A stretch of DNA of 64,000 nucleotides from the NCBI GenBank assembly GCA_020630715.1, contig JAHDIQ010000003.1:62001-126000 (forward strand), given 5' to 3'. Below are positions 1-64,000 of the stretch, one piece after another. This DNA comes from Nonlabens sp. Its GTDB lineage: Bacteria > Bacteroidota > Bacteroidia > Flavobacteriales > Flavobacteriaceae. The notes beneath the pieces were generated by a model. That model saw nothing but the letters and a program-made list of their open reading frames with translations. It did no database searches and had not been told where the DNA came from. The position numbers were made by a program, and so were the translations under genes. Position 1 is the stretch's first letter; each line of letters opens with the position of its first letter.

Positions 1-628
1 AAACCTACGTGGTGCGCAAGCAGCTTGTGAACATCCAGAGATTCAGCACCTTGGATATCCATTTTCTATTTCAGAGAATTTTCAAATGCGTAATACGCAT
101 AAGACCATTGCACAGTCAGTAGAATTACTTCAAGAAATTTTAGATCTCGCTTCTGCGAAATCGAAACAACTCGTCGTCTATATTTCTATGGGTTTTGGGA
201 ATCCTTACGGTGATCCATGGAACGTGGATATTGTAGGAGAATGGACTGAGAAGCTCGCATCTATGGGCGTTAAGATCCTTTCCTTATCAGATACAGTAGG
301 AACCAGTGATCCAGAAACAATTGACTATTTATTTTCAAACTTGATTCCTAAATATCCAGAAGTGGAATTTGGTGCTCATTTACATACGACGCCTACTACC
401 TGGCACGAGAAAGTAGATGTAGCTTATAAAGCTGGTTGTCGCCGTTTTGATGGAGCTATTCAAGGATTTGGCGGTTGTCCTATGGCAAAGGACGAACTCA
501 CAGGCAATATGCCTACTGAGAAAATGGTGAGTTACTTCGGGTCTAGAAAAATCCATTCTAATGTAAACGCCATGCCGTTTGAAAGCAGTTATAACGAGGC
601 GACTAAGATTTTTACAAAATATCATTAA
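1..628 (+). CDS. Hydroxymethylglutaryl-CoA lyase, C-terminal part (cut by window edge)
   Basis: The reading frame is open from base 2 with no start in view, so the N-terminus lies before the window. The enzyme cleaves HMG-CoA to acetoacetate and acetyl-CoA, the last step of leucine catabolism. Visible family features are the metal-binding HLHTT stretch (about 127-131 of the remaining 208 codons) and the GGCPMA loop carrying the catalytic cysteine. The frame upstream of the first ATG (base 86) reads GYPFSISENFQMRNT, which matches the family and shows that this ATG is internal. It is one of several amino-acid catabolic genes in the window. Confidence 0.93.
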   Translation, partial: NLRGAQAACEHPEIQHLGYPFSISENFQMRNTHKTIAQSVELLQEILDLASAKSKQLVVYISMGFGNPYGDPWNVDIVGEWTEKLASMGVKILSLSDTVGTSDPETIDYLFSNLIPKYPEVEFGAHLHTTPTTWHEKVDVAYKAGCRRFDGAIQGFGGCPMAKDELTGNMPTEKMVSYFGSRKIHSNVNAMPFESSYNEATKIFTKYH

Positions 629-791
629 TTATCTAGCTAATTTTTGTTGTTGAAACTCTAATTTATCGTTTTTACTTACGATTTGCTATACAGTAATAAA
701 AATTCATTGTATTCTGATTAATGGCATCTTGTAAAAACCTTAACCAGGTTTAAGGATAACTCATCGTACTTTTGATTAAAATAATTTAACC

Positions 792-2312
792 ATGGCGCTT
801 TTAGGACCTATTATAAAAACTGCTTTACAATTGCATGAATCTATCACTAATACAGAGGATCATGTGCAAGCACAACGTAAGGTCTTAAAATACTTACTAG
901 ATACAGCTAGTAAAACGTCTTTCGGGTTGTATCACGACTTCAGAGTTATTTTAGAAAATGATGATATAGAACACGCTTTCGCGAAAGCGGTACCTTTCTA
1001 CGACTATCATACTATGAATGAACACTGGTGGAAACAAATGAAACAAGGAAAACCAGACATTACCTGGCCTGGACTACCGAAATTTTTAGCGAGATCAAGT
1101 GGTACCACCGGAAAAAAGTCTAAAACTATTCCAGTAAGCGATGAAATGATCACGGCTATAAAGGCCGCAGGAACTTCACAGGTAAGTACGCTTACTAACT
1201 TTAATTTAAAGGCTGATGTATTTGAAAAAGAAGTTCTGGCCTTAGGTAGCTCAACAGATTTAATTACAGAGAATGGTTTTATGATAGGGGAAATAAGCGG
1301 TATATCTGCCAGTCAGATTCCCGAATTTTTAGATTCTTATTATCGACCAGGGAAAGAAATTTCATCTATTGATAATTGGGATGAACGTGTACAACGAATC
1401 GCCGAAGAAGCCAAAAACTGGGACATAGGAATGTTGAGTGGTATTCCATCATGGCTAGAATTGATGTTGAAAAAAGTAATGAATTATCATAAGGTAGAGT
1501 CGATTCACGATATCTGGCCTAACTTGTCTGTTTATACCTCTGGTGGTGTGGCCTTTGCACCTTATCGTTCTAGTTTTGAAATGCTTTTTACTAAGCCGGT
1601 TCAAATAGTAGATACGTATCTAGCCAGTGAAGGTTTCATTGCTTGCCAGCAACGACCAGATACTAACGCCATGCAGTTAATTACTGATGGTGGAATCTAT
1701 TTTGAATTCGTACCCTTCAAGCCAGAATACGTTGAGCAGGATGGAAGGATTAGTAAAGACGCTCCTGTTCTTTCCATTGCAGATGTTGCCGTGAACGTAG
1801 ATTACGCCTTAATAATATCCACTGTATCGGGAGCATGGCGATATTTAATAGGAGATACGATACAATTCACAGATGTAGATCGCGCCGAAATCAAAATCAC
1901 AGGTCGTACTAAATTCTTTTTAAATGTAGTAGGTAGCCAGTTATCTGTTTTAAAAATGGAAACTGCTATAACAGAATTACAAGAGCAGTTTAATACGACG
2001 ATCAAAGAATTTACGGTAAGTGCAGTAAAAATAGATGGTGATTTTCATCATGTATGGTACCTAGGGACTGAAACGGAAACTACAGAACAGGAACTAGCTA
2101 AAGCACTAGATAAATCATTACAACAAGCTAATAAAAATTATAAAGTTGCTAGAAGTAAGGCCTTAAAAGGTGTGAAAGTGTATAAAGTTCAGCCAGAAAC
2201 CTTTGCAGCATGGAGTGACTATAATAAGAAAAAAGGTGGTCAGGTAAAAATGGAAAAGGTGATGAAAGAAGAAAAATTTAAAGATTGGGTAGCGTTTGTA
2301 AATAGCTTATGA
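792..2312 (+). CDS. GH3 auxin-responsive promoter family protein (acyl-adenylating type)
   Basis: A 506-residue protein of the GH3 family, which belongs to the adenylate-forming (ANL) superfamily. The ATP-binding signature RSSGTTGKKSK lies at residues 101-111, and the second conserved block (YLASEGFIA) is near residue 277. Plant GH3 proteins couple acids to amino acids; the substrate of bacterial members is unknown. Residues 61-66 (HAFAKA) are encoded by a perfect copy of the 16-bp genomic palindrome. A 163-bp gap separates it from the lyase gene. There is no signal peptide, so it is cytoplasmic. It is not a phenylacetate-CoA ligase of the PaaK family, although it lies next to the paa operon. 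Confidence 0.85.
   Translation: MALLGPIIKTALQLHESITNTEDHVQAQRKVLKYLLDTASKTSFGLYHDFRVILENDDIEHAFAKAVPFYDYHTMNEHWWKQMKQGKPDITWPGLPKFLARSSGTTGKKSKTIPVSDEMITAIKAAGTSQVSTLTNFNLKADVFEKEVLALGSSTDLITENGFMIGEISGISASQIPEFLDSYYRPGKEISSIDNWDERVQRIAEEAKNWDIGMLSGIPSWLELMLKKVMNYHKVESIHDIWPNLSVYTSGGVAFAPYRSSFEMLFTKPVQIVDTYLASEGFIACQQRPDTNAMQLITDGGIYFEFVPFKPEYVEQDGRISKDAPVLSIADVAVNVDYALIISTVSGAWRYLIGDTIQFTDVDRAEIKITGRTKFFLNVVGSQLSVLKMETAITELQEQFNTTIKEFTVSAVKIDGDFHHVWYLGTETETTEQELAKALDKSLQQANKNYKVARSKALKGVKVYKVQPETFAAWSDYNKKKGGQVKMEKVMKEEKFKDWVAFVNSL
974..989. repeat. 16-bp palindrome, perfect copy (in GH3 gene)
   Basis: CGCTTTCGCGAAAGCG inside the GH3 coding sequence, read there as A-F-A-K-A. It belongs to the dispersed palindrome family of this window. 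Confidence 0.95.
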
Positions 2313-2404
2313 GTTAGTATAATTTACTGAAAATCTAATTATTAGTGAGTATTTAGTCATCATTTGAATTTTTTTACAAACAACGACTAGCTAGCTCTGC
2401 TCAT

Positions 2405-3328
2405 TTATTGTGGTGCCAGTTCTTCCTTTTTTGGTGTTTCTCCAGTTTCTCCATAACGATTTATTAATTCTAAAATTTCCTCTGGTGATAGATAGAATTT
2501 ACGCATATGTTGCTTATACTTTTCGGATAGGCTGGTATGGTTCAATATAAAATTTTTAGTTTTTATAATGTATTCACCCATACCATGTTGAACTGCATAC
2601 TCATCTGCAGTACGTTCCACTTCCTGGATATGTGCATTTGAAAACAAGTATTTAATTCCAAATACGATCATATTAAACGTAGACCTTGCTCTGTAATCCA
2701 TAACGTGACCTAATTCATGACCTAGCCACCCTATGAGTACATCACTTGGAATTTCCTTAATGGTGAATACGTGGTTTTCCACCTTAAACTCTTTACTGAT
2801 TAAAATGACATAACTACGGTTTCCTCTAGATTTTAAAATACTAGCATAGCTAGGTTGTGCCTGCATGAAATTTTTACGTACCATATCATTAAACTTAAAT
2901 TTAATGGTGGTATCGTAAAGTTCTGGATAGTATGATAATGATATTTCTGCCTCTTTAAGTATGGATTTAGGTGCTTTTAGTTTTGGATATTTCATAGAAA
3001 ACAATATACTATCTGCGTTGATTTTGGGTCGTGAAATTGACGTTAAAGATTGAAAAGATGTGGTTTCTAACTTATGCTCATGACTACCTAAATTAAAAGT
3101 TTGACTTACTTCCATTTTTAAGAAATGACGTCGAGATTTTCTCTGTAGATCACCGTTTATATTGTTTTGTTGATTTTGAATAGAGCCTTTTTGTTGTAAT
3201 GCACTGGTGTTAACGCATTGTATAAAATTACCAGTTCTAGGTACTACATCATTTATGCCGTGCAAATCCTGCCCATAAGTTAGAATGCAAAATAATACGA
3301 TAACTGATGATAAAACTGATCTTTTCAT
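2405..3328 (-). CDS. Secreted HExxH zinc metalloprotease-like protein
   Basis: The preferred start is the ATG at 3328 (307 residues), because MKRSVLSSVIVLFCILTYGQ forms a normal signal peptide; an upstream in-frame ATG at 3373 would add 15 residues before it. The zinc motif HELGH lies near residues 204-208, followed by ERTADEYA, the usual third-ligand region of M48-like peptidases. A short hydrophobic stretch lies between the two. The substrate is unknown. The gene is divergent from paaE, and the shared gap carries the paa operator. It probably acts in the periplasm or at the cell envelope. The family assignment rests on motifs only. Confidence 0.7.
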   Translation of the reverse strand: MKRSVLSSVIVLFCILTYGQDLHGINDVVPRTGNFIQCVNTSALQQKGSIQNQQNNINGDLQRKSRRHFLKMEVSQTFNLGSHEHKLETTSFQSLTSISRPKINADSILFSMKYPKLKAPKSILKEAEISLSYYPELYDTTIKFKFNDMVRKNFMQAQPSYASILKSRGNRSYVILISKEFKVENHVFTIKEIPSDVLIGWLGHELGHVMDYRARSTFNMIVFGIKYLFSNAHIQEVERTADEYAVQHGMGEYIIKTKNFILNHTSLSEKYKQHMRKFYLSPEEILELINRYGETGETPKKEELAPQ

Positions 3329-3354
3329 CGAATAAAGATAGAAAATTATCTCAT

Positions 3355-3385
3355 TTGCTTTCCTAACTAACAAGTGTTAGTTTTG
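3355..3385 (+). promoter_or_regulatory. Predicted paaE promoter (Bacteroidota type)
   Basis: TTG at 3355-3357, a 20-nt spacer, then TAGTTTTG at 3378-3385, matching the Bacteroidota consensus TAnnTTTG. The -7 box overlaps the right arm of the palindromic operator, as expected for repression by steric block. Confidence 0.6.
3365..3382. promoter_or_regulatory. Palindromic operator upstream of paaE
   Basis: AACTAACAAGTGTTAGTT has perfect 8-bp arms. It shares the core ACTAAC-N4-GTTAGT with sites before paaZ and the E2 gene. It ends 28 bp before the paaE start codon and overlaps the predicted -7 box. It is probably bound by a TetR-type regulator that is not in this window (inference). Confidence 0.7.
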
Positions 3386-3409
3386 TAAAGAATTAACGAC
3401 TATTTACAG

Positions 3410-4486
3410 GTGAGCGCATTCCATGACATAACATTATCTCAGGTTTATAAAGAAACTGATGACACAACGGTATTAGCCTTTAACGTTCCTGCGGAATTAA
3501 AAGAGGAGTTTCAATACCGTCAGGGACAATTTTTAACCTTACGCGCCATGATTAATGGCGAAGATGTGCGTCGTAGTTATTCGCTGTTTAGTAGTCCGCT
3601 GGATGATGAATGGGAGGTTGCCGTAAAAGAAATTTTTGAAGGTAAATTTTCTACATTCGTAAATCGTGAATTAAAAACAGGCGATGTGCTTCAAGTAGCC
3701 GCACCTAGTGGTGATTTTGGGATCGACTGTTATCCAGAAAATGAAAGTAAGAACTACATAGCCTTTGCCGCAGGATCTGGTATCACACCTATGTTGAGTA
3801 TTATTAAGACGCATTTGAAAAAGGAGCCACAGGCAAAATTCAAATTATTCTACCTTAACAGGACGGTAAAATCTATTATATTTAAAGAAGAGATAGAAGC
3901 ACTTAAGAATGAGTATTTAAGCCGTTTTGAAGTCTTTTATTTCCTGAGTCGTGAGCATCGCGATATTCCGCTATTTAACGGTAGGTTTGATAAGGAGAAA
4001 ATGCAAGTACTGACTCAAACCTTAATTAACGCGCCACATACAGACCATGCCTTTATTTGTGGTCCAGAAGAAATGATCTTCTTGATACGCGACGAGTTAG
4101 TCGCTGCAGGAATGAAAAAAGAAAACGTTCACTTTGAGTTATTTGTAAGTGGATTAAGTGAAGAAGATAAAGCACGCGCTGCAGCAGCGCTAGAGCAAAA
4201 AGTAGATGGAGTAGATGTAACCATCATTGATGGAAGTAAAGAATTCCACTTTGTATTAGGTGATGACCACGATAACGTACTGGATGGTGCGATCGCCGCT
4301 GGAGCAGATTTACCGTTTGCTTGTAAAGGTGGCGTTTGTAGTACCTGTAAATGTCGTGTGAAAGAAGGAACAGTTGCCATGAAAGTTAATTATGCGCTCA
4401 CAGATGAAGAAGTAGAGAAAGGATTTGTATTAAGCTGTGTGAGCGTGCCTACGAGTAAGAAATTAGTAGTAGATTATGATGTCTAA
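3410..4486 (+). CDS. paaE: 1,2-phenylacetyl-CoA epoxidase, reductase subunit PaaE
   Basis: A 358-residue flavin/iron-sulfur reductase that passes electrons from NAD(P)H to the di-iron epoxidase PaaA. The FAD-binding motif RRSYS is at residues 54-58, the NAD-binding GSGITPMLS is in the middle, and a plant-type 2Fe-2S domain is at the C-terminus with cysteines at about 305, 310, 313 and 343 (C-x4-C-x2-C-x29-C). The start is GTG at 3410; no better in-frame start follows the promoter. It is the first gene of the epoxidase operon and stands 44 bp before paaA, with a 16-bp palindrome in the gap. Expression is probably controlled by the operator at 3365. Confidence 0.95.
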
Positions 4487-4491
4487 AATTA

Positions 4492-4507
4492 CGCTTTCGC
4501 GAAAGCG
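4492..4507. repeat. 16-bp palindrome, perfect copy (paaE-paaA gap)
   Basis: CGCTTTCGCGAAAGCG in the short gap between paaE and paaA, 23 bp before the paaA start. In RNA it would form an 8-bp self-complementary duplex rather than a looped hairpin. Confidence 0.95.
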
Positions 4508-4530
4508 AATTAACAATAAAAAGTAAGAAA

Positions 4531-5493
4531 ATGAGTGAAGCAGAAATCAAGAGTTTAGAAGCGCAATTTGATGCTAAAATTGCCAATGATCAAAAGATTG
4601 AGCCAAAAGATTGGATGCCGGAAAAGTATCGTAAGACGCATATCAGGCAGATCTCACAGCATGCTCATTCTGAAATTGTAGGAATGTTACCAGAAGGAAA
4701 CTGGATCACACGCGCGCCATCGTTAAGACGTAAAGCTGCCTTACTAGCAAAAGTTCAAGATGAAGCTGGTCACGGATTATACCTTTACAGCGCTTGTGAA
4801 ACATTAGGAATAACTAGGGAAGAATTGTACGATCAGTTGCATTCTGGTGCAGCAAAATATAGTTCGATATTTAACTATCCTACACTTACTTGGGCAGATA
4901 TGGGAGCGATAGGCTGGCTAGTAGATGGTGCGGCAATTATCAACCAGGTACCATTATGTAGCACCTCTTATGGACCGTATGCTCGTGCGATGGTACGTGT
5001 ATGTAAGGAAGAAAGTTTCCACCAGAGACAAGGATACGAGATCATGTTATCGCTGTGCAATGGAACTGATGAGCAAAAAGAAATGGCTCAAGATGCATTG
5101 AATAGATGGTGGTGGCCATCGCTTATGATGCTAGGGCCAGAAGATAAAGACAGCGTGCATACAGAGCAGTCGATGAAGTGGAAATTGAAGCGTAAGACTA
5201 ATGATGAATTACGTCAACAGTTTATAGATCAGACGGTACCACAAGCAGATATTTTAGGGCTTACTATTCCGGATCCAGATTTAAAGTGGAACGATGAAAA
5301 AGGGACCTATGATTTTGGTGCAATAAATTGGGATGAATTCTGGCAAGTAGTAAAAGGACATGGGCCGTTGAACAAAAAACGACTGGATGATCGCCGCAAT
5401 GCATGGAATGAAGGAAAATGGGTGCGCGATGCAGCCATGGCTTATGCAGAAAAGCAAGCACAACGTAAAACAGAAGCTGCAACAGCAGTATAA
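4531..5493 (+). CDS. paaA: 1,2-phenylacetyl-CoA epoxidase, catalytic subunit PaaA
   Basis: A 320-residue ferritin-like di-iron subunit that epoxidises the aromatic ring of phenylacetyl-CoA. Two E-x-x-H iron-binding motifs are visible: DEAGH (E78, H81) and EESFH (E161, H164). Length and sequence are typical of PaaA throughout. It works in a complex with PaaC (structural partner), PaaB and the reductase PaaE, all encoded in this operon. The ATG at 4531 follows an A-rich leader without a strong Shine-Dalgarno sequence, as usual in this phylum. The protein is cytoplasmic. Confidence 0.97.
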
Positions 5494-5496
5494 TTA

Positions 5497-5512
5497 CGCT
5501 TTCGCAAAAGCG
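5497..5512. repeat. 16-bp palindrome, one mismatch (paaA-paaB gap)
   Basis: CGCTTTCGCAAAAGCG starts 4 bp after the paaA stop codon. It differs from the consensus by one central base (G to A). Confidence 0.85.
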
Positions 5513-5575
5513 TAATCAGCATAATCATATAGGTAACGGCGGAACTAATTGCGCCAGAATCACAAATAAAAAAAA

Positions 5576-5860
5576 ATGAGTAAAGAAATTCCATTATGGG
5601 AAGTATTCATTAGATCAAAGAACGGTCTAGAACATAGACATTGCGGCAGTTTACATGCTGAAGATGCAGAGATGGCAATGAATAATGCTCGAGATGTGTA
5701 CACTAGAAGAAATGAAGGAGTAAGCATCTGGGTAGTGGAGAGCAAAAACATTACCGCTAGTAGTCCTGAACATAGCAGTGAACTTTTTGAACCAGCAACA
5801 GATAAAGTATATCGTCATCCTACTTTTTATGAATTGCCGGATGAGTTGAAGCATATGTAG
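5576..5860 (+). CDS. paaB: 1,2-phenylacetyl-CoA epoxidase subunit PaaB
   Basis: A 94-residue protein matching PaaB over its full length (PLWEVFIRSKNGLEHRHCGS at the N-terminus, then LHAEDAEMAMNNARDVYTRR). PaaB is a small subunit thought to connect the PaaAC core with the reductase. It stands 82 bp after paaA and is followed at once by the left repeat arm of the first S23/IVP element, which separates it from paaC. Confidence 0.95.
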   Translation: MSKEIPLWEVFIRSKNGLEHRHCGSLHAEDAEMAMNNARDVYTRRNEGVSIWVVESKNITASSPEHSSELFEPATDKVYRHPTFYELPDELKHM

Positions 5861-5899
5861 GTTTTAAAATCAAAATCAAAACCAAAACTAAAATCAAAT
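5861..5899 (+). repeat. Left arm of IVS-like element 1 (AAAATC array)
   Basis: About six hexamers: AAAATC, AAAATC, AAAACC, AAAACT, AAAATC and a partial unit. It begins directly after the paaB stop codon. Confidence 0.85.
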
Positions 5900-5903
5900 A
5901 GCA

Positions 5904-6251
5904 ATGAGCGAGAAACCTTACGATGTAGAAGATCGCCTGATACTTTTTGCTGCAGATATAGTAAGACAATTTGATTTTCCTATTAAAACTTATGCCTCTA
6001 AGTATTATGCCGAGCAATTAATACGTTCTTCTGGCAGTGCAGCGTTAAACTATGGTGAGTTTGCTGGTTCGGGAACGAGTAAAGACAGAATTAATAAACT
6101 TAGAATTTGTTTAAAGGAATTAAAAGAGTGTAAGAACAATTTAAGGATACAACTCAAAGCAAATCTTTTAAAAGTCGATCAAGAAAATTTAGTTGACGAG
6201 GCTTTACAATTAAGCAAAATCGTAGCGACAATTATTAAAAACCAAAAGTAA
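5904..6251 (+). CDS. Four-helix-bundle protein, S23/IVP family (copy 1)
   Basis: A 115-residue all-helical protein of the family first found as the ORF in 23S rRNA intervening sequences (TIGR02436-type; related in fold to the Avd protein of diversity-generating retroelements). The conserved core QLIRSSGSAALNYGEFAG is near residues 37-54, then NKLRICLKELKEC. It is clearly homologous to copy 2 at 7184: both share QLIRSS-S-ALNYGE, G-GT, NKLRI-LKEL-EC and the C-terminal IIKN. It has no known role in phenylacetate catabolism. Its function is unknown, possibly nucleic-acid binding as proposed for Avd. It lies inside the paa operon in the same direction. Confidence 0.85.
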   Translation: MSEKPYDVEDRLILFAADIVRQFDFPIKTYASKYYAEQLIRSSGSAALNYGEFAGSGTSKDRINKLRICLKELKECKNNLRIQLKANLLKVDQENLVDEALQLSKIVATIIKNQK

Positions 6252-6262
6252 GCGTTTTCAAA

Positions 6263-6300
6263 ATTGATTTTGATTTTGATTTTCGTTTTGTTTTTAAATC
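6263..6300 (-). repeat. Right arm of IVS-like element 1 (GATTTT array)
   Basis: Units GATTTT, GATTTT, GATTTT, CGTTTT, GTTTTT pair with the left arm at 5861-5899. Some annotations could extend paaC back into this arm; the hydrophobic stretch MILILIFVLF so produced is an artefact of the repeat. Confidence 0.85.
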
Positions 6301-6311
6301 ATTTTATTTTT

Positions 6312-7115
6312 ATGATGAAACCCATAAAAGAACTCAACCCACAATTCTTGGAGTCCAAGGAAAATAAAGAACACCTAATATCATATTTACTAGGCGTAGC
6401 AGATAATTATTTAATCCTTGCGCAACGACTTGGCGAGTTATGCGGTCATGGTCCTAATCTTGAACCAGATATAGCGATTACTAATATTTCTCTGGATTTA
6501 TTAGGTCAAGTACGTAGTTTTTATCAATACGTGGCTCAATTGAAAGGTGATAAATCCACTGAAGATGATATTGCATTCTTACGCAAGGAACGTGAATACC
6601 GAAGTGTGTTGTTAGTACAACAACCTAACACTGATTTTGGCTATGTGATTGTGAGACAGTTTTTCTTTGATGTTTATAACAAAATGTTTTTAAATGCCTT
6701 ACAACAAAGCGCAGATGAAACATTACGTGCATTAGCATTTAAAGGAATTAAAGAGGCAAGTTACCATGAGCGTTTTTCTGGAGACTGGTTGAAAAGACTA
6801 GGCGATGGGACAGTAGAGAGCAAGCAACGTGTACAACAGGCAGTCAATGACCTTTGGGTATTTACAGATGAATTATTTCACAGTTCAAAAGCAGACGATG
6901 CGATGATCACTGCAGGAGTTGCGCCAGATATGTTGCAACTACGTGAGTACTATTATGAGAAAGTTGAAAATTTACTCACAGAGGCGACTCTAGAAATTCC
7001 AGAAGTTCCTTATTTCCAAAAAGGTGGAAAGGAAGGACTGCATAGTGAATACATGGGATATATACTTTCTGAAATGCAGTATATGCAAAGGGCGTATCCT
7101 AATTCTCGATGGTAA
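6312..7115 (+). CDS. paaC: 1,2-phenylacetyl-CoA epoxidase, structural subunit PaaC
   Basis: A 267-residue ferritin-like protein that pairs with PaaA and stabilises the epoxidase. The start is taken as the ATG pair at 6312; the longer in-frame ORF from 6264 reads into the repeat arm and is rejected. The N-terminal helix includes LLGVADNYLILAQRLGELCG, as in other PaaC proteins, and the C-terminus ends in the usual EMQYMQRAYPNSRW. The stop codon sits in the loop of a 6-bp hairpin (CGATGG-TAAA-CCATCG, 7107-7122) at the edge of the next repeat array. Confidence 0.95.
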   Translation: MMKPIKELNPQFLESKENKEHLISYLLGVADNYLILAQRLGELCGHGPNLEPDIAITNISLDLLGQVRSFYQYVAQLKGDKSTEDDIAFLRKEREYRSVLLVQQPNTDFGYVIVRQFFFDVYNKMFLNALQQSADETLRALAFKGIKEASYHERFSGDWLKRLGDGTVESKQRVQQAVNDLWVFTDELFHSSKADDAMITAGVAPDMLQLREYYYEKVENLLTEATLEIPEVPYFQKGGKEGLHSEYMGYILSEMQYMQRAYPNSRW

Positions 7116-7122
7116 ACCATCG
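7107..7122. repeat. Hairpin across the paaC stop codon
   Basis: CGATGG and CCATCG are perfect 6-bp arms around TAAA, so the stop codon falls in the loop. The 3' arm merges into the first hexamer of the following array. Confidence 0.7.
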
Positions 7123-7176
7123 AAATCGAAATCGAAATCGAAGTTGAAATTGAAATCGAAATTGAAAAATTGAAAT
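7117..7176 (+). repeat. Left arm of IVS-like element 2 (GAARTY array)
   Basis: At least eight hexamers of the form GAARTY follow the paaC stop codon; the register is kept without gaps for about 50 nt. Confidence 0.88.
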
Positions 7177-7183
7177 AGACCTT

Positions 7184-7528
7184 ATGCCTGATTACGATCT
7201 TGCTGATAGATTAGAAGATTTTGCTGCTTCAATAATTAAGATGTACGATGTGATGCCAAAGTCTTATGCAGCTCAATACCTTGCTCAACAATTAATAAGA
7301 TCTAGTTGTTCCACTGCTCTGAATTATGGAGAAGCTCTCGGAGCAGGAACAACCAGAGATCAATTGAATAAACTACGAATTACTCTTAAAGAACTGAGAG
7401 AATGTCTGAGAAACTTAAACATACAATCAAAAGCTAAGCTTATCGATGTTAATATATTTGATAAATTAAGGAATGAGAATGATCAGTTAATTAGAATAGT
7501 CGTTACAATTATCAAAAACAAGTCTTAG
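7184..7528 (+). CDS. Four-helix-bundle protein, S23/IVP family (copy 2)
   Basis: A 114-residue helical protein with the S23/IVP signature QLIRSSCSTALNYGEALG near residues 37-54 and NKLRITLKELRECLRNL after it. It is about half identical to copy 1 at 5904, so the two elements probably share an origin, but they are too divergent for a recent duplication. It is intact, in operon direction, with an ATG at 7184 shortly after the left repeat arm. Function is unknown. Confidence 0.85.
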   Translation: MPDYDLADRLEDFAASIIKMYDVMPKSYAAQYLAQQLIRSSCSTALNYGEALGAGTTRDQLNKLRITLKELRECLRNLNIQSKAKLIDVNIFDKLRNENDQLIRIVVTIIKNKS

Positions 7529-7544
7529 TATATTTTACATGCAA

Positions 7545-7583
7545 GAATTTCAACTTCAATTTCAACTTCGATTTCAATTTCTT
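7545..7583 (-). repeat. Right arm of IVS-like element 2
   Basis: Reverse complement of the left arm hexamers (AATTTC, AACTTC, AATTTC, AACTTC, GATTTC, AATTTC). It ends 23 nt before the paaD start codon. Confidence 0.88.
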
Positions 7584-7606
7584 TGCATATTCATCATTAA
7601 AAATTT

Positions 7607-8104
7607 ATGATCCAAAACTATAATATACCACAAGAGCTATTAGGTATTCTAGAATCCGTAAAAGACCCAGAGATTCCTGTATTAAACGTTATAGATTTAG
7701 GTGTAATAAGAGAAGTGATAGTAGATGGTAAAGAAATTCTAATTAAACTCACACCTACCTACAGCGGTTGCCCAGCGATGGACGTGATAGGTGATGATCT
7801 AGAACGTGCATTTGCAAAGGCTGGATACACGACAACTATCCAATTAGTCATGTCACCACCATGGACCACAGACTGGATTACAGATCGTGGTCGTAAAGCT
7901 CTTGAAGAATATGGTATCGCAGCACCACTGGACGAAGTTGCAGATAAAGACGTGCTACTCAATAATAAAAAACTGGTAAAGTGTACCAACTGCGGTTCAC
8001 AAAATACAAAGCTGATTAGTCAATTTGGTTCTACAGCTTGTAAGGCAATGTTCCAATGTGAAGATTGCCATGAGCCGTTTGATTATTTTAAGTGTTTGAA
8101 GTAA
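7607..8104 (+). CDS. paaD: 1,2-phenylacetyl-CoA epoxidase maturation factor PaaD
   Basis: A 165-residue protein with an N-terminal MIP18/DUF59 domain (DPEIPVLNVIDLGVIREV, residues about 20-37) and a C-terminal cysteine-rich zinc ribbon (CTNC and CEDC pairs plus a final C). PaaD is needed for assembly of the epoxidase complex, probably in metal-centre delivery. It is the last gene of the paaE-D operon. The stop codon is 2 bp from the end of the convergent gene at 8107, with no terminator hairpin visible between them. Confidence 0.95.
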   Translation: MIQNYNIPQELLGILESVKDPEIPVLNVIDLGVIREVIVDGKEILIKLTPTYSGCPAMDVIGDDLERAFAKAGYTTTIQLVMSPPWTTDWITDRGRKALEEYGIAAPLDEVADKDVLLNNKKLVKCTNCGSQNTKLISQFGSTACKAMFQCEDCHEPFDYFKCLK

Positions 8105-8106
8105 AC

Positions 8107-9096
8107 TTATTCCTTAACGACTTTTAGTGTTTGTTGAGATTCTTGATTTTGAACACGTAATAGATATAATCCAGTTTCAAGATCCCTGAATAAAATATTT
8201 GAATTCTCAAAATCACCAGATACTAGTAACTGCCCGGCAATGCTATAAAGTTCATAAGAACCAGACACTATAGAGATGTTTAATAGATTACTTACTAAAG
8301 GATTAGGATAAGTCGTAATACGATTAACATCACTAATACTAGCAGGAGCATCTGCATATCCATGTTTATATTGAAAATTAAATGCAAATAATAAGCTTAA
8401 TAGAAATGGTGAGCTACCTTCTATAAGACTATAACTATTTACTGCGGTGGGAAATGAGTTTTGATCAATAGTTGCTACAAAATCGTCCATAAATGAGGTC
8501 ACGTTGATAGGTGGATCCATGTTCCACCATCCAGCTTCATTAGTCATGGTTTGTATGGAAATTCCATCTGAATTTACGGCATTAATAACTGCGCCACTGA
8601 TTCCTGAGTCTACATTAGCGGTAAACACGTTATCTAAATCATTATCAATGTAGATAAACCCATAGGATTGAGGCTCAGATATTTGATAGTATGATATCCC
8701 ATTGTCCACTCGGTTTCCTTGAGGATCTAAACCATCAGAAAGTTCATTAACGCTAGTGCCATTTAAATCTGCATTTACGGTTGCTTGCGTAAAACCTAAA
8801 ATAGGCAAAGAACCATTAACAGGATCTCCACCAACAGGAATTCTACCAGTCGCCGTTACTTGGATTCCAGGTCCTAAGGTGGATGGATTAAACGTAAACA
8901 TAGGTATTACCGCATCAGGATGATTCACAGTCACATTCGTATAAGTTTCTGTAGGTGATAGATTAGTCACGGTATAGGTGACATCAGCATACTCGCCTAT
9001 AGTACCATTTGTCACATCCATATCAAAATCTAAATCTGTTTGTGCAGTTAGAAATCCAGCACACAAAAAAATGAGTAAACAGGTAATTAGTTTCAT
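8107..9096 (-). CDS. Secreted protein with T9SS type A sorting domain
   Basis: A 329-residue protein with signal peptide (MKLITCLLIFLCAGFLTAQ) and a C-terminal domain of about 75 residues (YPNPLVSNLLNISI ... LETGLYLLRVQNQESQQTLKVVKE) typical of type A cargo of the type IX secretion system. The middle contains a repeat-like extracellular domain (VTYTVTNLSPTETYTNVTV) that resembles DUF11/Ig-like modules. Two elements are odd: the C-terminal domain follows directly on a stretch rich in Phe and Leu, and there is no recognised catalytic domain. Its role is unknown; probably a cell-surface protein. Confidence 0.8.
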   Translation of the reverse strand: MKLITCLLIFLCAGFLTAQTDLDFDMDVTNGTIGEYADVTYTVTNLSPTETYTNVTVNHPDAVIPMFTFNPSTLGPGIQVTATGRIPVGGDPVNGSLPILGFTQATVNADLNGTSVNELSDGLDPQGNRVDNGISYYQISEPQSYGFIYIDNDLDNVFTANVDSGISGAVINAVNSDGISIQTMTNEAGWWNMDPPINVTSFMDDFVATIDQNSFPTAVNSYSLIEGSSPFLLSLLFAFNFQYKHGYADAPASISDVNRITTYPNPLVSNLLNISIVSGSYELYSIAGQLLVSGDFENSNILFRDLETGLYLLRVQNQESQQTLKVVKE

Positions 9097-9134
9097 AAAA
9101 GCAAGATAACAAAAAAGGAGTGAGTTTAGAATTA

Positions 9135-9150
9135 CGCTTTCGCGAAAGCA
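9135..9150. repeat. 16-bp palindrome, one mismatch (9.1 kb gap)
   Basis: CGCTTTCGCGAAAGCA, the consensus with the last base changed, lies between the divergent genes at 8107 and 9256. Confidence 0.85.
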
Positions 9151-9255
9151 AAATAATCACAACATTTTAGTTTTAACACTATTTAACAAAACCGCATTTG
9201 TAATAATCTCGTAAGTAATGTTGAGAGCCAATTAACTTTTAAAATCTCAATACTT

Positions 9256-9909
9256 ATGAAAACAACAAAAAAATTATTTGCGGTCACAGCGGTAATAATG
9301 ATGGTTATAGCAATAATCGCCGCAGATCATATCGATGCACCAGCGGTGCAAGGTGGAACCAGTGACATAACAGATTTCTATGCCTTTCAGGGCGAGGACT
9401 CTAACAACATTGCTTTTGTAGCAAATTTACAAGGCTTATTATCTCCAGGCGCGACTGCGGCAGCAACATTTGATGAAAATGTATTAATAGAATTCAATAT
9501 AGATACTGATGGTGACGCTGTGGAGGATCTAGTGATTCAAGCAGTTGCTAGAGATGGTAAGATGTACGTTTTTGGTCCAGATGTGCCTAACGGGACAGGC
9601 CTTAATAGTACCATTTTATCAAATTCGCTAAATCAATTATCTGTGGATATGACTCCTTATGGGCAACCTGCAATTGTAGAAAGTGCTAATGGGATGATGG
9701 CATTTGCTGGTCCCAGAGATGATCCATTTTTTATGGATTTTGCTCAGTATGGAGAAATCATAGCAGGTAACGCCACTAGTTTCAATAATCCAGGATCAGA
9801 CACATTTGCTGGTACAAATGTACTATCTGTGGTGGTAGAAGTTCCTAAGACTATGATAGGTGGAACTGGTACGATCAATACATGGGTAGAAACAAAGAGA
9901 AAACAATAA
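9256..9909 (+). CDS. DUF4331 secreted protein
   Basis: A 217-residue protein with a hydrophobic N-terminal signal and the DUF4331 hallmark ADHIDAPAVQ near residue 23, followed by DITDFYAFQG. The family is exported and has no established function. The gene is followed 17 bp later by a second DUF4331 protein (9927) and a TPR lipoprotein (10604), a co-directional set, with sigma/anti-sigma genes convergent to it, which may be its regulator (inference from position). Confidence 0.85.
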   Translation: MKTTKKLFAVTAVIMMVIAIIAADHIDAPAVQGGTSDITDFYAFQGEDSNNIAFVANLQGLLSPGATAAATFDENVLIEFNIDTDGDAVEDLVIQAVARDGKMYVFGPDVPNGTGLNSTILSNSLNQLSVDMTPYGQPAIVESANGMMAFAGPRDDPFFMDFAQYGEIIAGNATSFNNPGSDTFAGTNVLSVVVEVPKTMIGGTGTINTWVETKRKQ

Positions 9910-9926
9910 TCAAAAAACTTAAAACA

Positions 9927-10487
9927 ATGAATTCAAATATATTTAAATCACTAATCGCGATGGCAGTTATAGCAGTTGCTTTTACGAGCTGTAGCGATGA
10001 TGATGACGTCATGGATCAAATGAGTGGTCCAGATTTTTCAGGAACTTTTGTACAACAAGACCAGATGGGAAGACCTGCGGTAAATACTGTTTTTGTATCT
10101 GGTGGATCAAAAGATAGTTTTAACGTTACGATTCCATCGCAACAAGATGCAGCTTTTCAATCCATGTTTCAAACTAATTTAGAGGCATTAAGTCCAGCGT
10201 TTGCAAATCCGGGAGATGCTAATGCTTTAGGACAGGATGCGGCAACCTTCACAGGATTACTAGCGACAGATGTGCTTAATGTATCCTTAGACGGAACAAC
10301 TACATTTTTTGATGGAACTAATGTGCTTACCGGTCGTAATCTTGCAGATGATGTGATCACTGTAGAATTACTTTTGATTTTTGGTGGTGAAGATTTTTCT
10401 GAAAATCCAGGCTTATCAAATGATAATGTAGATGCAAATGATAAAGCATTTGAAACGTCATTTCCATACCTGGCATCACCGTGGTAA
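9927..10487 (+). CDS. DUF4331-like lipoprotein
   Basis: The ATG at 9927 gives 186 residues with a lipoprotein signal (VIAVAFTSC, then SDDDD); an upstream in-frame ATG at 9882 lies within the previous gene and precedes the signal, so it is rejected. The body resembles the C-terminal half of DUF4331 proteins (GRNLADDVITVELLLIFGGED). It seems to be a short paralogue of its upstream neighbour. Function is unknown; anchored in the periplasm or at the outer membrane. Confidence 0.78.
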   Translation: MNSNIFKSLIAMAVIAVAFTSCSDDDDVMDQMSGPDFSGTFVQQDQMGRPAVNTVFVSGGSKDSFNVTIPSQQDAAFQSMFQTNLEALSPAFANPGDANALGQDAATFTGLLATDVLNVSLDGTTTFFDGTNVLTGRNLADDVITVELLLIFGGEDFSENPGLSNDNVDANDKAFETSFPYLASPW

Positions 10488-10511
10488 GTCCACGCTAAAT
10501 ACTTATTCATA

Positions 10512-10565
10512 AATAGAAAGTGAGCTGGAAAAATGGCTTCTCAAACGCTCACTTTCTATTTTTTA
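10512..10565 (+). terminator. Rho-independent terminator after the DUF4331 pair
   Basis: Arms AATAGAAAGTGAGC (10512-10525) and GCTCACTTTCTATT (10547-10560) are perfectly complementary over 14 bp and are followed by a T run. Confidence 0.85.
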
Positions 10566-10603
10566 TTACCCAACTAAGTTCAACTGAATAAAACCCAACA
10601 ACT

Positions 10604-11884
10604 ATGAAAACGATACACTTTTACATTTCCATTATACTAATCGCAATACTAGCATCTAGTTGCAGTAATACGATAACACAAAAAGCAGATTTTGCACAGT
10701 TTTTAGAAACGGCAGTTGATCTGGATCCTCTAGAAGCAGATGTTGCTTTCTGGACAAAAAAAATTAAGAATGATGAGAATCAACATCCATTCTACGTACA
10801 GCGATCTGCTGTATACCAAAAATTATTTGATGCTAGCGGTGATATTGTCAACTTGAAATTAGCCGAAAAAGATCTAGTAAAAGCAATTGAGCTTACTAAT
10901 AATCGTAACTCATCTTACTTAAGAGCGCTAGCGTCAAATTATATTTCTCAACATAGATTTAAGGAGTCTTTACAGTTACTAACTAGTGCTCAAGAAATGG
11001 GCGATCATCTAATAAGAACTCAAAAAATGCTGTTTGATGTTCACTTAGAATTAGGTAATTATACAACTGCACAACAGTATTTAAAAGAAGTTGAAAAAGA
11101 TGGTGGTTTTGATTACTACATCAGACTTGCAAAATGGGAAGATCATAATGGTAACCTTGAAGGAGCGATCTTTAATATGGAACGCGCTGCCTCTATTGCA
11201 GAGTCTTCAAATCTGAATAGTCTTAAACAATGGTCTTATACTAATCTTGCAGATTTTTACGGCCATGCAGGCGAAATTGAAAAAAGCTATCAGCATTTTA
11301 TAAAAGCTTTGCAAATAGATCCTCAAGACGCGTATGCAAAAAAAGGAATCGCATGGATTTTATATTCTTATGAAAATCAACCTAAAGAAGCACTAGCTAT
11401 TCTAGAACATTGTACAGCTTATTACAAATCACCAGACTATGAATTGTTAAAGGCACAGATTGCTTCATTTATTGGTAATAATGATCTTAAGGATCAATCT
11501 ATAAAAAGTTATATAGCCATGAGCGATAATCCACTTTATGGAGATATGTATAACTCTCATACAGCCATGATGTTTAATGACGAATTATCGCAACCTAAAA
11601 ATGCGATAACGCTAGCAAAAGAAGAAGTAAATAATAGACCTACTCCAGCATCTTATGATCTATTAGCATGGAGTTATTATAATGCTGATGAGACAGATCT
11701 TGCTTTGCAAATTATAGATGAGAAAGTATATGGAAAAACTTTTGAACCAGCCGTATTGTTTCATATCGCGGTGATATATAAAGAAGCTGGTCGCATAGAT
11801 GAGGTAAATGAATTGAAAGAAGAATTAGTAGCAAGTTCTTATGAATTAGGACCACTTACAGAGTCTAAAGTAAATCAATTGTAA
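10604..11884 (+). CDS. TPR-repeat lipoprotein
   Basis: A 426-residue protein with a lipoprotein signal (ILIAILASSC) and several tetratricopeptide-like helical repeats, for example around residues 60-130, 205-260 and 345-410 (YSYENQPKEALAILEHC). TPRs mediate protein contacts; no catalytic domain is seen. It lies after two DUF4331 genes, from which it is separated by a strong terminator, so it has its own promoter. The role is unknown. Confidence 0.75.
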   Translation: MKTIHFYISIILIAILASSCSNTITQKADFAQFLETAVDLDPLEADVAFWTKKIKNDENQHPFYVQRSAVYQKLFDASGDIVNLKLAEKDLVKAIELTNNRNSSYLRALASNYISQHRFKESLQLLTSAQEMGDHLIRTQKMLFDVHLELGNYTTAQQYLKEVEKDGGFDYYIRLAKWEDHNGNLEGAIFNMERAASIAESSNLNSLKQWSYTNLADFYGHAGEIEKSYQHFIKALQIDPQDAYAKKGIAWILYSYENQPKEALAILEHCTAYYKSPDYELLKAQIASFIGNNDLKDQSIKSYIAMSDNPLYGDMYNSHTAMMFNDELSQPKNAITLAKEEVNNRPTPASYDLLAWSYYNADETDLALQIIDEKVYGKTFEPAVLFHIAVIYKEAGRIDEVNELKEELVASSYELGPLTESKVNQL

Positions 11885-11902
11885 GAATGAATCTTTAAGT
11901 TT

Positions 11903-12026
11903 AATCTAATTTAAAAATGAAATTTCATTTGCTAGATTATTTATGAGGCAGTTTTTAAAGTAAATAAGTAAATTGGTTTAGTTGGTTGGTAGAGCGTCTG
12001 TACTTCATTGTACAGGCGTTCTTTTT
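11903..12026. terminator. Two hairpins after the TPR gene, second a terminator
   Basis: A first fold (11903-11938) centres on the palindrome AAATGAAATTTCATTT (11915-11930), framed by AATCTA and TAGATT. The second (11991-12022) pairs AGCGTCTGTAC with GTACAGGCGTT and runs into TTTTTT, a good rho-independent terminator. Confidence 0.75.
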
Positions 12027-12127
12027 TGTAATGATTGATCTTTGTACTGGAATTGATATAAATGAAAAAGACCAGTAATAAAATACTGATCTTCAATTCT
12101 ATTATATGAAATACTCGTTGTAGTGGT

Positions 12128-12922
12128 TTATGGAGTAGAAGAAACTATTCCTAGAGTATGTAATTGCTCCATAGTAGGTGATTCACTACCACCAGCAGGT
12201 TCTAGAGTAATTCCAAAAGCCTGACTTTCATTTTCATTTGCGATGGCAAATACTTTATCCGTATCCTGATTAAAATTATCAATAGTACCTAGACTCGTAG
12301 GTGTTAATGGGTTTAAAGTAAGTGACCAGACTTGCCACACTTTTCCATCTGGAGCTTCAGGTAAACCTTGTGCATCTAGATAAATGGTGTTGTCCTTTTT
12401 GTTCCAATATACTTTTGCATAAGAAGTGTCAAAATCACCTTGTCCACCTAACGGTATTGAAATGATATCTTTATCCCTTAATTGTTGCAACACGTTCTCT
12501 GTGTTAGCTAGATCGTCTTGAACGGTTTCAATTTCAGAATTTAAGAACTCATTATCTTGAGAAACAACTTCTAATTGATCTTGTAAGCTTTGATTATTTT
12601 GATACGTGTAAAATAATCCAGATGCCAGTAAAATAGACGCTGCCCATCCTGTATATGAAATCCAGTTATTTGATTTAGGAGCTATAGATTGTACTGGTGT
12701 ATCATCAATGTCTAGTTGACTTTTAATAGAATCAAAAGAGTTAGCGTTTTTAGAAACGGCCGCTGTTAATTTCACAATCGCCAGTTCTATTTCTTCAACT
12801 TCACGCTTTACTTCAGGATATGATGCGATCATAGAGGCAACTTCCTGATTTTCTGTCTCAGAAAGTTTACCGGCTACGTATAGCTCTAAAATACCAGATT
12901 CTATGTATTCTTTTACATCCAT
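12128..12922 (-). CDS. Anti-sigma factor, RskA C-terminal type
   Basis: A 264-residue membrane protein: a cytoplasmic N-terminal zinc-finger-like/ASD segment (residues 1-50), one membrane helix near residue 90 (WISYTGWAASILLASGLFYT), a short coiled coil (about 105-150) and a C-terminal RskA-type extracellular domain (LPEAPDGKVWQVWSL). It would hold its ECF sigma at the membrane until an envelope signal. The sigma gene stands directly upstream, with a stop codon 1 bp from this start, so both are co-transcribed. Confidence 0.85.
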   Translation of the reverse strand: MDVKEYIESGILELYVAGKLSETENQEVASMIASYPEVKREVEEIELAIVKLTAAVSKNANSFDSIKSQLDIDDTPVQSIAPKSNNWISYTGWAASILLASGLFYTYQNNQSLQDQLEVVSQDNEFLNSEIETVQDDLANTENVLQQLRDKDIISIPLGGQGDFDTSYAKVYWNKKDNTIYLDAQGLPEAPDGKVWQVWSLTLNPLTPTSLGTIDNFNQDTDKVFAIANENESQAFGITLEPAGGSESPTMEQLHTLGIVSSTP

Positions 12923-12923
12923 A

Positions 12924-13455
12924 TTACAATACCATATCCCTTAATTGCTGGATACAGTTTCTATTACGTGTTTTAATTGTTCCTAGAGGATTTTTTAATT
13001 CCTCTGAAGCTTCTTTATGTGTATAACCTTTAAAATAAAGGAGTTCAATTAGTTTTTTACAAGTGTCACCTAAATTTTTTAAATAGTTGGCTATTCCTAT
13101 AGCATCCGTTTTACCATCTAGGTTTGAATGGTCTTCAATTATATTTACGAAAAAATCTGCATCTAGGTTTTGTTTTCCTTGTTTAAAAGACTTTGACCTT
13201 GTGGCATCAATAGCAGTGTTTCTGGCTATGTTGAGCATCCAGGTAAAAAAAACGACCTTTTTTACTAGAATAGGTGTCGGCATTTTTCCACGCCTTCATA
13301 AATACATCTTGCAGTAACTCGTCAGCTAGATCTTGATTTTTTACAATAGCATAGATAACACCATGAATACTTCCATGGTACATGCTGTATAAAGTCTCAA
13401 AAGCCTTTACATCTTTGTTCTTAAATCGTTCAACTAGTTCTTCTAGGTTTGCCAT
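12924..13455 (-). pseudogene. ECF RNA polymerase sigma factor, frameshifted
   Basis: Two overlapping frames together make one sigma-70 family ECF protein of about 176 residues. The first frame (13455 downwards) covers region 2 (MANLEELVERFKNKDVKAFE to YSSKKGRFF); the second continues with TWMLNIARNTAIDATRSK and region 4 (YFKGYTHKEASEELKNPLGT). The break is at a run of eight A on the plus strand (13245-13252); seven would restore the frame. It may be a real null allele, a phase-variable or slippage site, or a sequencing error. The intact protein would be the partner of the anti-sigma factor downstream. Confidence 0.85.
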
Positions 13456-13569
13456 GAAGGAATTTGTGCCAGACTTTAAAAGTACAAAAGACTAACCGTT
13501 AAATCATATGATTTGATTATTTTCTGTAGGACTTTTAGGATGTTATAAATATGATGAGTATTTGAATTA

Positions 13570-13585
13570 CGCTTTCGCGAAAGCG
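13570..13585. repeat. 16-bp palindrome, perfect copy (before paaG)
   Basis: CGCTTTCGCGAAAGCG, extended to a 20-bp palindrome by TTA/TAA flanks, in the presumed 5' untranslated region of paaG. Confidence 0.95.
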
Positions 13586-13619
13586 TAACAACCATTACCT
13601 TTATGCAAACTAAAAACCT

Positions 13620-14399
13620 ATGTCTGATTCTATTACTTTACAGATAGAAAATAGTGTCGCAACCATCACGTTGAATCGTCCTAAAGTATTTAATTCTTTT
13701 AATCGTGAGATGGCATTTGCCATGCAAGATGCGCTAGATCGGTGTCGAGAAGATGATGTGCGAGCAGTGATGATTACAGGAGAAGGAAAAGCTTTTTGTG
13801 CTGGTCAGGATATTCAGGAAATTACAGATCCAGATTTAAATCCCGGATTTAAAGCCATTCTGGACGATCACTATAATCCTATTGTTTTAAAAATTAGAAA
13901 TCTAGAAAAACCAGTCCTTGCAGCCGTTAATGGAGTCGCCGCTGGAGCAGGCGCAAATATTGCAATTTGCTGTGATGTCGTTATCGCGACAGAAAGTGCT
14001 GCTTTTATACAAGCATTTTCTAAAATAGGATTGATACCAGATAGTGCGGGAACTTTCTTTTTACCTCGATTAATAGGCTTTGGTAAAGCAAGTGCTACCA
14101 TGATGCTGGCTGATAAAATATCAGCGGCTGAAGCTGAGCAAATGGGAATGATCTACAAATCTGTTCCAGATGCTGATTTTTTTGCAACGGCTAAAAAGAC
14201 AGCGCAAAAACTAGCTGCGTTACCAACTGTTGCTTTAGCAAATACTAAAAAAGCACTCAATCAATCGTTTTACAATACCGTAGAAGAACAACTAGCTCTA
14301 GAATCAAAACTTCAAATAGAAAGTGCATCCACAGAAGATTATGCAGAAGGTGTTGCGAGTTTTATGGAAAAACGTAAGCCTGAGTTTAAAGGGAAATAA
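13620..14399 (+). CDS. paaG: 2-(1,2-epoxy-1,2-dihydrophenyl)acetyl-CoA isomerase PaaG
   Basis: A 259-residue crotonase-fold enzyme that turns the ring epoxide into oxepin-CoA. The oxyanion-hole stretches AFCAGQDIQEI (residues about 60-70) and NGVAAGAGANIA (about 104-115), and the PaaG-like SKIGLIPDSAGTFFLPRL are present. It is the first gene of a paaG-H-I run with short spacings (41 bp to paaH). Distinguishing PaaG from PaaF rests on overall similarity; the gene at 26375 is taken as the hydratase. Confidence 0.9.
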   Translation: MSDSITLQIENSVATITLNRPKVFNSFNREMAFAMQDALDRCREDDVRAVMITGEGKAFCAGQDIQEITDPDLNPGFKAILDDHYNPIVLKIRNLEKPVLAAVNGVAAGAGANIAICCDVVIATESAAFIQAFSKIGLIPDSAGTFFLPRLIGFGKASATMMLADKISAAEAEQMGMIYKSVPDADFFATAKKTAQKLAALPTVALANTKKALNQSFYNTVEEQLALESKLQIESASTEDYAEGVASFMEKRKPEFKGK

Positions 14400-14440
14400 A
14401 GAATATCAAACATCGATTAAAGAACATTGAATACTGAAAT

Positions 14441-15613
14441 ATGGAAATCAACAAAGTCGGAGTAATAGGTGCAGGAACAATGGGTAGTGGTATTGCTCAA
14501 GTAGCTGCCACAGCTGGTTGTATAGTTAAGTTGTTTGATGTGAATCAGGAACAACTGGATAAGGCAAAAGCAGCGCTAGAAAAAATCATGAATAGGTTAA
14601 TTGATAAAGGTAGAATAGACACTACAGAAAAAAACCGTATTCAATCTAATATATCTTATGTAAATACAATTAAAGATCTAGCCGACTCAGATCTTACGAT
14701 TGAGGCGATTATAGAAAATCTAGATATTAAGAAAAAAGTGTTTCAGGAACTAGAATCCTATGTTTCTGATGATGGTATCATTGCTTCAAACACATCTAGT
14801 TTAAGTATTGCTAGTATCGCAGGATCATTAAAAAAACCAGAACGTTGTATAGGAATTCACTTTTTTAATCCTGCACCTTTAATGAAACTAGTTGAGGTAA
14901 TTCCTGCGGTACAAACTACCCAAAATGTAACCGATACTTGCGTGAATACTATTGAAAACTGGAAGAAAGTGGTCGCAGTGGCAAAGGATACTCCTGGTTT
15001 TATCGTGAATCGTGTAGCACGACCTTTTTACAGTGAATCGTTACGTATTTATGAGGAAGGAATGGCCAGTTTTGCAACCATAGATTATGCGTTAAAAGCC
15101 TTAGGTTTTAAAATGGGACCTTTTGAATTGATGGATTATATAGGTCATGATGTGAATTATGTGGTAACAGAAACCGTTTTCACGGCATTTTACTTTGATC
15201 CTAGATATAAGCCATCACTTACCCAAAAACGACTGGTAGAAGCTGGATGGTTAGGACGCAAATCAGGACGTGGCTTTTATGATTATGTGAATGTGGATAG
15301 TGAGTACGCTTTCGCGAAAGCGAACCCAGAAAAATCACCTGAGCTCATTCAAGAAATCCAAGATAGAGTATTAACCATGTTGATCAATGAGGCTGCAGAT
15401 GCGTTATTCTTAAACATTGCAACAGCACAAGGAATAGACAGTGCCATGACTAAAGGTGTGAATTATCCTAAAGGATTGCTGGCCTGGGCAAATGAAAAAG
15501 GAATTGACTGGTGCGTGAATCAACTAGATGCGATGTATGATATGTATCGTGAAGATCGATATCGATGCTCGCCACTATTACGCAAAATGAAGGTTGCTGG
15601 AACTCAATTTTAA
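14441..15613 (+). CDS. paaH: 3-hydroxyacyl-CoA dehydrogenase PaaH (3-hydroxyadipyl-CoA dehydrogenase)
   Basis: A 390-residue NAD-dependent dehydrogenase oxidising 3-hydroxyadipyl-CoA to 3-oxoadipyl-CoA. The N-terminal Rossmann motif GVIGAGTMGSGIAQ is at residues 7-20, the catalytic region GIHFFNPAPLMKLVE at about 137-151, and two C-terminal helical domains follow. The 16-bp palindrome at 15307 codes YAFAKAN within the linker between the two C-terminal domains. It overlaps a longer reading of paaI, but the true paaI start lies 5 bp after its stop. Confidence 0.93.
   Translation: MEINKVGVIGAGTMGSGIAQVAATAGCIVKLFDVNQEQLDKAKAALEKIMNRLIDKGRIDTTEKNRIQSNISYVNTIKDLADSDLTIEAIIENLDIKKKVFQELESYVSDDGIIASNTSSLSIASIAGSLKKPERCIGIHFFNPAPLMKLVEVIPAVQTTQNVTDTCVNTIENWKKVVAVAKDTPGFIVNRVARPFYSESLRIYEEGMASFATIDYALKALGFKMGPFELMDYIGHDVNYVVTETVFTAFYFDPRYKPSLTQKRLVEAGWLGRKSGRGFYDYVNVDSEYAFAKANPEKSPELIQEIQDRVLTMLINEAADALFLNIATAQGIDSAMTKGVNYPKGLLAWANEKGIDWCVNQLDAMYDMYREDRYRCSPLLRKMKVAGTQF
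15307..15322. repeat. 16-bp palindrome, perfect copy (in paaH)
   Basis: CGCTTTCGCGAAAGCG within paaH, read as A-F-A-K-A in the loop between two helical C-terminal domains. Confidence 0.95.
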
Positions 15614-15618
15614 TTGTA

Positions 15619-16023
15619 ATGGACGGAAAACAAATTCCAGCAAAAATGCTTTCGCTCGATCCTTATTCGCAATGGCTAGGAATCAAAATACTATCGGTTG
15701 AAATAGGTTGCGTGAAATTAGGAATGGCCATTAGACCAGAAATGCTCAATAGCATGGGAAAAGCTCATGGTGGAATTACCTATGCACTAGCAGATACTGC
15801 TTTTGGCTTTACTTCAAATACGCACGGTAAGTATGCCGTTTCCATAGAAACCAGTATTAATCATATAGAAGCACTAGAAGAAGGCGACTTTATCACAGCA
15901 GAATGTACGCTGGATAAAACCAAAACTAAAGTAGGTTTTAACATCGTTGAGGTAAAAAAAGGCGATGAACTCGTCGCGCTTTTTAAAGGTGTGGTTTATA
16001 GGACGAATAAAGATTGGGAATAA
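15619..16023 (+). CDS. paaI: Phenylacetyl-CoA thioesterase PaaI
   Basis: A 134-residue hotdog-fold thioesterase, of usual PaaI length from the ATG at 15619; an earlier in-frame ATG (15565) lies inside paaH and is rejected. The catalytic-loop sequence NSMGKAHGGITYALADTAFGF contains the conserved HGG and following Asp. PaaI releases CoA from ring-opened or dead-end thioesters to prevent CoA trapping. It ends the paaG-H-I run and stops 3 bp from the convergent gene at 16027. Confidence 0.92.
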   Translation: MDGKQIPAKMLSLDPYSQWLGIKILSVEIGCVKLGMAIRPEMLNSMGKAHGGITYALADTAFGFTSNTHGKYAVSIETSINHIEALEEGDFITAECTLDKTKTKVGFNIVEVKKGDELVALFKGVVYRTNKDWE

Positions 16024-16026
16024 ACC

Positions 16027-18747
16027 CTATTCTCTTACGACTTTCAACGTTTGTTTACCATGCGATGTTTGTACTTCTATAAAATACAAGCCCGTTGAGA
16101 GTTCTTTTAGATTCAAGGTTTCTCTAGTATGATCAACTTTTTTAGAGATAACAATCCTACCAGAATGATCATAAACTGTAAGATGCTCCATTGGGATGTT
16201 TGCTTCTAAGTTTACGATATTAGAAGTAGGGTTAGGGAACAAGCTTAATCCTATTAAGTTAGCATCGGATATACTTGCTGTTTGCTCTACGGTCACCATA
16301 TAATTATTAGTGATAATCGGGAAGTTGAAATCAAAATAGATACCAGCTTGGTTAGGTATCACATTTCCTAATTGAAGTGAAGGTAATGACCTGATCTTGT
16401 AAATTAAATATCCATCATTAGTAGCGTCATTAAAATCTAAATTGATGTTCTCAAAAATAAACTCTACTACGTTACCATCAGTAATTCTAGTACGCATAGG
16501 ATGACTGCTAGTTAATGGGATAAAGGAATTGATATCTAGTCTAGATAGGTTTATTTCATTACGTACTACCACATTAATGGCACTCGCTGTTCCAGTGTTT
16601 TCAAATCGTATTTTATAATACAGATCATTTCCTACATCTACAGGATCTAAGGATTCACCTTGAAGACAGGTAATGTCATTAGGGTCAAAAGAATTCACAA
16701 CCGTTTGGTCAAATTCAAAAGTGTTATTTAGGGTATCTATATCAGTAACACCTATAGGCGTAAAGATCGTACCACCATAAATAAGAATATCACCACCATT
16801 AACTGCCGGAGTGTCCATAGGTGAATTAACTCTAAAACTTAATTCAATAATATACTGCTCTCCAGCTTGTAAGGTAGGAACGTTCCAGCTTAAATTTCCT
16901 GGGTTGTTGTTTACAGGAGTAACAGATGAATTAATGTAATCTATACGACTGTCATCGTAATTTAAAAACGCAGTTCCATTCATTGCGGCAGTTCCTAGAT
17001 TGCTACAAATCAATCTGTATCCTGGCGTAAATCCTGGTCTTGCTGGTTCTACTTCATCTAAAATAATTGCAAGATCTACTTCATTACCATTAGGAATTAA
17101 GCATAAATCTTGCGTAATGTCTGGACTTCCCACGCTAAAATTTACATTAAAAGGATTTAACGGTTGGAATAAACTCGCAAATATCGGTTCTGGTGTGACG
17201 GTATAGTTACCTTCTGGCAATGCGATATCGTAATCGTAAAACGGTGACTCAAAAAATATAGCAGTATCAACTCCATCTGTAACGGTAAACTTAAGATCAT
17301 TAACTCTTAAGTCATTTACATCACATCCATTTAAATCTAGATCAGATCTTACGTCTCCAGTAATGTTGTAATTGCTGCCACCAGGAGTAAACGTGCAATA
17401 GCTGTTAACATTAGGAGAAGTTGAAGATATATTATTTATGGTAGTGAATAGCGAGAATATTTCGCTATTATCAGCACAGGCATAGTTAATAGTAATGTTC
17501 CCAGAAAAAGTTATGTTATCTGTTACTCCATTTTTAAGAATCAGACGATCTATATTAGAGTTTTTTATTTCTAAAGTAGTTCCAGTTTCTGTTTTTAAAA
17601 ATGATACTTCCAGTAGATTTGATTCATTAGTAATGTTTATATAATCTACAAGAGTACCATTATCAATAGCGATGGTTTCCAGCCCATTGTTGTCTGTGTA
17701 GAGTCCAAAGTCAGTATTATTATTTGCCTCCAGACTTACTAAATTAGGATTATTAATAATGTTATTTCCAAAGAAACCAAAGTTGTCATTCATTTGAACT
17801 GATGTCAGTAAAGTATTGTTTTCAATCTCAATACCTGAGACAATTGCGTTATTATTATTTATAACAAGTGATGTGATATTTGTATTCTTTATTAGTAACG
17901 AGTCTAATTCTATTTTGTTAGATAGTCCAGTTAGGGTACTAAGTGGACAGTTGATAACGGACAAAAAGTAAATAGAGGATTGATTAGAAACATCTAGCGA
18001 TGTTATTAACGTATTGTCTAACTCAAAATTTTGAATATCAGGATTTGCACTTACATCTAAAACACTAATCGGATTGTTATTTAAAGACAAACTAGCTAAA
18101 AGAATGTTCTGACCTAGATCTAAGCTAATTAAAGAGTTATCGCTTAATTCTAGATTTCTTAGGTTAGTATTTTGAATAAGACTGATGCTACTTATAGAGT
18201 TGTTTGTGAGTGACAACTGTTCCAAATTTGAATTCTGAGTAACATCAATACTATTTAAATTATTATTGATGATAAACAGTTCTTTTAAACTCAAATTTTG
18301 ATTCACATTTATAGAATTCAAAGTATTATCATCTAATGATAATGTTTCTAAGTTAGGCAAATTACTAACATCTATAGTACTAATTTGATTATCATTTAAA
18401 AGCAATTTTCTTAATGAATTCATAGAAAAAACTGGCACATTATTAACCTGACTATTTCTAATCCTTAATTCTTCTAAATTATTAAAAAACTGTAAGCCTT
18501 CTAGTGATTGGACATTACGATTAAATCCTAAATATAAAGTGCCCACAGCATTTGCTTCCGACTGCTGGATTTCTCCATCATTGTTTAAGTCTATATCTGC
18601 ATCTGCGGTTCCGTTATCGTCTGTATCTGTAACGTTTGTAGATGTAAGTAAATTTTTAAGGGCGACATCTGGGATAGTAACATTTTGGGCGTGAAGTCCT
18701 AATATACAAATGAGACTTAGCGAGGTAATTAATAGGTTGGTTTTCAA
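16027..18747 (-). CDS. Leucine-rich-repeat surface protein with T9SS type A sorting domain
   Basis: A 906-residue secreted protein. A signal peptide (ITSLSLICILGLHAQ) is followed by about 15 leucine-rich repeats (residues about 60-430, for example LPNLETLSLDDNTLNSINV), then a beta-rich region with a DUF11/conserved-repeat module (residues about 700-810, ending LDFNDATNDGYLIYKIR), and a C-terminal T9SS type A domain (FPNPTSNIVNLEANIPMEHL ... LKVVRE). This arrangement is common in flavobacterial surface adhesins. Its ligand is unknown. It is placed between paaI and paaJ on the opposite strand, so the paa genes here are not one operon. Confidence 0.88.
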   Translation of the reverse strand: MKTNLLITSLSLICILGLHAQNVTIPDVALKNLLTSTNVTDTDDNGTADADIDLNNDGEIQQSEANAVGTLYLGFNRNVQSLEGLQFFNNLEELRIRNSQVNNVPVFSMNSLRKLLLNDNQISTIDVSNLPNLETLSLDDNTLNSINVNQNLSLKELFIINNNLNSIDVTQNSNLEQLSLTNNSISSISLIQNTNLRNLELSDNSLISLDLGQNILLASLSLNNNPISVLDVSANPDIQNFELDNTLITSLDVSNQSSIYFLSVINCPLSTLTGLSNKIELDSLLIKNTNITSLVINNNNAIVSGIEIENNTLLTSVQMNDNFGFFGNNIINNPNLVSLEANNNTDFGLYTDNNGLETIAIDNGTLVDYINITNESNLLEVSFLKTETGTTLEIKNSNIDRLILKNGVTDNITFSGNITINYACADNSEIFSLFTTINNISSTSPNVNSYCTFTPGGSNYNITGDVRSDLDLNGCDVNDLRVNDLKFTVTDGVDTAIFFESPFYDYDIALPEGNYTVTPEPIFASLFQPLNPFNVNFSVGSPDITQDLCLIPNGNEVDLAIILDEVEPARPGFTPGYRLICSNLGTAAMNGTAFLNYDDSRIDYINSSVTPVNNNPGNLSWNVPTLQAGEQYIIELSFRVNSPMDTPAVNGGDILIYGGTIFTPIGVTDIDTLNNTFEFDQTVVNSFDPNDITCLQGESLDPVDVGNDLYYKIRFENTGTASAINVVVRNEINLSRLDINSFIPLTSSHPMRTRITDGNVVEFIFENINLDFNDATNDGYLIYKIRSLPSLQLGNVIPNQAGIYFDFNFPIITNNYMVTVEQTASISDANLIGLSLFPNPTSNIVNLEANIPMEHLTVYDHSGRIVISKKVDHTRETLNLKELSTGLYFIEVQTSHGKQTLKVVRE

Positions 18748-18842
18748 ATCGTTTAAATTTTCGGTAAGATAATTCCTATTTAGAGTATTACAAAGCTGGG
18801 TTAAACAAAATGTTGATTGTTGTATTTTTGAGATTGAATTTA

Positions 18843-18858
18843 CGCTTTCGCGAAAGCG
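18843..18858. repeat. 16-bp palindrome, perfect copy (before paaJ)
   Basis: CGCTTTCGCGAAAGCG in the paaJ leader, 18 bp before the start codon; a TATTTTTG box (18823-18830) that fits a Bacteroidota -7 element lies just upstream. Confidence 0.95.
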
Positions 18859-18875
18859 TAATCATAATCTACCTC

Positions 18876-20087
18876 ATGAAAAACACCTACATCATTGACG
18901 GCACAAGAACGCCTATAGGAAATTACAAAGGAACACTTTCAAAAGTACGTCCGGATGATCTTGCAGCACATGTGATAAAGACCGTTGTAGATCGCAATCC
19001 TAATATACCAAAAGATGCCTATGCAGATGTGATTATGGGCTGTGCAAATCAGGCTGGAGAAGATAACCGCAATGTGGCACGTATGGCTGGATTACTAGCC
19101 GGATTACCATGGAGCGTTCCAGGTGAAACGGTGAATAGATTATGCAGTTCTGGATTAAGCGCGATTGTGCATGCGCATAGAGCAATTCAAACGGGTGATG
19201 GTGATGTGTTTATTTCTGGTGGTGTTGAAAATATGACGCGTGGTCCATTAGTGATTGCAAAACCTAGTAGTGCTTTTGGAACCGATTCAAAAATGTATGA
19301 TTCTAGTTTTGGCTGGCGATTTGTGAACCACAAAATGGCCGAAATGTATGGCGTAGACGGCATGGGAAATACTGCCGAAAATCTAGTAGAAAAATTTGAC
19401 ATTTCACGTGAAGATCAGGATGCTTTTGCAGCATGGTCACAACAAAAAGCTGCTGCATCTAGAGCGTCTGGTAGACTAGCAAAAGAAATTACGGCAGTAG
19501 AAATACCGCAACGTAAAAAGGACCCGATCATCTTTAAAGAAGATGAATTCATAAAACCAACTACTACAAAAGAAATTCTAGCAAAATTACGTCCAGCGTT
19601 TAAAAAAGAAGGTGGATCTGTAACTGCTGGAAATTCAAGTGGTTTAAATGATGGTGCAGCTGCTACAATTATTGCTAGTGAAGATGCGGTAAAGAAATAC
19701 GATTTAAAACCTATCGCTCGTATGGTAAGCAGTGCTGTAGTAGGTGTTGAACCACGTATTATGGGAATAGGTCCTGTTAATGCGAGTAATAAGGCATTAG
19801 AAAAAGCTGGATTGACAATAGACGATATGGATGTAATTGAGTTGAATGAAGCATTTGCTTCACAGGCTCTTGCTTGCACCAGATCATGGGGACTTGCAGA
19901 TGATGATCCACGAGTAAATCCTAATGGTGGCTCCATAGCTATAGGTCATCCACTAGGTGTTACTGGAACACGTATTGCTTATAGTGCAGCATTAGAATTA
20001 CAATTAACAGAAAAAAAGTATGCCCTAATTACCATGTGTGTAGGTGTAGGACAAGGTTATGCGATGGTGATTGAGAATGCTATGTAA
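18876..20087 (+). CDS. paaJ: 3-oxoadipyl-CoA/3-oxo-5,6-dehydrosuberyl-CoA thiolase PaaJ
   Basis: A thiolase of 403 residues from the ATG at 18876 (MKNTYIIDGTRTPIGNYKG), the normal start of the family; the longer frame from 18810 reads through the palindrome (LRFRES) and is rejected. The nucleophilic cysteine is in NRLCSSGLSAI (about residue 90), the C-terminal signatures are GHPLG and MCVGVGQG. It performs the two thiolytic cleavages of the phenylacetate pathway, giving acetyl-CoA and succinyl-CoA. It stands alone, flanked by secreted-protein genes. Confidence 0.93.
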   Translation: MKNTYIIDGTRTPIGNYKGTLSKVRPDDLAAHVIKTVVDRNPNIPKDAYADVIMGCANQAGEDNRNVARMAGLLAGLPWSVPGETVNRLCSSGLSAIVHAHRAIQTGDGDVFISGGVENMTRGPLVIAKPSSAFGTDSKMYDSSFGWRFVNHKMAEMYGVDGMGNTAENLVEKFDISREDQDAFAAWSQQKAAASRASGRLAKEITAVEIPQRKKDPIIFKEDEFIKPTTTKEILAKLRPAFKKEGGSVTAGNSSGLNDGAAATIIASEDAVKKYDLKPIARMVSSAVVGVEPRIMGIGPVNASNKALEKAGLTIDDMDVIELNEAFASQALACTRSWGLADDDPRVNPNGGSIAIGHPLGVTGTRIAYSAALELQLTEKKYALITMCVGVGQGYAMVIENAM

Positions 20088-20122
20088 TAATTTTCGTAAT
20101 TTTAAGGTTAAGTCCTACAATT

Positions 20123-20890
20123 ATGAATAAAACAGTATTTCTTGCAATTGCTTGTTTTTTAGGTATTTTTAAATTGAATGCTCAAAACCCGGCATTTACG
20201 GCAAATGACTGGGTTTTAACAGAGTTAAGTGTAAATGGTACGACAACCTTACCTTCTAATATAGCATATCTAGGAACTCAAGATGTGACCCTTCAATTTA
20301 CAGATTCAGGAACAGATTATAGTTTTGACACTTATGTTTGTTCTAGTGAGGCTATATCTGGATCTGTTAGTTATCCTTTTAATAGTATGACTTCAGATCA
20401 GTTTACATTGTTGTTTTCGGCTCAGACCGCAGGGACGTGTTGTGTTGCTCAGGCAGATGTTTCTATGCCACCTGATCCAGATTGCGTGGCTTTGTTAAAC
20501 TTTAGTGCAGACTATTTTAATCTTTGGAGTTCTCCTGTGAACACTAATTACGATTTTGAAATTTTAAATATTGCAAATTCGATTACCTTAAGAGTTACAA
20601 AACCTAATGGTGATTTTGCTTTATATCGAAATGCAACAGCATCAATACAGGATTCGAAATTGGTAGACATTTATATTTCTAAAAGTAAAGATTCTAATGT
20701 TATTGAACTAAAAGGAGATGATGTAAATCGAATTGATAGCGCTGTTATTTATAATCTCTCTGGTAAAAGAATAGCGCAAATGGAAGATATCTCAAATCCA
20801 ATTGATATCTCAAACTATGCATCTGGGATGTATTTAATGCGCTTAGAATTAGATGATCACTGGATGAATTTGAAATTTTTAAAGTATTAG
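20123..20890 (+). CDS. Secreted protein with T9SS type A-like C-terminal domain
   Basis: A 255-residue protein with signal peptide (MNKTVFLAIACFLGIFKLNAQ), a beta-rich cysteine-containing N-terminal half (C-x-S-S near residue 72; TCC near residue 110), and a C-terminus (IYNLSGKRIAQMEDISNPID ... SGMYLMRLELDD) like the end of T9SS type A sorting domains. The usual final KKVVK motif is replaced by NLKFLKY. No function can be named. It begins 35 bp after paaJ in the same direction. Confidence 0.7.
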   Translation: MNKTVFLAIACFLGIFKLNAQNPAFTANDWVLTELSVNGTTTLPSNIAYLGTQDVTLQFTDSGTDYSFDTYVCSSEAISGSVSYPFNSMTSDQFTLLFSAQTAGTCCVAQADVSMPPDPDCVALLNFSADYFNLWSSPVNTNYDFEILNIANSITLRVTKPNGDFALYRNATASIQDSKLVDIYISKSKDSNVIELKGDDVNRIDSAVIYNLSGKRIAQMEDISNPIDISNYASGMYLMRLELDDHWMNLKFLKY

Positions 20891-21045
20891 CGCTTTTTGA
20901 ATTGTTCATTTAATCAGCTTACTATAAAAGTGTGGCATCGTTAATTTTCAACTAAATAAATCGTTTTTTAGTAAGGAATTTTATCTATTTCTATGAAATT
21001 TAGAAGGGTATGGTTTTTGATCCTAAAAAAGTAAAATGAGATATT

Positions 21046-23370
21046 ATGAAAAGAGTTTTATTATTATTTACGTTAGTATGTTTTTTTAGCACCGCTCAGA
21101 ATCAAAAGGATTCTTTAAGCACTAAATATCAAAAAAACTCGATAGTTCCTATTGAGGTAGTACATCTCCATATCAATAAATCTTCCTTTGTGGCTGGAGA
21201 AGATCTTCCTTTTGGCGCGTATGTTTTAGAAAGAAATTCAAGATTACCGTCCGTTTTAACTAAAAATCTCTATGTTATTATTGAAGATAACGATGGTAAA
21301 AGAATAGATGAAAAATTACTTAAGGTAAATAATGGCTTTACAAATGGTGTTTTTACTTTAAGTTCAGAACTAGAACTAGGTTATTACAAGATACGCGCGT
21401 ACACTAATTTTATGCGTAATAATTCATCTCCTAACTCTTTTGAGACGACCATAAAAATTCTTGACCCAACAGTTGAAAATGAAAATATAAGCAATGTTAT
21501 TTTGGAACCTATTGTTGAATTCAAGCCAGAAAGTGGAAACCTCATTTCAGATATCTCAAATAACATTGCGGTAATGGCAAGAAAGGATAATTTTTCATTT
21601 GAAATTAAAGATGGAATGTTGATGGAAAACGGGATTCCACTGAAATCTTTCAAAACTTCAAAATCTGGTTTAGGTAGACTGTCCTTTACACCTAAGTATG
21701 GTGCAATTTATGAAGCAAAAGTTAATTGGAATGGTATAGAATATAATTTTGAACTACCCTTCGTTGAAAAAGAAGGTGTGATAGTCTCTGTAAATCAATT
21801 AAAGGAAAAGGCAATAGTTAATATAAAAATGAATGATCATTCTTTTCAATTATTCAAAGATGCAAAGTTTACGGTTGCTTTACATGATGGTAGCAATATC
21901 AAAGTAATACCATTGAAGATAGAGAAAAAATCCACAGTTCTTGCGGTAAAAAATGAGGATGTTAGTCCAGGTGTTAATTATGTAACTCTATTTAATGAGG
22001 CTTTAAGCCCGATTGCAGAGCGTGCGTTTTTTAATAAAAAGACCATTCCCAGTGTTGAACTAAGTGAAAAACAATTACAAATTGAATATGATTCATTGAA
22101 GGTTTCAATAGGGTTAAACGGATTAGATGTAACAACAAATGATTCTTTGAACTTCTTTACTGTTTCTGTGCTTCCATTGCAAACTAAGGCTTTAAATACT
22201 AGTTTAAATTTATTAGGTAGCATGTACATAAATCCTTATGTTAACATTCATGTGGATCAACCATTATCATTTCTGGAAAAAGAAAGTAGAATGTCTGATT
22301 TTCAAATGGATAATCTAATGATGGGAGCAGCGATGCAAGTTTATGATTGGGATAAGATCTTTAAAGATAACTTGAAATTTGACTATTCTTTTGAACAAGG
22401 TTTGACAGTTAATGTTTTGAAAGACACTAAAAAAAATCGTTCTTTAATGATATATCCTTTAGCTAATAGCAACGCACAAACTGTAGAGCTTAAAAAAAAT
22501 GAAGAGACTGCCTTTAATCAAATTTATCCCCAAAGTGATGAATCCTTGCGAGTTAGTCTAATTGGTGATAAAGGACAATTTGTGAAACCAGATCTTAAAT
22601 TTCAAGTATTTCCAAATGTTGTACCGCCTTTAGATCCCAAAAATGATTATCATGATTATGATGTTCCTAATATTTATATAAATAGTGATAAACCTATCGT
22701 AAATTCAGATGCGCAACGGTTAGATGAGGTATTGCTTGTAGCAGATTTTGAAAACAGAAGAAAAGACTCGATTGTAAGTAAAGCAAAAGGTCGTGTAGAT
22801 GTATTTACTGATGAGGATAGATTAAAACTACCTTCTTTAACTAACTATTTGAACGCTTCTTTTCCCTATGAAGCTTTTATAAATGCAGAAGGAACATTTG
22901 TTGTTGCAGATAGAAGAATGAGTAGATCAGACCCTACATTTGTTCTGGACAACATATTACTAAATGATGCTGAATTTTTATTAAACGTAGAAGTAAGTAC
23001 AATAGATTATGTTGAAGTAGATAATACAGGTGTTTTCAACGGTAGGTTTTTTGGAGGCGATATTATTAAAATATACACTAATCCTAATCTACGTAATACC
23101 TATGATAGGAATGTTCAAAATATTAATTTCCCTATAAGCTTTGAAGTAGATCGTAAATACTATCAACCACTATATGCAAGTTATACAGATGAATTATTTC
23201 AAAGAGCTGGAGTACTGGGCTGGGCAGTACTTAAAAATAAATGTTCTGACGGGAAACTAGAATTTTCTGTTCCTTATAGAGGTGTTAATGAAGTGTTTTT
23301 AATCATTGAAGGTATGACAGGATCAGGAAAGTTAGTAAGTGAAAGTTTTGTACTTTCTATTAACGATTAG
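21046..23370 (+). CDS. Large secreted MG2-like/TonB-plug-like protein
   Basis: A 774-residue exported protein (signal MKRVLLLFTLVCFFSTAQ). Residues about 35-130 (VVHLHINKSSFVAGEDLPFG ... GYYKIRAYTNFMRN) resemble the MG2/macroglobulin-like N-terminal domain found in a Bacteroidota family, and residues about 620-690 (AFINAEGTFVVADRRMSRSD ... VEVDNTGVFNGRFFGGDIIKIY) resemble a TonB receptor plug domain. It has no beta-barrel. Such proteins are often annotated as carboxypeptidase-like or TonB-plug proteins; the function is not established. It is followed by a strong terminator hairpin. Confidence 0.65.
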   Translation: MKRVLLLFTLVCFFSTAQNQKDSLSTKYQKNSIVPIEVVHLHINKSSFVAGEDLPFGAYVLERNSRLPSVLTKNLYVIIEDNDGKRIDEKLLKVNNGFTNGVFTLSSELELGYYKIRAYTNFMRNNSSPNSFETTIKILDPTVENENISNVILEPIVEFKPESGNLISDISNNIAVMARKDNFSFEIKDGMLMENGIPLKSFKTSKSGLGRLSFTPKYGAIYEAKVNWNGIEYNFELPFVEKEGVIVSVNQLKEKAIVNIKMNDHSFQLFKDAKFTVALHDGSNIKVIPLKIEKKSTVLAVKNEDVSPGVNYVTLFNEALSPIAERAFFNKKTIPSVELSEKQLQIEYDSLKVSIGLNGLDVTTNDSLNFFTVSVLPLQTKALNTSLNLLGSMYINPYVNIHVDQPLSFLEKESRMSDFQMDNLMMGAAMQVYDWDKIFKDNLKFDYSFEQGLTVNVLKDTKKNRSLMIYPLANSNAQTVELKKNEETAFNQIYPQSDESLRVSLIGDKGQFVKPDLKFQVFPNVVPPLDPKNDYHDYDVPNIYINSDKPIVNSDAQRLDEVLLVADFENRRKDSIVSKAKGRVDVFTDEDRLKLPSLTNYLNASFPYEAFINAEGTFVVADRRMSRSDPTFVLDNILLNDAEFLLNVEVSTIDYVEVDNTGVFNGRFFGGDIIKIYTNPNLRNTYDRNVQNINFPISFEVDRKYYQPLYASYTDELFQRAGVLGWAVLKNKCSDGKLEFSVPYRGVNEVFLIIEGMTGSGKLVSESFVLSIND

Positions 23371-23390
23371 CCTCCGTAGTGCCATATCTC

Positions 23391-23425
23391 CTAAAAACAA
23401 ACATTATATTAATGTTTGTTTTTAG
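23391..23425 (+). terminator. Long perfect hairpin after the MG2-like gene
   Basis: CTAAAAACAAACATT (23391-23405) and AATGTTTGTTTTTAG (23411-23425) form a perfect 15-bp stem with a 5-nt loop and a T-rich 3' arm. Confidence 0.8.
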
Positions 23426-23653
23426 TGGTTAATCTTAAAAATAAGCACAATATAATTAGAGCTGTTTAGTAATAACCGTCTAGATTTCTTACCTTTCTTT
23501 AAGATATGTATTCCCTTTAGACATTTGTTATGTATCTTTTTTGCTTTTCATAAATGGAATGAATTCCGCTTTCACTTCGACAAGCTCAGCGCATCGTGCA
23601 AAAGCAAAATCCTCAAAGACCATCCAGTAATCTACTTTTTCTTATACTTTCTA

Positions 23654-23673
23654 TAACTAACGATTGTTAGTTA
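23654..23673. promoter_or_regulatory. Palindromic operator upstream of paaZ
   Basis: TAACTAACGATTGTTAGTTA has perfect 8-bp arms around GATT and shares ACTAAC-N4-GTTAGT with the paaE and E2 sites. It lies 77 bp before the paaZ start. Confidence 0.7.
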
Positions 23674-23707
23674 AAACAGCTGATTATTCTTATTTTCGTA
23701 GCGATCG

Positions 23708-23728
23708 ACAGGTCGTTTACCGACCTGT
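23708..23728 (+). other. Hairpin in the paaZ leader
   Basis: ACAGGTCG-TTTAC-CGACCTGT, a perfect 8-bp GC-rich stem with a 5-nt loop, 22 bp before the paaZ start. No long T run follows, so it is more likely an RNA leader structure than a terminator. Confidence 0.55.
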
Positions 23729-23749
23729 TTATATCTAAGTTTTGAAACT

Positions 23750-26287
23750 ATGATTCTAGAAAGCTACATAAACGGCCAGTGGCAAACTGGTGAAGAGAAA
23801 AATACACGCCATATGTACGACGCCATTACTGGCGAAGTAATAGGACTTACCAGTACAGAAGGACTAGATATTGCCTGTGCATTACAATACGGTCGGGATC
23901 ATGGAAAGGCGTTGCGAGATATGACTTTCCAGCAACGTGGTAACATGATTAAAAAACTAGCGCTGTATCTTAACAAACGCAAAGCGCAGTTTTATGAAAT
24001 CAGTTATCGTACTGGTGCTACCAAAGCAGATAGTTGGGTAGATATAGAAGGTGGTTTTGGAAACCTGTTTGCAAATGCGAGTTTGCGTAAGTTGTTTCCA
24101 GATCAGAATTATGCCGTAGAAGGCGATCCTATCGATCTATCTCGTGGTGGTCGTTTTATGGCTCATCACATTCTGGTGCCTCGTCGAGGTGTTGCTGTTC
24201 ATATTAATGCTTTTAATTTCCCAGTATGGGGAATGTTAGAAAAATGTGCCGTAAACTGGATGGCTGGTATGCCAGCAGTAGTATTACCAGCGCCACAAAC
24301 TGCATTTCTTACAGAAGCCGTTGTGCGTGAGATCATCAATTCTGGAATTCTGCCAGAAGGTTCTTTACAGCTTTTGAGCGGTTTAACCACTAGCATTCTC
24401 GATACTGTAAACTCACAAGACGTAGTCACTTTTACAGGTAGCGCCGCAACAGGTCGTAAGTTAAAAGCACATCCACGATTACTAGAAGAATCAGTTCCAT
24501 TTACCATGGAAGCAGATAGTTTAAACTCATCTGTTCTAGGACCGGATGCCGTTCCTGGAACTCCAGAATTTGACATTTTTGTTAAAGAAGTTCGCAAGGA
24601 AATGACGTCTAAAGCTGGTCAAAAATGTACAGCGATCAGGAGAATCCTCGTTCCAGAAAACCTGATGGAAGATGTGCAAATCGCACTTGGAAAACAGCTT
24701 TCTAAAACCGTAATAGGTGATCCATTATTGAGAGAAACTCGTATGGGCGCATTGATTAATAACGACCAAAAAGAAACAACACTCGCTCAAATCCATAAAA
24801 TTGCCAAAACCGCAAATCTTGTTTACGGTAATCTCGATGAGGTAGAAATTCATGGAGATCGCGCTCAAAAAGGAGCCTTTATGTCGCCTATTTTGATGCG
24901 AGAAGACCAGCCGTTTAAAAACACAGCCGTTCACGAGATAGAATGTTTCGGTCCGGTGAGTACATTGATGCCGTATAAAAATCTGGATGAAGCCATTGAA
25001 CTGGCTCACATGGGTAAAGGTTCCTTAGTAAGTAGTGTGGTTACTGGTGATGACGCTTTCGCGAAAGCGTACACCATAAACGCCGCATCGTCTCATGGTA
25101 GAATATTGACTTTAAACAGAGAAAGCGCACCACAATCTACTGGACACGGCTCGCCATTACCACTGTTAATTCACGGTGGTCCAGGACGTGCTGGTGGTGG
25201 CGAGGAAATGGGTGGACTGCGCGGTATCAAACATTACATGCAACGATGTGCCGTGCAAGGAAGCCCGACATCGTTAACAGAAATCACGGGAATTTATCAG
25301 CCAAATGGCGCTTATAAGAAAGCCGAAAAACATCCTTTTGCCTATCATTATGAGGATATCAAGCCTGGAATGAGCTTAGAAACTCATAAAAGAACACTGA
25401 CTGATACAGATATCCAGAATTTCGCAAATCTCACATGGGATCATTTCTATGCACATACAGATATTACAAGTTTAGATGGTAGCATCTTTAAGAAACGTAC
25501 AGCGCACGGTTATTTCATTATCAGTGCAGCAGCAGGATTATTTGTATATCCTAATAAAGGACCTGTAAGTGCAAATTATGGACTAGAGGACATCCGTTTT
25601 TTAAGACCGTTGTATCATAACGATACCATTTATGTGCGATTGACTTGTAAAGAAAAACGAGAAAGAGATGTTGCTGGTCGTGAGCATCCATCTGGAATAG
25701 TGAAATGGTATGTAGAGGTTTTTGATGCAGAACCTGTAGATTATGAAAACGGTAAGACAGATGAAGAAGCTACAGCACTTGTAGCCGTAGCAACTATTCT
25801 TACCATGGTAGAGAAAAAACAAACGGTGTTCCCTAATATTAATGAAGACTATATTAAGTCCGCTTTCGCGAAATTAGACGCTGAATCAAAACCACAATGG
25901 GGAACGATGACATCACAACACATGGTAGAACATTTAGAAATGAGTTACCGAATTGCTGCTGGACAAAAGCAAGATTTTGAAATCGCCACACCAGAAAAAT
26001 ACCTAGATAAAGTTGCAGCAACCTTGTGGAATTATGATAAAATGCCAAAAAATCACAAAATGCCATTGATGAAAGATGGAGAGTTAGAAGAGTTGGTTCA
26101 CGACGATTTAGAAACAGCAAAAGCTAAGATGCTAGAAGCACGTGAAGAATACCTAGAATATTTTAAACGTAACCCAAAAGCAACGACTAAGAATGCCGTT
26201 TTTGGAGGATTAACTAAGTATGAGTGGACATTGCTGGAGAGGAAGCATGTTTATCATCACCTGACTCAATTTGGAGTAGCTAATTAA
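23750..26287 (+). CDS. paaZ: PaaZ (oxepin-CoA hydrolase / semialdehyde dehydrogenase) fused to a DinB-like C-terminal domain
   Basis: An 845-residue bifunctional ring-opening enzyme. The N-terminal aldehyde dehydrogenase (about 1-520) has catalytic Glu254 (MEADS) and Cys293 (GQKC); the MaoC-like enoyl hydratase domain (about 530-685) hydrolyses oxepin-CoA. Ordinary PaaZ is about 680 residues. Here residues about 692-845 add a helical domain resembling DUF1569/DinB (WGTMTSQHMVEHLEM with paired His; LERKHVYHHLTQFG at the end). A perfect 16-bp palindrome codes DAFAKAY in the dehydrogenase domain, and a half palindrome lies at the fusion junction. It heads the paaZ-F-Y run and carries an upstream operator. 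Confidence 0.93.
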   Translation: MILESYINGQWQTGEEKNTRHMYDAITGEVIGLTSTEGLDIACALQYGRDHGKALRDMTFQQRGNMIKKLALYLNKRKAQFYEISYRTGATKADSWVDIEGGFGNLFANASLRKLFPDQNYAVEGDPIDLSRGGRFMAHHILVPRRGVAVHINAFNFPVWGMLEKCAVNWMAGMPAVVLPAPQTAFLTEAVVREIINSGILPEGSLQLLSGLTTSILDTVNSQDVVTFTGSAATGRKLKAHPRLLEESVPFTMEADSLNSSVLGPDAVPGTPEFDIFVKEVRKEMTSKAGQKCTAIRRILVPENLMEDVQIALGKQLSKTVIGDPLLRETRMGALINNDQKETTLAQIHKIAKTANLVYGNLDEVEIHGDRAQKGAFMSPILMREDQPFKNTAVHEIECFGPVSTLMPYKNLDEAIELAHMGKGSLVSSVVTGDDAFAKAYTINAASSHGRILTLNRESAPQSTGHGSPLPLLIHGGPGRAGGGEEMGGLRGIKHYMQRCAVQGSPTSLTEITGIYQPNGAYKKAEKHPFAYHYEDIKPGMSLETHKRTLTDTDIQNFANLTWDHFYAHTDITSLDGSIFKKRTAHGYFIISAAAGLFVYPNKGPVSANYGLEDIRFLRPLYHNDTIYVRLTCKEKRERDVAGREHPSGIVKWYVEVFDAEPVDYENGKTDEEATALVAVATILTMVEKKQTVFPNINEDYIKSAFAKLDAESKPQWGTMTSQHMVEHLEMSYRIAAGQKQDFEIATPEKYLDKVAATLWNYDKMPKNHKMPLMKDGELEELVHDDLETAKAKMLEAREEYLEYFKRNPKATTKNAVFGGLTKYEWTLLERKHVYHHLTQFGVAN
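25054..25069. repeat. 16-bp palindrome, perfect copy (in paaZ)
   Basis: CGCTTTCGCGAAAGCG in the aldehyde dehydrogenase part of paaZ (residues about 435-440, read D-A-F-A-K-A-Y). Confidence 0.95.
25861..25873. repeat. Partial palindrome at the paaZ domain junction
   Basis: CGCTTTCGCGAAA, then diverging. It codes AFAK at residues about 705-708, just inside the start of the extra C-terminal domain. Confidence 0.7.
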
Positions 26288-26302
26288 CCGAATGCGCCCT
26301 GC

Positions 26303-26344
26303 GACTTGTTGATGGTAACAAGTCAAGCCGTCGCAGTACGGCTT
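26303..26344. repeat. Tandem hairpins in the paaZ-paaF gap
   Basis: Two adjacent hairpins: GACTTGTT (26303-26310) with AACAAGTC (26317-26324), and AAGCCGT (26325-26331) with ACGGCTT (26338-26344). They are GC-rich against the background and look like a dispersed REP-type element. Confidence 0.6.
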
Positions 26345-26374
26345 CGCTAAGTACAAACACAAAAACATATTAAG

Positions 26375-27127
26375 ATGAGTGATCCTTACGTAAAAACACA
26401 AACTGAAAACCAAATAACAACCATAGAATTCTTTCATCCTGCGCACAACTCCTTGCCTAGTGATGTGCTTGCAAATCTCGCACAAGCGATTACAGATGCA
26501 GGAAATGATGACGCTACTAAAGTGATCATCTTAAAGTCTGGTGGTGAGCGCACCTTTTGTGCAGGAGCTAGTTTTAAAGAACTAGTAGCCATAAATGATG
26601 AAAAAACTGGATTGCGGTTCTTTAGTGGCTTTGCAAATGTGATTAATGCGATGCGTAAGTGTCCTAAATTCATCATAGGTCGTGTACAAGGTAAAACTGT
26701 AGGTGGTGGCGTAGGAGTCGCTGCAGCAACAGACTATTGTTTTGCTACAAAATTTGCTGCTATTAAATTGAGTGAGCTTAATATAGGAATAGGTCCATTT
26801 GTAGTAGGTCCAGCAGTACAACGCAAATTAGGACTAACAGGAATGAGCCAGATTGCTATAAATGCAAATGAATTCTATTCGCCAGAATGGGCAAAAAACA
26901 AAGGCCTATTTGCTGAGGTTTATGATTCTACTGAAGAAATGGACACGGGAATTCAAGCATTTGCAGAGCATCTAGCTACCTATAATCCAGATGCAATGGC
27001 AGAGATGAAAAAAATGTTCTGGACTGGCTGTGAAGATTGGGATACTCTGTTGATAGAAAGAGCAGAGATTTCTGGACGATTAGTGTTGAGTGATTTTACT
27101 AAAGAGACGTTGAAGCGCTTTCGCTAG
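26375..27127 (+). CDS. paaF: Enoyl-CoA hydratase/isomerase family protein, probable PaaF
   Basis: A 250-residue crotonase-fold protein. Oxyanion-hole stretches RTFCAGASFKEL (residues about 54-65) and VQGKTVGGGVGVAAAT (about 107-122) are present. In the paa pathway a second crotonase, PaaF, hydrates 2,3-dehydroadipyl-CoA, and its place between paaZ and paaY fits that role. Sequence alone does not prove the substrate. The catalytic region SELNIGIGPFVVGPAVQ is less typical than in PaaG. Confidence 0.8.
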   Translation: MSDPYVKTQTENQITTIEFFHPAHNSLPSDVLANLAQAITDAGNDDATKVIILKSGGERTFCAGASFKELVAINDEKTGLRFFSGFANVINAMRKCPKFIIGRVQGKTVGGGVGVAAATDYCFATKFAAIKLSELNIGIGPFVVGPAVQRKLGLTGMSQIAINANEFYSPEWAKNKGLFAEVYDSTEEMDTGIQAFAEHLATYNPDAMAEMKKMFWTGCEDWDTLLIERAEISGRLVLSDFTKETLKRFR

Positions 27128-27165
27128 CTGTGAGTCCGTAGCTATGAGCCATGAGCTCTAAGTTT
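27126..27165 (+). repeat. Left arm of IVS-like element 3 (GYYNTGA array)
   Basis: Five consecutive 7-mers follow the paaF stop codon at once; the array ends 41 bp before the start codon of the broken S23/IVP gene. Confidence 0.8.
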
Positions 27166-27206
27166 ATTATTAAAATGCGTTAATCGCTAGAGAAAATAGA
27201 TTTCCT

Positions 27207-27581
27207 ATGAAATTTGAAAGTGAATATCATTTCAGTTTTGTAAACTTATTAGTGTATCAGAAAGCAATTGATTTTGGTGAAGTCTTTAATATGTTGGTTG
27301 AGTAATTTCCTAAAAAGGAAATGTATAGGTTGTCCTCTCAGTTCTGTATAGCAGCAGATTCCATAGCTGTAATTATTTCTGAAGGATCAGGAAGTACAGA
27401 TCCCAATTTTAATCGTTACTTGAAAACGGCTTGGGATAGCAGTCATGAATGTGTTACTTGGAATACAAAAGCATATCTAAGAAGTTACATTTCCCATGAA
27501 CAGTTTGAACAAAACAGATCAACTCTTACAGAAATAGGTAAAATGATCTCAGCACTCCGTAAAAAGTTAAAAACAAAGTGA
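27207..27581 (+). pseudogene. Four-helix-bundle protein, S23/IVP family (copy 3), internal stop
   Basis: The frame opens at ATG 27207 (MKFESEYHFSFVNLLVYQKA), a typical S23/IVP start, and runs into TAA at 27303-27305; the same frame then continues unbroken (FPKKEMYRLSSQFCIAADSI) to the stop at 27579. A single C-to-T change (CAA to TAA) in the codon before FPKKE, where the family usually has Gln or similar, explains it. The full product would be 124 residues. It is from a different subfamily than copies 1 and 2. An internal ATG at 27321 could give an 86-residue remnant. Confidence 0.8.
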
Positions 27582-27606
27582 TTTTTCTATAAATATTTTA
27601 TAAATT

Positions 27607-27635
27607 TTGCTCACAGCTCATAACTCAAAGCTTAA
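27607..27635 (-). repeat. Right arm of IVS-like element 3
   Basis: GCTCACAGCTCATAACTC and following bases pair with the left arm at 27126-27165. It ends directly before the paaY ATG. Confidence 0.8.
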
Positions 27636-28232
27636 ATGATCTACTCCTTCAAATCCCACATCCCAGTCATCCACGAGTCCAGCTTTGTACATCCACAGGC
27701 AACGGTCATCGGTAATGTTATTATAGGTAAGAATTGTTATGTGGGTCCTAGTGCGGTGATACGTGGTGATTGGGGCGAGATCATTCTAGAGGATGGAGTG
27801 AACGTACAAGAGAATTGTACCGTACACATGTTTCCAGGAAAAAGCATTACGCTTAAAGAAGGAGCACACGTAGGTCATGGAGCGATTATTCACGGTGCAA
27901 ATCTGGGACGTAATTGCATGATAGGAATGAATAGTGTGATTATGGATGATGCGGTCATAGGAGATGAGTGTATTGTAGGAGCCATGGCATTTGTAAAAGC
28001 TGAAGCTGTTTTTCAACCACGAAGTCTCATCGTAGGGAATCCTGCCAAAAAAATCAAAGAAGTCTCTCATCAAATGATCGCATGGAAAACGGCTGGAACA
28101 AAATTATACCAGCAATTGCCAGCAGATTGTCATAATACCATGAAAAAAGTAGAGCCATTAAGGGAAATCCCACAAAACAGACCCATTCAAGAAGACTTCT
28201 ATAAAACCTTACAAGAGATTAAAGGTAGTTAA
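27636..28232 (+). CDS. paaY: PaaY, gamma-carbonic-anhydrase-fold thioesterase
   Basis: A 198-residue left-handed beta-helix protein with hexapeptide repeats (residues about 15-145, for example VIGNVIIGKNCYVGPSAVIRGD) and three zinc-ligand histidines in the area of HVGHGAIIHG. PaaY hydrolyses dead-end CoA thioesters formed from unstable ring-opening products. Length is typical. The start codon follows directly on the right arm of IVS-like element 3, so translation might depend on how that arm folds (inference). Confidence 0.92.
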   Translation: MIYSFKSHIPVIHESSFVHPQATVIGNVIIGKNCYVGPSAVIRGDWGEIILEDGVNVQENCTVHMFPGKSITLKEGAHVGHGAIIHGANLGRNCMIGMNSVIMDDAVIGDECIVGAMAFVKAEAVFQPRSLIVGNPAKKIKEVSHQMIAWKTAGTKLYQQLPADCHNTMKKVEPLREIPQNRPIQEDFYKTLQEIKGS

Positions 28233-28320
28233 GCGATTAATTAAAACTGTTGATCTAATAAACTGAACTGATTTATTAATTATTTGCTAATTATTTATTC
28301 AAGGTTATATTTATAAGGTT

Positions 28321-28344
28321 GAAAATGAAGTGATTATCATTTTC
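28321..28344. promoter_or_regulatory. Inverted repeat in the aquaporin leader
   Basis: GAAAATGA and TCATTTTC, 8-bp arms with an 8-nt spacer, 34 bp before the aquaporin start. It could be an operator or a leader hairpin; no partner site was found in the window. Confidence 0.4.
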
Positions 28345-28377
28345 TTACTTTTTACTAACCCTAACAAATATTAAATC

Positions 28378-29082
28378 ATGAAAAAACTTTTAGCAGAATT
28401 TATTGGAACTTTTTGGCTCGTACTAGGTGGATGCGGTAGTGCCGTATTAGCAGCTGGTGTACCAGATATAGGAATAGGACTCGTAGGAGTTTCTTTAGCC
28501 TTTGGTCTAACCGTATTAACAGGTGCGTATGCATTAGGACATATTTCTGGTGGGCATTTTAACCCAGCAGTTTCCATAGGTTTATTTATGGGCGGTAGAT
28601 TTGAAGGTAAAAGCTTACCTGGATATATCGTTTCTCAAGTTTTAGGTGGTGCCGCAGGTGCTGCTATTCTATATTTAATAGTAAGTAGTTCTGCAGATTT
28701 TGCAGGATTAGGAACTAGTCCAGGATCATTTGCGACTAACTTTTATGATGCAAATGTATACGGTGTTAACTTTGGAATGGTAGGTGCGTTAGTCATAGAA
28801 GTTGTAATGACTTTTATGTTCTTAATCGTAATTCTAGGAGCAACTCACAAAAATGCCTCACCAGGTTTTGGTGGAATGGCGATAGGTCTTGCACTAACTT
28901 TAATTCACTTAATTAGTATACCGGTAACTAATACATCTGTTAATCCTGCACGTAGTACTGCGGTTGCATTGTTTGTTCCAGAATCTATGGGACAATTATG
29001 GTTATTCTGGGTAGCACCTATCGTTGGTGCAGTTTTAGCTGGAATTGTGTATAAATTTATGGCACCTCAAAAAGAAGACTAA
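28378..29082 (+). CDS. aqpZ: Aquaporin (AqpZ-like)
   Basis: A 234-residue membrane channel with six helices and two NPA motifs, HFNPAVS (NPA at 62-64) and SVNPARS (189-191). The His of the selectivity filter is in helix 5 ([10 protein letters not shown], about residue 177) and the Arg follows the second NPA, which favours a water channel over a glycerol channel. It has its own 145-bp AT-rich leader and a terminator after it. Confidence 0.93.
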
Positions 29083-29107
29083 TTCTTCTAATATTATATT
29101 TTTTAAT

Positions 29108-29137
29108 AAGCCAGAGCAGCGATGTTCTGGCTTTTTT
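29108..29137 (+). terminator. Rho-independent terminator after aquaporin
   Basis: AAGCCAGA (29108-29115) pairs with TCTGGCTT (29126-29133) and runs into a T tract. Confidence 0.85.
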
Positions 29138-29142
29138 GTTTT

Positions 29143-29158
29143 CGCTTTCGCGAAAGCG
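29143..29158. repeat. 16-bp palindrome, perfect copy (before E2 gene)
   Basis: CGCTTTCGCGAAAGCG between the aquaporin terminator and the operator of the E2 gene. Confidence 0.95.
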
Positions 29159-29180
29159 GAATTACAACAAATATTTCACT

Positions 29181-29196
29181 ACTAACAAGCGTTAGT
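29181..29196. promoter_or_regulatory. Palindromic operator upstream of the E2 gene
   Basis: ACTAACAAGCGTTAGT, perfect 6-bp arms and the same N4 spacing as the paaE and paaZ sites. It ends 17 bp before the E2 start codon. Confidence 0.68.
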
Positions 29197-29213
29197 TTTC
29201 TTATTTTTATACC

Positions 29214-30566
29214 ATGGCAAAGACTATGGATTTCATACTCCCGAAAATGGGAGAATCAATAACTGAAGGAACCATCCTAAACTGGTTAGTGCAAGAAGGA
29301 GAATCCTTTGAAGAAGGCGATATATTAGTGGAAGTAGGAACGGATAAGGTAGATAATGAAGTGCCAGCTCCAGCAACTGGAATAATGTCTAAGCATTTAT
29401 GTGATCCAGGTGATGTGGTTGAAATAGGCAGCGTGATTGCTCAGTTTGAAGAAAGTGATGGTTTAGTGTCATCTGTTAACGTTACAAAGCGTAACGATAA
29501 AAAAGAACAGATTCCGCATCAAGTGCGGAATGACAAGTCAAATGTCAGTTCGAGCGCAGTCGTGAACAGTTCAAAAACACAAAACCCTGTTCGCTCAAAT
29601 TCAACTTCAAATTCAATTTCGAGTTCATACGTAAATCAAGACCTATTCGTAAGTCCATTAATAGATGCTATGGCTCGTCAGCATCATATTTCTTATGAAG
29701 AATTAGCGCGCATACCAGCAACAGGTCATGAAAACAGACTGCGTAAAAGTGATGTTGTTAATTATTTAAATGATGGACGTCCATTCCAGTTTGCACAAGC
29801 TGTGAGCAATGAGCCAGATCCTACAGCTTATCGCATACCACAATTAAATCTAGATAAAGGTAAAGGTCGTATTGTAGAAATGGATCGTATGCGCAGTATG
29901 ATTGCAGATCATATGGTCTATAGTAAACATACCAGTCCACATGTAACGGCTTATGTAGAGGCAGATATGACAGATCTAGTCAACTGGCGTAATGAGCATA
30001 AAATACCTTTTCAAGAAAAACACGGCGAGAAACTCACTTTCACACCGCTATTTGTAAAAGCAGTGGCAAGTGCTATTAAACAATACCCGATGATCAACTC
30101 GAGTCTAGACGGCAAGAATATCATCGTAAAAGAAGATATTAATGTAGGAATGGCTACGGCATTACCTACAGGTAATTTAATTGTACCAGTAGTAAAAAAC
30201 GCAGATCAAAAATCCCTTGTAGAACTAGCGACAGATGTGAATCGATTAGCACATCTAGCTCGTGAAAACAAATTAGGTGGTGATGATATAAAAGGTGGCT
30301 CCTTCACGATATCTAATGTAGGAACCTTTGGATCACTAATGGGAACACCTATTATCAACCAGCCAGAAGCTGCGATCCTAGCTACAGGAATCATTAAAAA
30401 ACGTGCAGAGGTGATTACAGAAAACGGAGAAGATCGTATCGAGATACGTAGTATGATGATGTTGAGTTTATCCTTTGATCATCGAGTGGTGGACGGGTTT
30501 TTAGGAGGCTCGTTTTTGAAGCAAGTTGCTTTGAATTTGGAATTTGCACCTGAAGAAGATTATTAA
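29214..30566 (+). CDS. Dihydrolipoamide acyltransferase (E2) of a 2-oxoacid dehydrogenase
   Basis: A 450-residue E2 protein: lipoyl domain with Lys45 (GTDKVDNE), a long linker (about 85-140), a peripheral subunit-binding domain (about 142-185) and a catalytic domain ending in FDHRVVDG (His423). It moves acyl groups to CoA; the family covers branched-chain and related 2-oxoacids. The linker is partly coded by genomic repeats: a REP-like hairpin (29511-29531) and a TCAAAT-type hexamer array (29595-29630). It carries the paa-type operator and is followed by the E1 gene. E3 is not in the window. Confidence 0.93.
   Translation: MAKTMDFILPKMGESITEGTILNWLVQEGESFEEGDILVEVGTDKVDNEVPAPATGIMSKHLCDPGDVVEIGSVIAQFEESDGLVSSVNVTKRNDKKEQIPHQVRNDKSNVSSSAVVNSSKTQNPVRSNSTSNSISSSYVNQDLFVSPLIDAMARQHHISYEELARIPATGHENRLRKSDVVNYLNDGRPFQFAQAVSNEPDPTAYRIPQLNLDKGKGRIVEMDRMRSMIADHMVYSKHTSPHVTAYVEADMTDLVNWRNEHKIPFQEKHGEKLTFTPLFVKAVASAIKQYPMINSSLDGKNIIVKEDINVGMATALPTGNLIVPVVKNADQKSLVELATDVNRLAHLARENKLGGDDIKGGSFTISNVGTFGSLMGTPIINQPEAAILATGIIKKRAEVITENGEDRIEIRSMMMLSLSFDHRVVDGFLGGSFLKQVALNLEFAPEEDY
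29511..29531. repeat. REP-like hairpin inside the E2 coding sequence
   Basis: ATTCCGCA-TCAAG-TGCGGAAT, perfect 8-bp arms, read in frame as part of the flexible linker (QIPHQVRND). The type is common as an intergenic repeat in bacteria. Confidence 0.75.
29595..29630. repeat. In-frame hexamer array in the E2 linker
   Basis: Units TCAAAT, TCAACT, TCAAAT, TCAATT, TCGAGT code the Ser/Asn/Thr-rich linker SNSTSNSISSS. Reverse-complemented they resemble the GAARTY hexamers of IVS-like element 2. Confidence 0.7.
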
Positions 30567-30735
30567 AGAATTTGAATTTTCGCGCTCGACGTGGAAACTG
30601 CTAGTTTATTACGGTGCATAGTGCCATACCATTAATAGGATGTCAATCTGAGCTTGTTAAAGACGATTTGAACATCTGCTAAGTTAACTATTAAGCAATG
30701 CCGTTCTTCAACGGCTTGACATAAAAACAAACAAA
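30567..30735. other. E2-E1 gap with dispersed repeat fragments
   Basis: It contains GTCAATCTGAGCTTGTTAAA (related to the GAGCTTGTCGAA repeats) and a hairpin GCCGTT-CTTC-AACGGC (30700-30715). No gene is seen. Confidence 0.6.
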
Positions 30736-32793
30736 TTGGAAAAGTCATTATTAGAATTCGGATATAGAAACCTCACCACTGCCAAAGCTATGGCAGAGCT
30801 TTACGAAGAGAATTTTAAACTAGTGTCAAAATACGTGCATGCGACCAGTCGTGGTCATGAGGTGATACAAACGGCGATAGGGATGCAATTGCAACCTCAG
30901 GATTATGCTTTTCCTTACTACCGCGACGATGCGATGCTACTTGCTATAGGTATGAAGCCTTACGATTTGATGTTGCAGTTACTGGCAAAAAAAGACGATC
31001 CTTTTTCTGGCGGTCGCACCTATTACTCACATCCATCCTTAAAAGATGATGATAAGCCTAAAATCCCTCATCAATCTAGTGCCACTGGTATGCAAGCGAT
31101 TCCTGCTACTGGAGTTGCCTTAGGTTTTCATTATAAGGAAAGTTTTAAAAATTCAGAATTCAGAATTCAGAATTCTGAATTGCCTATAGTAGTATGTTCA
31201 CTAGGTGACGCATCCGTAACAGAAGGTGAGATTGCAGAGGCTTTTCAAATGGCGGCTTTAAAACAATTACCCATTTTATATCTTGTACAGGATAACGGCT
31301 GGGACATCAGTGCAAACGCAGCAGAGACTCGTGCACAAAATGCAGCAGAATATGCCGCTGGTTTTCACGGAATAGAAGCTATTTCTATAGATGGGACAGA
31401 TTTTGAAGAAAGCTACAACACCTTAAATGAGGTGATTCATAAAATACGTACAGAGCGCAGACCGTTTCTGGTTCATGCAAAAGTACCTTTACTAAATCAC
31501 CATACTAGCGGTGTGCGCATGGAGTTTTATCGTGATGATTTGGAAGAGGCGAGAAGCCGTGATCCGTATCCGCGTATGAGGAAATTGTTGCTAGAAAATG
31601 GATTTAGTGAGCAAGATGTGGATGGATATGACGCTTTCGCGAAAGCGGAAGTAAAAGAACATCTAGACCTAGCATTGCAACAACCAGATCCAGAACCACA
31701 GGATTTATTCACGCACGACTTTGCACCTACACCTATCACAGAAGAAAAAGGAGAGCGATCTCCAGCAGGAGCCGAAAAAGTAGTGATGGTAGATTGCGCC
31801 TTATTTGCTATAGAAGAATTAATGCGCAAGCACCCAGAATGTTTACTATACGGTCAAGATGTAGGAGGAAGATTAGGTGGTGTGTTTAGAGAAGCGGCGA
31901 CACTGGCACAAAAATTTGGCGATAATCGAGTGTTCAATACACCTATTCAAGAGGCCTTTATCGTAGGAAGTACGGTAGGAATGAGCGCGGTAGGATTAAA
32001 ACCTATCGTAGAGGTGCAATTTGCAGATTACATATGGCCAGGATTGAATCAGCTGTTTACGGAGGTTTCTCGTTCCTGTTATTTAAGTAATGGGAAATGG
32101 CCAGTTTCTATGATTTTAAGAGTTCCTATAGGAGCCTATGGTTCTGGCGGACCGTATCATTCTAGTTCTATGGAAAGTGTAGTGTCTAACATAAGAGGTC
32201 TTAAAATCGCCTATCCATCTAATGGTGCTGACTTAAAAGGTCTTATGAAAGCAGCGTATTATGACCCGAATCCCGTAGTGATTTTTGAACATAAAGGACT
32301 GTACTGGTCTAAAGTAAAAGGTACCAAAGGAGCAACTAGTGTAGAACCAAGTGAAGATTATGTGTTGCCTTTTGGAAAAGCATGGGTGTTGCAAGAAATC
32401 TGGAAAAAAGAGGAAGAAGAAACCTTATCCATTATCACTTACGGAATGGGCGTGCACTGGGCAATGAATGCAACAGAGCAGTTAGGTGTTCAAGATAGAG
32501 TAGAGATAGTAGATTTAAGAACGCTTCATCCACTGGATTATGAAACTGTTTTTGCTAGTGTAAAAAAATGCGGTAAATGCCTTGTTATTACAGAAGAACC
32601 TAGTGATAATGGATTCTCTCGTGGATTACAAGGTCGTATTCAGGAAGAATGTTTTATACATCTAGACGCACCAGTAATGCTTATAGGTAGTGAAAATATG
32701 CCAGCGATTCCATTAAATAGTACTTTAGAACAAACCATGATTCCTAGTACAGAGAAAGTGAAGGTAAAGATTGAAGAAGTATTGAATTATTAG
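30736..32793 (+). CDS. 2-oxoacid dehydrogenase E1, fused alpha and beta subunits
   Basis: A 685-residue thiamine-diphosphate enzyme with the alpha part at about 1-335 (GDAS at about 157 and NGWDISANAAETRA as the TPP motif) and the beta part from about 345 (HPECLLYGQDVGGRLGGVF). It decarboxylates a 2-oxoacid and acylates the E2 lipoyl group. Similar fused E1 proteins in this phylum are called branched-chain type. The start is TTG at 30736, since no ATG or GTG fits the conserved N-terminus. A 7-mer AATTCAG array (31150-31181) and a 16-bp palindrome (31632) lie in frame, coding NSEFRIQNSE and DAFAKAE. Confidence 0.92.
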   Translation: MEKSLLEFGYRNLTTAKAMAELYEENFKLVSKYVHATSRGHEVIQTAIGMQLQPQDYAFPYYRDDAMLLAIGMKPYDLMLQLLAKKDDPFSGGRTYYSHPSLKDDDKPKIPHQSSATGMQAIPATGVALGFHYKESFKNSEFRIQNSELPIVVCSLGDASVTEGEIAEAFQMAALKQLPILYLVQDNGWDISANAAETRAQNAAEYAAGFHGIEAISIDGTDFEESYNTLNEVIHKIRTERRPFLVHAKVPLLNHHTSGVRMEFYRDDLEEARSRDPYPRMRKLLLENGFSEQDVDGYDAFAKAEVKEHLDLALQQPDPEPQDLFTHDFAPTPITEEKGERSPAGAEKVVMVDCALFAIEELMRKHPECLLYGQDVGGRLGGVFREAATLAQKFGDNRVFNTPIQEAFIVGSTVGMSAVGLKPIVEVQFADYIWPGLNQLFTEVSRSCYLSNGKWPVSMILRVPIGAYGSGGPYHSSSMESVVSNIRGLKIAYPSNGADLKGLMKAAYYDPNPVVIFEHKGLYWSKVKGTKGATSVEPSEDYVLPFGKAWVLQEIWKKEEEETLSIITYGMGVHWAMNATEQLGVQDRVEIVDLRTLHPLDYETVFASVKKCGKCLVITEEPSDNGFSRGLQGRIQEECFIHLDAPVMLIGSENMPAIPLNSTLEQTMIPSTEKVKVKIEEVLNY
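31150..31181. repeat. In-frame AATTCAG array inside the E1 gene
   Basis: Three direct copies of AATTCAG followed by AATTCTGAATT, which pairs back on the last copy (ATTCAGAATTCTGAAT is a perfect palindrome). It codes residues about 139-149 in a loop before the TPP-binding region. Confidence 0.85.
31632..31647. repeat. 16-bp palindrome, perfect copy (in E1 gene)
   Basis: CGCTTTCGCGAAAGCG, read as A-F-A-K-A near residue 301, in the alpha part close to the linker to the beta part. Confidence 0.95.
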
Positions 32794-32796
32794 AAT

Positions 32797-33204
32797 ATGA
32801 AAATAGATATACAGCGCAAAAACAAAGAATTCCTTTTAGAAGCAACAGGCGCATCAGGAAATACCGTAATGATAGATCATAGCGGTGCAAATCCTGTGCA
32901 AGGTGTAAGTCCTATGGAATTATTGCTTATAGGCGTGGGAAGTTGCAGTGCTATTGATATCATTGATATTCTTAAAAAGCAACGTCAAGAGATTAAAGAT
33001 TATAAAGTTGAAGTATCTGGAGAACGCTACGATCTAGATCAATCTAAACCTTTTAAATCCATGCATTGTAAAGTGATTTTAACTGGCAATATAGATCCTT
33101 CTAAAGCACAGCGTGCAGCTACATTGAGTTTTGAAAAATACTGTTCTGTTTCTAAAACATTTGATCAACAGGTAGAAATTACCTACGAGGTCATTGTTGA
33201 ATAA
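32797..33204 (+). CDS. OsmC family protein
   Basis: A 135-residue protein of the OsmC/Ohr fold with the two conserved cysteines, one in GVGSCSAIDI (about residue 49) and one in KYCSVSK (about 112). Such proteins reduce organic peroxides with dihydrolipoyl-type reductants, so the place 3 bp after the E1 gene and near a lipoyl enzyme is suggestive. It is co-transcribed with E2-E1. The exact substrate is unknown. Confidence 0.88.
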   Translation: MKIDIQRKNKEFLLEATGASGNTVMIDHSGANPVQGVSPMELLLIGVGSCSAIDIIDILKKQRQEIKDYKVEVSGERYDLDQSKPFKSMHCKVILTGNIDPSKAQRAATLSFEKYCSVSKTFDQQVEITYEVIVE

Positions 33205-33231
33205 TACCACTAATACCTTTTTTAAATTGAT

Positions 33232-34662
33232 ATGAAACGCATCAGTGATTTTTTATCTTCTTCCATAGATTCTAGATCACTAGGGCTGTTTAGGATTATT
33301 ATAGGTTTGAGTTTGATTTACAACGTTGTTTTTCAGCGGCTGTTTTATGTAGGAACATTTATCAATAATCAGGAATTGATTCCATTTGAAGTAATTGATT
33401 CGTATTACGGCGTTCCTTTACAATTATTTAGATGGTTTGAATCTAACGTTTGGTCATATAGCTACTTAACCGTATTACTAGTTTTAGTAATTCTATTTAC
33501 ACTAGGTAAATCGCCGTGGTGGTTACGACTGGTAACTTTTGTTTTATACGGTACGGTGAATGCTAGTTATACTTACTTATCTCATGGACCTGAATTTCTA
33601 ATGGAAACTGCACTATTCTGGAGTGTATTATTGCCTGTGAATAGCTCCTTTCAATTTAGGAATAACGAACAACCTAAAACTATTCAAAGCTTTATTGTCA
33701 CAGGATTCTACCTGCAATTGTTCTTCATCTATTTGTCATCGTGGTTATTAAAAGATGGCATAGCATGGCAGTCTAATCAAGTGATGGAGATCCTTGCTTT
33801 TGAACGTATTCATGCCACAGATTTGTTGATTAGTTTAAAAGACTCTACTAGTTTGTTGCGATGGTTTACGGCGTTCGGGTTTTGGTTAGAGGTAGTAGTG
33901 TCAATTCTGCTGTTGATTTCAATTAAGGTATACCGCTTACGATGGTTTACCGCCGTAAGTATCCTATTGTTACACAGTTCTATGGTCTTGTTATTAAGCG
34001 TAGGTCATTTCTGGAGTTTAGGACTTGCTTTTAGCTGTGTATTCATTCCCTTTAAAGATCTGCTAAAAAAGGTACTAAATCATACTGATCAAATAGTGAT
34101 TAAGAAACACTTGATGCCTTTACCTTTTATTAGTTTTGCTGTATTGTTGCTGTTTATCCTACACGGAAATATGTACGCATGGAAAAAGCAAGGTTATTTA
34201 TCAGATCTCATAAATGATCTTCCACTATCAAATGTTTTATTGCGATCTCACTATAAAGATCCTGGATTTGCTTCTGGGTTCTATCATCAATCTTGGCGAT
34301 TTTTTAGTGGTGATATCCCGCCTGATTTAGGAGATTTTGTGTATGTAGGAATAGATGACTATGGTATGGAATATGAATTAAATAGCGGTAAGCCTCTATC
34401 TAGTATTGAGAACTTTGAATTTAAGAAAAATGAATACCAGCATGCTGAATTTGTATTTGCCGTTTATCTTAAATTTTATCAAGATCGCTTCCCTAAATCT
34501 AGTTTAAAGGAATGGTTGCGATTACAAGTTTTACAATTAGATAGCACATCACCCTACCAAACCTATAAATTGTTACATCATAAGAAAACATTTAATGTGA
34601 CAGATCCTGTTGAGATACGTGATGAACTTATTGAATTAGCAACCATTAATTCGCCTAACTAA
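33232..34662 (+). CDS. HTTM-domain membrane protein
   Basis: A 476-residue multi-pass protein with about eight hydrophobic segments, opening with SLGLFRIIIGLSLIYNVVFQR, the start of the HTTM (vitamin K-dependent carboxylase-like) domain. The family is common in Bacteroidota and related in fold to gamma-glutamyl carboxylase, but the function is unknown. The C-terminal 130 residues are soluble. It starts 27 bp after the OsmC gene and ends near a two-way terminator. Confidence 0.75.
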   Translation: MKRISDFLSSSIDSRSLGLFRIIIGLSLIYNVVFQRLFYVGTFINNQELIPFEVIDSYYGVPLQLFRWFESNVWSYSYLTVLLVLVILFTLGKSPWWLRLVTFVLYGTVNASYTYLSHGPEFLMETALFWSVLLPVNSSFQFRNNEQPKTIQSFIVTGFYLQLFFIYLSSWLLKDGIAWQSNQVMEILAFERIHATDLLISLKDSTSLLRWFTAFGFWLEVVVSILLLISIKVYRLRWFTAVSILLLHSSMVLLLSVGHFWSLGLAFSCVFIPFKDLLKKVLNHTDQIVIKKHLMPLPFISFAVLLLFILHGNMYAWKKQGYLSDLINDLPLSNVLLRSHYKDPGFASGFYHQSWRFFSGDIPPDLGDFVYVGIDDYGMEYELNSGKPLSSIENFEFKKNEYQHAEFVFAVYLKFYQDRFPKSSLKEWLRLQVLQLDSTSPYQTYKLLHHKKTFNVTDPVEIRDELIELATINSPN

Positions 34663-34692
34663 AAAAGGTCAGATTTAATAACCTAACCTTTT
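34663..34692. terminator. Weak bidirectional terminator
   Basis: AAAAGGT (34663-34669) pairs with ACCTTTT (34686-34692) between two convergent genes, with A/T runs on both sides. Confidence 0.5.
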
Positions 34693-34714
34693 AGTATTAA
34701 ATATATGGTGTAAT

Positions 34715-35251
34715 CTACTGTTGCGGCGGATATTGCGCTAGAATTTCTTTTACAATAAGGTTAATACGTTCTGTTTTTCTTACAGGATCGCCAGTACGTA
34801 AGGCAGATCTTCCTATACCTTGCCAGATTAATTCCTTTTGATTTGTATCAATAAAGTCAATGTAAAGAATACCTTCATTAGTGGTGCTTACCTGATTTCC
34901 CATAGGCATTCCCCAGCCAAAACCGCCCCAGCCCCAGCCGCCAAAGCCCATTCCCCAACCCCAATTGTTGAAGACGTCTACGCGCTGCTGTGTATCTGTA
35001 AAAATGCTAATCATCATGTCTGGTGTTTCAGATTTTACATAACCAGCTGCTAGCATGTGATTGTCAATAGCTTTAAGAATTCTCTTTTTATCTAGATCGT
35101 TAATTTCTGCGGCGTCTATTCCTTGTTTAAAATAGCCGTAAGTCTTATAATTGTTAAAGTCTGTACTTACTTCGTAGTCTTGTGCTACACGCACCGTAGA
35201 GCAACTAGCTAGTAAACCAGTTATAGCAAAAAGGATTAAAAATTTTCTCAT
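34715..35251 (-). CDS. DUF4136 lipoprotein
   Basis: The ATG at 35251 gives 178 residues with a lipoprotein signal (FAITGLLASC, Cys at about 17); the longer frame from 35287 reads through the 16-bp palindrome (YRFRES) and is rejected. The family features are a Tyr/Phe-rich N-terminus (DFNNYKTYGYF), a Gly/Trp-rich loop (WGWGMGFGGWGWGGFGWGMP) and the C-terminal RINLIVKEILAQYPP. Function is unknown; probably in the periplasm or outer membrane. Confidence 0.85.
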   Translation of the reverse strand: MRKFLILFAITGLLASCSTVRVAQDYEVSTDFNNYKTYGYFKQGIDAAEINDLDKKRILKAIDNHMLAAGYVKSETPDMMISIFTDTQQRVDVFNNWGWGMGFGGWGWGGFGWGMPMGNQVSTTNEGILYIDFIDTNQKELIWQGIGRSALRTGDPVRKTERINLIVKEILAQYPPQQ

Positions 35252-35265
35252 AGCATTAATTATTT

Positions 35266-35281
35266 CGCTTTCGCGAAAGCG
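35266..35281. repeat. 16-bp palindrome, perfect copy (before DUF4136 gene)
   Basis: CGCTTTCGCGAAAGCG in the short gap between hutU and the DUF4136 gene, 14 bp upstream of the latter's start. Confidence 0.95.
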
Positions 35282-35308
35282 GTACATCCACCATCACTCC
35301 AGACGTTA

Positions 35309-37312
35309 TTAAAATAGATCATCACTAACCTGATGAGGTATAGTCACTTTTAATTCGGGATTTAATTCCATTGCTCGTTTTATAGCAAAAGTCGCATTTT
35401 CATTGCGCGCCCAATTGCGTCTGGCAATACCATTATTTACGTCCCAGAACAACATTGATTCTAGTCGTTGTTGTGCTTCTTTACTACCATCAATAAGCAT
35501 ACCAAAACCACCATTCATCACCTCGCCCCAGCCTACGCCACCACCGTTGTGAATAGAAACCCATGTAGCACCACGGAAGCTGTCGCCTATAACGTTATGA
35601 ATAGCCATATCTGCGGTGAATCTAGATCCATCATAGATATTACTGGTCTCGCGATATGGAGAATCTGTACCAGAAACATCATGATGATCTCGGCCTAGTA
35701 CAATAGGACCTATTTCACCTGCGGCAATCGCTTTATTAAAAGCACTTGCGATTTCTGATCTTCCTTGTGCATCTGCATATAATATACGTGCTTGAGATCC
35801 TACTACGAGTTCATTTTCTTGAGCACCTTTAATCCATGTAATGTTATCTTGCATTTGTTGCTGGATGCGTTCTGGTGCATTTGAAGCTAGGCGTTCCAGA
35901 ACTTCTGTAGCAATTTGATCTGTTTTCTTTAAATCTTCTGGGTCATTAGACGCGCATACCCATCTAAATGGTCCAAAACCATAATCAAAACACATAGGAC
36001 CCATAATGTCTTGTACATAAGACGGATAACGGAATTCACGATCCTCACCTGCAATAGCAGCATCTGCCCTGCTAGACTCTAGTAAAAATGCATTACCGTA
36101 ATCAAAAAAGTAAGTCCCTTTTGCGGTATGTTTATTTATAGCATCTACGTGGCGTCTTAAAGATCGTTGAACTTCTTTTTTAAACTGATCAGGATCAGTG
36201 CTCATCATTTCATTTGCTTCTTCAAAACTTAGGCCTACTGGATAATAGCCACCAGCCCATGGATTGTGTAAACTAGTCTGATCGCTTCCTATAGAAATCT
36301 CAATATTAGCTTTATCAAATGATTCCCATACGTCCACAATATTTCCTAGATAAGCAATGGAAATAGGTTCTTTATGTGATTGAGCGGTTTTTACGCGGTG
36401 AACAAGTTCTGCGGTATTATCAATAACAATATCTACCCAACCTTGTGAATGTCTAGTGTGTACCGCTTTAGGATTAGTCTCTGCACATACGGTAATACAT
36501 CCTGCGATATTTCCAGCCTTAGGCTGTGCACCACTCATTCCACCTAGTCCAGAGGTTACAAATATATTTCCTCTAGTAGGTTTTCCTATTTTTCTAAAGG
36601 CGTTCATTACTGTAATGGTAGTACCGTGTACAATTCCTTGAGGTCCTATATACATATAACTACCAGCGGTCATCTGACCATATTGAGTCACACCTAGTGC
36701 GTTGAATTTTTCCCAATCATCTGGCTGTGAATAATTAGGAATCATCATACCATTTGTAACTACACATCGTGGTGCGCCCTTGTGGGATGGGAATAATCCC
36801 ATAGGATGACCGCTGTACATCACTAGGGTTTGTTCATCTGTCATCTGACTTAGGTACTGCATGGTAAGTAAATACTGCGCCCAGTTCTGAAATACACCAC
36901 CATTACCACCATAAGTAATTAATTCATGTGGATGTTGTGCCACGGCATGATCTAGATTATTCTGGATCATTAACATAATAGATGCCGCCTGTGCACATTG
37001 AGCAGGATAATCGTTAATATCTCTTGCCTTAATTTCATAATCAGGCATGAAACGATACATATAGATACGACCGTACTTTTCTAATTCTTCTTTAAACTCT
37101 GGTAATAGTATCTCGTGATGTTTAGGTTCAAAATAGCGTAGTGCATTTCTTAACGCTAGTTGTTCCTCATCTTTTGATAGAATCTTTTTGCGTTTTGGGG
37201 CATGATTTACATTCTCGTCATAAACATATGCTGGTGGTAAATCTTTAGGGATTCCTGTGATTATGCTTTCGCGAAAGCGTACTAAAGAACCATCTACACT
37301 AGTTGCTATCAT
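35309..37312 (-). CDS. hutU: Urocanate hydratase HutU
   Basis: A 667-residue NAD-dependent enzyme turning urocanate into imidazolonepropionate in histidine breakdown. The NAD-binding stretch TSGLGGMSGAQPKAG and the C-terminal VGWGEVMNGGFGMLIDG are clear. The length is greater than in proteobacteria (about 560) but normal for the Bacteroidota form. Residues about 11-16 (VRFRES) are coded by a copy of the 16-bp palindrome. Other hut genes are not in the window. A DUF5522 gene lies 2 bp upstream in the same operon. Confidence 0.95.
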   Translation of the reverse strand: MIATSVDGSLVRFRESIITGIPKDLPPAYVYDENVNHAPKRKKILSKDEEQLALRNALRYFEPKHHEILLPEFKEELEKYGRIYMYRFMPDYEIKARDINDYPAQCAQAASIMLMIQNNLDHAVAQHPHELITYGGNGGVFQNWAQYLLTMQYLSQMTDEQTLVMYSGHPMGLFPSHKGAPRCVVTNGMMIPNYSQPDDWEKFNALGVTQYGQMTAGSYMYIGPQGIVHGTTITVMNAFRKIGKPTRGNIFVTSGLGGMSGAQPKAGNIAGCITVCAETNPKAVHTRHSQGWVDIVIDNTAELVHRVKTAQSHKEPISIAYLGNIVDVWESFDKANIEISIGSDQTSLHNPWAGGYYPVGLSFEEANEMMSTDPDQFKKEVQRSLRRHVDAINKHTAKGTYFFDYGNAFLLESSRADAAIAGEDREFRYPSYVQDIMGPMCFDYGFGPFRWVCASNDPEDLKKTDQIATEVLERLASNAPERIQQQMQDNITWIKGAQENELVVGSQARILYADAQGRSEIASAFNKAIAAGEIGPIVLGRDHHDVSGTDSPYRETSNIYDGSRFTADMAIHNVIGDSFRGATWVSIHNGGGVGWGEVMNGGFGMLIDGSKEAQQRLESMLFWDVNNGIARRNWARNENATFAIKRAMELNPELKVTIPHQVSDDLF
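37264..37279. repeat. 16-bp palindrome, one mismatch (in hutU)
   Basis: TGCTTTCGCGAAAGCG near the 5' end of hutU, read R-F-R-E-S on the minus strand. Confidence 0.85.
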
Positions 37313-37314
37313 AA

Positions 37315-37479
37315 TTACTTTTTTATAGAGTCTTTATTCTTGTCAAATCCATACGGACAATGACGGCAACCGCTTTCACAACAATAACCTCTTTTCAGAT
37401 GGTATTGCTCTGTAAAACAGCGGTATCCTTGAGGCGTTAAATAGTAATCACCTTCTTCAATAGGTATGTGTTTTTTCAC
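37315..37479 (-). CDS. DUF5522 small cysteine-rich protein
   Basis: A 54-residue protein not easily found by length. It reads GDYYLTPQGYRCFTEQYHLK, then RGYCCESGCRHCPYGF, the full DUF5522 pattern with five clustered cysteines (one separate, then CC, C-x2-C) and a final lysine-rich tail. The cysteines suggest metal binding. The start is GTG at 37479 (no ATG available; a TTG lies five codons upstream). The stop codon is 2 bp before the hutU start, so the genes are co-transcribed. Function is unknown. Confidence 0.85.
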   Translation of the reverse strand: MKKHIPIEEGDYYLTPQGYRCFTEQYHLKRGYCCESGCRHCPYGFDKNKDSIKK

Positions 37480-37587
37480 GATATAAAAATACAACTCTTT
37501 AATTGCTCTCTAAAGCAGCTTATAGTAGGTAGACGTTAATATATTCTAAATGCTTTGTGCAATGATTAGAAGTAAGCGGTTTAAACA

Positions 37588-37617
37588 AAAAAAGCCTTTC
37601 CATTATGAAAAGGCTTT
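37588..37617 (-). terminator. Rho-independent terminator of the 37.6-40.1 kb gene
   Basis: On the minus strand AAAGCCTTTTC pairs with GAAAGGCTTT and runs into eight T, a textbook terminator, 24 bp after the stop codon. Confidence 0.9.
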
Positions 37618-37640
37618 GTAATTGATCTATAAGAAGCTAT

Positions 37641-40127
37641 TTATTCCTTTACAGAAGTTGGTGTGCTAGCTTTTATATTTTTGTTAGTTACTTTCTGATC
37701 TAAGGTGTTTGTTTGTTCTTGATCTGTAACATCTACAGTCATAGATTTATATTCTTTTTGTTCTACAGGACCAGGACCTACTGGTAACCTAATACCTACG
37801 TGTTTAGATACCATAGTACCATCTGGTGCTACACGATCTGCTCTACTCGCGACAATTTGCCATGAGAATGATGCATTACTGGTTCCACCTTGTAACTCTT
37901 TTACAGTAAAGCCATCTGCAGATTTATTTGTTACGTAAACGCCATTACATTCACCTTCTAAAGTAACAAATACTTTTAATGGATGAGCGTCATCTACATG
38001 AATGGCGTTTTTAAGAATAGGATCTAATTTAATAGTTACGATTCCATTTTGTAATTGACCTACACCATAGTCTTGGAATAAAATTTCTGGAGCTTCTGGA
38101 GAAAACATAATTCTAGGTGTACCATCTGGTCCGTCAATTAAGGTAGAATTAGTTCCAGTTCCTATCACTTTATAATCTTGACCAGATCCTGAAGTTCCGT
38201 TACCGTTACCATTTGTCCTGTATCGCATTCCTACGTATGCATAACTAGGAGTTCCAGAGCTTTCACTACCACCGCTAAAATAACCACCATAATAACTATT
38301 TCTATTGTTTTGACTTCCGTCTGGTGTAACGTTGTCAAATCCAGCAAGTTTTGCTCTAGCGCGAGTACCATCATTACCACTGTTTGTTGTGGTATCATCA
38401 TCTGCATCTAATACAAATTCACCAGCTGCGTTCCCTCGATTAGCATTTGCAACGTCACCTAGACCTGCATATGCAAATAAACCTAAGGTGTTTCCTGAGG
38501 CTGCCGCACCTGATCCGTCTGGATTTACTACCACATTTAATCTGCCTTGTCCCATCGCAGCAATACCAGTACTAGTAGCTGTTGAACCTACACCTGTAGC
38601 ACCATATTCACCTCCAAAAACACCACCTACACCTACAGTTGCAAAGGAATAAGTTCCAGCACCTGCACCAGAAGCTAAGATACCATTACCTACTGCATCA
38701 GAATTAAGTCCGTAGAACGCAGCACTACCATTAGAAAATGCAGCTGATCCAATACCGCCACCTATACTTTCTCCTTGAATACCGAAACCAGTACCAGTAC
38801 TAAATCCACCTATAGCAGTTTCTGTGCCGGAACCAAATGATTGTAGCATATAGTTAGGTAGATAACTGTAACTACCAAATGCGCTGAAACTATTCAAGTA
38901 TGTTTCTCCGTTAGCTGGATTAATCAATATTTTAGGTGTGCCGTCTGTACTTAAAACGAGTGGTAACGCGTCTGATGTTCCTACATAGTTTGTAATAGGT
39001 GCGGTTCCAGAGTTACCAGTAAGCGTCCAGTCTAATCCGCCAGGAGAACCTGCGTAAGCTACCCATCTAGATCCGTTCCAGTAATACAATCCTGGTGCCA
39101 CATTATTAGGTGCAGTACCAGCAGTATTAGTATTATAAACAGTTGTTCCAGGTTCTAAAGCACCTCCTTGTGGATTTGTTACTGGTGCTGCTGTTATTAT
39201 AGATGTTAACTCGACCCTAGGTAATACTAAACCGCTATTTTCAGAATTAATTTCTAATGCGCCCGCAGGAGTATCAGTTCCTATACCTACTGCATTATCT
39301 GCTCCATCTACAAATAGCATATTAGCCTGATTGTCTGTTTCAACTCTTAGATTTGAATTTGTGCTACCATCATTAAATACTACTTCTGATGTAGCACCGC
39401 TCTCTCTAAATTCCACCATTTCTCTACCACCAGCTGAAATATTTAAACGGTCACTACTGCTTCTCCAGATACCTACATTGGTATCAGAATTCCAAGAGTA
39501 AAAAGGGGCTGTGTTAGTTCCATTAGCCAACGCTCTTACAGCATCTGCATTAGGTATTCTTAATCGTTCACGACCATTTGTAACTAGACCTAGTTGATCT
39601 TCTCCAGGACTGTAAAAACCTTTATTACTGTCGCCAGACCAAGCAAATAAGGGACTTGCTGCTGTTCCACTTTCTGATGCCAAGAATCTACCACTGTTTG
39701 TAATTTCAAATCGTTCTGTATCGTTAGTTCTAAAACGTAGTCCTACATTATCTGTAGTTCCAAGAAAATTTGTTGAAGTAGAAGTACCTGTATTTCCTTC
39801 TAAATCCCATTTATCATTTGTAGTTGAGATGATACGAACCCATTGAGATCCATCATTATAATAATAACCTGGAGTAACATTACCAGCACTAGCGGTGTTA
39901 TAAACTACCATTCCAGCAACATGGTTGCTTAAGGGTGATGTGCTAGTTGTTGCACTTAAAGCAACGCGTGGTAGTAGTAATCCACCAGCTGTTGTGCTAG
40001 CATCTATGTCTAATAATGCATCTGAATTAGGAGAAGCCGTTCCTATTCCTACTTGAGCTTGTGATGCTAATGATAATAATATAATTATCACGGTGAGACT
40101 AATCTTGTTTAGGGTACAGATTTTCAT
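37641..40127 (-). CDS. Large secreted tail-fibre-like surface protein
   Basis: An 828-residue exported protein from the ATG at 40127 (MKICTLNKISLTVIIILLSL, then ASQAQ); an earlier in-frame start at 40208 puts 27 residues before the signal and is rejected. Two copies of an opening module (VGIGTASPNSDALLDIDAST and GIGTDTPAGALEINSENSG, each followed by GLVLPRV and YYWNGSRW-like text) recall phage-tail-fibre-type proteins common in flavobacteria. A conserved beta-rich C-terminal part starts near residue 690. No T9SS sorting domain is apparent. Probably a cell-surface adhesin or polymer (inference). Confidence 0.75.
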   Translation of the reverse strand: MKICTLNKISLTVIIILLSLASQAQVGIGTASPNSDALLDIDASTTAGGLLLPRVALSATTSTSPLSNHVAGMVVYNTASAGNVTPGYYYNDGSQWVRIISTTNDKWDLEGNTGTSTSTNFLGTTDNVGLRFRTNDTERFEITNSGRFLASESGTAASPLFAWSGDSNKGFYSPGEDQLGLVTNGRERLRIPNADAVRALANGTNTAPFYSWNSDTNVGIWRSSSDRLNISAGGREMVEFRESGATSEVVFNDGSTNSNLRVETDNQANMLFVDGADNAVGIGTDTPAGALEINSENSGLVLPRVELTSIITAAPVTNPQGGALEPGTTVYNTNTAGTAPNNVAPGLYYWNGSRWVAYAGSPGGLDWTLTGNSGTAPITNYVGTSDALPLVLSTDGTPKILINPANGETYLNSFSAFGSYSYLPNYMLQSFGSGTETAIGGFSTGTGFGIQGESIGGGIGSAAFSNGSAAFYGLNSDAVGNGILASGAGAGTYSFATVGVGGVFGGEYGATGVGSTATSTGIAAMGQGRLNVVVNPDGSGAAASGNTLGLFAYAGLGDVANANRGNAAGEFVLDADDDTTTNSGNDGTRARAKLAGFDNVTPDGSQNNRNSYYGGYFSGGSESSGTPSYAYVGMRYRTNGNGNGTSGSGQDYKVIGTGTNSTLIDGPDGTPRIMFSPEAPEILFQDYGVGQLQNGIVTIKLDPILKNAIHVDDAHPLKVFVTLEGECNGVYVTNKSADGFTVKELQGGTSNASFSWQIVASRADRVAPDGTMVSKHVGIRLPVGPGPVEQKEYKSMTVDVTDQEQTNTLDQKVTNKNIKASTPTSVKE

Positions 40128-40357
40128 ACTAACGCATTTTAACCGATTTATTACACAAATAAACGTATTTGTTTTTGTAAAACAATTAAAAACAACTTTA
40201 AAATACACATTAATTCGATGAAACGCATTGTTGTGTATTTAAAGAATCTAGTTGTTGTTATTTATTTCTTATTCTGAAAAACAAGAATTACGTTGTTTAC
40301 ATACCCAATCTCATTATTAGGAGTAAACAACTGTCGGGCTTTGATTAAGTTTGTAAC

Positions 40358-40693
40358 GTGATTTTTGTTACTACTTCATGGTTTAAAAAAATAAATGGTT
40401 TAGTCTTATGGCCTTTCCTTTTTTTGAGGAATCCTATATTAAAAGATAATCCTGTATTCATAAACCACGAAAAAATTCATGAAAGACAGCAATTAGAATT
40501 GCTGGTTATCTTTTTTTTAATTTGGTATCTATTTGAGTATATAATTCTTAGGTTGCGTTATAAGCATGATCGTGCTTATAGAAATATAGTCTTTGAGAGA
40601 GAAGCTTATACTATGGAAAGAGATCTACACTACTTGAAGAAAAGAACCTTCTGGTCATTTCTTAAGTTTTATAAATCTAAATATGCTGTATGA
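40358..40693 (+). CDS. Small membrane protein with HExxH motif
   Basis: A 111-residue protein: an N-terminal hydrophobic stretch, then NHEKIHERQQLE (HExxH at about residues 37-41), one membrane helix (LLVIFFLIWYLFEYII, about 48-63) and FEREAYTMERD, whose Glu residues could be a third metal ligand. The pattern is that of a minimal gluzincin-like membrane peptidase, and similar small proteins occur in Bacteroidota. Its stop overlaps the start of the next gene (ATGA). Activity is inferred from the motif only. Confidence 0.65.
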   Translation: MIFVTTSWFKKINGLVLWPFLFLRNPILKDNPVFINHEKIHERQQLELLVIFFLIWYLFEYIILRLRYKHDRAYRNIVFEREAYTMERDLHYLKKRTFWSFLKFYKSKYAV

Positions 40694-41634
40694 ATATCTT
40701 TAACCACGCAGATTCTGTAAATCAACGGTTTAAAACGTTTACAGATTTAGATATCATTATAGACATAAAGCGCGAGGATTTATTACACCGTCTGGTTTCT
40801 GGTAATAAATTGCGAAAATTAAATTACAACCTTCTAGAAGCACGAGATCAAAAACATCATACGATTTTAACCTATGGTGGTGCTTTTTCAAATCACATTG
40901 CAGCAACTGCAGCAGCAGGAAAAATTTGCGGTTTTAAAACGATAGGAATTATCCGTGGTGATGAATTAGGTGTACGATTAGAGGACACCTTAAGAACTAA
41001 CCAAACTTTAAAAACAGCTCACGATCATGGTATGCAGTTTAAATTTATTTCTAGGGCTAGATATAAGGACAAGGATACTGCCCAATTTCAAAAAGAGCTA
41101 CAACTAGAATTTGGGACGTTTTACAATATCCCAGAAGGTGGAACAAATCACCTTGCGATTAAAGGAACCTCTGAAATTCTCATTACAACCGATAAAACAG
41201 AATATGATGTTATTGCTGTTGCAGCAGGAACTGGTGGCACTGCTGCTGGAATTATCAATAGCGCATCGCCTCACCAGAAGGTAATAGTTTTCTCTGCTTT
41301 AAAAGGCGATTTTATGCGAGATGAGATTTTAAAATATACGCATAGGAGTGACTTCACCGTTGTTGACGATACTAAATTTGGTGGTTATGCACGATCTAAC
41401 GATGAATTGATAGAGTTTATGAATTTACGCTTTCGCGAAAGCGGCATACCTCTAGAACCTATCTATACAGCAAAAATGATGTATAGCTTAGAACAACTCA
41501 TAAATACTGGCGTTATCTCTACAGAATCTCGTATTTTAGCCATCCATACTGGCGGTCTTCAAGGCATCACTGGTTATAATGAAATGCTACATAAAAAAGG
41601 AAGAAAATTAATCACTTATGAAGATCAGTTTTAA
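40690..41634 (+). CDS. D-cysteine desulfhydrase / ACC deaminase family PLP enzyme
   Basis: A 314-residue fold-type II PLP enzyme. The PLP lysine is in SGNKLRKLNYNL (about residue 37), followed by TYGGAFSNHIAATAAAG, and AAGTGGTAAG binds the cofactor phosphate. Residues about 247-252 (LRFRES) come from a perfect 16-bp palindrome. The family includes D-cysteine desulfhydrase and 1-aminocyclopropane-1-carboxylate deaminase; sequence inspection does not separate them. It overlaps its neighbours by 4 and 17 bp, so it is in one operon with them. Confidence 0.87.
   Translation: MNIFNHADSVNQRFKTFTDLDIIIDIKREDLLHRLVSGNKLRKLNYNLLEARDQKHHTILTYGGAFSNHIAATAAAGKICGFKTIGIIRGDELGVRLEDTLRTNQTLKTAHDHGMQFKFISRARYKDKDTAQFQKELQLEFGTFYNIPEGGTNHLAIKGTSEILITTDKTEYDVIAVAAGTGGTAAGIINSASPHQKVIVFSALKGDFMRDEILKYTHRSDFTVVDDTKFGGYARSNDELIEFMNLRFRESGIPLEPIYTAKMMYSLEQLINTGVISTESRILAIHTGGLQGITGYNEMLHKKGRKLITYEDQF
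41428..41443. repeat. 16-bp palindrome, perfect copy (in PLP enzyme gene)
   Basis: CGCTTTCGCGAAAGCG inside the D-cysteine desulfhydrase family gene, read R-F-R-E-S. Confidence 0.95.
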
Positions 41635-42475
41635 AACCGTAGTTTTAGTAATCATAGGATCTGTTGTGTTATCATCATGTGGTTCAAAAAAAGGAGTAAT
41701 CACGTCTAAAGGCGATCAAAACCAGAATTCTACTAGAGTGGATCAGCGTTCTTCAACTGGTGAAACTAAGGTTGATGATGCTAAAGATAATATTAGCATA
41801 ACGGACGTTCCATCTTCAAGTAAACCTGTTTTTAAAGATAAAGTAGTTGCGTATGTTTACCAGTATAAAGATGTTGCAATGAGTGAGATGCAACTCTATA
41901 AAATTCCTGCCAGTATCACACTTGCCCAAGGAATACTAGAAAGTGGTGTAGGTAAAGGTAGATTAGCAGTAAAAGCAAATAATCATTTTGGTATTAAATG
42001 TCACACAGCATGGACTGGTGAACGCATCTATCATGATGATGATGAATTACAAGAATGTTTTAGAAAATATAAAGATCCTAATTACTCGTATAGAGATCAT
42101 TCCTTGTTCCTGACAGAGCGCAAACGATATGCAAGTTTATTTCAACTAGATCAAGGTGATTACAAAGGCTGGGCACGTGGATTACGTAAAGCTGGCTATG
42201 CTACAGATAAGAAATATCCGCAAAAATTGATAAGTCTTATAGAACGTTATGATTTACAACAATACGATGCTATTGTTTTAGGTAAAGAACCATCTACAGC
42301 AGTTCAAACTGCTAATGACGTTGAAAACCACATTGTAAAAGCTGGAGATACACTTTACAGCTTATCTAGAAAATACAATCTTACCGTAGCACAATTAAAA
42401 TCCTATAACGACTTAAAATCTGATGTTTTAAGTGTAGGTCAGGTATTAGTGTTACGACCACAATCAAAAAATTAG
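41618..42475 (+). CDS. Glucosaminidase with LysM domain, lipoprotein
   Basis: A 285-residue cell-wall hydrolase. It has a lipoprotein signal ([10 protein letters not shown], Cys at about 21), a low-complexity linker, a glucosaminidase (GH73-like) domain (about 78-225; [20 protein letters not shown] with the catalytic Glu, then NNHFGIKC), and a C-terminal LysM domain ([20 protein letters not shown], about 236-280) that binds peptidoglycan. It overlaps the gene before it by 17 bp and hemL follows 2 bp later. Confidence 0.92.
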
Positions 42476-42477
42476 TG

Positions 42478-43770
42478 ATGTCCTTAATATATAAGAGAAG
42501 TAGTGCCTTATTCAATGAGGCAAAAGAATACATACCTGGTGGAGTGAATTCACCAGTTAGAGCCTTTAATGCTGTAGGTGGTGATCCTGTTTATGTAAAA
42601 AGTGCTAAAGGTGCATACTTGCAAACAGAAGATGGACATGAGATAATAGATTATATAGCTTCATGGGGACCTATGATCTTAGGACACGCATTTGAACCTG
42701 TAGTTACGGCTGTTCAAGAAGCTGCGTCAAAAGGTACTTCTTATGGAATGCCTACCGCTCTAGAGACTGAAATAGCAAAGCTAGCCGTTTCTATGGCGCC
42801 TCATATCGATCAGATTAGAATGGTGAATTCTGGTACTGAGGCCTGTATGAGTGCTGTAAGGTTAGCTCGTGGTTTTACGGGTCGTGATAAGATTGTCAAA
42901 TTTGCAGGATGTTATCATGGTCATAGTGATAGCTTTTTAATTCAGGCAGGTAGTGGTGCAGTGACCTTTGGTAGTCCTAATAGTCCTGGCGTTACCGCTG
43001 GTACCGCAAAAGATACTTTGCTTGCTTCGTATAACAATCTAGCTCACGTAGAGGAATTATTTGTGAATAATCCTGAACAAATAGCATGCATAATTATTGA
43101 GCCTATTGCTGGTAACATGGGTTGTATTGTTCCACAAGATGGCTTTTTAGAAGGTTTACGTCATTTATGCGATCAGCATGGTGCGTTACTTATTTTTGAC
43201 GAGGTGATGACTGGTTTTAGATTAGCACGTGGTGGTGCTCAAGAGACTACTGGAGTACGGGCAGATATTGTTACCTACGGTAAAGTGATAGGTGGCGGAT
43301 TGCCAGTAGGTGCATTTGCCGCTAGACAGGAAATTATGAATCATCTAGCGCCTTTAGGTCCAGTTTATCAAGCAGGAACTTTAAGTGGTAATCCACTTGC
43401 AATGAGCGCTGGACTTGCAATGCTAACGCATCTTAATAATCATCCAGAAGTGTATGATGATCTAGCTCAAAAAACAGAACAATTACATCTAGGAATACAA
43501 GATGTTCTTATAGAAAAAGGGATCGCACATCAAATTAACCGTTACAGTAGTATGATGTCTGTTCATTTTTGCGATGAACCAGTAATTGATTTTGAAACAG
43601 CAGTGGCTGGAAATAACGACTGGTTTAAAAAGTATTTTCACGGTCTTTTAGAACGTGGCATTTATCTGCCGCCTAGTGCATTTGAAAGTTATTTTTTAAA
43701 TAACGCTTTAAGCGAAAAGGATATTACAAGAACCATTCAGGCCACCAGAGAAGTGGTCGCTAGCTGGTAA
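42478..43770 (+). CDS. hemL: Glutamate-1-semialdehyde 2,1-aminomutase HemL
   Basis: A 430-residue PLP enzyme making 5-aminolevulinate, the first specific haem precursor in the C5 pathway. The N-terminus [19 protein letters not shown] is diagnostic; the PLP lysine is in [15 protein letters not shown] (about residue 265). The ATG at 42478 is preferred to the GTG at 42475, which shares a base with the previous stop codon. It is placed in a tight operon of unrelated functions. Confidence 0.96.
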
Positions 43771-43794
43771 CTTTTCATGAAGTATATTTGCGAC

Positions 43795-44376
43795 ATGCGT
43801 CTTAGATTAGGTTTTATTGGAATTTTAGTAATGTTATGCTTAGGTATAGTGTTTACTAATGCAGATGATCAACCTAATCAGAAGATCGTACTTCAGTTTG
43901 AATCGTCTATAAATCATATAGATGATCAAATAGCTTTCATCAGTGAGGAACTAGTGTTATTAGGTGCTAGTAATATTGAAGTGGCAGCATCTGTTGACGG
44001 AGTTTATGTTATTACTTACGTTAGTAATTACAGCCTAGAGCAAATTCAATCTCATCTAGAGGAATTTAAGAACGATGTATTACCGTTTAGAACAGCTCAT
44101 GATGAATTAATCTCTATCGTTGTTCAGGATATAAAAGCAACATCTGGTGACTGGAATATCAATGATATTCCTATGATTGAGGTGCGTCATGAATGGTTAA
44201 GAGCACAATTTCAACCTGTTTTATCTGGGAATATTCAAACAGATAACGAGCTTTTTTCAAATTATAATCATACACCTTCTATAACTAGTCAATTTCCAGA
44301 TAAGTTATTCAAGATTACCATCTATGGTTTGCCAGAAACTAGAGCAGGACCTATTGCTACAAATTTCATCGTCTGA
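43795..44376 (+). CDS. Hypothetical exported protein
   Basis: I do not recognise this protein. From the ATG at 43795 it has 193 residues with an N-terminal hydrophobic signal or anchor (LGFIGILVMLCLGIVF) and a soluble remainder rich in acidic residues. An in-frame ATG at 43777 would add six residues. It starts shortly after hemL and appears to close the operon that began at 40358. The window gives no hint of function. Confidence 0.6.
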   Translation: MRLRLGFIGILVMLCLGIVFTNADDQPNQKIVLQFESSINHIDDQIAFISEELVLLGASNIEVAASVDGVYVITYVSNYSLEQIQSHLEEFKNDVLPFRTAHDELISIVVQDIKATSGDWNINDIPMIEVRHEWLRAQFQPVLSGNIQTDNELFSNYNHTPSITSQFPDKLFKITIYGLPETRAGPIATNFIV

Positions 44377-44471
44377 ACTGTTTTTATAGATAGTTCTAAG
44401 TTGCTACATACCTATCTTTTAGCAACTCATTAAACATTAAAAATTAACAACTAATATCAACCGGCTTCTAG

Positions 44472-44479
44472 TATATTTG
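44472..44479 (+). promoter_or_regulatory. Probable -7 box of secDF within an inverted repeat
   Basis: TATATTTG fits TAnnTTTG and is framed by CCGGC (44461-44465) and GCCGG (44478-44482), a possible operator. The start codon is 28 bp downstream. Confidence 0.45.
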
Positions 44480-44507
44480 CCGGATTGAAAAATTAACACA
44501 TTGAATT

Positions 44508-47500
44508 ATGCAAAATAAAGGACTTATAAGGTTTTTTGCGATTTTATTCGGATTAGTAAGCATATACCAGCTTTCTTATACCTACATAACAAATAAAGCA
44601 GAGAGTGATGCTGAAGCTTATGCAGATCGCATTGTAAACGCGTCTGATGTTAACGCATCTACTTTAAAAGATGAGGCGACAAAAAAATATTTAGATTCTA
44701 TCTCTGGTGATACCATCTGGGGTTTTACTTCTTATATAGAAGCAAAAGATCAAGAACTTCAAAAAGGTCTTGACTTAAAAGGTGGAATTAACGTTATTCT
44801 ACAAATTTCTGTAAAAGACCTATTAATAGGTATGGCAGATGGTAGTAAGGATCCTGATTTTAGAGAAGCGCTAGATCGTGCAGATGAGCGTATTAAAGAT
44901 GGACAGGATAGTTACTTTGAGTATTTCTACCAAGAATTTACATCTATCGATGGTGCGCAATTAGCATCTCCAGATATTTTCTCTAATCAGCAAATGGAAG
45001 ATGTCATAGACTTTGACATGAGTAATGCTGAAGCTAAAGGAAAATTAGAGGTGAAGTTACAAGAGTACATGGTGAGTGCGTTTGAAGTATTAAGAAAACG
45101 TATTGATAAATTTGGGGTAACTCAACCTAATATCCAGCGCCTAGGTGATTCTGGTCGTATTTTGATTGAATTGCCAGGAGCAAAAGATATCAAACGTGTA
45201 GAAACACTATTAACCAGTACAGCACAATTAGAATTCTGGCATGTATTTAAAGCTCAAGATATTGCTTCATATATCGTAGAGGCAGATACGTACTGGGCAG
45301 AGCAATTAGCTTCAAAAAATGAGGTAGTAGAAGAAACTGCTCAAGATGCTACTGCTACTATTAGTGATGATCAAGCATTAGCGCAAGCACAAGAAGAGCA
45401 AGCAGAAGGAGCAGATGATATTTCAGATATTTTAGGTTCTGATGATCCAGTAGATGCTACTGAAGATCCTGCAGATGCGGCGATAGGAAATGATGCTAAC
45501 CCGATTCTTTCTAGAATGTTAGCTCCTGGAAGAGGTGACGGGCCGGTGATAGCAACTTTTCGCGAAAGCGATAAAGACTTAATTTATAATTATTTAAATG
45601 ATGCGCAAGTAAGAAGTAAACTTCCTGCAGAGATGCGTTATGCAAAATTTGCCTGGGGAAAACCAGTTCTTAATGAGGAATTAGGATACGAAATCATTGA
45701 CCTTTATTCTATACGCTCAAATCGTGAAGACGAGGCGCCGTTAAGTGGTGGCGTGATTACTAATGCAAAGCAAGACTTTGATAACGTAGGTAATATCATC
45801 GTAAGCATGAGTATGGATTCTGAAGGTTCTAAAATCTGGGAAGATATGACTACAGAGGCGTTTAACAATCAATCGCAAATTGCTGTAGTTTTAGATAATA
45901 CCATTTATAGTGCACCTGGTATTACTAGTGGTCCTATTTCTGGAGGGAACTCACAGATCTCTGGAAGTTTTGATGTACCCGAAGCAGAAGATCTAGCTAA
46001 CGTTTTACGTGCTGGTAAATTACCTGCTAGTGCAGAGATTATTCAAAAAGCAGTAGTAGGTCCTTCACTAGGTAAGGAAGCGATTAATAGTGGTTTATGG
46101 TCATTTGGTATCGCATTAGTGCTAGTACTTATCTGGATGATATTTTATTACGGTAGAGCAGGAATTTATGCAGATGTTGCCTTAGTAGTGAATATCCTAT
46201 TCATTTTTGGAGCGCTTGCCTCACTTAAGGCGGTACTTACTTTACCGGGAATTGCTGGTATCGTACTTACGATAGGTATATCTGTAGATGCAAACGTTCT
46301 TATTTTTGAACGTATTAGAGAAGAACTAGCAAAAGGTAAATCACAAGCAGATAGTATTAAGGATGGTTTTAATAACGCATTAAGTTCTATTCTAGATGCA
46401 AACGTTACTACTTTCTTAACGGCGTTGATTTTATTCGTATTTGGAACAGGACCTATTCAAGGTTTTGCAACTACTTTAATGATAGGTATTCTTACCTCTT
46501 TATTTACTGCTATTTTCATTACTAGATTATTTATAGATGGTTATGGAAAGAATGGTAAGTCACTAGCGTTTGCTTCGCCTATTACAAAGAACTGGTTCCG
46601 TAATGTGAATATTGATTTCTTGAGTAAACGTAAAGTTGCTTACATTATTTCTGGTGTATTAGTACTAATATGTGCAGGTTCACTGTTAACTAAAGGGTTG
46701 AACTTAGGAATTGATTTTTCTGGTGGTAGAACCTATACAGTTCGTTTTGAAGAACCTGTAGATGCATCTGAAATCACAAAATTATTAAGTGCAGAAGATG
46801 TTCTAGGAAGTGCAGAGGCTAAGACTTATGGGTCTGATAACCAATTAAAAATTAGCACTAAATATGGTATTAGTGGTGTGGATTCTTTAGTGAGTCAGGA
46901 AATTGAAACTAAATTATATAACAGTCTTAAAGATTATATGCCAGCGTCAATGTCTCAAGAAGATTTTACAGACATTAGTAAGGCAGATAAGGAAAATGGA
47001 ATCATGTCTAATTTCCAGGTAGGTCCTACCATTGCAGATGATATCTTAACAGGATCGTTGTACGCAATATTTGGATCATTAATTGTTGTTTTCTTATATA
47101 TTTTATTACGTTTCCGTAAATGGCAGTTCTCTTTAGGTGCGGTAATAGCCGTATTCCATGATGTATTAATTGTATTAGGTTTATTCTCTTTAACCTATGA
47201 TTTCTTACCGTTTAATATGGAAATAGATCAAGCGTTTATTGCGGCTATTCTTACGGTAATAGGATATTCCTTAAATGATACGGTAGTTGTATTTGATAGA
47301 ATTCGTGAATTTATTAACGAGCGTACAAACTGGGAATTTGCCCGTACGGTGAATGCTGCTATTAGCAGTACCATTTCACGTACATTGAATACTTCATTAA
47401 CTACGTTAATTGTATTACTAGCGATTTTTACATTTGGTGGTGAGTCTATTCAAGGGTTTATGTTAGCGTTAATTATCGGTGTAATTGTAGGTACTTATTC

Positions 47501-47600
47501 ATCAGTATTTATTGCAACGCCAGTAATGTTTGATACAATGGCAAAATCTAAAGGGAAATTATTACCTAAAGAACCAAAACCTGAAAAGGAAGTTTTATAG
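44508..47600 (+). CDS. secDF: Protein translocase SecDF, fused
   Basis: A 1030-residue fusion of SecD (about 1-680) and SecF (about 700-1015), the proton-driven helper of Sec export. It has an N-terminal membrane helix, the large periplasmic domain of SecD (GLDLKGGINVILQ; RIDKFGVTQPNIQR), two sets of five to six membrane helices (GIAGIVLTIGISVDANVLIF and AILTVIGYSLNDTVVVFDRI) and a basic tail. An acidic insert (about 275-325, rich in D, E and A) divides the periplasmic domain. ATFRESDKD near residue 350 is coded by a degraded palindrome. Fusion is normal in Bacteroidota. Confidence 0.96.
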   Translation: MQNKGLIRFFAILFGLVSIYQLSYTYITNKAESDAEAYADRIVNASDVNASTLKDEATKKYLDSISGDTIWGFTSYIEAKDQELQKGLDLKGGINVILQISVKDLLIGMADGSKDPDFREALDRADERIKDGQDSYFEYFYQEFTSIDGAQLASPDIFSNQQMEDVIDFDMSNAEAKGKLEVKLQEYMVSAFEVLRKRIDKFGVTQPNIQRLGDSGRILIELPGAKDIKRVETLLTSTAQLEFWHVFKAQDIASYIVEADTYWAEQLASKNEVVEETAQDATATISDDQALAQAQEEQAEGADDISDILGSDDPVDATEDPADAAIGNDANPILSRMLAPGRGDGPVIATFRESDKDLIYNYLNDAQVRSKLPAEMRYAKFAWGKPVLNEELGYEIIDLYSIRSNREDEAPLSGGVITNAKQDFDNVGNIIVSMSMDSEGSKIWEDMTTEAFNNQSQIAVVLDNTIYSAPGITSGPISGGNSQISGSFDVPEAEDLANVLRAGKLPASAEIIQKAVVGPSLGKEAINSGLWSFGIALVLVLIWMIFYYGRAGIYADVALVVNILFIFGALASLKAVLTLPGIAGIVLTIGISVDANVLIFERIREELAKGKSQADSIKDGFNNALSSILDANVTTFLTALILFVFGTGPIQGFATTLMIGILTSLFTAIFITRLFIDGYGKNGKSLAFASPITKNWFRNVNIDFLSKRKVAYIISGVLVLICAGSLLTKGLNLGIDFSGGRTYTVRFEEPVDASEITKLLSAEDVLGSAEAKTYGSDNQLKISTKYGISGVDSLVSQEIETKLYNSLKDYMPASMSQEDFTDISKADKENGIMSNFQVGPTIADDILTGSLYAIFGSLIVVFLYILLRFRKWQFSLGAVIAVFHDVLIVLGLFSLTYDFLPFNMEIDQAFIAAILTVIGYSLNDTVVVFDRIREFINERTNWEFARTVNAAISSTISRTLNTSLTTLIVLLAIFTFGGESIQGFMLALIIGVIVGTYSSVFIATPVMFDTMAKSKGKLLPKEPKPEKEVL
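45555..45570. repeat. Degraded palindrome copy (in secDF)
   Basis: ACTTTTCGCGAAAGCG keeps the 13 rightmost bases of the 16-bp palindrome and reads F-R-E-S in frame. Confidence 0.6.
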
Positions 47601-47620
47601 CACATAGTATTTACAGATAT

Positions 47621-47660
47621 AAAAACCATCTTCTTTAATTAGGAGATGGTTTTTGTTTTT
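47621..47660 (+). terminator. Rho-independent terminator after secDF
   Basis: AAAAACCATCT (47621-47631) pairs with AGATGGTTTTT (47644-47654) and is followed by further T. Confidence 0.88.
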
Positions 47661-47814
47661 TATAGAAGTAATAGGTAGTTTATCGAGGTGTTAAGAAATT
47701 CATAATAAATACACCGTATTTCATTCCAGTCTACTGCTCTGAATTGAACTATTTTATTATTTTGCAATGGCTAAGATGGTATTAACACTTGAATAGCAAA
47801 ATAAAACGAGCCAA

Positions 47815-50481
47815 ATGAAAAAACTATTACTCACGTTTATTGCAATATGTACGGTTACAGTATACAGCAATGCACAAGAAATTAGAATGACAGACGGATT
47901 GATAACGGCCTGTACCGGTGATTTTACCGATACCGGTGGTCTAGCTGGAGATTATTCTGATGATGAAAGTCTAACTCTAACTATCTGTTCGCCTTTTCCT
48001 ACAGATGATATTCAAGTTACGTTTCAATTATGGAATGTAGGCGGTGGTGATATAATGATCGTTTATGATGGTGATACAGCCACTGGAGCGCCGTTAGGTG
48101 TTTTTAACAGTGGAATTACACCTTCTGTTTTAACGGCTACAGCAGCAAATGCTTCTGGCTGTTTAACCTTTAGATGGATATCTAATAGTGCCGCAGTAGG
48201 ACCTGGATGGCAGGCTACAATTGCTTGTATTGATAATTGCCAGACTATCTCTAATACAGTAACTACGACACCAGCCAGAGATGCAGATGGAGTTTTACGA
48301 GTTTGTCAAGGTGAGGCAGTTCAGTTTTCAGGAGCTTCTACATTTAGTGTGGATGGAACTGGAGCTACAAGTGAATATGTTTTAGCAGATGGTACTGTAG
48401 TAGCAGGAACAACGGCTACAGAAACTTATTTTACCCCAGGAATCTATGTCGTTGATTATGTAACCTTTGATAGCAATGGATGTAGAGATCGACAATTAGA
48501 GGACGTAACCATTTTAGTTTCAACCACTCCTGATTTTACGGGAACAGAAGCAGTTGATCCATCTATTTGTTTTGGTGAATCTACGGTTATAACTGGTATG
48601 GTAGAAACCACGCAGTTTCTTGCAGATGTAGCTCCACCAGTTACAGGTCAAACCTTTTTACCGGATGGTAGTGGTGTTGCTTATCAAACTTGTATCGATG
48701 TAACTGGTTTTCCAGCTGGTTCTACCTTTAATGCGGTTTCTGATATTCTTAGCTTCTTTATCAATATGGAGCACAGTTACATGGGTGATTTAGACATTGT
48801 GATCACAGCTCCTAATGGTTCACAGGTAAGTTTATTGACGTATCCTAATGGTGCAGGATCGACGTTTCTAGGTGTTCCTATCGATGTTGATACTAATTTA
48901 AATCCTGGAACAGGATTTTTGTATACAATTACAGAAGGTCCATCAGCGACTCAAACTATGGCTCAGGCAGCTGGAGGTTTTGGTACTACTTTACCAGAAG
49001 CAGATTATAGGCCAGAAGATCCTTTCTCTAATTTTATAGGTTCTTCTTTGAATGGGTTATGGTGTCTTGATATTGTAGATAATTTAGCTTCTGATAATGG
49101 ATATATTTTTGAATGGGGAATTAACTTCAATCCTATAATCGTTCCTACTGCTGGTTCTTATCAGCCAGGAGAAGTTACAGAGACATGGGCTTCTAATCCA
49201 GACATCACTGCCGTAAATGGATCAGATATTACAGTAACACCTACAATCTCTGGTCAGAATTGTTATGATTTTGAATTAGTTGATTCTTTTGGTTGTACTT
49301 ATATTGAAACCGTATGTATCGATGTTGCACCAGAAATTACTAGTGCGCCAGGAGTAATTGTAGTATGTCAAAATGGAGGAAGCGCTACAGTAGATCTTAC
49401 TTCTCAAGATGATACCGTTAGAAACGGTTTAAGCAGTACAGATTATACGGTTACTTATTTTAATTCTGATGCAGATGCACAAGCAGACATGAATTCCATA
49501 ACATCACCAGACGCGGTAAGTGTTTCTAGTTCTGGAACTTTTTATGCACGTGTTTTTGATACCATTAATGGATGTTTTGAAGTAGAAGAAGTGAATGTTT
49601 CTATAGAACAGGTAATTGCAGACGCTGTTCCTACTCTAGAAATATGTGATGATTTAACAGGAGATGGTTTTGGAACCTTTGACTTAACACAACAGGATGC
49701 TATTGTTATAGGCTCACAAGACCCAGCAGATGTTGTTGTTGCTTATTTCAACTCACAAATGGATGCAGATATGAATCAGAACGCGATTACAACGCCATCT
49801 GCTTATGATAACCTAACTAATCCGGAAACCATTTATATCAGAGTTTCTAATGCATTAGACCAGGATTGTTTTAATACCGTAGCTTTTAATATTGAAGTTT
49901 TAGATTTACCGGCTATAGGAACTGCAGCAGACATTACAGTATGTGATGATGTGCCTATTGATAATAGTGCACTTATAGAACTAGTAGATCTAGATGATGA
50001 AATTTTAAATGGTCAAAATTTTGCAGAAAATACAGTGAGTTACTACAGTAATGCTGCAGATGCAGACGCTGGTACAAATCCATTATCTAGCAGTTATACT
50101 GCAACAAATGGTGAGCAAATATTTGCGAGACTTACTAATATTCAAACTGGATGTTACAACGTGAGCAGTTTCTTTGTAACTGTAGAAGGTTGTGAAGTGA
50201 TCATCCCAGAAGGATTTTCACCTAATGGTGATGGAGTTAATGACACGTTCTCAATTCCTAATATAGAGCAGTATCCTAACTTTGAATTAATGATATTTAA
50301 CAGATACGGTAGCAAGATTTACGAGACTCGTGGTTCTAATTATGAAGAGTTTGCTGGAATACCTAATTCAGGAACCCTAGCAGGTGATGGATTACTTCCA
50401 GTAGGTACTTACTTCTATGTGATTAAGTACAACGATGCAAATATAGAAGACGTTAGCAGTTGGGTTTATATTAATTATTAG
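47815..50481 (+). CDS. Surface protein with T9SS type B (gliding-associated) C-terminal domain
   Basis: An 888-residue exported protein (signal MKKLLLTFIAICTVTVYSNAQ). In order: a CUB-like domain (about 25-145), a PKD-like region (about 150-230), a proprotein-convertase P domain (about 275-440; NMEHSYMGDLDIVITAPNGS and GLWCLDIVDNLASDNG), further beta repeats, and the C-terminal CHU_C/gliding-motility-associated domain (PEGFSPNGDGVNDTFSIPNI, from about 800), the type B T9SS signal. It may be an adhesin or enzyme carrier; no catalytic domain is seen. Confidence 0.9.
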   Translation: MKKLLLTFIAICTVTVYSNAQEIRMTDGLITACTGDFTDTGGLAGDYSDDESLTLTICSPFPTDDIQVTFQLWNVGGGDIMIVYDGDTATGAPLGVFNSGITPSVLTATAANASGCLTFRWISNSAAVGPGWQATIACIDNCQTISNTVTTTPARDADGVLRVCQGEAVQFSGASTFSVDGTGATSEYVLADGTVVAGTTATETYFTPGIYVVDYVTFDSNGCRDRQLEDVTILVSTTPDFTGTEAVDPSICFGESTVITGMVETTQFLADVAPPVTGQTFLPDGSGVAYQTCIDVTGFPAGSTFNAVSDILSFFINMEHSYMGDLDIVITAPNGSQVSLLTYPNGAGSTFLGVPIDVDTNLNPGTGFLYTITEGPSATQTMAQAAGGFGTTLPEADYRPEDPFSNFIGSSLNGLWCLDIVDNLASDNGYIFEWGINFNPIIVPTAGSYQPGEVTETWASNPDITAVNGSDITVTPTISGQNCYDFELVDSFGCTYIETVCIDVAPEITSAPGVIVVCQNGGSATVDLTSQDDTVRNGLSSTDYTVTYFNSDADAQADMNSITSPDAVSVSSSGTFYARVFDTINGCFEVEEVNVSIEQVIADAVPTLEICDDLTGDGFGTFDLTQQDAIVIGSQDPADVVVAYFNSQMDADMNQNAITTPSAYDNLTNPETIYIRVSNALDQDCFNTVAFNIEVLDLPAIGTAADITVCDDVPIDNSALIELVDLDDEILNGQNFAENTVSYYSNAADADAGTNPLSSSYTATNGEQIFARLTNIQTGCYNVSSFFVTVEGCEVIIPEGFSPNGDGVNDTFSIPNIEQYPNFELMIFNRYGSKIYETRGSNYEEFAGIPNSGTLAGDGLLPVGTYFYVIKYNDANIEDVSSWVYINY

Positions 50482-50489
50482 TAATATTT

Positions 50490-50505
50490 CGCTTTCACGA
50501 AAGCG
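50490..50505. repeat. 16-bp palindrome, one mismatch (50.5 kb gap)
   Basis: CGCTTTCACGAAAGCG, one central G-to-A change, 8 bp after the stop codon of the T9SS type B gene. Confidence 0.85.
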
Positions 50506-50530
50506 TAATTTATCAAACTTAAATATTCTT

Positions 50531-50562
50531 AAAAGCTTCTCCATCGAGAGGAGCTTTTATAT
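50531..50562 (+). terminator. Terminator after the T9SS type B gene
   Basis: AAAAGCTTCTC (50531-50541) pairs with GAGAGGAGCTTTT around CATC with one bulge, then an AT-rich tail. Confidence 0.7.
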
Positions 50563-50614
50563 TTGTGATCATTTCTTCTACCAGTTTTTCCTAAATTTAC
50601 CTTTTGGTGAAACC

Positions 50615-51478
50615 ATGGCAGAACAAACCTCTATATCCTATTACCAGACAGAATTTAAATTCAACGGTAAAGAACTAGACCAGGAAACAGGCCTTTACTA
50701 TTACGGTGCGCGTTATTACGATCCTAGTTTAAGCATATGGATGAGTGTGGATCCTTTGGCGAAATTAGCTCCAGACAAAACCCCATACCATTATGTTAGT
50801 AATAATCCGATAATTCGAATTGATCCAAAGGGATTAACAGACTATAAAATAAATAAAGACTCGGGTAAGGTAGAACGGGTAGGAAAACCTAATGATCAAC
50901 CAGATAGAATTCTGAAAACTGATTCAGATGGAAATATTCAGTATTACAAGAGACGTAGTAAGAGAGGGCAGCCAAAGGTAGCCGTTGATAACATCAAGAA
51001 AGGCTATTTAAAAAATGGTCATAATTTTAAAGAACAAAGAATTATGTTTGAAGTTGATAACGATGGCGAATTAAAATCAGTATATAAACTTATCTCATAT
51101 TTGTCAGATAAATTTTCACGTGAAGGTGGTGGTTTTACGTTTACAGCTAAAAATTCAGATAAGGTTACAAATGTTCTTCTTTTTGGTTTTAAACATGGGT
51201 CTAGAGACGGTTTTGAATTTCCAGGTCGTGTAGCTAGAAGAACAAGATCAAGCAGTATAAATTCAAAAAATGGAAAAATTTATTATAAAGAAATGTTCCA
51301 TACACATTTATCAGACCCAGTAGCAAGTAAAAAATATTATAATGATGACAACTTTGGAAAAGACGTTTTGCAATTAAGAAAAATTGATAAAGTAAATAGC
51401 AAATTTTTGGATACTTTTATATTGGCTCCAGGAGGTGTTAGGAGAGATTATAATTTAGGTGGGCTTATAGATTATTAA
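50615..51478 (+). CDS. Orphan Rhs-core C-terminal toxin-like protein
   Basis: A 287-residue protein that begins within an Rhs/YD repeat-associated core (FKFNGKELDQETGLYYYGARYYDPSLS, then WMSVDPLA ... NNPIIRIDPKGL; residues about 11-73) and ends in a variable tip. The tip has MFHTHLSDP (about 226-234) and FILAPGGVRRDYNLGG, which recall the JAB-like/DUF4329 toxin domain. The many upstream YD repeats and any signal peptide are missing, so it is a displaced C-terminal cassette or a remnant. A candidate immunity gene follows after 2 bp. The function as a toxin is inferred. Confidence 0.7.
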   Translation: MAEQTSISYYQTEFKFNGKELDQETGLYYYGARYYDPSLSIWMSVDPLAKLAPDKTPYHYVSNNPIIRIDPKGLTDYKINKDSGKVERVGKPNDQPDRILKTDSDGNIQYYKRRSKRGQPKVAVDNIKKGYLKNGHNFKEQRIMFEVDNDGELKSVYKLISYLSDKFSREGGGFTFTAKNSDKVTNVLLFGFKHGSRDGFEFPGRVARRTRSSSINSKNGKIYYKEMFHTHLSDPVASKKYYNDDNFGKDVLQLRKIDKVNSKFLDTFILAPGGVRRDYNLGGLIDY

Positions 51479-51480
51479 GG

Positions 51481-52017
51481 ATGAAAAGTTATTTAATTTT
51501 GTTGTTTGCTTTAATGCTTTCGTGCTCTAGACGAATCGCAATTAGATCCTCATACACTGATGTTAACTATATTAATGAAGTTATTAAGATCACATTAGAT
51601 GGTGAGGACAAGTTTTATAATTCTTCCGTATTTTCTATAACAGAATTCAGTGACTCATTGAAACATGAGTTTATTGTTAATAGAGAAGAAGATATTTTAG
51701 GGATGTCCGTTGTCCCTGATTCGGTATATATTTATTTTAATGAATTTAAAATAGTAGAGGATAGGTTGTTCTTATTTAACGATGAAAGTAGTAATCGTGC
51801 TAATCATGAAATATTTGATACTTTAAGTGAATTTGGGTATAGATTGGATTCGTGTTTATATAAATATTCATTTTTAAAACAAGATAATCAAAAATATTTC
51901 GAATGTTCGGTCGAATCTCAAAATAAGACAAATATTCATCCTAAACACATAAAAATCACATTTAAACGAAATTCTAGAACGAAAAAAATAAAATATTCTT
52001 TTAATGAGTACCTCTAA
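51481..52017 (+). CDS. Small lipoprotein, candidate immunity protein
   Basis: A 178-residue protein with a lipoprotein signal (LILLFALMLSC, Cys at about 15) and an unrecognised, charged, AT-rich body. It starts 2 bp after the stop codon of the Rhs tip. Genes in this position next to Rhs tips usually encode immunity proteins, and a periplasmic lipoprotein would protect against a toxin acting there. That is an inference from position; the sequence gives no family. Confidence 0.55.
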   Translation: MKSYLILLFALMLSCSRRIAIRSSYTDVNYINEVIKITLDGEDKFYNSSVFSITEFSDSLKHEFIVNREEDILGMSVVPDSVYIYFNEFKIVEDRLFLFNDESSNRANHEIFDTLSEFGYRLDSCLYKYSFLKQDNQKYFECSVESQNKTNIHPKHIKITFKRNSRTKKIKYSFNEYL

Positions 52018-52048
52018 AAAATAAAATCATCGTGTGAACCCGATAGTG

Positions 52049-52063
52049 CAGACTTGTAGTCTG
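52049..52063. repeat. REP-like hairpin downstream of the Rhs pair
   Basis: CAGACT-TGT-AGTCTG, perfect 6-bp arms. The wider sequence (AGTGCAGACTTGTAGTCTGTG) has the look of a REP-type repeat. The rest of the 246-bp gap up to 52263 shows no gene. Confidence 0.55.
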
Positions 52064-52263
52064 TGTATAGATACATCATTCATATAGTAGCTTTTTTGTT
52101 TTATTGAATAGTTGGAATAGCTGAGTTTCATCACCTCAATAACTTACCCCATAGTTGCTCGCGGCAACGGATTGTGATTAGGTTTGTAGTGCTGTGTTGA
52201 AATAGAAAAGTGATTAAACCTTAGTCTTTGCAATGCAATAGTCCAAAATTAAGGTTTTAGCGC

Positions 52264-52743
52264 CTATTCCCACACCACTCGATCACCTATATCCAGTCCC
52301 CATTTTTCAGAAAGGCCAGCATTAATTTCTAGGACATAACGGGCAGGAACAGCCGTAGGAAGTGATTCCTCACTTAGTGGGGTAGTGTTTTCTTTAAAAT
52401 CTACAATCTGATGTTCTTTATTGATATAGATAATATCTAACGGGATTTTTGTGTTTTTCATATAAAATGATAGCGTAGCTTCTTCAGGAAAAAGAAAAAG
52501 CATTCCCTGATTTTCTTGCATACTATTACGATACATAAGTCCAGTCTGAATGTCGTAATCCGTATCAGCAATTTCAATATCTAGAGATTGAATGGTGTCG
52601 TTAGAAATGGATTTAATTAGATGTAATTCACCTTCCTTAGTAAATACTAGGTCTGTTGTAGTAATAGATTTCTGCATAGATTCTCTGCAACCAGAAAGTA
52701 AGATAACAACGCAAGTCAATAATAAAAGAGACATTTTTTTCAT
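52264..52743 (-). CDS. DUF192 lipoprotein
   Basis: A 159-residue protein from the ATG at 52743 (MKKMSLLLLTCVVILLSGC, lipobox LLSGC); the longer frame from 52833 translates a 7-mer repeat array (SLEFGVRSLGF) and is rejected. The body has the DUF192 features TGLMYRNSMQENQGMLFLFP and NTKIPLDIIYINKEHQIVDF, and ends RVVWE. The family is exported or periplasmic, with unknown function. Confidence 0.88.
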   Translation of the reverse strand: MKKMSLLLLTCVVILLSGCRESMQKSITTTDLVFTKEGELHLIKSISNDTIQSLDIEIADTDYDIQTGLMYRNSMQENQGMLFLFPEEATLSFYMKNTKIPLDIIYINKEHQIVDFKENTTPLSEESLPTAVPARYVLEINAGLSEKWGLDIGDRVVWE

Positions 52744-52763
52744 ATGAGCAAGATACTTTAAAA

Positions 52764-52822
52764 TGACAAATCCTAAACTACGAACTCCAAACTCTAAACT
52801 CCAAGCTCCAAATCTTAAACTC
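52764..52822. repeat. Solo 7-mer array (AAACTCC type)
   Basis: Units AAATCCT, AAACTAC, GAACTCC, AAACTCT, AAACTCC, AAGCTCC, AAATCTT, AAACTCG keep 7-nt register. No S23/IVP ORF is next to it. Confidence 0.75.
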
Positions 52823-52874
52823 GCGCTACACATGTTGAGAAGCGCACGACTCGGTAATCATATTTTATATCGAT

Positions 52875-53056
52875 TATAAAAGTCTTAAGCCTAGATTTTT
52901 TGGTTCGTTTTTTCATCAATGGAAAAAATGAACAGTAATAAAATATCAAACAGTAGGCTGTTAACTCAAAATAAAGATACAAATCTATTTCGAGCAGTAG
53001 CGTTTGCACTGAGTTTATCGAAGCGTAGAGAACTTAGAATTTCTAATGTAAACTCC
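52875..53056. repeat. 182-bp direct repeat, copy 1
   Basis: From TATAAAAGTCTTAAGCCTAG to TAATGTAAACTCC. It is about 95 percent identical to copy 2 at 53258; the same in-frame ATG and reading appear in both but look like chance. Confidence 0.88.
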
Positions 53057-53202
53057 AAATTCAAATCTCAAATTCGCACTGGAAATTTTGAAAAGTGCAC
53101 GACTTGTTGATCTTAATTTATTTCGATGAAAAAAGACCTAAGACTTTTATATCCAGCCATTGCTATGACGCGTGGGCAGTTACCGAAAAATCTGTTTGAG
53201 GT

Positions 53203-53239
53203 TTAGATATAAACCGAGTTATTTTTCGGAAGGCTGGGA
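53203..53239. repeat. Nested hairpin between the two direct repeats
   Basis: GGTTTA-GATA-TAAACC is framed by CCGAAAAA upstream (from about 53183) and TTTTTCGG downstream, giving a nested stem. Upstream, AGACCTAAGACTTTTATA (about 53136-53153) is a rough inverted copy of the start of the direct repeat. Confidence 0.6.
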
Positions 53240-53257
53240 AATAGCTAGATGGTGTAA

Positions 53258-53440
53258 TATAAAAGTCTTAAGTCTAGATTTTTTTGGTTCGTTTTTTCAT
53301 CAATGGAAAAAATGAACAGTAATAAAATATCAAACAGTAGGCTGTTAACTCAAAATAAAGATACAAATCCACTTCGAGCGGTAGCGTTTGCAATGAGTTT
53401 ATCGAAGCGTAGAGAACTTAGAATTTCTGATGTAAACTCC
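53258..53440. repeat. 182-bp direct repeat, copy 2
   Basis: From TATAAAAGTCTTAAGTCTAG to GATGTAAACTCC. It differs from copy 1 by one extra T in a T run and a few substitutions. Confidence 0.88.
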
Positions 53441-53464
53441 CAAATTCCAAGCTGATCTATGAAG

Positions 53465-53553
53465 ACTAAGTACTCCTTCCTTTGAAGCGCTGTATTGAGC
53501 TTGTCGAAATAGAAGGTCGGGATGGATGTTGGCAATGTTGTTATAAAATTCCA
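53465..53553. repeat. 90-bp dispersed repeat, copy A
   Basis: Starts ACTAAGTACTCCTTCCTTTG, contains GAGCTTGTCGAAATAGAAGG and ends with TTATAAAATTCCA. Copies B and C are at 55653 and 55861. Confidence 0.85.
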
Positions 53554-53593
53554 AAAACCAAAAACCAAAAATCTCCAATCAAAAATCGTTAAT

Positions 53594-54547
53594 CTACTTG
53601 CCCGTATTCCACTCTTTTTTAAACATGCCTTCTGGTCTAAACATTAAGAACAATCCTAAAAGCACAAATGGAATACTCAATAACTGGCCAGTGTTTAATT
53701 CCATGCCTAAAATCATATAAGCATCATGATCTGTTTGAGGTTCTTTAAGAAACTCAATAAAGAAACGTATGGTAAACAAAAACACAAAAAACATTCCCAG
53801 TAAATAACCTACTTTGTGGCGTTTTTCTGTTTTCCAGTAGGTAAAGTATAAAATGATAAATACACCTATGTAACATATCGCTTCATATAATTGTGCAGGA
53901 TGTTTATACGGAATCGTTTCAAGAATAGGTTGGAATTTTGGGTTGTTGACCAGTACTTCAATAGCTTTATCAGTATCTCTCAAACCTGTTTTTTGTAATG
54001 CAGCTCTTACGGTATCATCACTTAGATCGCGTACAAATTTAAAACCAGTAGCCGCATCTGTAACCTTTCCATTAATCTCACTATTCATAAGATTCCCTAG
54101 ACGTATAAAAGTTCCTCCTATAGCGGTAGGAATTACCAGTCTATCTAGAATCCACATAGGATTAAATTTTAAATGCTTACGACTGTAAAAAATCATGGCG
54201 ATAATAATTCCTATAGCAGCACCATGACTAGCCATACCTGCAAATCCAGTCCATTCAAAAGGATCTAATTCAAATGGTAATAATACATGTAAAGGATCGC
54301 CAAAAAATATTTCTGGTTCATAGAATAAAAAATGTCCTAATCGCGCACCTAGTAAACATCCCACAACCGTGTAGGTAAAAAGTGGATCTAATTTATCACC
54401 CGTTAAACCATCGCGATTAAGCATCGGTTTAATGATGTACCAGCCTAATGCAAAAGCAATAACATAAGTAAGGCTATAAAAATGTATGGTAAAAAATCCT
54501 AGATCTATTCCTTCCAGCGGATTCCATATAACTTTTAAGGGCAACAT
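53594..54547 (-). CDS. lgt: Prolipoprotein diacylglyceryl transferase Lgt
   Basis: A 317-residue inner-membrane enzyme that attaches diacylglycerol to the lipobox cysteine of prolipoproteins. Visible are the HGAAIG stretch (variant of HGGAIG, about residue 109), the Lgt signature FIRLGNLMNSEINGKVTD (about 143-160) and HPAQLYEA (about 217), with about seven membrane helices. Many lipoproteins in this window are its substrates. A redoxin gene lies 54 bp upstream in the same direction. Confidence 0.95.
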   Translation of the reverse strand: MLPLKVIWNPLEGIDLGFFTIHFYSLTYVIAFALGWYIIKPMLNRDGLTGDKLDPLFTYTVVGCLLGARLGHFLFYEPEIFFGDPLHVLLPFELDPFEWTGFAGMASHGAAIGIIIAMIFYSRKHLKFNPMWILDRLVIPTAIGGTFIRLGNLMNSEINGKVTDAATGFKFVRDLSDDTVRAALQKTGLRDTDKAIEVLVNNPKFQPILETIPYKHPAQLYEAICYIGVFIILYFTYWKTEKRHKVGYLLGMFFVFLFTIRFFIEFLKEPQTDHDAYMILGMELNTGQLLSIPFVLLGLFLMFRPEGMFKKEWNTGK

Positions 54548-54601
54548 AAAGTGATAATTAGAGTGCTAAAGTAATCATTAATAATATAAAGCAACAGCAC
54601 T

Positions 54602-55156
54602 TTACTTCCATTTAATGTTACAACCTATACTAGGTTTTTGCGGTTCTGGAATCTTGCGATTTCCTAAAATAGCATCCATCGCTTCTCGTAATGATCTACC
54701 CGTAAGCGGTATACCATTTCCAGGCCTTGAATTATCCAGTTGACCACGATAGACTAGGTAATCTGCATTATCAAATAAATAAAAATCTGGCGTACAGGCC
54801 GCATCATAACTACCCGCTACTTCCTGTGTCTCGTCATATAGATAAGGGAACGGATAATCATTCTTGTCTGCGATTTCATACATGAATTCAGGACCATCTT
54901 GTGGATAATTCTCTACATCATTACTAGAAATCGCCACAAAGCCAAAACCCATCACACGGTAATCATTTGCCACACGTACGATTTCCTCATTGACATGCAA
55001 TACAAACGGGCAGTGATTACAAATAAACATCACTACAGTTCCTTTTTCGCCTTTTACATCGTTAAAAGAGATCATGTTTTCACTCACCGTATCCAGCAAT
55101 TCAAACTTCGGTGCTTTGGTGTTTAACGCTAACATATTAGAAGGAGTTCGGGCCAT
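54602..55156 (-). CDS. Thioredoxin-like / AhpC-TSA family redoxin
   Basis: A 184-residue thioredoxin-fold protein with the active-site motif CNHCPF (CxxC at about residues 46-49) and the cis-proline region CTPDFYLFD. It has no signal peptide. This form of cytoplasmic redoxin is widespread in Bacteroidota; the natural partner is not known. It precedes lgt. Confidence 0.87.
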   Translation of the reverse strand: MARTPSNMLALNTKAPKFELLDTVSENMISFNDVKGEKGTVVMFICNHCPFVLHVNEEIVRVANDYRVMGFGFVAISSNDVENYPQDGPEFMYEIADKNDYPFPYLYDETQEVAGSYDAACTPDFYLFDNADYLVYRGQLDNSRPGNGIPLTGRSLREAMDAILGNRKIPEPQKPSIGCNIKWK

Positions 55157-55195
55157 GTTTTTATTTTATAAGTAGCAATTTAGTGATTTTTGTTA

Positions 55196-55211
55196 CGCTT
55201 TCGCGAAAGCG
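55196..55211. repeat. 16-bp palindrome, perfect copy (redoxin-csaA gap)
   Basis: CGCTTTCGCGAAAGCG between the divergent redoxin gene and the CsaA-like gene. Confidence 0.95.
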
Positions 55212-55279
55212 AAATACATTTAAAAACCTCATAAAAATGATCCTTTGTAACTCCTAAATTAAAACGCTACTTTTAAGCT

Positions 55280-55612
55280 ATGGAATTATCATGGCAAGAC
55301 TTTCAAAAAGTAGATATGCGCGTAGGAACGATCCTAGAAGTAGTAGATTTTCCAGAAGCTAGAAAACCAGCCTATCAATTAAGAATCGATTTTGGTTCCA
55401 TAGGGATCAAAAAAACCAGTGCCCAAATCACCCATAGATATTCTATCCACGAACTGGTAGGTAAACAAGTCATCGCGGTAGTGAATTTTCCCAAAAAACA
55501 AATCGCAAACTTCATGAGTGAATGCCTAGTTTTAGGCGTAGTAGGAGATGATCATGATGTCATATTACTACAGCCTAGCACAACCGCAAAAAACGGAGAT
55601 CGAGTAGGATGA
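55280..55612 (+). CDS. csaA: CsaA-like tRNA-binding domain protein
   Basis: A 110-residue OB-fold protein matching CsaA over its whole length (FQKVDMRVGTILEVVDFPEA; KQVIAVVNFPKKQIANFMSE). CsaA has been described as a secretion chaperone in Bacillus, and the fold is shared with tRNA-binding domains of methionyl-tRNA synthetase. It is a single gene, followed by a repeat-rich gap. Confidence 0.9.
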   Translation: MELSWQDFQKVDMRVGTILEVVDFPEARKPAYQLRIDFGSIGIKKTSAQITHRYSIHELVGKQVIAVVNFPKKQIANFMSECLVLGVVGDDHDVILLQPSTTAKNGDRVG

Positions 55613-55652
55613 TTTGAAAATTTCATATTCCAAGCTCCAAGCTAGTGTAAAA

Positions 55653-55743
55653 AGACTAAGTTCTCCTTCCTTTGAAGCGCCGTATTGAGCTTGTCGAAAT
55701 AGAAGGTCGGGATGGATGTTTGCAATGTTATTATAAAATTCCA
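55653..55743. repeat. 90-bp dispersed repeat, copy B
   Basis: Starts ACTAAGTTCTCCTTCCTTTG, contains GAGCTTGTCGAAATAGAAGG (from 55687) and ends in TTATAAAATTCCAAATTCC. Confidence 0.85.
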
Positions 55744-55772
55744 AATTCCAAATTTCAAAACTCAAAGCATCG
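55736..55772. repeat. 7-mer array after repeat copy B
   Basis: AAATTCC, AAATTCC, AAATTTC, AAAACTC, AAAGC in 7-nt register. Confidence 0.7.
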
Positions 55773-55860
55773 CATATTCCGAATGAAGCCTGCGTAATGA
55801 AGGAATCTGTTGAAGCGCAGGACTAGCGATCTCATAAAGTCTTAATTGTAAATAGAACTC

Positions 55861-55950
55861 AGTACTCCTTCCATTGAAGCGCCGTGTTGAGCTTGTCGAA
55901 ATAGAAGGTCGGGATGGGTGTTGGCAATGCGATAATAAAAATTCCAAATT
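55861..55950. repeat. 90-bp dispersed repeat, copy C
   Basis: Starts AGTACTCCTTCCATTGAAGC, contains GAGCTTGTCGAAATAGAAGG (from 55889) and runs into a longer AAATTCC array. Confidence 0.85.
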
Positions 55951-55980
55951 CCAAATTCCAAATTCCAAACCCCAATTCCA
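55938..55980. repeat. 7-mer AAATTCC array
   Basis: Four to five near-perfect tandem AAATTCC units and then AAACCCC. It has the same register as the solo arrays near 52.8 and 55.7 kb and the AATTCAG array in the E1 gene. Confidence 0.85.
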
Positions 55981-56058
55981 CTTCGAGCGACAGCGCTGCA
56001 CTGAGTTTACCAAAGTATCGAGAACTTAGAACGTATAATCTAAATTTCAAATCGCACA

Positions 56059-56095
56059 GCATATTGCGAGGAGCGAGCGACGTGGCAATATGCTA
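56059..56095. repeat. REP-like hairpin before the second ECF sigma gene
   Basis: AGCATATTGC and GCAATATGCT are perfect 10-bp arms around GAGGAGCGAGCGACGTG, a GC-rich repeat type seen widely in Bacteroidota genomes. Confidence 0.7.
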
Positions 56096-56220
56096 TTAGG
56101 ACTTCCTTTTCTAAAATTGTAGTCTTGCTAATAACTAACCATTAATCTAACAAAAAAAATCACATTCTCAGACAACCTTTTTAAAAAGTCCTCGTCTATG
56201 TAAATAGAAGCACGTAAATT

Positions 56221-56787
56221 GTGAGAGTGATACAACTTTATACTAACGAGAAAAAGCTAATTGAAAAAGCTGCGAGAGGTGACCGCAAGGCACAAAAGCA
56301 TCTTTTTGATAAGCACGCACCTAAAATGCTAAGCGTTTGTAGACAGTATATATCTCCTGTAGAAACAGCAGAAGAATTGATGTTAAATGGATTCTTTAAA
56401 GTATTTACAAAATTAGATCAATTTACACATCTGGGAAGTTTTGAAGGTTGGGTAAGACGGATTATGGTAAGAGAATGCATCGATTACCTACGTAAAAAAA
56501 ATCCTTTTCAATATACAGACGAAGTAGACGAGGAGAAAGTAGGTGCTACAGATCAGGATGATGAAACAGATCAATTACCACTAGCCGTGATTCAGGAATT
56601 GATCGATAGCTTACCAGATGGTTACAAGAGCGTGTTTGTAATGTATGCCATAGATGGCTATAAACATCAACAAATAGCACAAGAGCTAGGAATAAGTGAG
56701 AACACCAGTAAAACACAATACCGTAAAGCAAGAATATTGCTTCAGGAAAAAGTAAACAGCATTAAAAAGCAACAACATGAAGCTTAA
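56221..56787 (+). CDS. ECF RNA polymerase sigma factor
   Basis: A 188-residue sigma-70 family protein with region 2 (about 20-95; AEELMLNGFFKVFTKLDQF and GWVRRIMVRECIDYLRK) and region 4 (about 125-180; YAIDGYKHQQIAQELGISENTSKTQY). The start is a GTG at 56221, with no closer ATG keeping region 2 complete. It overlaps by 11 bp the next gene, which looks like its regulator. Two outer-membrane-type genes follow and may be the targets. Confidence 0.92.
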   Translation: MRVIQLYTNEKKLIEKAARGDRKAQKHLFDKHAPKMLSVCRQYISPVETAEELMLNGFFKVFTKLDQFTHLGSFEGWVRRIMVRECIDYLRKKNPFQYTDEVDEEKVGATDQDDETDQLPLAVIQELIDSLPDGYKSVFVMYAIDGYKHQQIAQELGISENTSKTQYRKARILLQEKVNSIKKQQHEA

Positions 56788-57532
56788 TAATATTAAAAAC
56801 CAAATGAACCAGCGAGAAATCGCACCTAGCGCGCAAGCTTGGGATAAGTTACAGGCGCGACTAGATGAAGAGCCAGCATCTAAAAAGACATGGATTTACT
56901 GGGTAAGTGGTATTGCAGCAGCAGCGCTATTAGGATTCTTTTTGTTTCCTATGCTTACTACAACCACTACCATAGTTGAACCTGGTAATCAAGTAGTCAT
57001 AGAAGAAAATACACCACAGTTTGAAATAGAAATCTTTACACCAGAAATCACACAAGAAGAAATTGCAATTGTGGAAGAAAATGAAGAGGTAACGGTTACT
57101 ACTAATTCATCAACAGCTACTCAAAATAAACCAGTTGTACGCAAGGCAGTTCCATTAAAGAAAGCAATAATAGTAGCCACCACTAATAATAAGCAACACA
57201 TTACTAGTAAAGATGAATTTATCACACAACCTACTATTAACAATACACAAGAAACAGTAGTAGCGAGTACCACTATTACAAATGATCGTATCCTAGAACA
57301 ACCAGTTGTAAAGCAACTCACTGCTGCACAAGAAGCAGATTTACTATTACAAAAAGCATTAGGTAAACAGCCTAAAAGTGATGTCGTTGCTTCTAAAACT
57401 GTCGATGCAAAAATGTTACTTCTAGAAACTGAATGGGATGTAGAATCAGATCGTAGAACTAGAATGCAAAACACCATTCAGGATGGATTAAAATTCCTGA
57501 AAACAGAAGCCGTAGCGCTGATCGATAAATAG
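56777..57532 (+). CDS. Probable anti-sigma factor / membrane protein
   Basis: A 251-residue protein with a short cytoplasmic N-terminus (REIAPSAQAWDKLQARLDEE, typical of this class), one membrane helix (about 41-58; IYWVSGIAAAALLGFFLFPM) and a long periplasmic Thr/Val/Glu-rich region without cysteines. Position and topology fit a single-pass anti-sigma factor of the sigma gene it overlaps. No zinc-finger motif is seen, so the class is inferred. Confidence 0.7.
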   Translation: MKLNNIKNQMNQREIAPSAQAWDKLQARLDEEPASKKTWIYWVSGIAAAALLGFFLFPMLTTTTTIVEPGNQVVIEENTPQFEIEIFTPEITQEEIAIVEENEEVTVTTNSSTATQNKPVVRKAVPLKKAIIVATTNNKQHITSKDEFITQPTINNTQETVVASTTITNDRILEQPVVKQLTAAQEADLLLQKALGKQPKSDVVASKTVDAKMLLLETEWDVESDRRTRMQNTIQDGLKFLKTEAVALIDK

Positions 57533-57617
57533 AAATCACCAGTAAATAAATTAATAAATAACGCGCACAAAAAACCGTGCACAGCCACAACTATATCAAT
57601 TTTTAAAATTTAGAATT

Positions 57618-58766
57618 ATGAAAAATCAATTACAAATTATTACTATTCTAGTCATGGTACTAGGGTCTTTATGGGGAACTGCACAAGAAAAAGTTCACAC
57701 AGATACCATTAATGGTAACGTTATAGAGTATAAAGGATATACCGATGAAGAATTTAAAGATTTGAAGGTAAGATTACGCAGCATCACTGAGTATCTAGAA
57801 GAGCGTCACGAGTTGTTTGTGTCTGACAAAAAAACTGAATTTAAGGATCGCATAGAAAAAATAAATGCTTCTGTAGAAAATGGGACTGCAACACTAGAAG
57901 AAAGTGAAAAGATTAAAAAAGAACACGCCGAAGATCTAGCACGTTTAATTGCAGCGCATAGAGCAAAGGTTGATGCACATTTAAATCTAATTAGAACTAA
58001 TAGAGCTTCATCATTTTATGATTTTACACTAGAAGAAGAATTTGATGATCAAATTGAAATTTCTAGTAAATCAGGAATTAATATACGTCTACAAGAAAGA
58101 ACTAAAACAAAACAAAAATACATTAGTACCTATTCAGGTTTTACATTAGCCTTTGGTTACAATTTTATGAATGGTGAGGATTTAGGAATTAACGATTTTA
58201 GTTATCCTAATAATAACTATTTTTCTATAGGTTATCAGTGGAAAACCACGCTGGATAAAGACAAAAACAATTTCAGATTACTATACGGAGTAGAGTACCA
58301 GTCTCATGGAACAGAATTAAATGGTGGTCGTTTTATTACACAAGGTGATCAGTCGCTTATTGCACCATTAGCATCAAATCTACCACTAGGAGCTAGTGTA
58401 AGTAAAGCAAAATTCCGTCAGGATCAGATAGTGTTCCCGTTACATTTAGAAATAGGTGGCGCAAAACGTAAAGAATATGAAGATGGTCGTGTACGTTTTA
58501 GAGAAGATGGATACTGGAAAGTAGGAATAGGTGGATTTGCAGGATTTAATACCAGTTCACGATTAAAGTTAAAGTATGAATTAGATGGTCGTGATATTAA
58601 AGAAGCACGCATTAACAACTTTGATAATGAGAAATTTATTTATGGATTAGATGCTTATGTAGGGACAGAAACATTAACGTTTTTTGGTCGTATGAATTTA
58701 AATAATGTATTTAATAATAATTCTGTAGATGCACAATACATCACATTTGGAATAAGATTACAGTAA
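57618..58766 (+). CDS. Outer-membrane beta-barrel-like protein (paralogue 1)
   Basis: A 382-residue exported protein (signal MKNQLQIITILVMVLGSLWG, then TAQ) with a helical, probably coiled-coil segment (about 45-130, rich in K and E) and a beta-barrel-like C-terminal part (about 165-382) with alternating aromatic strands and a terminal YITFGIRLQ. It shares the barrel part with the gene at 58887. No family name can be given. It is in line with the sigma/anti-sigma pair. Confidence 0.72.
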   Translation: MKNQLQIITILVMVLGSLWGTAQEKVHTDTINGNVIEYKGYTDEEFKDLKVRLRSITEYLEERHELFVSDKKTEFKDRIEKINASVENGTATLEESEKIKKEHAEDLARLIAAHRAKVDAHLNLIRTNRASSFYDFTLEEEFDDQIEISSKSGINIRLQERTKTKQKYISTYSGFTLAFGYNFMNGEDLGINDFSYPNNNYFSIGYQWKTTLDKDKNNFRLLYGVEYQSHGTELNGGRFITQGDQSLIAPLASNLPLGASVSKAKFRQDQIVFPLHLEIGGAKRKEYEDGRVRFREDGYWKVGIGGFAGFNTSSRLKLKYELDGRDIKEARINNFDNEKFIYGLDAYVGTETLTFFGRMNLNNVFNNNSVDAQYITFGIRLQ

Positions 58767-58788
58767 GGATTTATTTGAGTTAGCCAGA

Positions 58789-58816
58789 AAAACTCCTGCA
58801 ATTGCAGGAGTTTTTT
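58789..58816 (+). terminator. Rho-independent terminator between the barrel paralogues
   Basis: AAAACTCCTGCAA and TTGCAGGAGTTTT are perfectly complementary over 13 bp without a spacer, followed by T; a strong two-way terminator. Confidence 0.9.
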
Positions 58817-58886
58817 GTGGTTAAAAATTAGTTAACCTTAAATAATAAATACAAGTCTAGATGTAACTTTAATCAAAACTATAATT

Positions 58887-59663
58887 ATGAAAAAAGTACT
58901 ACTTACAGCATTAACACTATTGTTATGCATATCATTAACAGCGCAGGACGATAGTGATTATCAACAGGAAGTTCCTTTTGATTTTTTAGATCTTTTTGAT
59001 GATTCTAGAGAAACCAGAGACGTTCTTACTAAAACTGAATTGTTTGTTGCCTTTGGATGGAATCAGGCTTTAGGTGATGATAATGGGATAGGAGAAGACT
59101 ACCGTTTTTGGGGTAGTGGGATTTTTGACGTAGGATTAGAGTTTAATACTAGATTAAAAAAAGACTCTGATTTGTTTAGATTGACTTACGGTTTAAACTT
59201 CCGTACACAATCCTTAAGAATTAATGGTAATAGACAGTTTTTTACCTTTGATAATGTTACAAATTTTGATTCATTATTTGGCTCTGGAATCGATTTAGAT
59301 CGTTCTAGGTTCACACAGTTCAGTCTAGTAGCACCACTACATATAGAAATAGGTAGTAGAGAGCTCAATGAATATGAAAATGGAGTGAAGAGATACGGTG
59401 GTGGAAATGGATTTGTAGTCGGTCTAGGTGGTTACCTAGGATATACTACTACCTCCACACAAGAGTTAAGATTTGAGCGTGAAGGTCGTAATGTAACGAC
59501 TACTGTGACAAATGACTTTGAAATTAATAACTTTAATTACGGATTAAGTTTCTATGCGGGATGGGATCACTTGCAATTATTTGCCTTATATGGCTTAAAT
59601 GATATGTTTAAAGATTCACCATTACAGCAACAACAGGTCTCTTTTGGAATCCGCTTGAGATAA
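58887..59663 (+). CDS. Outer-membrane beta-barrel-like protein (paralogue 2)
   Basis: A 258-residue exported protein (signal MKKVLLTALTLLLCISLTAQ) that lacks the coiled-coil part of paralogue 1 but shares the barrel (FVAFGWNQALGDDNGIGEDY; LFRLTYGLNFRTQSLRING; terminal QQQVSFGIRLR). It is probably a related gene duplicated next to the first, with a terminator between. Function is unknown. Confidence 0.72.
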   Translation: MKKVLLTALTLLLCISLTAQDDSDYQQEVPFDFLDLFDDSRETRDVLTKTELFVAFGWNQALGDDNGIGEDYRFWGSGIFDVGLEFNTRLKKDSDLFRLTYGLNFRTQSLRINGNRQFFTFDNVTNFDSLFGSGIDLDRSRFTQFSLVAPLHIEIGSRELNEYENGVKRYGGGNGFVVGLGGYLGYTTTSTQELRFEREGRNVTTTVTNDFEINNFNYGLSFYAGWDHLQLFALYGLNDMFKDSPLQQQQVSFGIRLR

Positions 59664-59688
59664 TCGTTGCATAACATAAATACTATTT

Positions 59689-59717
59689 AAAGGCCGCATT
59701 TATGCTGCCTTTTTTTT
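59689..59717 (+). terminator. Rho-independent terminator before dnaG
   Basis: AAAGGC-C-GCAT pairs with ATGC-T-GCCTTT (one internal mismatch) and runs into eight T. Confidence 0.8.
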
Positions 59718-59772
59718 GAAGGTATTCTAGTGAAAAAGAATGTCTTTTTTATGTTGTTTTCTGGTTTTATTT

Positions 59773-59788
59773 CGCTTTCGCGAAAGCG
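59773..59788. repeat. 16-bp palindrome, perfect copy (dnaG leader)
   Basis: CGCTTTCGCGAAAGCG, 61 bp before the likely dnaG start. Confidence 0.95.
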
Positions 59789-59849
59789 TAATCATTCAAA
59801 TCCTTATTTTTACATTCAAGAGTTATTAAATCTAAAACACCGTAAAAAA

Positions 59850-61808
59850 TTGATTGCAAGATCCACCGTAGATGCCGTTTTTGATACCGCTCGTGTAGAA
59901 GAGGTAATCGGTGATTTTGTCCAACTCAAAAAATCAGGTTCTAACTATAAAGGATTGTCGCCTTTTAGTGAGGAACGCACACCTAGTTTTATGGTGTCAC
60001 CTGTAAAGCAAATCTGGAAGGATTTTAGTTCTGGTAAAGGAGGAAACGTCGTTACATTCCTTATGGAACACGAGCATTTTACCTTTCCTGAAGCGATAAA
60101 ATGGCTCGCAAAACGCTATGGTATTGAAATAGAAGAAACAGAGCAAACAGACGAGCAAAAACAAGTCCAAGACGAGAAAGAATCCATGTTTCTGGTCTCA
60201 AAATATGCAGCAGAATGGATGCAGTCACAACTCAAAACAGAGATGGGACGCGCCATAGGTTATAGCTATTTTAAAGAACGTGGTTTTACAGATGAAACGA
60301 TAGCTTATTTCCAGTTAGGATATTCACCAGATCAGTGGAGTGCTTTTACAGATGCTGCCGTAAAAGCTGGATATAAATTAGAGTTTTTAGAAAAAACAGG
60401 ATTAAGTATTGTAAAGGAAGAAAAACAATTTGACCGTTTTAAAGGTCGGGTGATGTTTCCTATTAGGAGTCTTTCTGGACGTGTTTTAGGTTTTGGCGGT
60501 AGGATCCTTACTAATGATAAGAAAGCAGCAAAATATCTAAATTCACCGCAAAGCGCGATTTATGATAAATCAAAAGTGCTTTATGGAATCTATGAAGCAA
60601 AACAGGCGATTGCAAAAGAAGACCTGTGTTACATCGTTGAAGGTTATACAGATGTGATCCAGTTGCATCAGGCTGGAGTTAAAAATGTGGTTTCCAGTTC
60701 TGGAACCGCACTTACTAAAGAGCAAATCAGACTTATACAGCGATTAACACCTAATATTACCGTTCTTTATGATGGTGATGCTGCAGGATTACGCGCCGCA
60801 ATTCGTGGTACAGATCTTATCCTAGAAGCTGGAATGAATGTACGTGTATGCACATTCCCGCAAGGTGAAGATCCAGATAGTTATGCAAAAGCACATACCC
60901 AAACAGAAATTGTAGAGTTTCTAAACGGCAACGCTGTTGATTTCATTAGCTTTAAGTCTAATCTTTTAAAAGAAGAAGCTGCTGGAGATCCTATTAAGAA
61001 AGCGGCGATGATAAGGGATATCGTTACCAGTATTGCAAAAATTCCAGATGACATTTCTCGCGAGATTTATATACGTGAAAGTGCGGCTATTCTAGATATA
61101 GGAGAAGATGTGCTATTCTCATCATTAGCTCAAATACGCAATGCCAGTATTACAGAAGAGCGCAAGAAAGAACGCCGTGAGCAACAAGTGCAATCTTTAA
61201 CTAAAGTTGAGGATGCACAACCTGCCTTAAAAGTAGATCGTAGATCTATTCTAGAACAATCGATTATAAAAATTCTATTGTTGTATGGAGATCGCAAAGA
61301 AGATTTCTATGAGGAATACTTACAGGAATCTGATTCTGGTGAACTAGTAAGTGAGACTGTTAAGGAGACTATTCCTGTTTATGAGAAAATTTATATGGAT
61401 TTACAAAGTGATGAAATCGCTTTTTCTAATCCTATTTTTAAAACCTTATATCCTAAAATCATCGATATGTTATTGATGAAAGGAACCCTAGATTTAAACA
61501 CGGTAATGTCTATCCTTACAGATCAAGAAGCACAACACGTCGCAGATCTGGTAATGCAAGAAGATAAATATCAACTGCATAAATGGGATGAGAAAATGAT
61601 CTTTGTCAAGTCTAAAGAATCTACTATTGCCAAAGCTTTAATGGATACCATTCTTAATTTTAGAAGGTTGATGATTCAGGACAAAATAAAGGCATTACAA
61701 AATGACATCAAGCCAGATGCCACTGATAATTTAGAAGTACTCACCGCAGTAAACGATTACAATAAATTGAATCGTTATCTAGGTAATAGACTTAATCGCG
61801 TGATTTAG
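59850..61808 (+). CDS. dnaG: DNA primase DnaG with altered zinc-binding domain
   Basis: The likely start is TTG at 59850 (652 residues, reading IARSTVDAVFDTARVEEVIG); an in-frame ATG at 59730 would add 40 residues that translate the palindrome. DnaG makes the RNA primers for replication. The N-terminal zinc-ribbon fold is present, but the four metal ligands (usual pattern C-x2-H-x17-C-x2-C) are Ser37, Ser40, Asp58 and Ser61. The TOPRIM core is intact (YIVEGYTDVIQLHQAG; LYDGDAAG) and the C-terminal DnaB-binding part is present. Loss of zinc ligands seems to be a flavobacterial trait rather than decay. Confidence 0.92.
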   Translation: MIARSTVDAVFDTARVEEVIGDFVQLKKSGSNYKGLSPFSEERTPSFMVSPVKQIWKDFSSGKGGNVVTFLMEHEHFTFPEAIKWLAKRYGIEIEETEQTDEQKQVQDEKESMFLVSKYAAEWMQSQLKTEMGRAIGYSYFKERGFTDETIAYFQLGYSPDQWSAFTDAAVKAGYKLEFLEKTGLSIVKEEKQFDRFKGRVMFPIRSLSGRVLGFGGRILTNDKKAAKYLNSPQSAIYDKSKVLYGIYEAKQAIAKEDLCYIVEGYTDVIQLHQAGVKNVVSSSGTALTKEQIRLIQRLTPNITVLYDGDAAGLRAAIRGTDLILEAGMNVRVCTFPQGEDPDSYAKAHTQTEIVEFLNGNAVDFISFKSNLLKEEAAGDPIKKAAMIRDIVTSIAKIPDDISREIYIRESAAILDIGEDVLFSSLAQIRNASITEERKKERREQQVQSLTKVEDAQPALKVDRRSILEQSIIKILLLYGDRKEDFYEEYLQESDSGELVSETVKETIPVYEKIYMDLQSDEIAFSNPIFKTLYPKIIDMLLMKGTLDLNTVMSILTDQEAQHVADLVMQEDKYQLHKWDEKMIFVKSKESTIAKALMDTILNFRRLMIQDKIKALQNDIKPDATDNLEVLTAVNDYNKLNRYLGNRLNRVI

Positions 61809-62431
61809 TGTGTAATCTGAAGTAATCTAGCCTGATTAATTAAATCTGCTAGGTTAGTTACATTGAGTTTTTTAAGTAAGCGTGTTTTATAAGTACTTAC
61901 CGTTTTCTCATTGATATTCAATACCTGCGAGATTTCTTTGTTACGTTTACCACGTGATAGTAAATTAAGCACTTCTATTTCGCGAGTAGAAAGCTTTCTA
62001 AAAGGAACGTTTTTAGAACTTCCTTTACGTTTTTCATGCATTTCACGTACATCCTGTGAAATGTAGGTATCACCATTACTTACTGCTAGGATCGCTGCAA
62101 CGATTTCTGCCTCACTTCGTGTTTTACAGATATAACCATTTGCTCCAGCTTTAACAGCACTAATTGCATAAATCTCTTCTGGATGACCACTGATAACCAG
62201 TGTTAATAAATTAGGATGTAATTCTTTAATATCTCTTAACGCACCTACACCATTACTATGTGGTAGATCTATTTCTAGTATAAGTAAATCAGGTCTTTCA
62301 GCATCAATAGTTTTAAGTAAGTCGCTACCATTCTCAGCAATCCATTTAAAGTTAAAATGCTGGTGATCCTTAAGAGCGTTTTGGATGCCTTGTCTATACA
62401 ACGGATGATGATCTGCTAATAAAACGTTCAT
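61805..62431 (-). CDS. LuxR/NarL-type response regulator with Glu at the phospho-acceptor site
   Basis: A 208-residue protein: receiver domain (1-120) and LuxR-type helix-turn-helix (about 142-205; REIEVLNLLSRGKRNKEISQ). The acceptor Asp expected four residues before the conserved Pro is Glu53 (LILEIDLPHSNG), and one acidic-pocket residue is replaced (ADHHP). The conserved Lys is kept (YICKTR). A Glu may mimic the phosphorylated state. The 3' end overlaps dnaG by 4 bp, convergently. No histidine kinase is nearby. The target genes are unknown. Confidence 0.9.
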   Translation of the reverse strand: MNVLLADHHPLYRQGIQNALKDHQHFNFKWIAENGSDLLKTIDAERPDLLILEIDLPHSNGVGALRDIKELHPNLLTLVISGHPEEIYAISAVKAGANGYICKTRSEAEIVAAILAVSNGDTYISQDVREMHEKRKGSSKNVPFRKLSTREIEVLNLLSRGKRNKEISQVLNINEKTVSTYKTRLLKKLNVTNLADLINQARLLQITH

Positions 62432-62531
62432 GGTTATTGGAAGTTTCTTTCACAAATGTACAACGATTTATTAGGCTATCCTACGGATAGTATTGTGCGT
62501 ATTTCCTTACTTATCAGTAATTTATAGCGGT

Positions 62532-63320
62532 TTAACGCAATTCATCGGGTATGATACAAACAGGTATTGGATTCATTTTGTGCTGATTCCTGCGGTTAAA
62601 GTCCTGATAGATAGTGAGCACCTCTTTTTCACGATCTTTAAAATCTTCGGCAGTTTTTCCCGCATCGATCTGGTGCATTGCCCATTCTAATTCATCATAG
62701 CTAGCGCCTATTTGATCCTCGTCAGTACGTTCTGCACCGTAAAGTCCATCACTAGGTGCAGCTTTCATGATACTATCAGGTACGTTTACAAATTCACCTA
62801 CGGCATAGACTTCACTTTTCATAAGATCTGCGATAGGACTTACGTCCACGCCACCGTCACCGTATTTAGTATAAAACCCTACGCCAAAATCCTCTACCTT
62901 ATTACCAGTTCCAGCCACCAGTAATCCATTCACGCCACCGTGATAATATAAGGTAGTCATGCGCAATCTTGCTCTGGTATTACCACGTGTAAGATCTACT
63001 TGTGCGTTATCTTCTACATCAGGCATACTATTTATAAAAGTGTCAAAAACAGGAGTAAGATCACTGCGCACATCACTTACATTAGAAAAGCGATGTTTTA
63101 ATTGTGTAATATGTTCCTGCGCTCTAGTTACGTGATCCTGATGCTGGTGAATAGGCATTTCCACACATAACACTTCTAGACCAGTCATGGCGCATAGCGT
63201 TGAGGTAATTGCGCTATCAATCCCGCCACTAACACCTACAACATAACCTTTAACGCCAGCATTACTTGCATAATCTTTTAACCAGTGAACGATGTGATGG
63301 GTGACTTTCTCTATATTCAT
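62532..63320 (-). CDS. nadE: NAD synthetase NadE (ammonia-dependent type)
   Basis: A 262-residue enzyme that makes NAD from deamido-NAD, ATP and ammonia. The PP-loop is GVSGGIDSA (SGGIDS at 31-36), and the family stretches LLVAGTGNKVEDFGVGFYTK and DGGVDVSPIADLMKSEV follow. There is no glutaminase domain, so ammonia is the nitrogen source. The divergent gene is gldB; a nadE-gldB neighbourhood is common in Flavobacteriia. Confidence 0.96.
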   Translation of the reverse strand: MNIEKVTHHIVHWLKDYASNAGVKGYVVGVSGGIDSAITSTLCAMTGLEVLCVEMPIHQHQDHVTRAQEHITQLKHRFSNVSDVRSDLTPVFDTFINSMPDVEDNAQVDLTRGNTRARLRMTTLYYHGGVNGLLVAGTGNKVEDFGVGFYTKYGDGGVDVSPIADLMKSEVYAVGEFVNVPDSIMKAAPSDGLYGAERTDEDQIGASYDELEWAMHQIDAGKTAEDFKDREKEVLTIYQDFNRRNQHKMNPIPVCIIPDELR

Positions 63321-63395
63321 AACTCAGATTTACGGGATATTAGATGTATTTTTGTTGCCTTAAAATTAATCAATTTTTATTGCGTTAAAGAACTC

Positions 63396-64000
63396 ATGAG
63401 GTTTAAGTTTTACAAGGTTTTTTGGGTTTTCGCTTTCGCGAAAGCGATATTACTAGTCACTTCCTGCGATACAAAAAGCAGTGTAGAGAAAGAAATTGAT
63501 GCCATAACAATAGATGTAGAATTAGATCAGTTCCACACGACATTTAGTATGGCGACCGAAGAGCAGTTGCCCGAGCTAAAAGCAAACTATCCACAATTGT
63601 TTCCACAACAGTATCCGGACGACCTGTGGAAGGCAAAAATAGTAGGAACAGATACGATTTATGCAGTTCTAGAAGAAGCCGTACTTAATGCTGATTTTAA
63701 TTATACTGACATTGAAAGTCAGGTTGAGGACGTAATGCGACACGTAAAATATTACTTCCCAGAATTTGAACCTACACCTATTATTACGGTACTTTCAGAG
63801 GTGAATTATCGCAAGCGTGTGACGCCTACTAGAGATTATTTAATTATCGGGATTGATAACTACTTAGGATCTGGTCATGAATTGTATACCGGAATTAATG
63901 ATTACCAGCGTGATGACTTGAACATTGAGCAACTACCAGCAGATGTAGCCTTGAGTTATGCCTATTTATTTGCAGAACCGTCTGTAGATCGTACGTTATT
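63396..64000 (+). CDS. gldB: Gliding motility lipoprotein GldB, 5' part (cut by window edge)
   Basis: The frame is open from ATG 63396 to the window end (201 codons). The N-terminus MRFKFYKVFWVFAFAKAILL, then VTSC, is a lipoprotein signal, and the text after it (IDVELDQFHTTF; LKANYPQLFPQQYPDDLW; DYLIIGIDNYLG) is typical of GldB, needed for gliding and linked to T9SS function. The hydrophobic core of the signal peptide (FAFAKA) is coded by a perfect 16-bp palindrome. It is divergent from nadE. Confidence 0.9.
   Translation, partial: MRFKFYKVFWVFAFAKAILLVTSCDTKSSVEKEIDAITIDVELDQFHTTFSMATEEQLPELKANYPQLFPQQYPDDLWKAKIVGTDTIYAVLEEAVLNADFNYTDIESQVEDVMRHVKYYFPEFEPTPIITVLSEVNYRKRVTPTRDYLIIGIDNYLGSGHELYTGINDYQRDDLNIEQLPADVALSYAYLFAEPSVDRTL
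63431..63446. repeat. 16-bp palindrome, perfect copy (in gldB signal peptide)
   Basis: CGCTTTCGCGAAAGCG, read A-F-A-K-A in the signal peptide of GldB. Confidence 0.95.

Follow-up and report, generated by a model that had tools for sequence, protein, structure and literature searches.

Inverted arrays of one short repeat flank an intervening-sequence-type gene between paaC and paaD of Nonlabens and may be kept alike partly by template switching

In a Nonlabens sp. genome (Flavobacteriaceae), a gene of the family named for the intervening sequences (IVSs) of 23S rRNA lies in sense between paaC and paaD, and is bordered by two inverted arrays of a shared hexamer. We read this stretch, here called element 2, as an IVS-like element of the intercistronic type, and, with somewhat better than even confidence, suggest that its arms form a hairpin free of any one register and are kept alike in part by template switching. 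This reading builds on the observed anatomy and placement of the element, on a unit that its two arms share and that is specific to it, on an order of unit variants that is not conserved, and on one copying event in a related element. The window, meaning the whole stretch of DNA analysed, spans 64,000 nt (GenBank assembly GCA_020630715.1, contig JAHDIQ010000003.1, positions 62,001 to 126,000, forward strand), and coordinates refer to it unless another locus is named. Its gene order is paaE-paaA-paaB-[element 1]-paaC-[element 2]-paaD, in which element 1 is a second PF05635 element that fills the paaB-paaC gap and carries arms of another unit (Table 1).

Table 1. Positions of the two elements and of their neighbouring genes in the window.
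Feature	Position	Strand	Assignment or remark
paaB	5576..5860	+	reading frame read; presumably paaB, from its place in the operon
Left arm, element 1	5863..5897	+	AAAATC-type unit
IVP gene, element 1	5904..6251	+	115 aa; PF05635 / TIGR02436
Right arm, element 1	6264..6298	+	
paaC, upstream neighbour of element 2	6312..7115	+	TIGR02158
Left arm, element 2	7122..7163	+	seven GAARTY hexamers; part paired with right arm, 7128-7163
IVP gene, element 2	7184..7528	+	114 aa; PF05635 / TIGR02436 four helix bundle protein
Right arm, element 2	7546..7581	+	six hexamers, reverse complement of GAARTY
paaD, downstream neighbour of element 2	7607..8104	+	TIGR02159

The IVP gene of element 2 matches the '23S rRNA-intervening sequence' family PF05635 at 53.3 bits (cut-off 33.8) and TIGR02436 at 76.5 bits (cut-off 24), and its single PDB relative at E <= 0.01 is 2rld_A (E 8.6e-9). 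The left array starts six bases past the paaC stop codon, and the paired parts of the arms, 36 nt each, are complementary at 33 of 36 positions across a spacing of 382 nt. A preliminary description of this DNA had listed the hexamers of both arms, noted only three differences between them, all transitions, and set the arms more than 350 bp apart; reading and measurement agree with it on each point, and on the + strand all three differences are A.C mismatches, with no G.U among them. Folding 7100-7600 as RNA, a check suggested with that description, likewise returns the in-register stem, with a predicted energy of -116.2 kcal/mol against -90.5 (sd 5.1) for shuffled sequences (z = -5.0). The arms pair well in further registers too (35 nt at 86%, 33 nt at 88%). 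Their local score of 57 compares with 34 at the 99th percentile for flanks of different elements, and the match exceeds what unrelated flanks give by chance. A small hairpin, CGATGG - TAAA - CCATCG at 7107-7123, spans the stop codon of paaC immediately ahead of the left arm, and might be related to the origin of the left array.

The closest known counterparts are the IVSs of 23S rRNA that hold an S23/IVP reading frame, as in Coxiella burnetii, which have complementary borders, are cut out by RNase III and sit where continuity of the rRNA is not needed (according to the available part of PMC4990558). Element 2 resembles them in encoding a PF05635 protein, in its bordering by complementary arms predicted to form a stem, in an apparently scattered occurrence among related genomes and in a placement where the RNA need not be continuous. 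It differs in lying between protein-coding cistrons rather than inside an rRNA gene (an Rfam scan of 5500-7700 found no rRNA and one sub-threshold chance match), and in arms built as tandem arrays, with a unit of 6-8 nt that differs from element to element. Because location is a defining feature of the rRNA IVS and does not agree here, we do not class element 2 as a member of that group.

The same architecture recurs widely. PF05635 matches number seven in the window's genome, all first read by eye, and occur in 21 of 23 genomes of the genus, in 67 of 118 sampled from the order and in 116 of 148 sampled across the phylum. Element places were taken as the best matches listed in searches of the genus, order and phylum; of 227 elements from the genome, genus and order, nine had flanks under 120 nt and were left out, and 218 were analysed. 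Among these listed matches, the median score between an element's own arms was 32, as compared with 18 between arms of different elements and 18 for inverted matches between the flanks of 328 other genes, a control set in which some IVP genes may have escaped the filter. A score of 28 was reached by 149 of the 218 elements and by 36 of the 328 control genes, with 69 elements below it; clear arms are thus not universal among PF05635 elements. Arm-based counts accordingly use elements with an own score of at least 28 (149/218) or at least 30 (128/218), and, as IVP elements are not independent of one another, p values based on pairs are rough. A further 50 places across the phylum, again among the matches listed and drawn in part from Prolixibacteraceae and Cyclobacteriaceae records, gave 31 for own and 17 for mismatched arms, eight of them above the 99th percentile of mismatched pairs. 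Unit length was 6, 7 or 8 nt in 20, 40 and 13 of 73 elements, respectively, and the unit itself differs among elements (for example GAGCTAT, GATTTTT, AGTGAAA and AAAGATTC), the exact GATTAAC-array pattern being present in one of 146 genomes. Placement is more uniform: among the 149 elements with clear arms, both neighbours run in the direction of the IVP gene in 140 of the 146 with both assigned (as against 222 of 381 co-oriented control gene triples, taken from the longer stretches), the left arm starts a median of 7 nt past the upstream stop codon, and the right arm ends a median of 14 nt before the next ATG.

The preliminary description also held that variant units follow a conserved order in the two arms of element 2, a claim that permutation does not bear out. 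At least 33 matches are obtained in 24 of 105 orders of the left-arm hexamers and in 12 of 60 orders of the right-arm hexamers by exact permutation, and random orders do equally well about 20% of the time. The same test on 36 strongly periodic arms of related elements gave a combined p of 0.79, no signal of order; the value of 1.9e-4 over all 73 related elements derives mainly from irregular arms, because shuffling the pieces of such arms destroys any match. After these permutation tests on element 2 and on the periodic arms, order conservation was dropped as evidence of coupling: the arms of element 2 share the unit, not its order. The contrast that had been drawn from order, selection for pairing or copying of one arm from the other as opposed to independent slippage, loses this premise, and the part of it that stands, a dependence between the two arms, does so on other support.

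Part of that support comes from sister species. An IVP gene lies at paaC-paaD in 12 of the 23 genus genomes, eight times with GAANTY arms, and is absent there from the other 11, whose empty gaps are poorly alignable by eye; at paaB-paaC it is present in 19 of 23, in four IVP classes that each have an arm unit of their own. Across the eight GAANTY orthologues, whether units have a purine or a pyrimidine at their fourth base co-varies from arm to arm (r=0.885, p=0.011 by exact permutation), values not corrected for kinship, G000 and G004 being close and r falling to 0.80 without G000. The comparison of sister species proposed earlier divides: unit class co-varies as coupling predicts, whereas pooled own arms (41.1) do not significantly exceed pairings with other species' arms (38.3, p=0.16). 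One arm that has changed freely, which had been named as the finding that would speak against coupling, is encountered in part in G004, where the left arm is mixed (5/8 purine units) and the right arm is all purine (4/4). Left arms compared with left arms score 41.9, no greater likeness than that of own left with own right, which indicates that units turn over while the type of unit is kept.

The IVP gene itself appears to be under purifying selection, with a median dN/dS of 0.096 over the 17 usable of 28 pairs, most of them with saturated dS. Its identity between species hardly tracks that of PaaC (r=0.16, p=0.17 at paaC-paaD; r=0.11, p=0.06 at paaB-paaC), a pattern to be expected from occasional cassette replacement between species, and the IVP is the more alike of the two proteins in 4 of 66 pairs at paaC-paaD and 16 of 171 at paaB-paaC. 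Own-versus-cross tests that mix IVP classes (combined p 3.8e-6) are not used here as evidence of coupling after speciation, because whole cassettes differ between the classes. At paaC-paaD of genome G003 (L051, L076), the IVP frame runs stop-free through the right arm into PaaD as one open frame of 304 aa, in which the arm reads as a Ser-rich linker; in six of the eight GAANTY orthologues, the right arm falls within a possible Ser/Asn-rich N-terminal extension of PaaD.

The resemblance between arms could also date from the birth of each element and then have eroded by independent slippage, an account that we consider unlikely, if the least so of the alternatives. It fits the absence of conserved unit order, the 56 of 116 elements whose own arms score below both orthologous comparisons, and orthologues at the same site with IVPs 80-90% identical, whose arms are interchangeable (cross/own score 0.96, 67 pairs). 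Co-variation of unit class between arms speaks against it, as does the equality of left-left and own left-right scores, which slippage from a common start would not preserve. Own arms moreover surpass every orthologous comparison in 19 of 116 elements, as opposed to 27 of 406 mismatched pairs (p=0.0025, pairs not independent), and do so by at least 8 in 8 of 116 elements as opposed to 2 of 406 mismatched pairs (p=1.5e-4, likewise for non-independent pairs). Element 2 is one of these eight: its arms reach 57 with each other, whereas the best comparisons with the corresponding arms of the seven orthologues give 39 and 41, an excess of +16.

A further difficulty for birth-likeness followed by slippage is a copying event in element L223, whose two flanking genes were named by eye as thiolase-like and acyl-CoA-dehydrogenase-like. 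Five orthologues of L223 have a left arm that passes from AGAGAAAAGA into CTTTT and then into the IVP start, ATGAA(G/A)CATAA(T/C)TTTAAG. Inspection of L223 reveals that the left arm instead continues as ATAAAGACTTAC-AATTTTAAG, which is right-arm sequence, such that the arms are now identical over 40 nt and no ATG is left ahead of the conserved part of the IVP; judged by alignment to the orthologues, an arm-to-arm copy that removed the gene's ATG is seen here. The inner end of the right arm has also changed, towards the left arm, which calls for more than one event or for two-way repair. Block copying that takes in bases outside the repeat is thus a feature of L223, and in element 2, where we found no non-repeat block copied between the arms, there is only the excess of own over orthologous scores. 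The quasipalindrome mutations of E. coli are said to be a precedent for template switching of this kind. The events in L223 resemble template-switch hairpin mutations, which can create and mend RNA hairpins (in the part available of PMC8794818), in that a block is copied between inverted arms; they are unlike them in that the arms stand about 400 nt apart as tandem repeats around a gene, with copying shown in L223 only.

Selection on base pairing in the sense RNA could alone keep the arms matched through compensatory point changes, which we judge a shade less probable than birth-likeness with slippage. The strength of the predicted stem, the intercistronic placement in sense and the co-variation of unit class in orthologues would all suit such selection, under which the differences between arms, read on the transcribed strand, would be expected to be G.U more often than A.C. 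No such excess was found on the coding strand in 126 elements (G.U 91, A.C 118), in 149 elements (112 and 157) or in 69 representatives (47 and 70), and selection on sense-RNA pairing is unsupported at every threshold tried; therefore pair-by-pair selection on the RNA is not seen. The surplus of A.C belongs to the C/T class, with C in left arms where reverse-complemented right arms have T. Element 2, with A.C at all three of its differences, follows the same direction, and L223 changed by a block that cost it its own start codon. Of the two processes first offered for element 2, copying consequently gains support from L223, whereas pairing selection obtains none from the G.U test.

How arms relate to protein and site bears on the remaining accounts. 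For IVPs 80-90% identical, the cross/own score at different sites is 0.58 (8 pairs), well under the same-site value, and the arms there are unlike between elements yet matching within each; at 70-80% identity the contrast is weak (0.82 at the same site, 61 pairs, versus 0.69 at different sites, 9 pairs, p=0.08). Conversely, near-identical arms (34/36) enclose IVPs only 48% alike in L035 and in L279, a Prolixibacteraceae element whose neighbours look by eye like hisH and hisA. Unlike arms with alike proteins and like arms with unlike proteins indicate that arms are bound strictly neither to protein nor to site.

An IVP gene might instead insert beside a pre-existing dispersed array, the second arm then arising as an inverted copy of that array, which we regard as improbable. 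In its favour are the unlike arms of closely similar IVPs at different sites and the dispersal of GAANTY arrays through 16 of the 23 genus genomes (215 overlapping matches in G010, 51 in G004), several of them right after stop codons, as left arms are. No insertion was seen together with its empty site, however, and the site contrast is weak at 70-80% identity. The control pattern, read backward, has matches in several genomes as well (17 in G004; 9, against 0 for GAANTY, in G022), and part of the GAANTY dispersal is therefore a general repeat tendency. Purine-type units make up 13 of 13 in the arms of element 2 and 17 of 55 in ten other GAANTY arrays of the same genome, one of which is all purine. 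Although element 2 shares with dispersed short arrays a unit length within 6-8 nt, the turnover of unit order and the presence of GAANTY arrays elsewhere in the same genomes, it differs from them in that two inverted arrays with a common unit enclose one gene. Sixteen IVP-free GAANTY arrays were read; in 15 of them no inverted partner downstream scored more than 22, and the sixteenth, L311, scores 28 with directly adjoining sequence. Pairing is thus tied to the IVP context and not to the repeat.

Several arrays and gene remnants were noted in passing. Four IVP-free GAANTY arrays in genomes of the genus (L309, L311, L319 and L328) start about 15 bases or less past a stop codon, in left-arm sense. 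The window holds an antisense GAANTY array at 29592-29628, within the reading frame 29214-30566, and, at 31150-31181, a 7-nt repeat array within the reading frame of a gene named by eye as dehydrogenase-E1-like; a GAANTY array of another genome (L323, near 1501-1525) occupies seemingly the same place of such a gene. Further 7-nt tandem arrays lie in gaps between reading frames at 52774-52813, 53542-53575, 55730-55769 and 55931-55980, none with an inverted partner scoring at least 26 within 1500 bases downstream. A third PF05635 gene of the window, at 27243-27551, has an internal TAA and is flanked by AGCTATGAG-type repeats near 27120-27165 and at 27609-27636; from these features, the element around it looks to be decaying. 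Elsewhere in the same genome (L008, C16:61415), an IVP-free stretch upstream of a gene that by eye resembles hemH carries AAACTT- and GAAATT-type arrays oriented like right arms and is perhaps the relic of an element.

Recognition of the arms as binding sites by the IVP protein, with unit and protein co-evolving and pairing incidental, is very doubtful, for although each of the four IVP classes at paaB-paaC has its own arm unit and a Xanthomonas S23-type protein is a ring-shaped homopentamer (from the accessible part of PMC4990558), closely similar IVPs at different sites have unlike arms and the near-identical arms of L279 and L035 enclose dissimilar proteins.

We accordingly return to an IVS-like intercistronic element with register-free arms. 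Here an IVP gene lies in sense between genes of an operon, with an array of one short tandem unit on either side, the two arrays being inverted relative to each other. Once transcribed into polycistronic mRNA, the arms would base-pair into a long stem whose loop contains the IVP cistron. By analogy with the rRNA IVS, this stem may be cut or shielded, for instance by RNase III; either would cause little damage, since the cistrons on the two sides do not have to stay connected. With both arms built in tandem from one unit, the stem could form in several registers and survive gain or loss of units. Occasional copying from arm to arm, by template switching or quasipalindrome correction, would keep the arms alike on top of slippage and may act in element 2 itself, with any selection on the arms presumably at most loose, for remaining pairable.

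More tentatively, and at rather less than even confidence, the PF05635 genes of Bacteroidota may constitute a large unrecognised class of intercistronic hairpin elements, an mRNA counterpart of the rRNA IVS, which would sit in sense between the genes of operons, undergo cutting or shielding at tandem-repeat stems free of any one register, and renew their arms by template switching, each element having its own matching, fast-changing unit of 6-8 nt. Literature searches, thin on subscription journals and hence no proof of novelty, returned no account of intercistronic PF05635 elements with repeat arms in the portions of text reached; a PF05635 gene is named in a table of PMC5524665, in the part of that paper available. 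The family is common yet little characterised, and the frequency of a single architecture suggests how its members are tolerated: the IVP element occupies a place where an mRNA could be broken at little cost, much as its relatives do in rRNA. Element-specific paired arms, moreover, offer a test, replicated in nature, of the ways in which inverted repeats remain matched.
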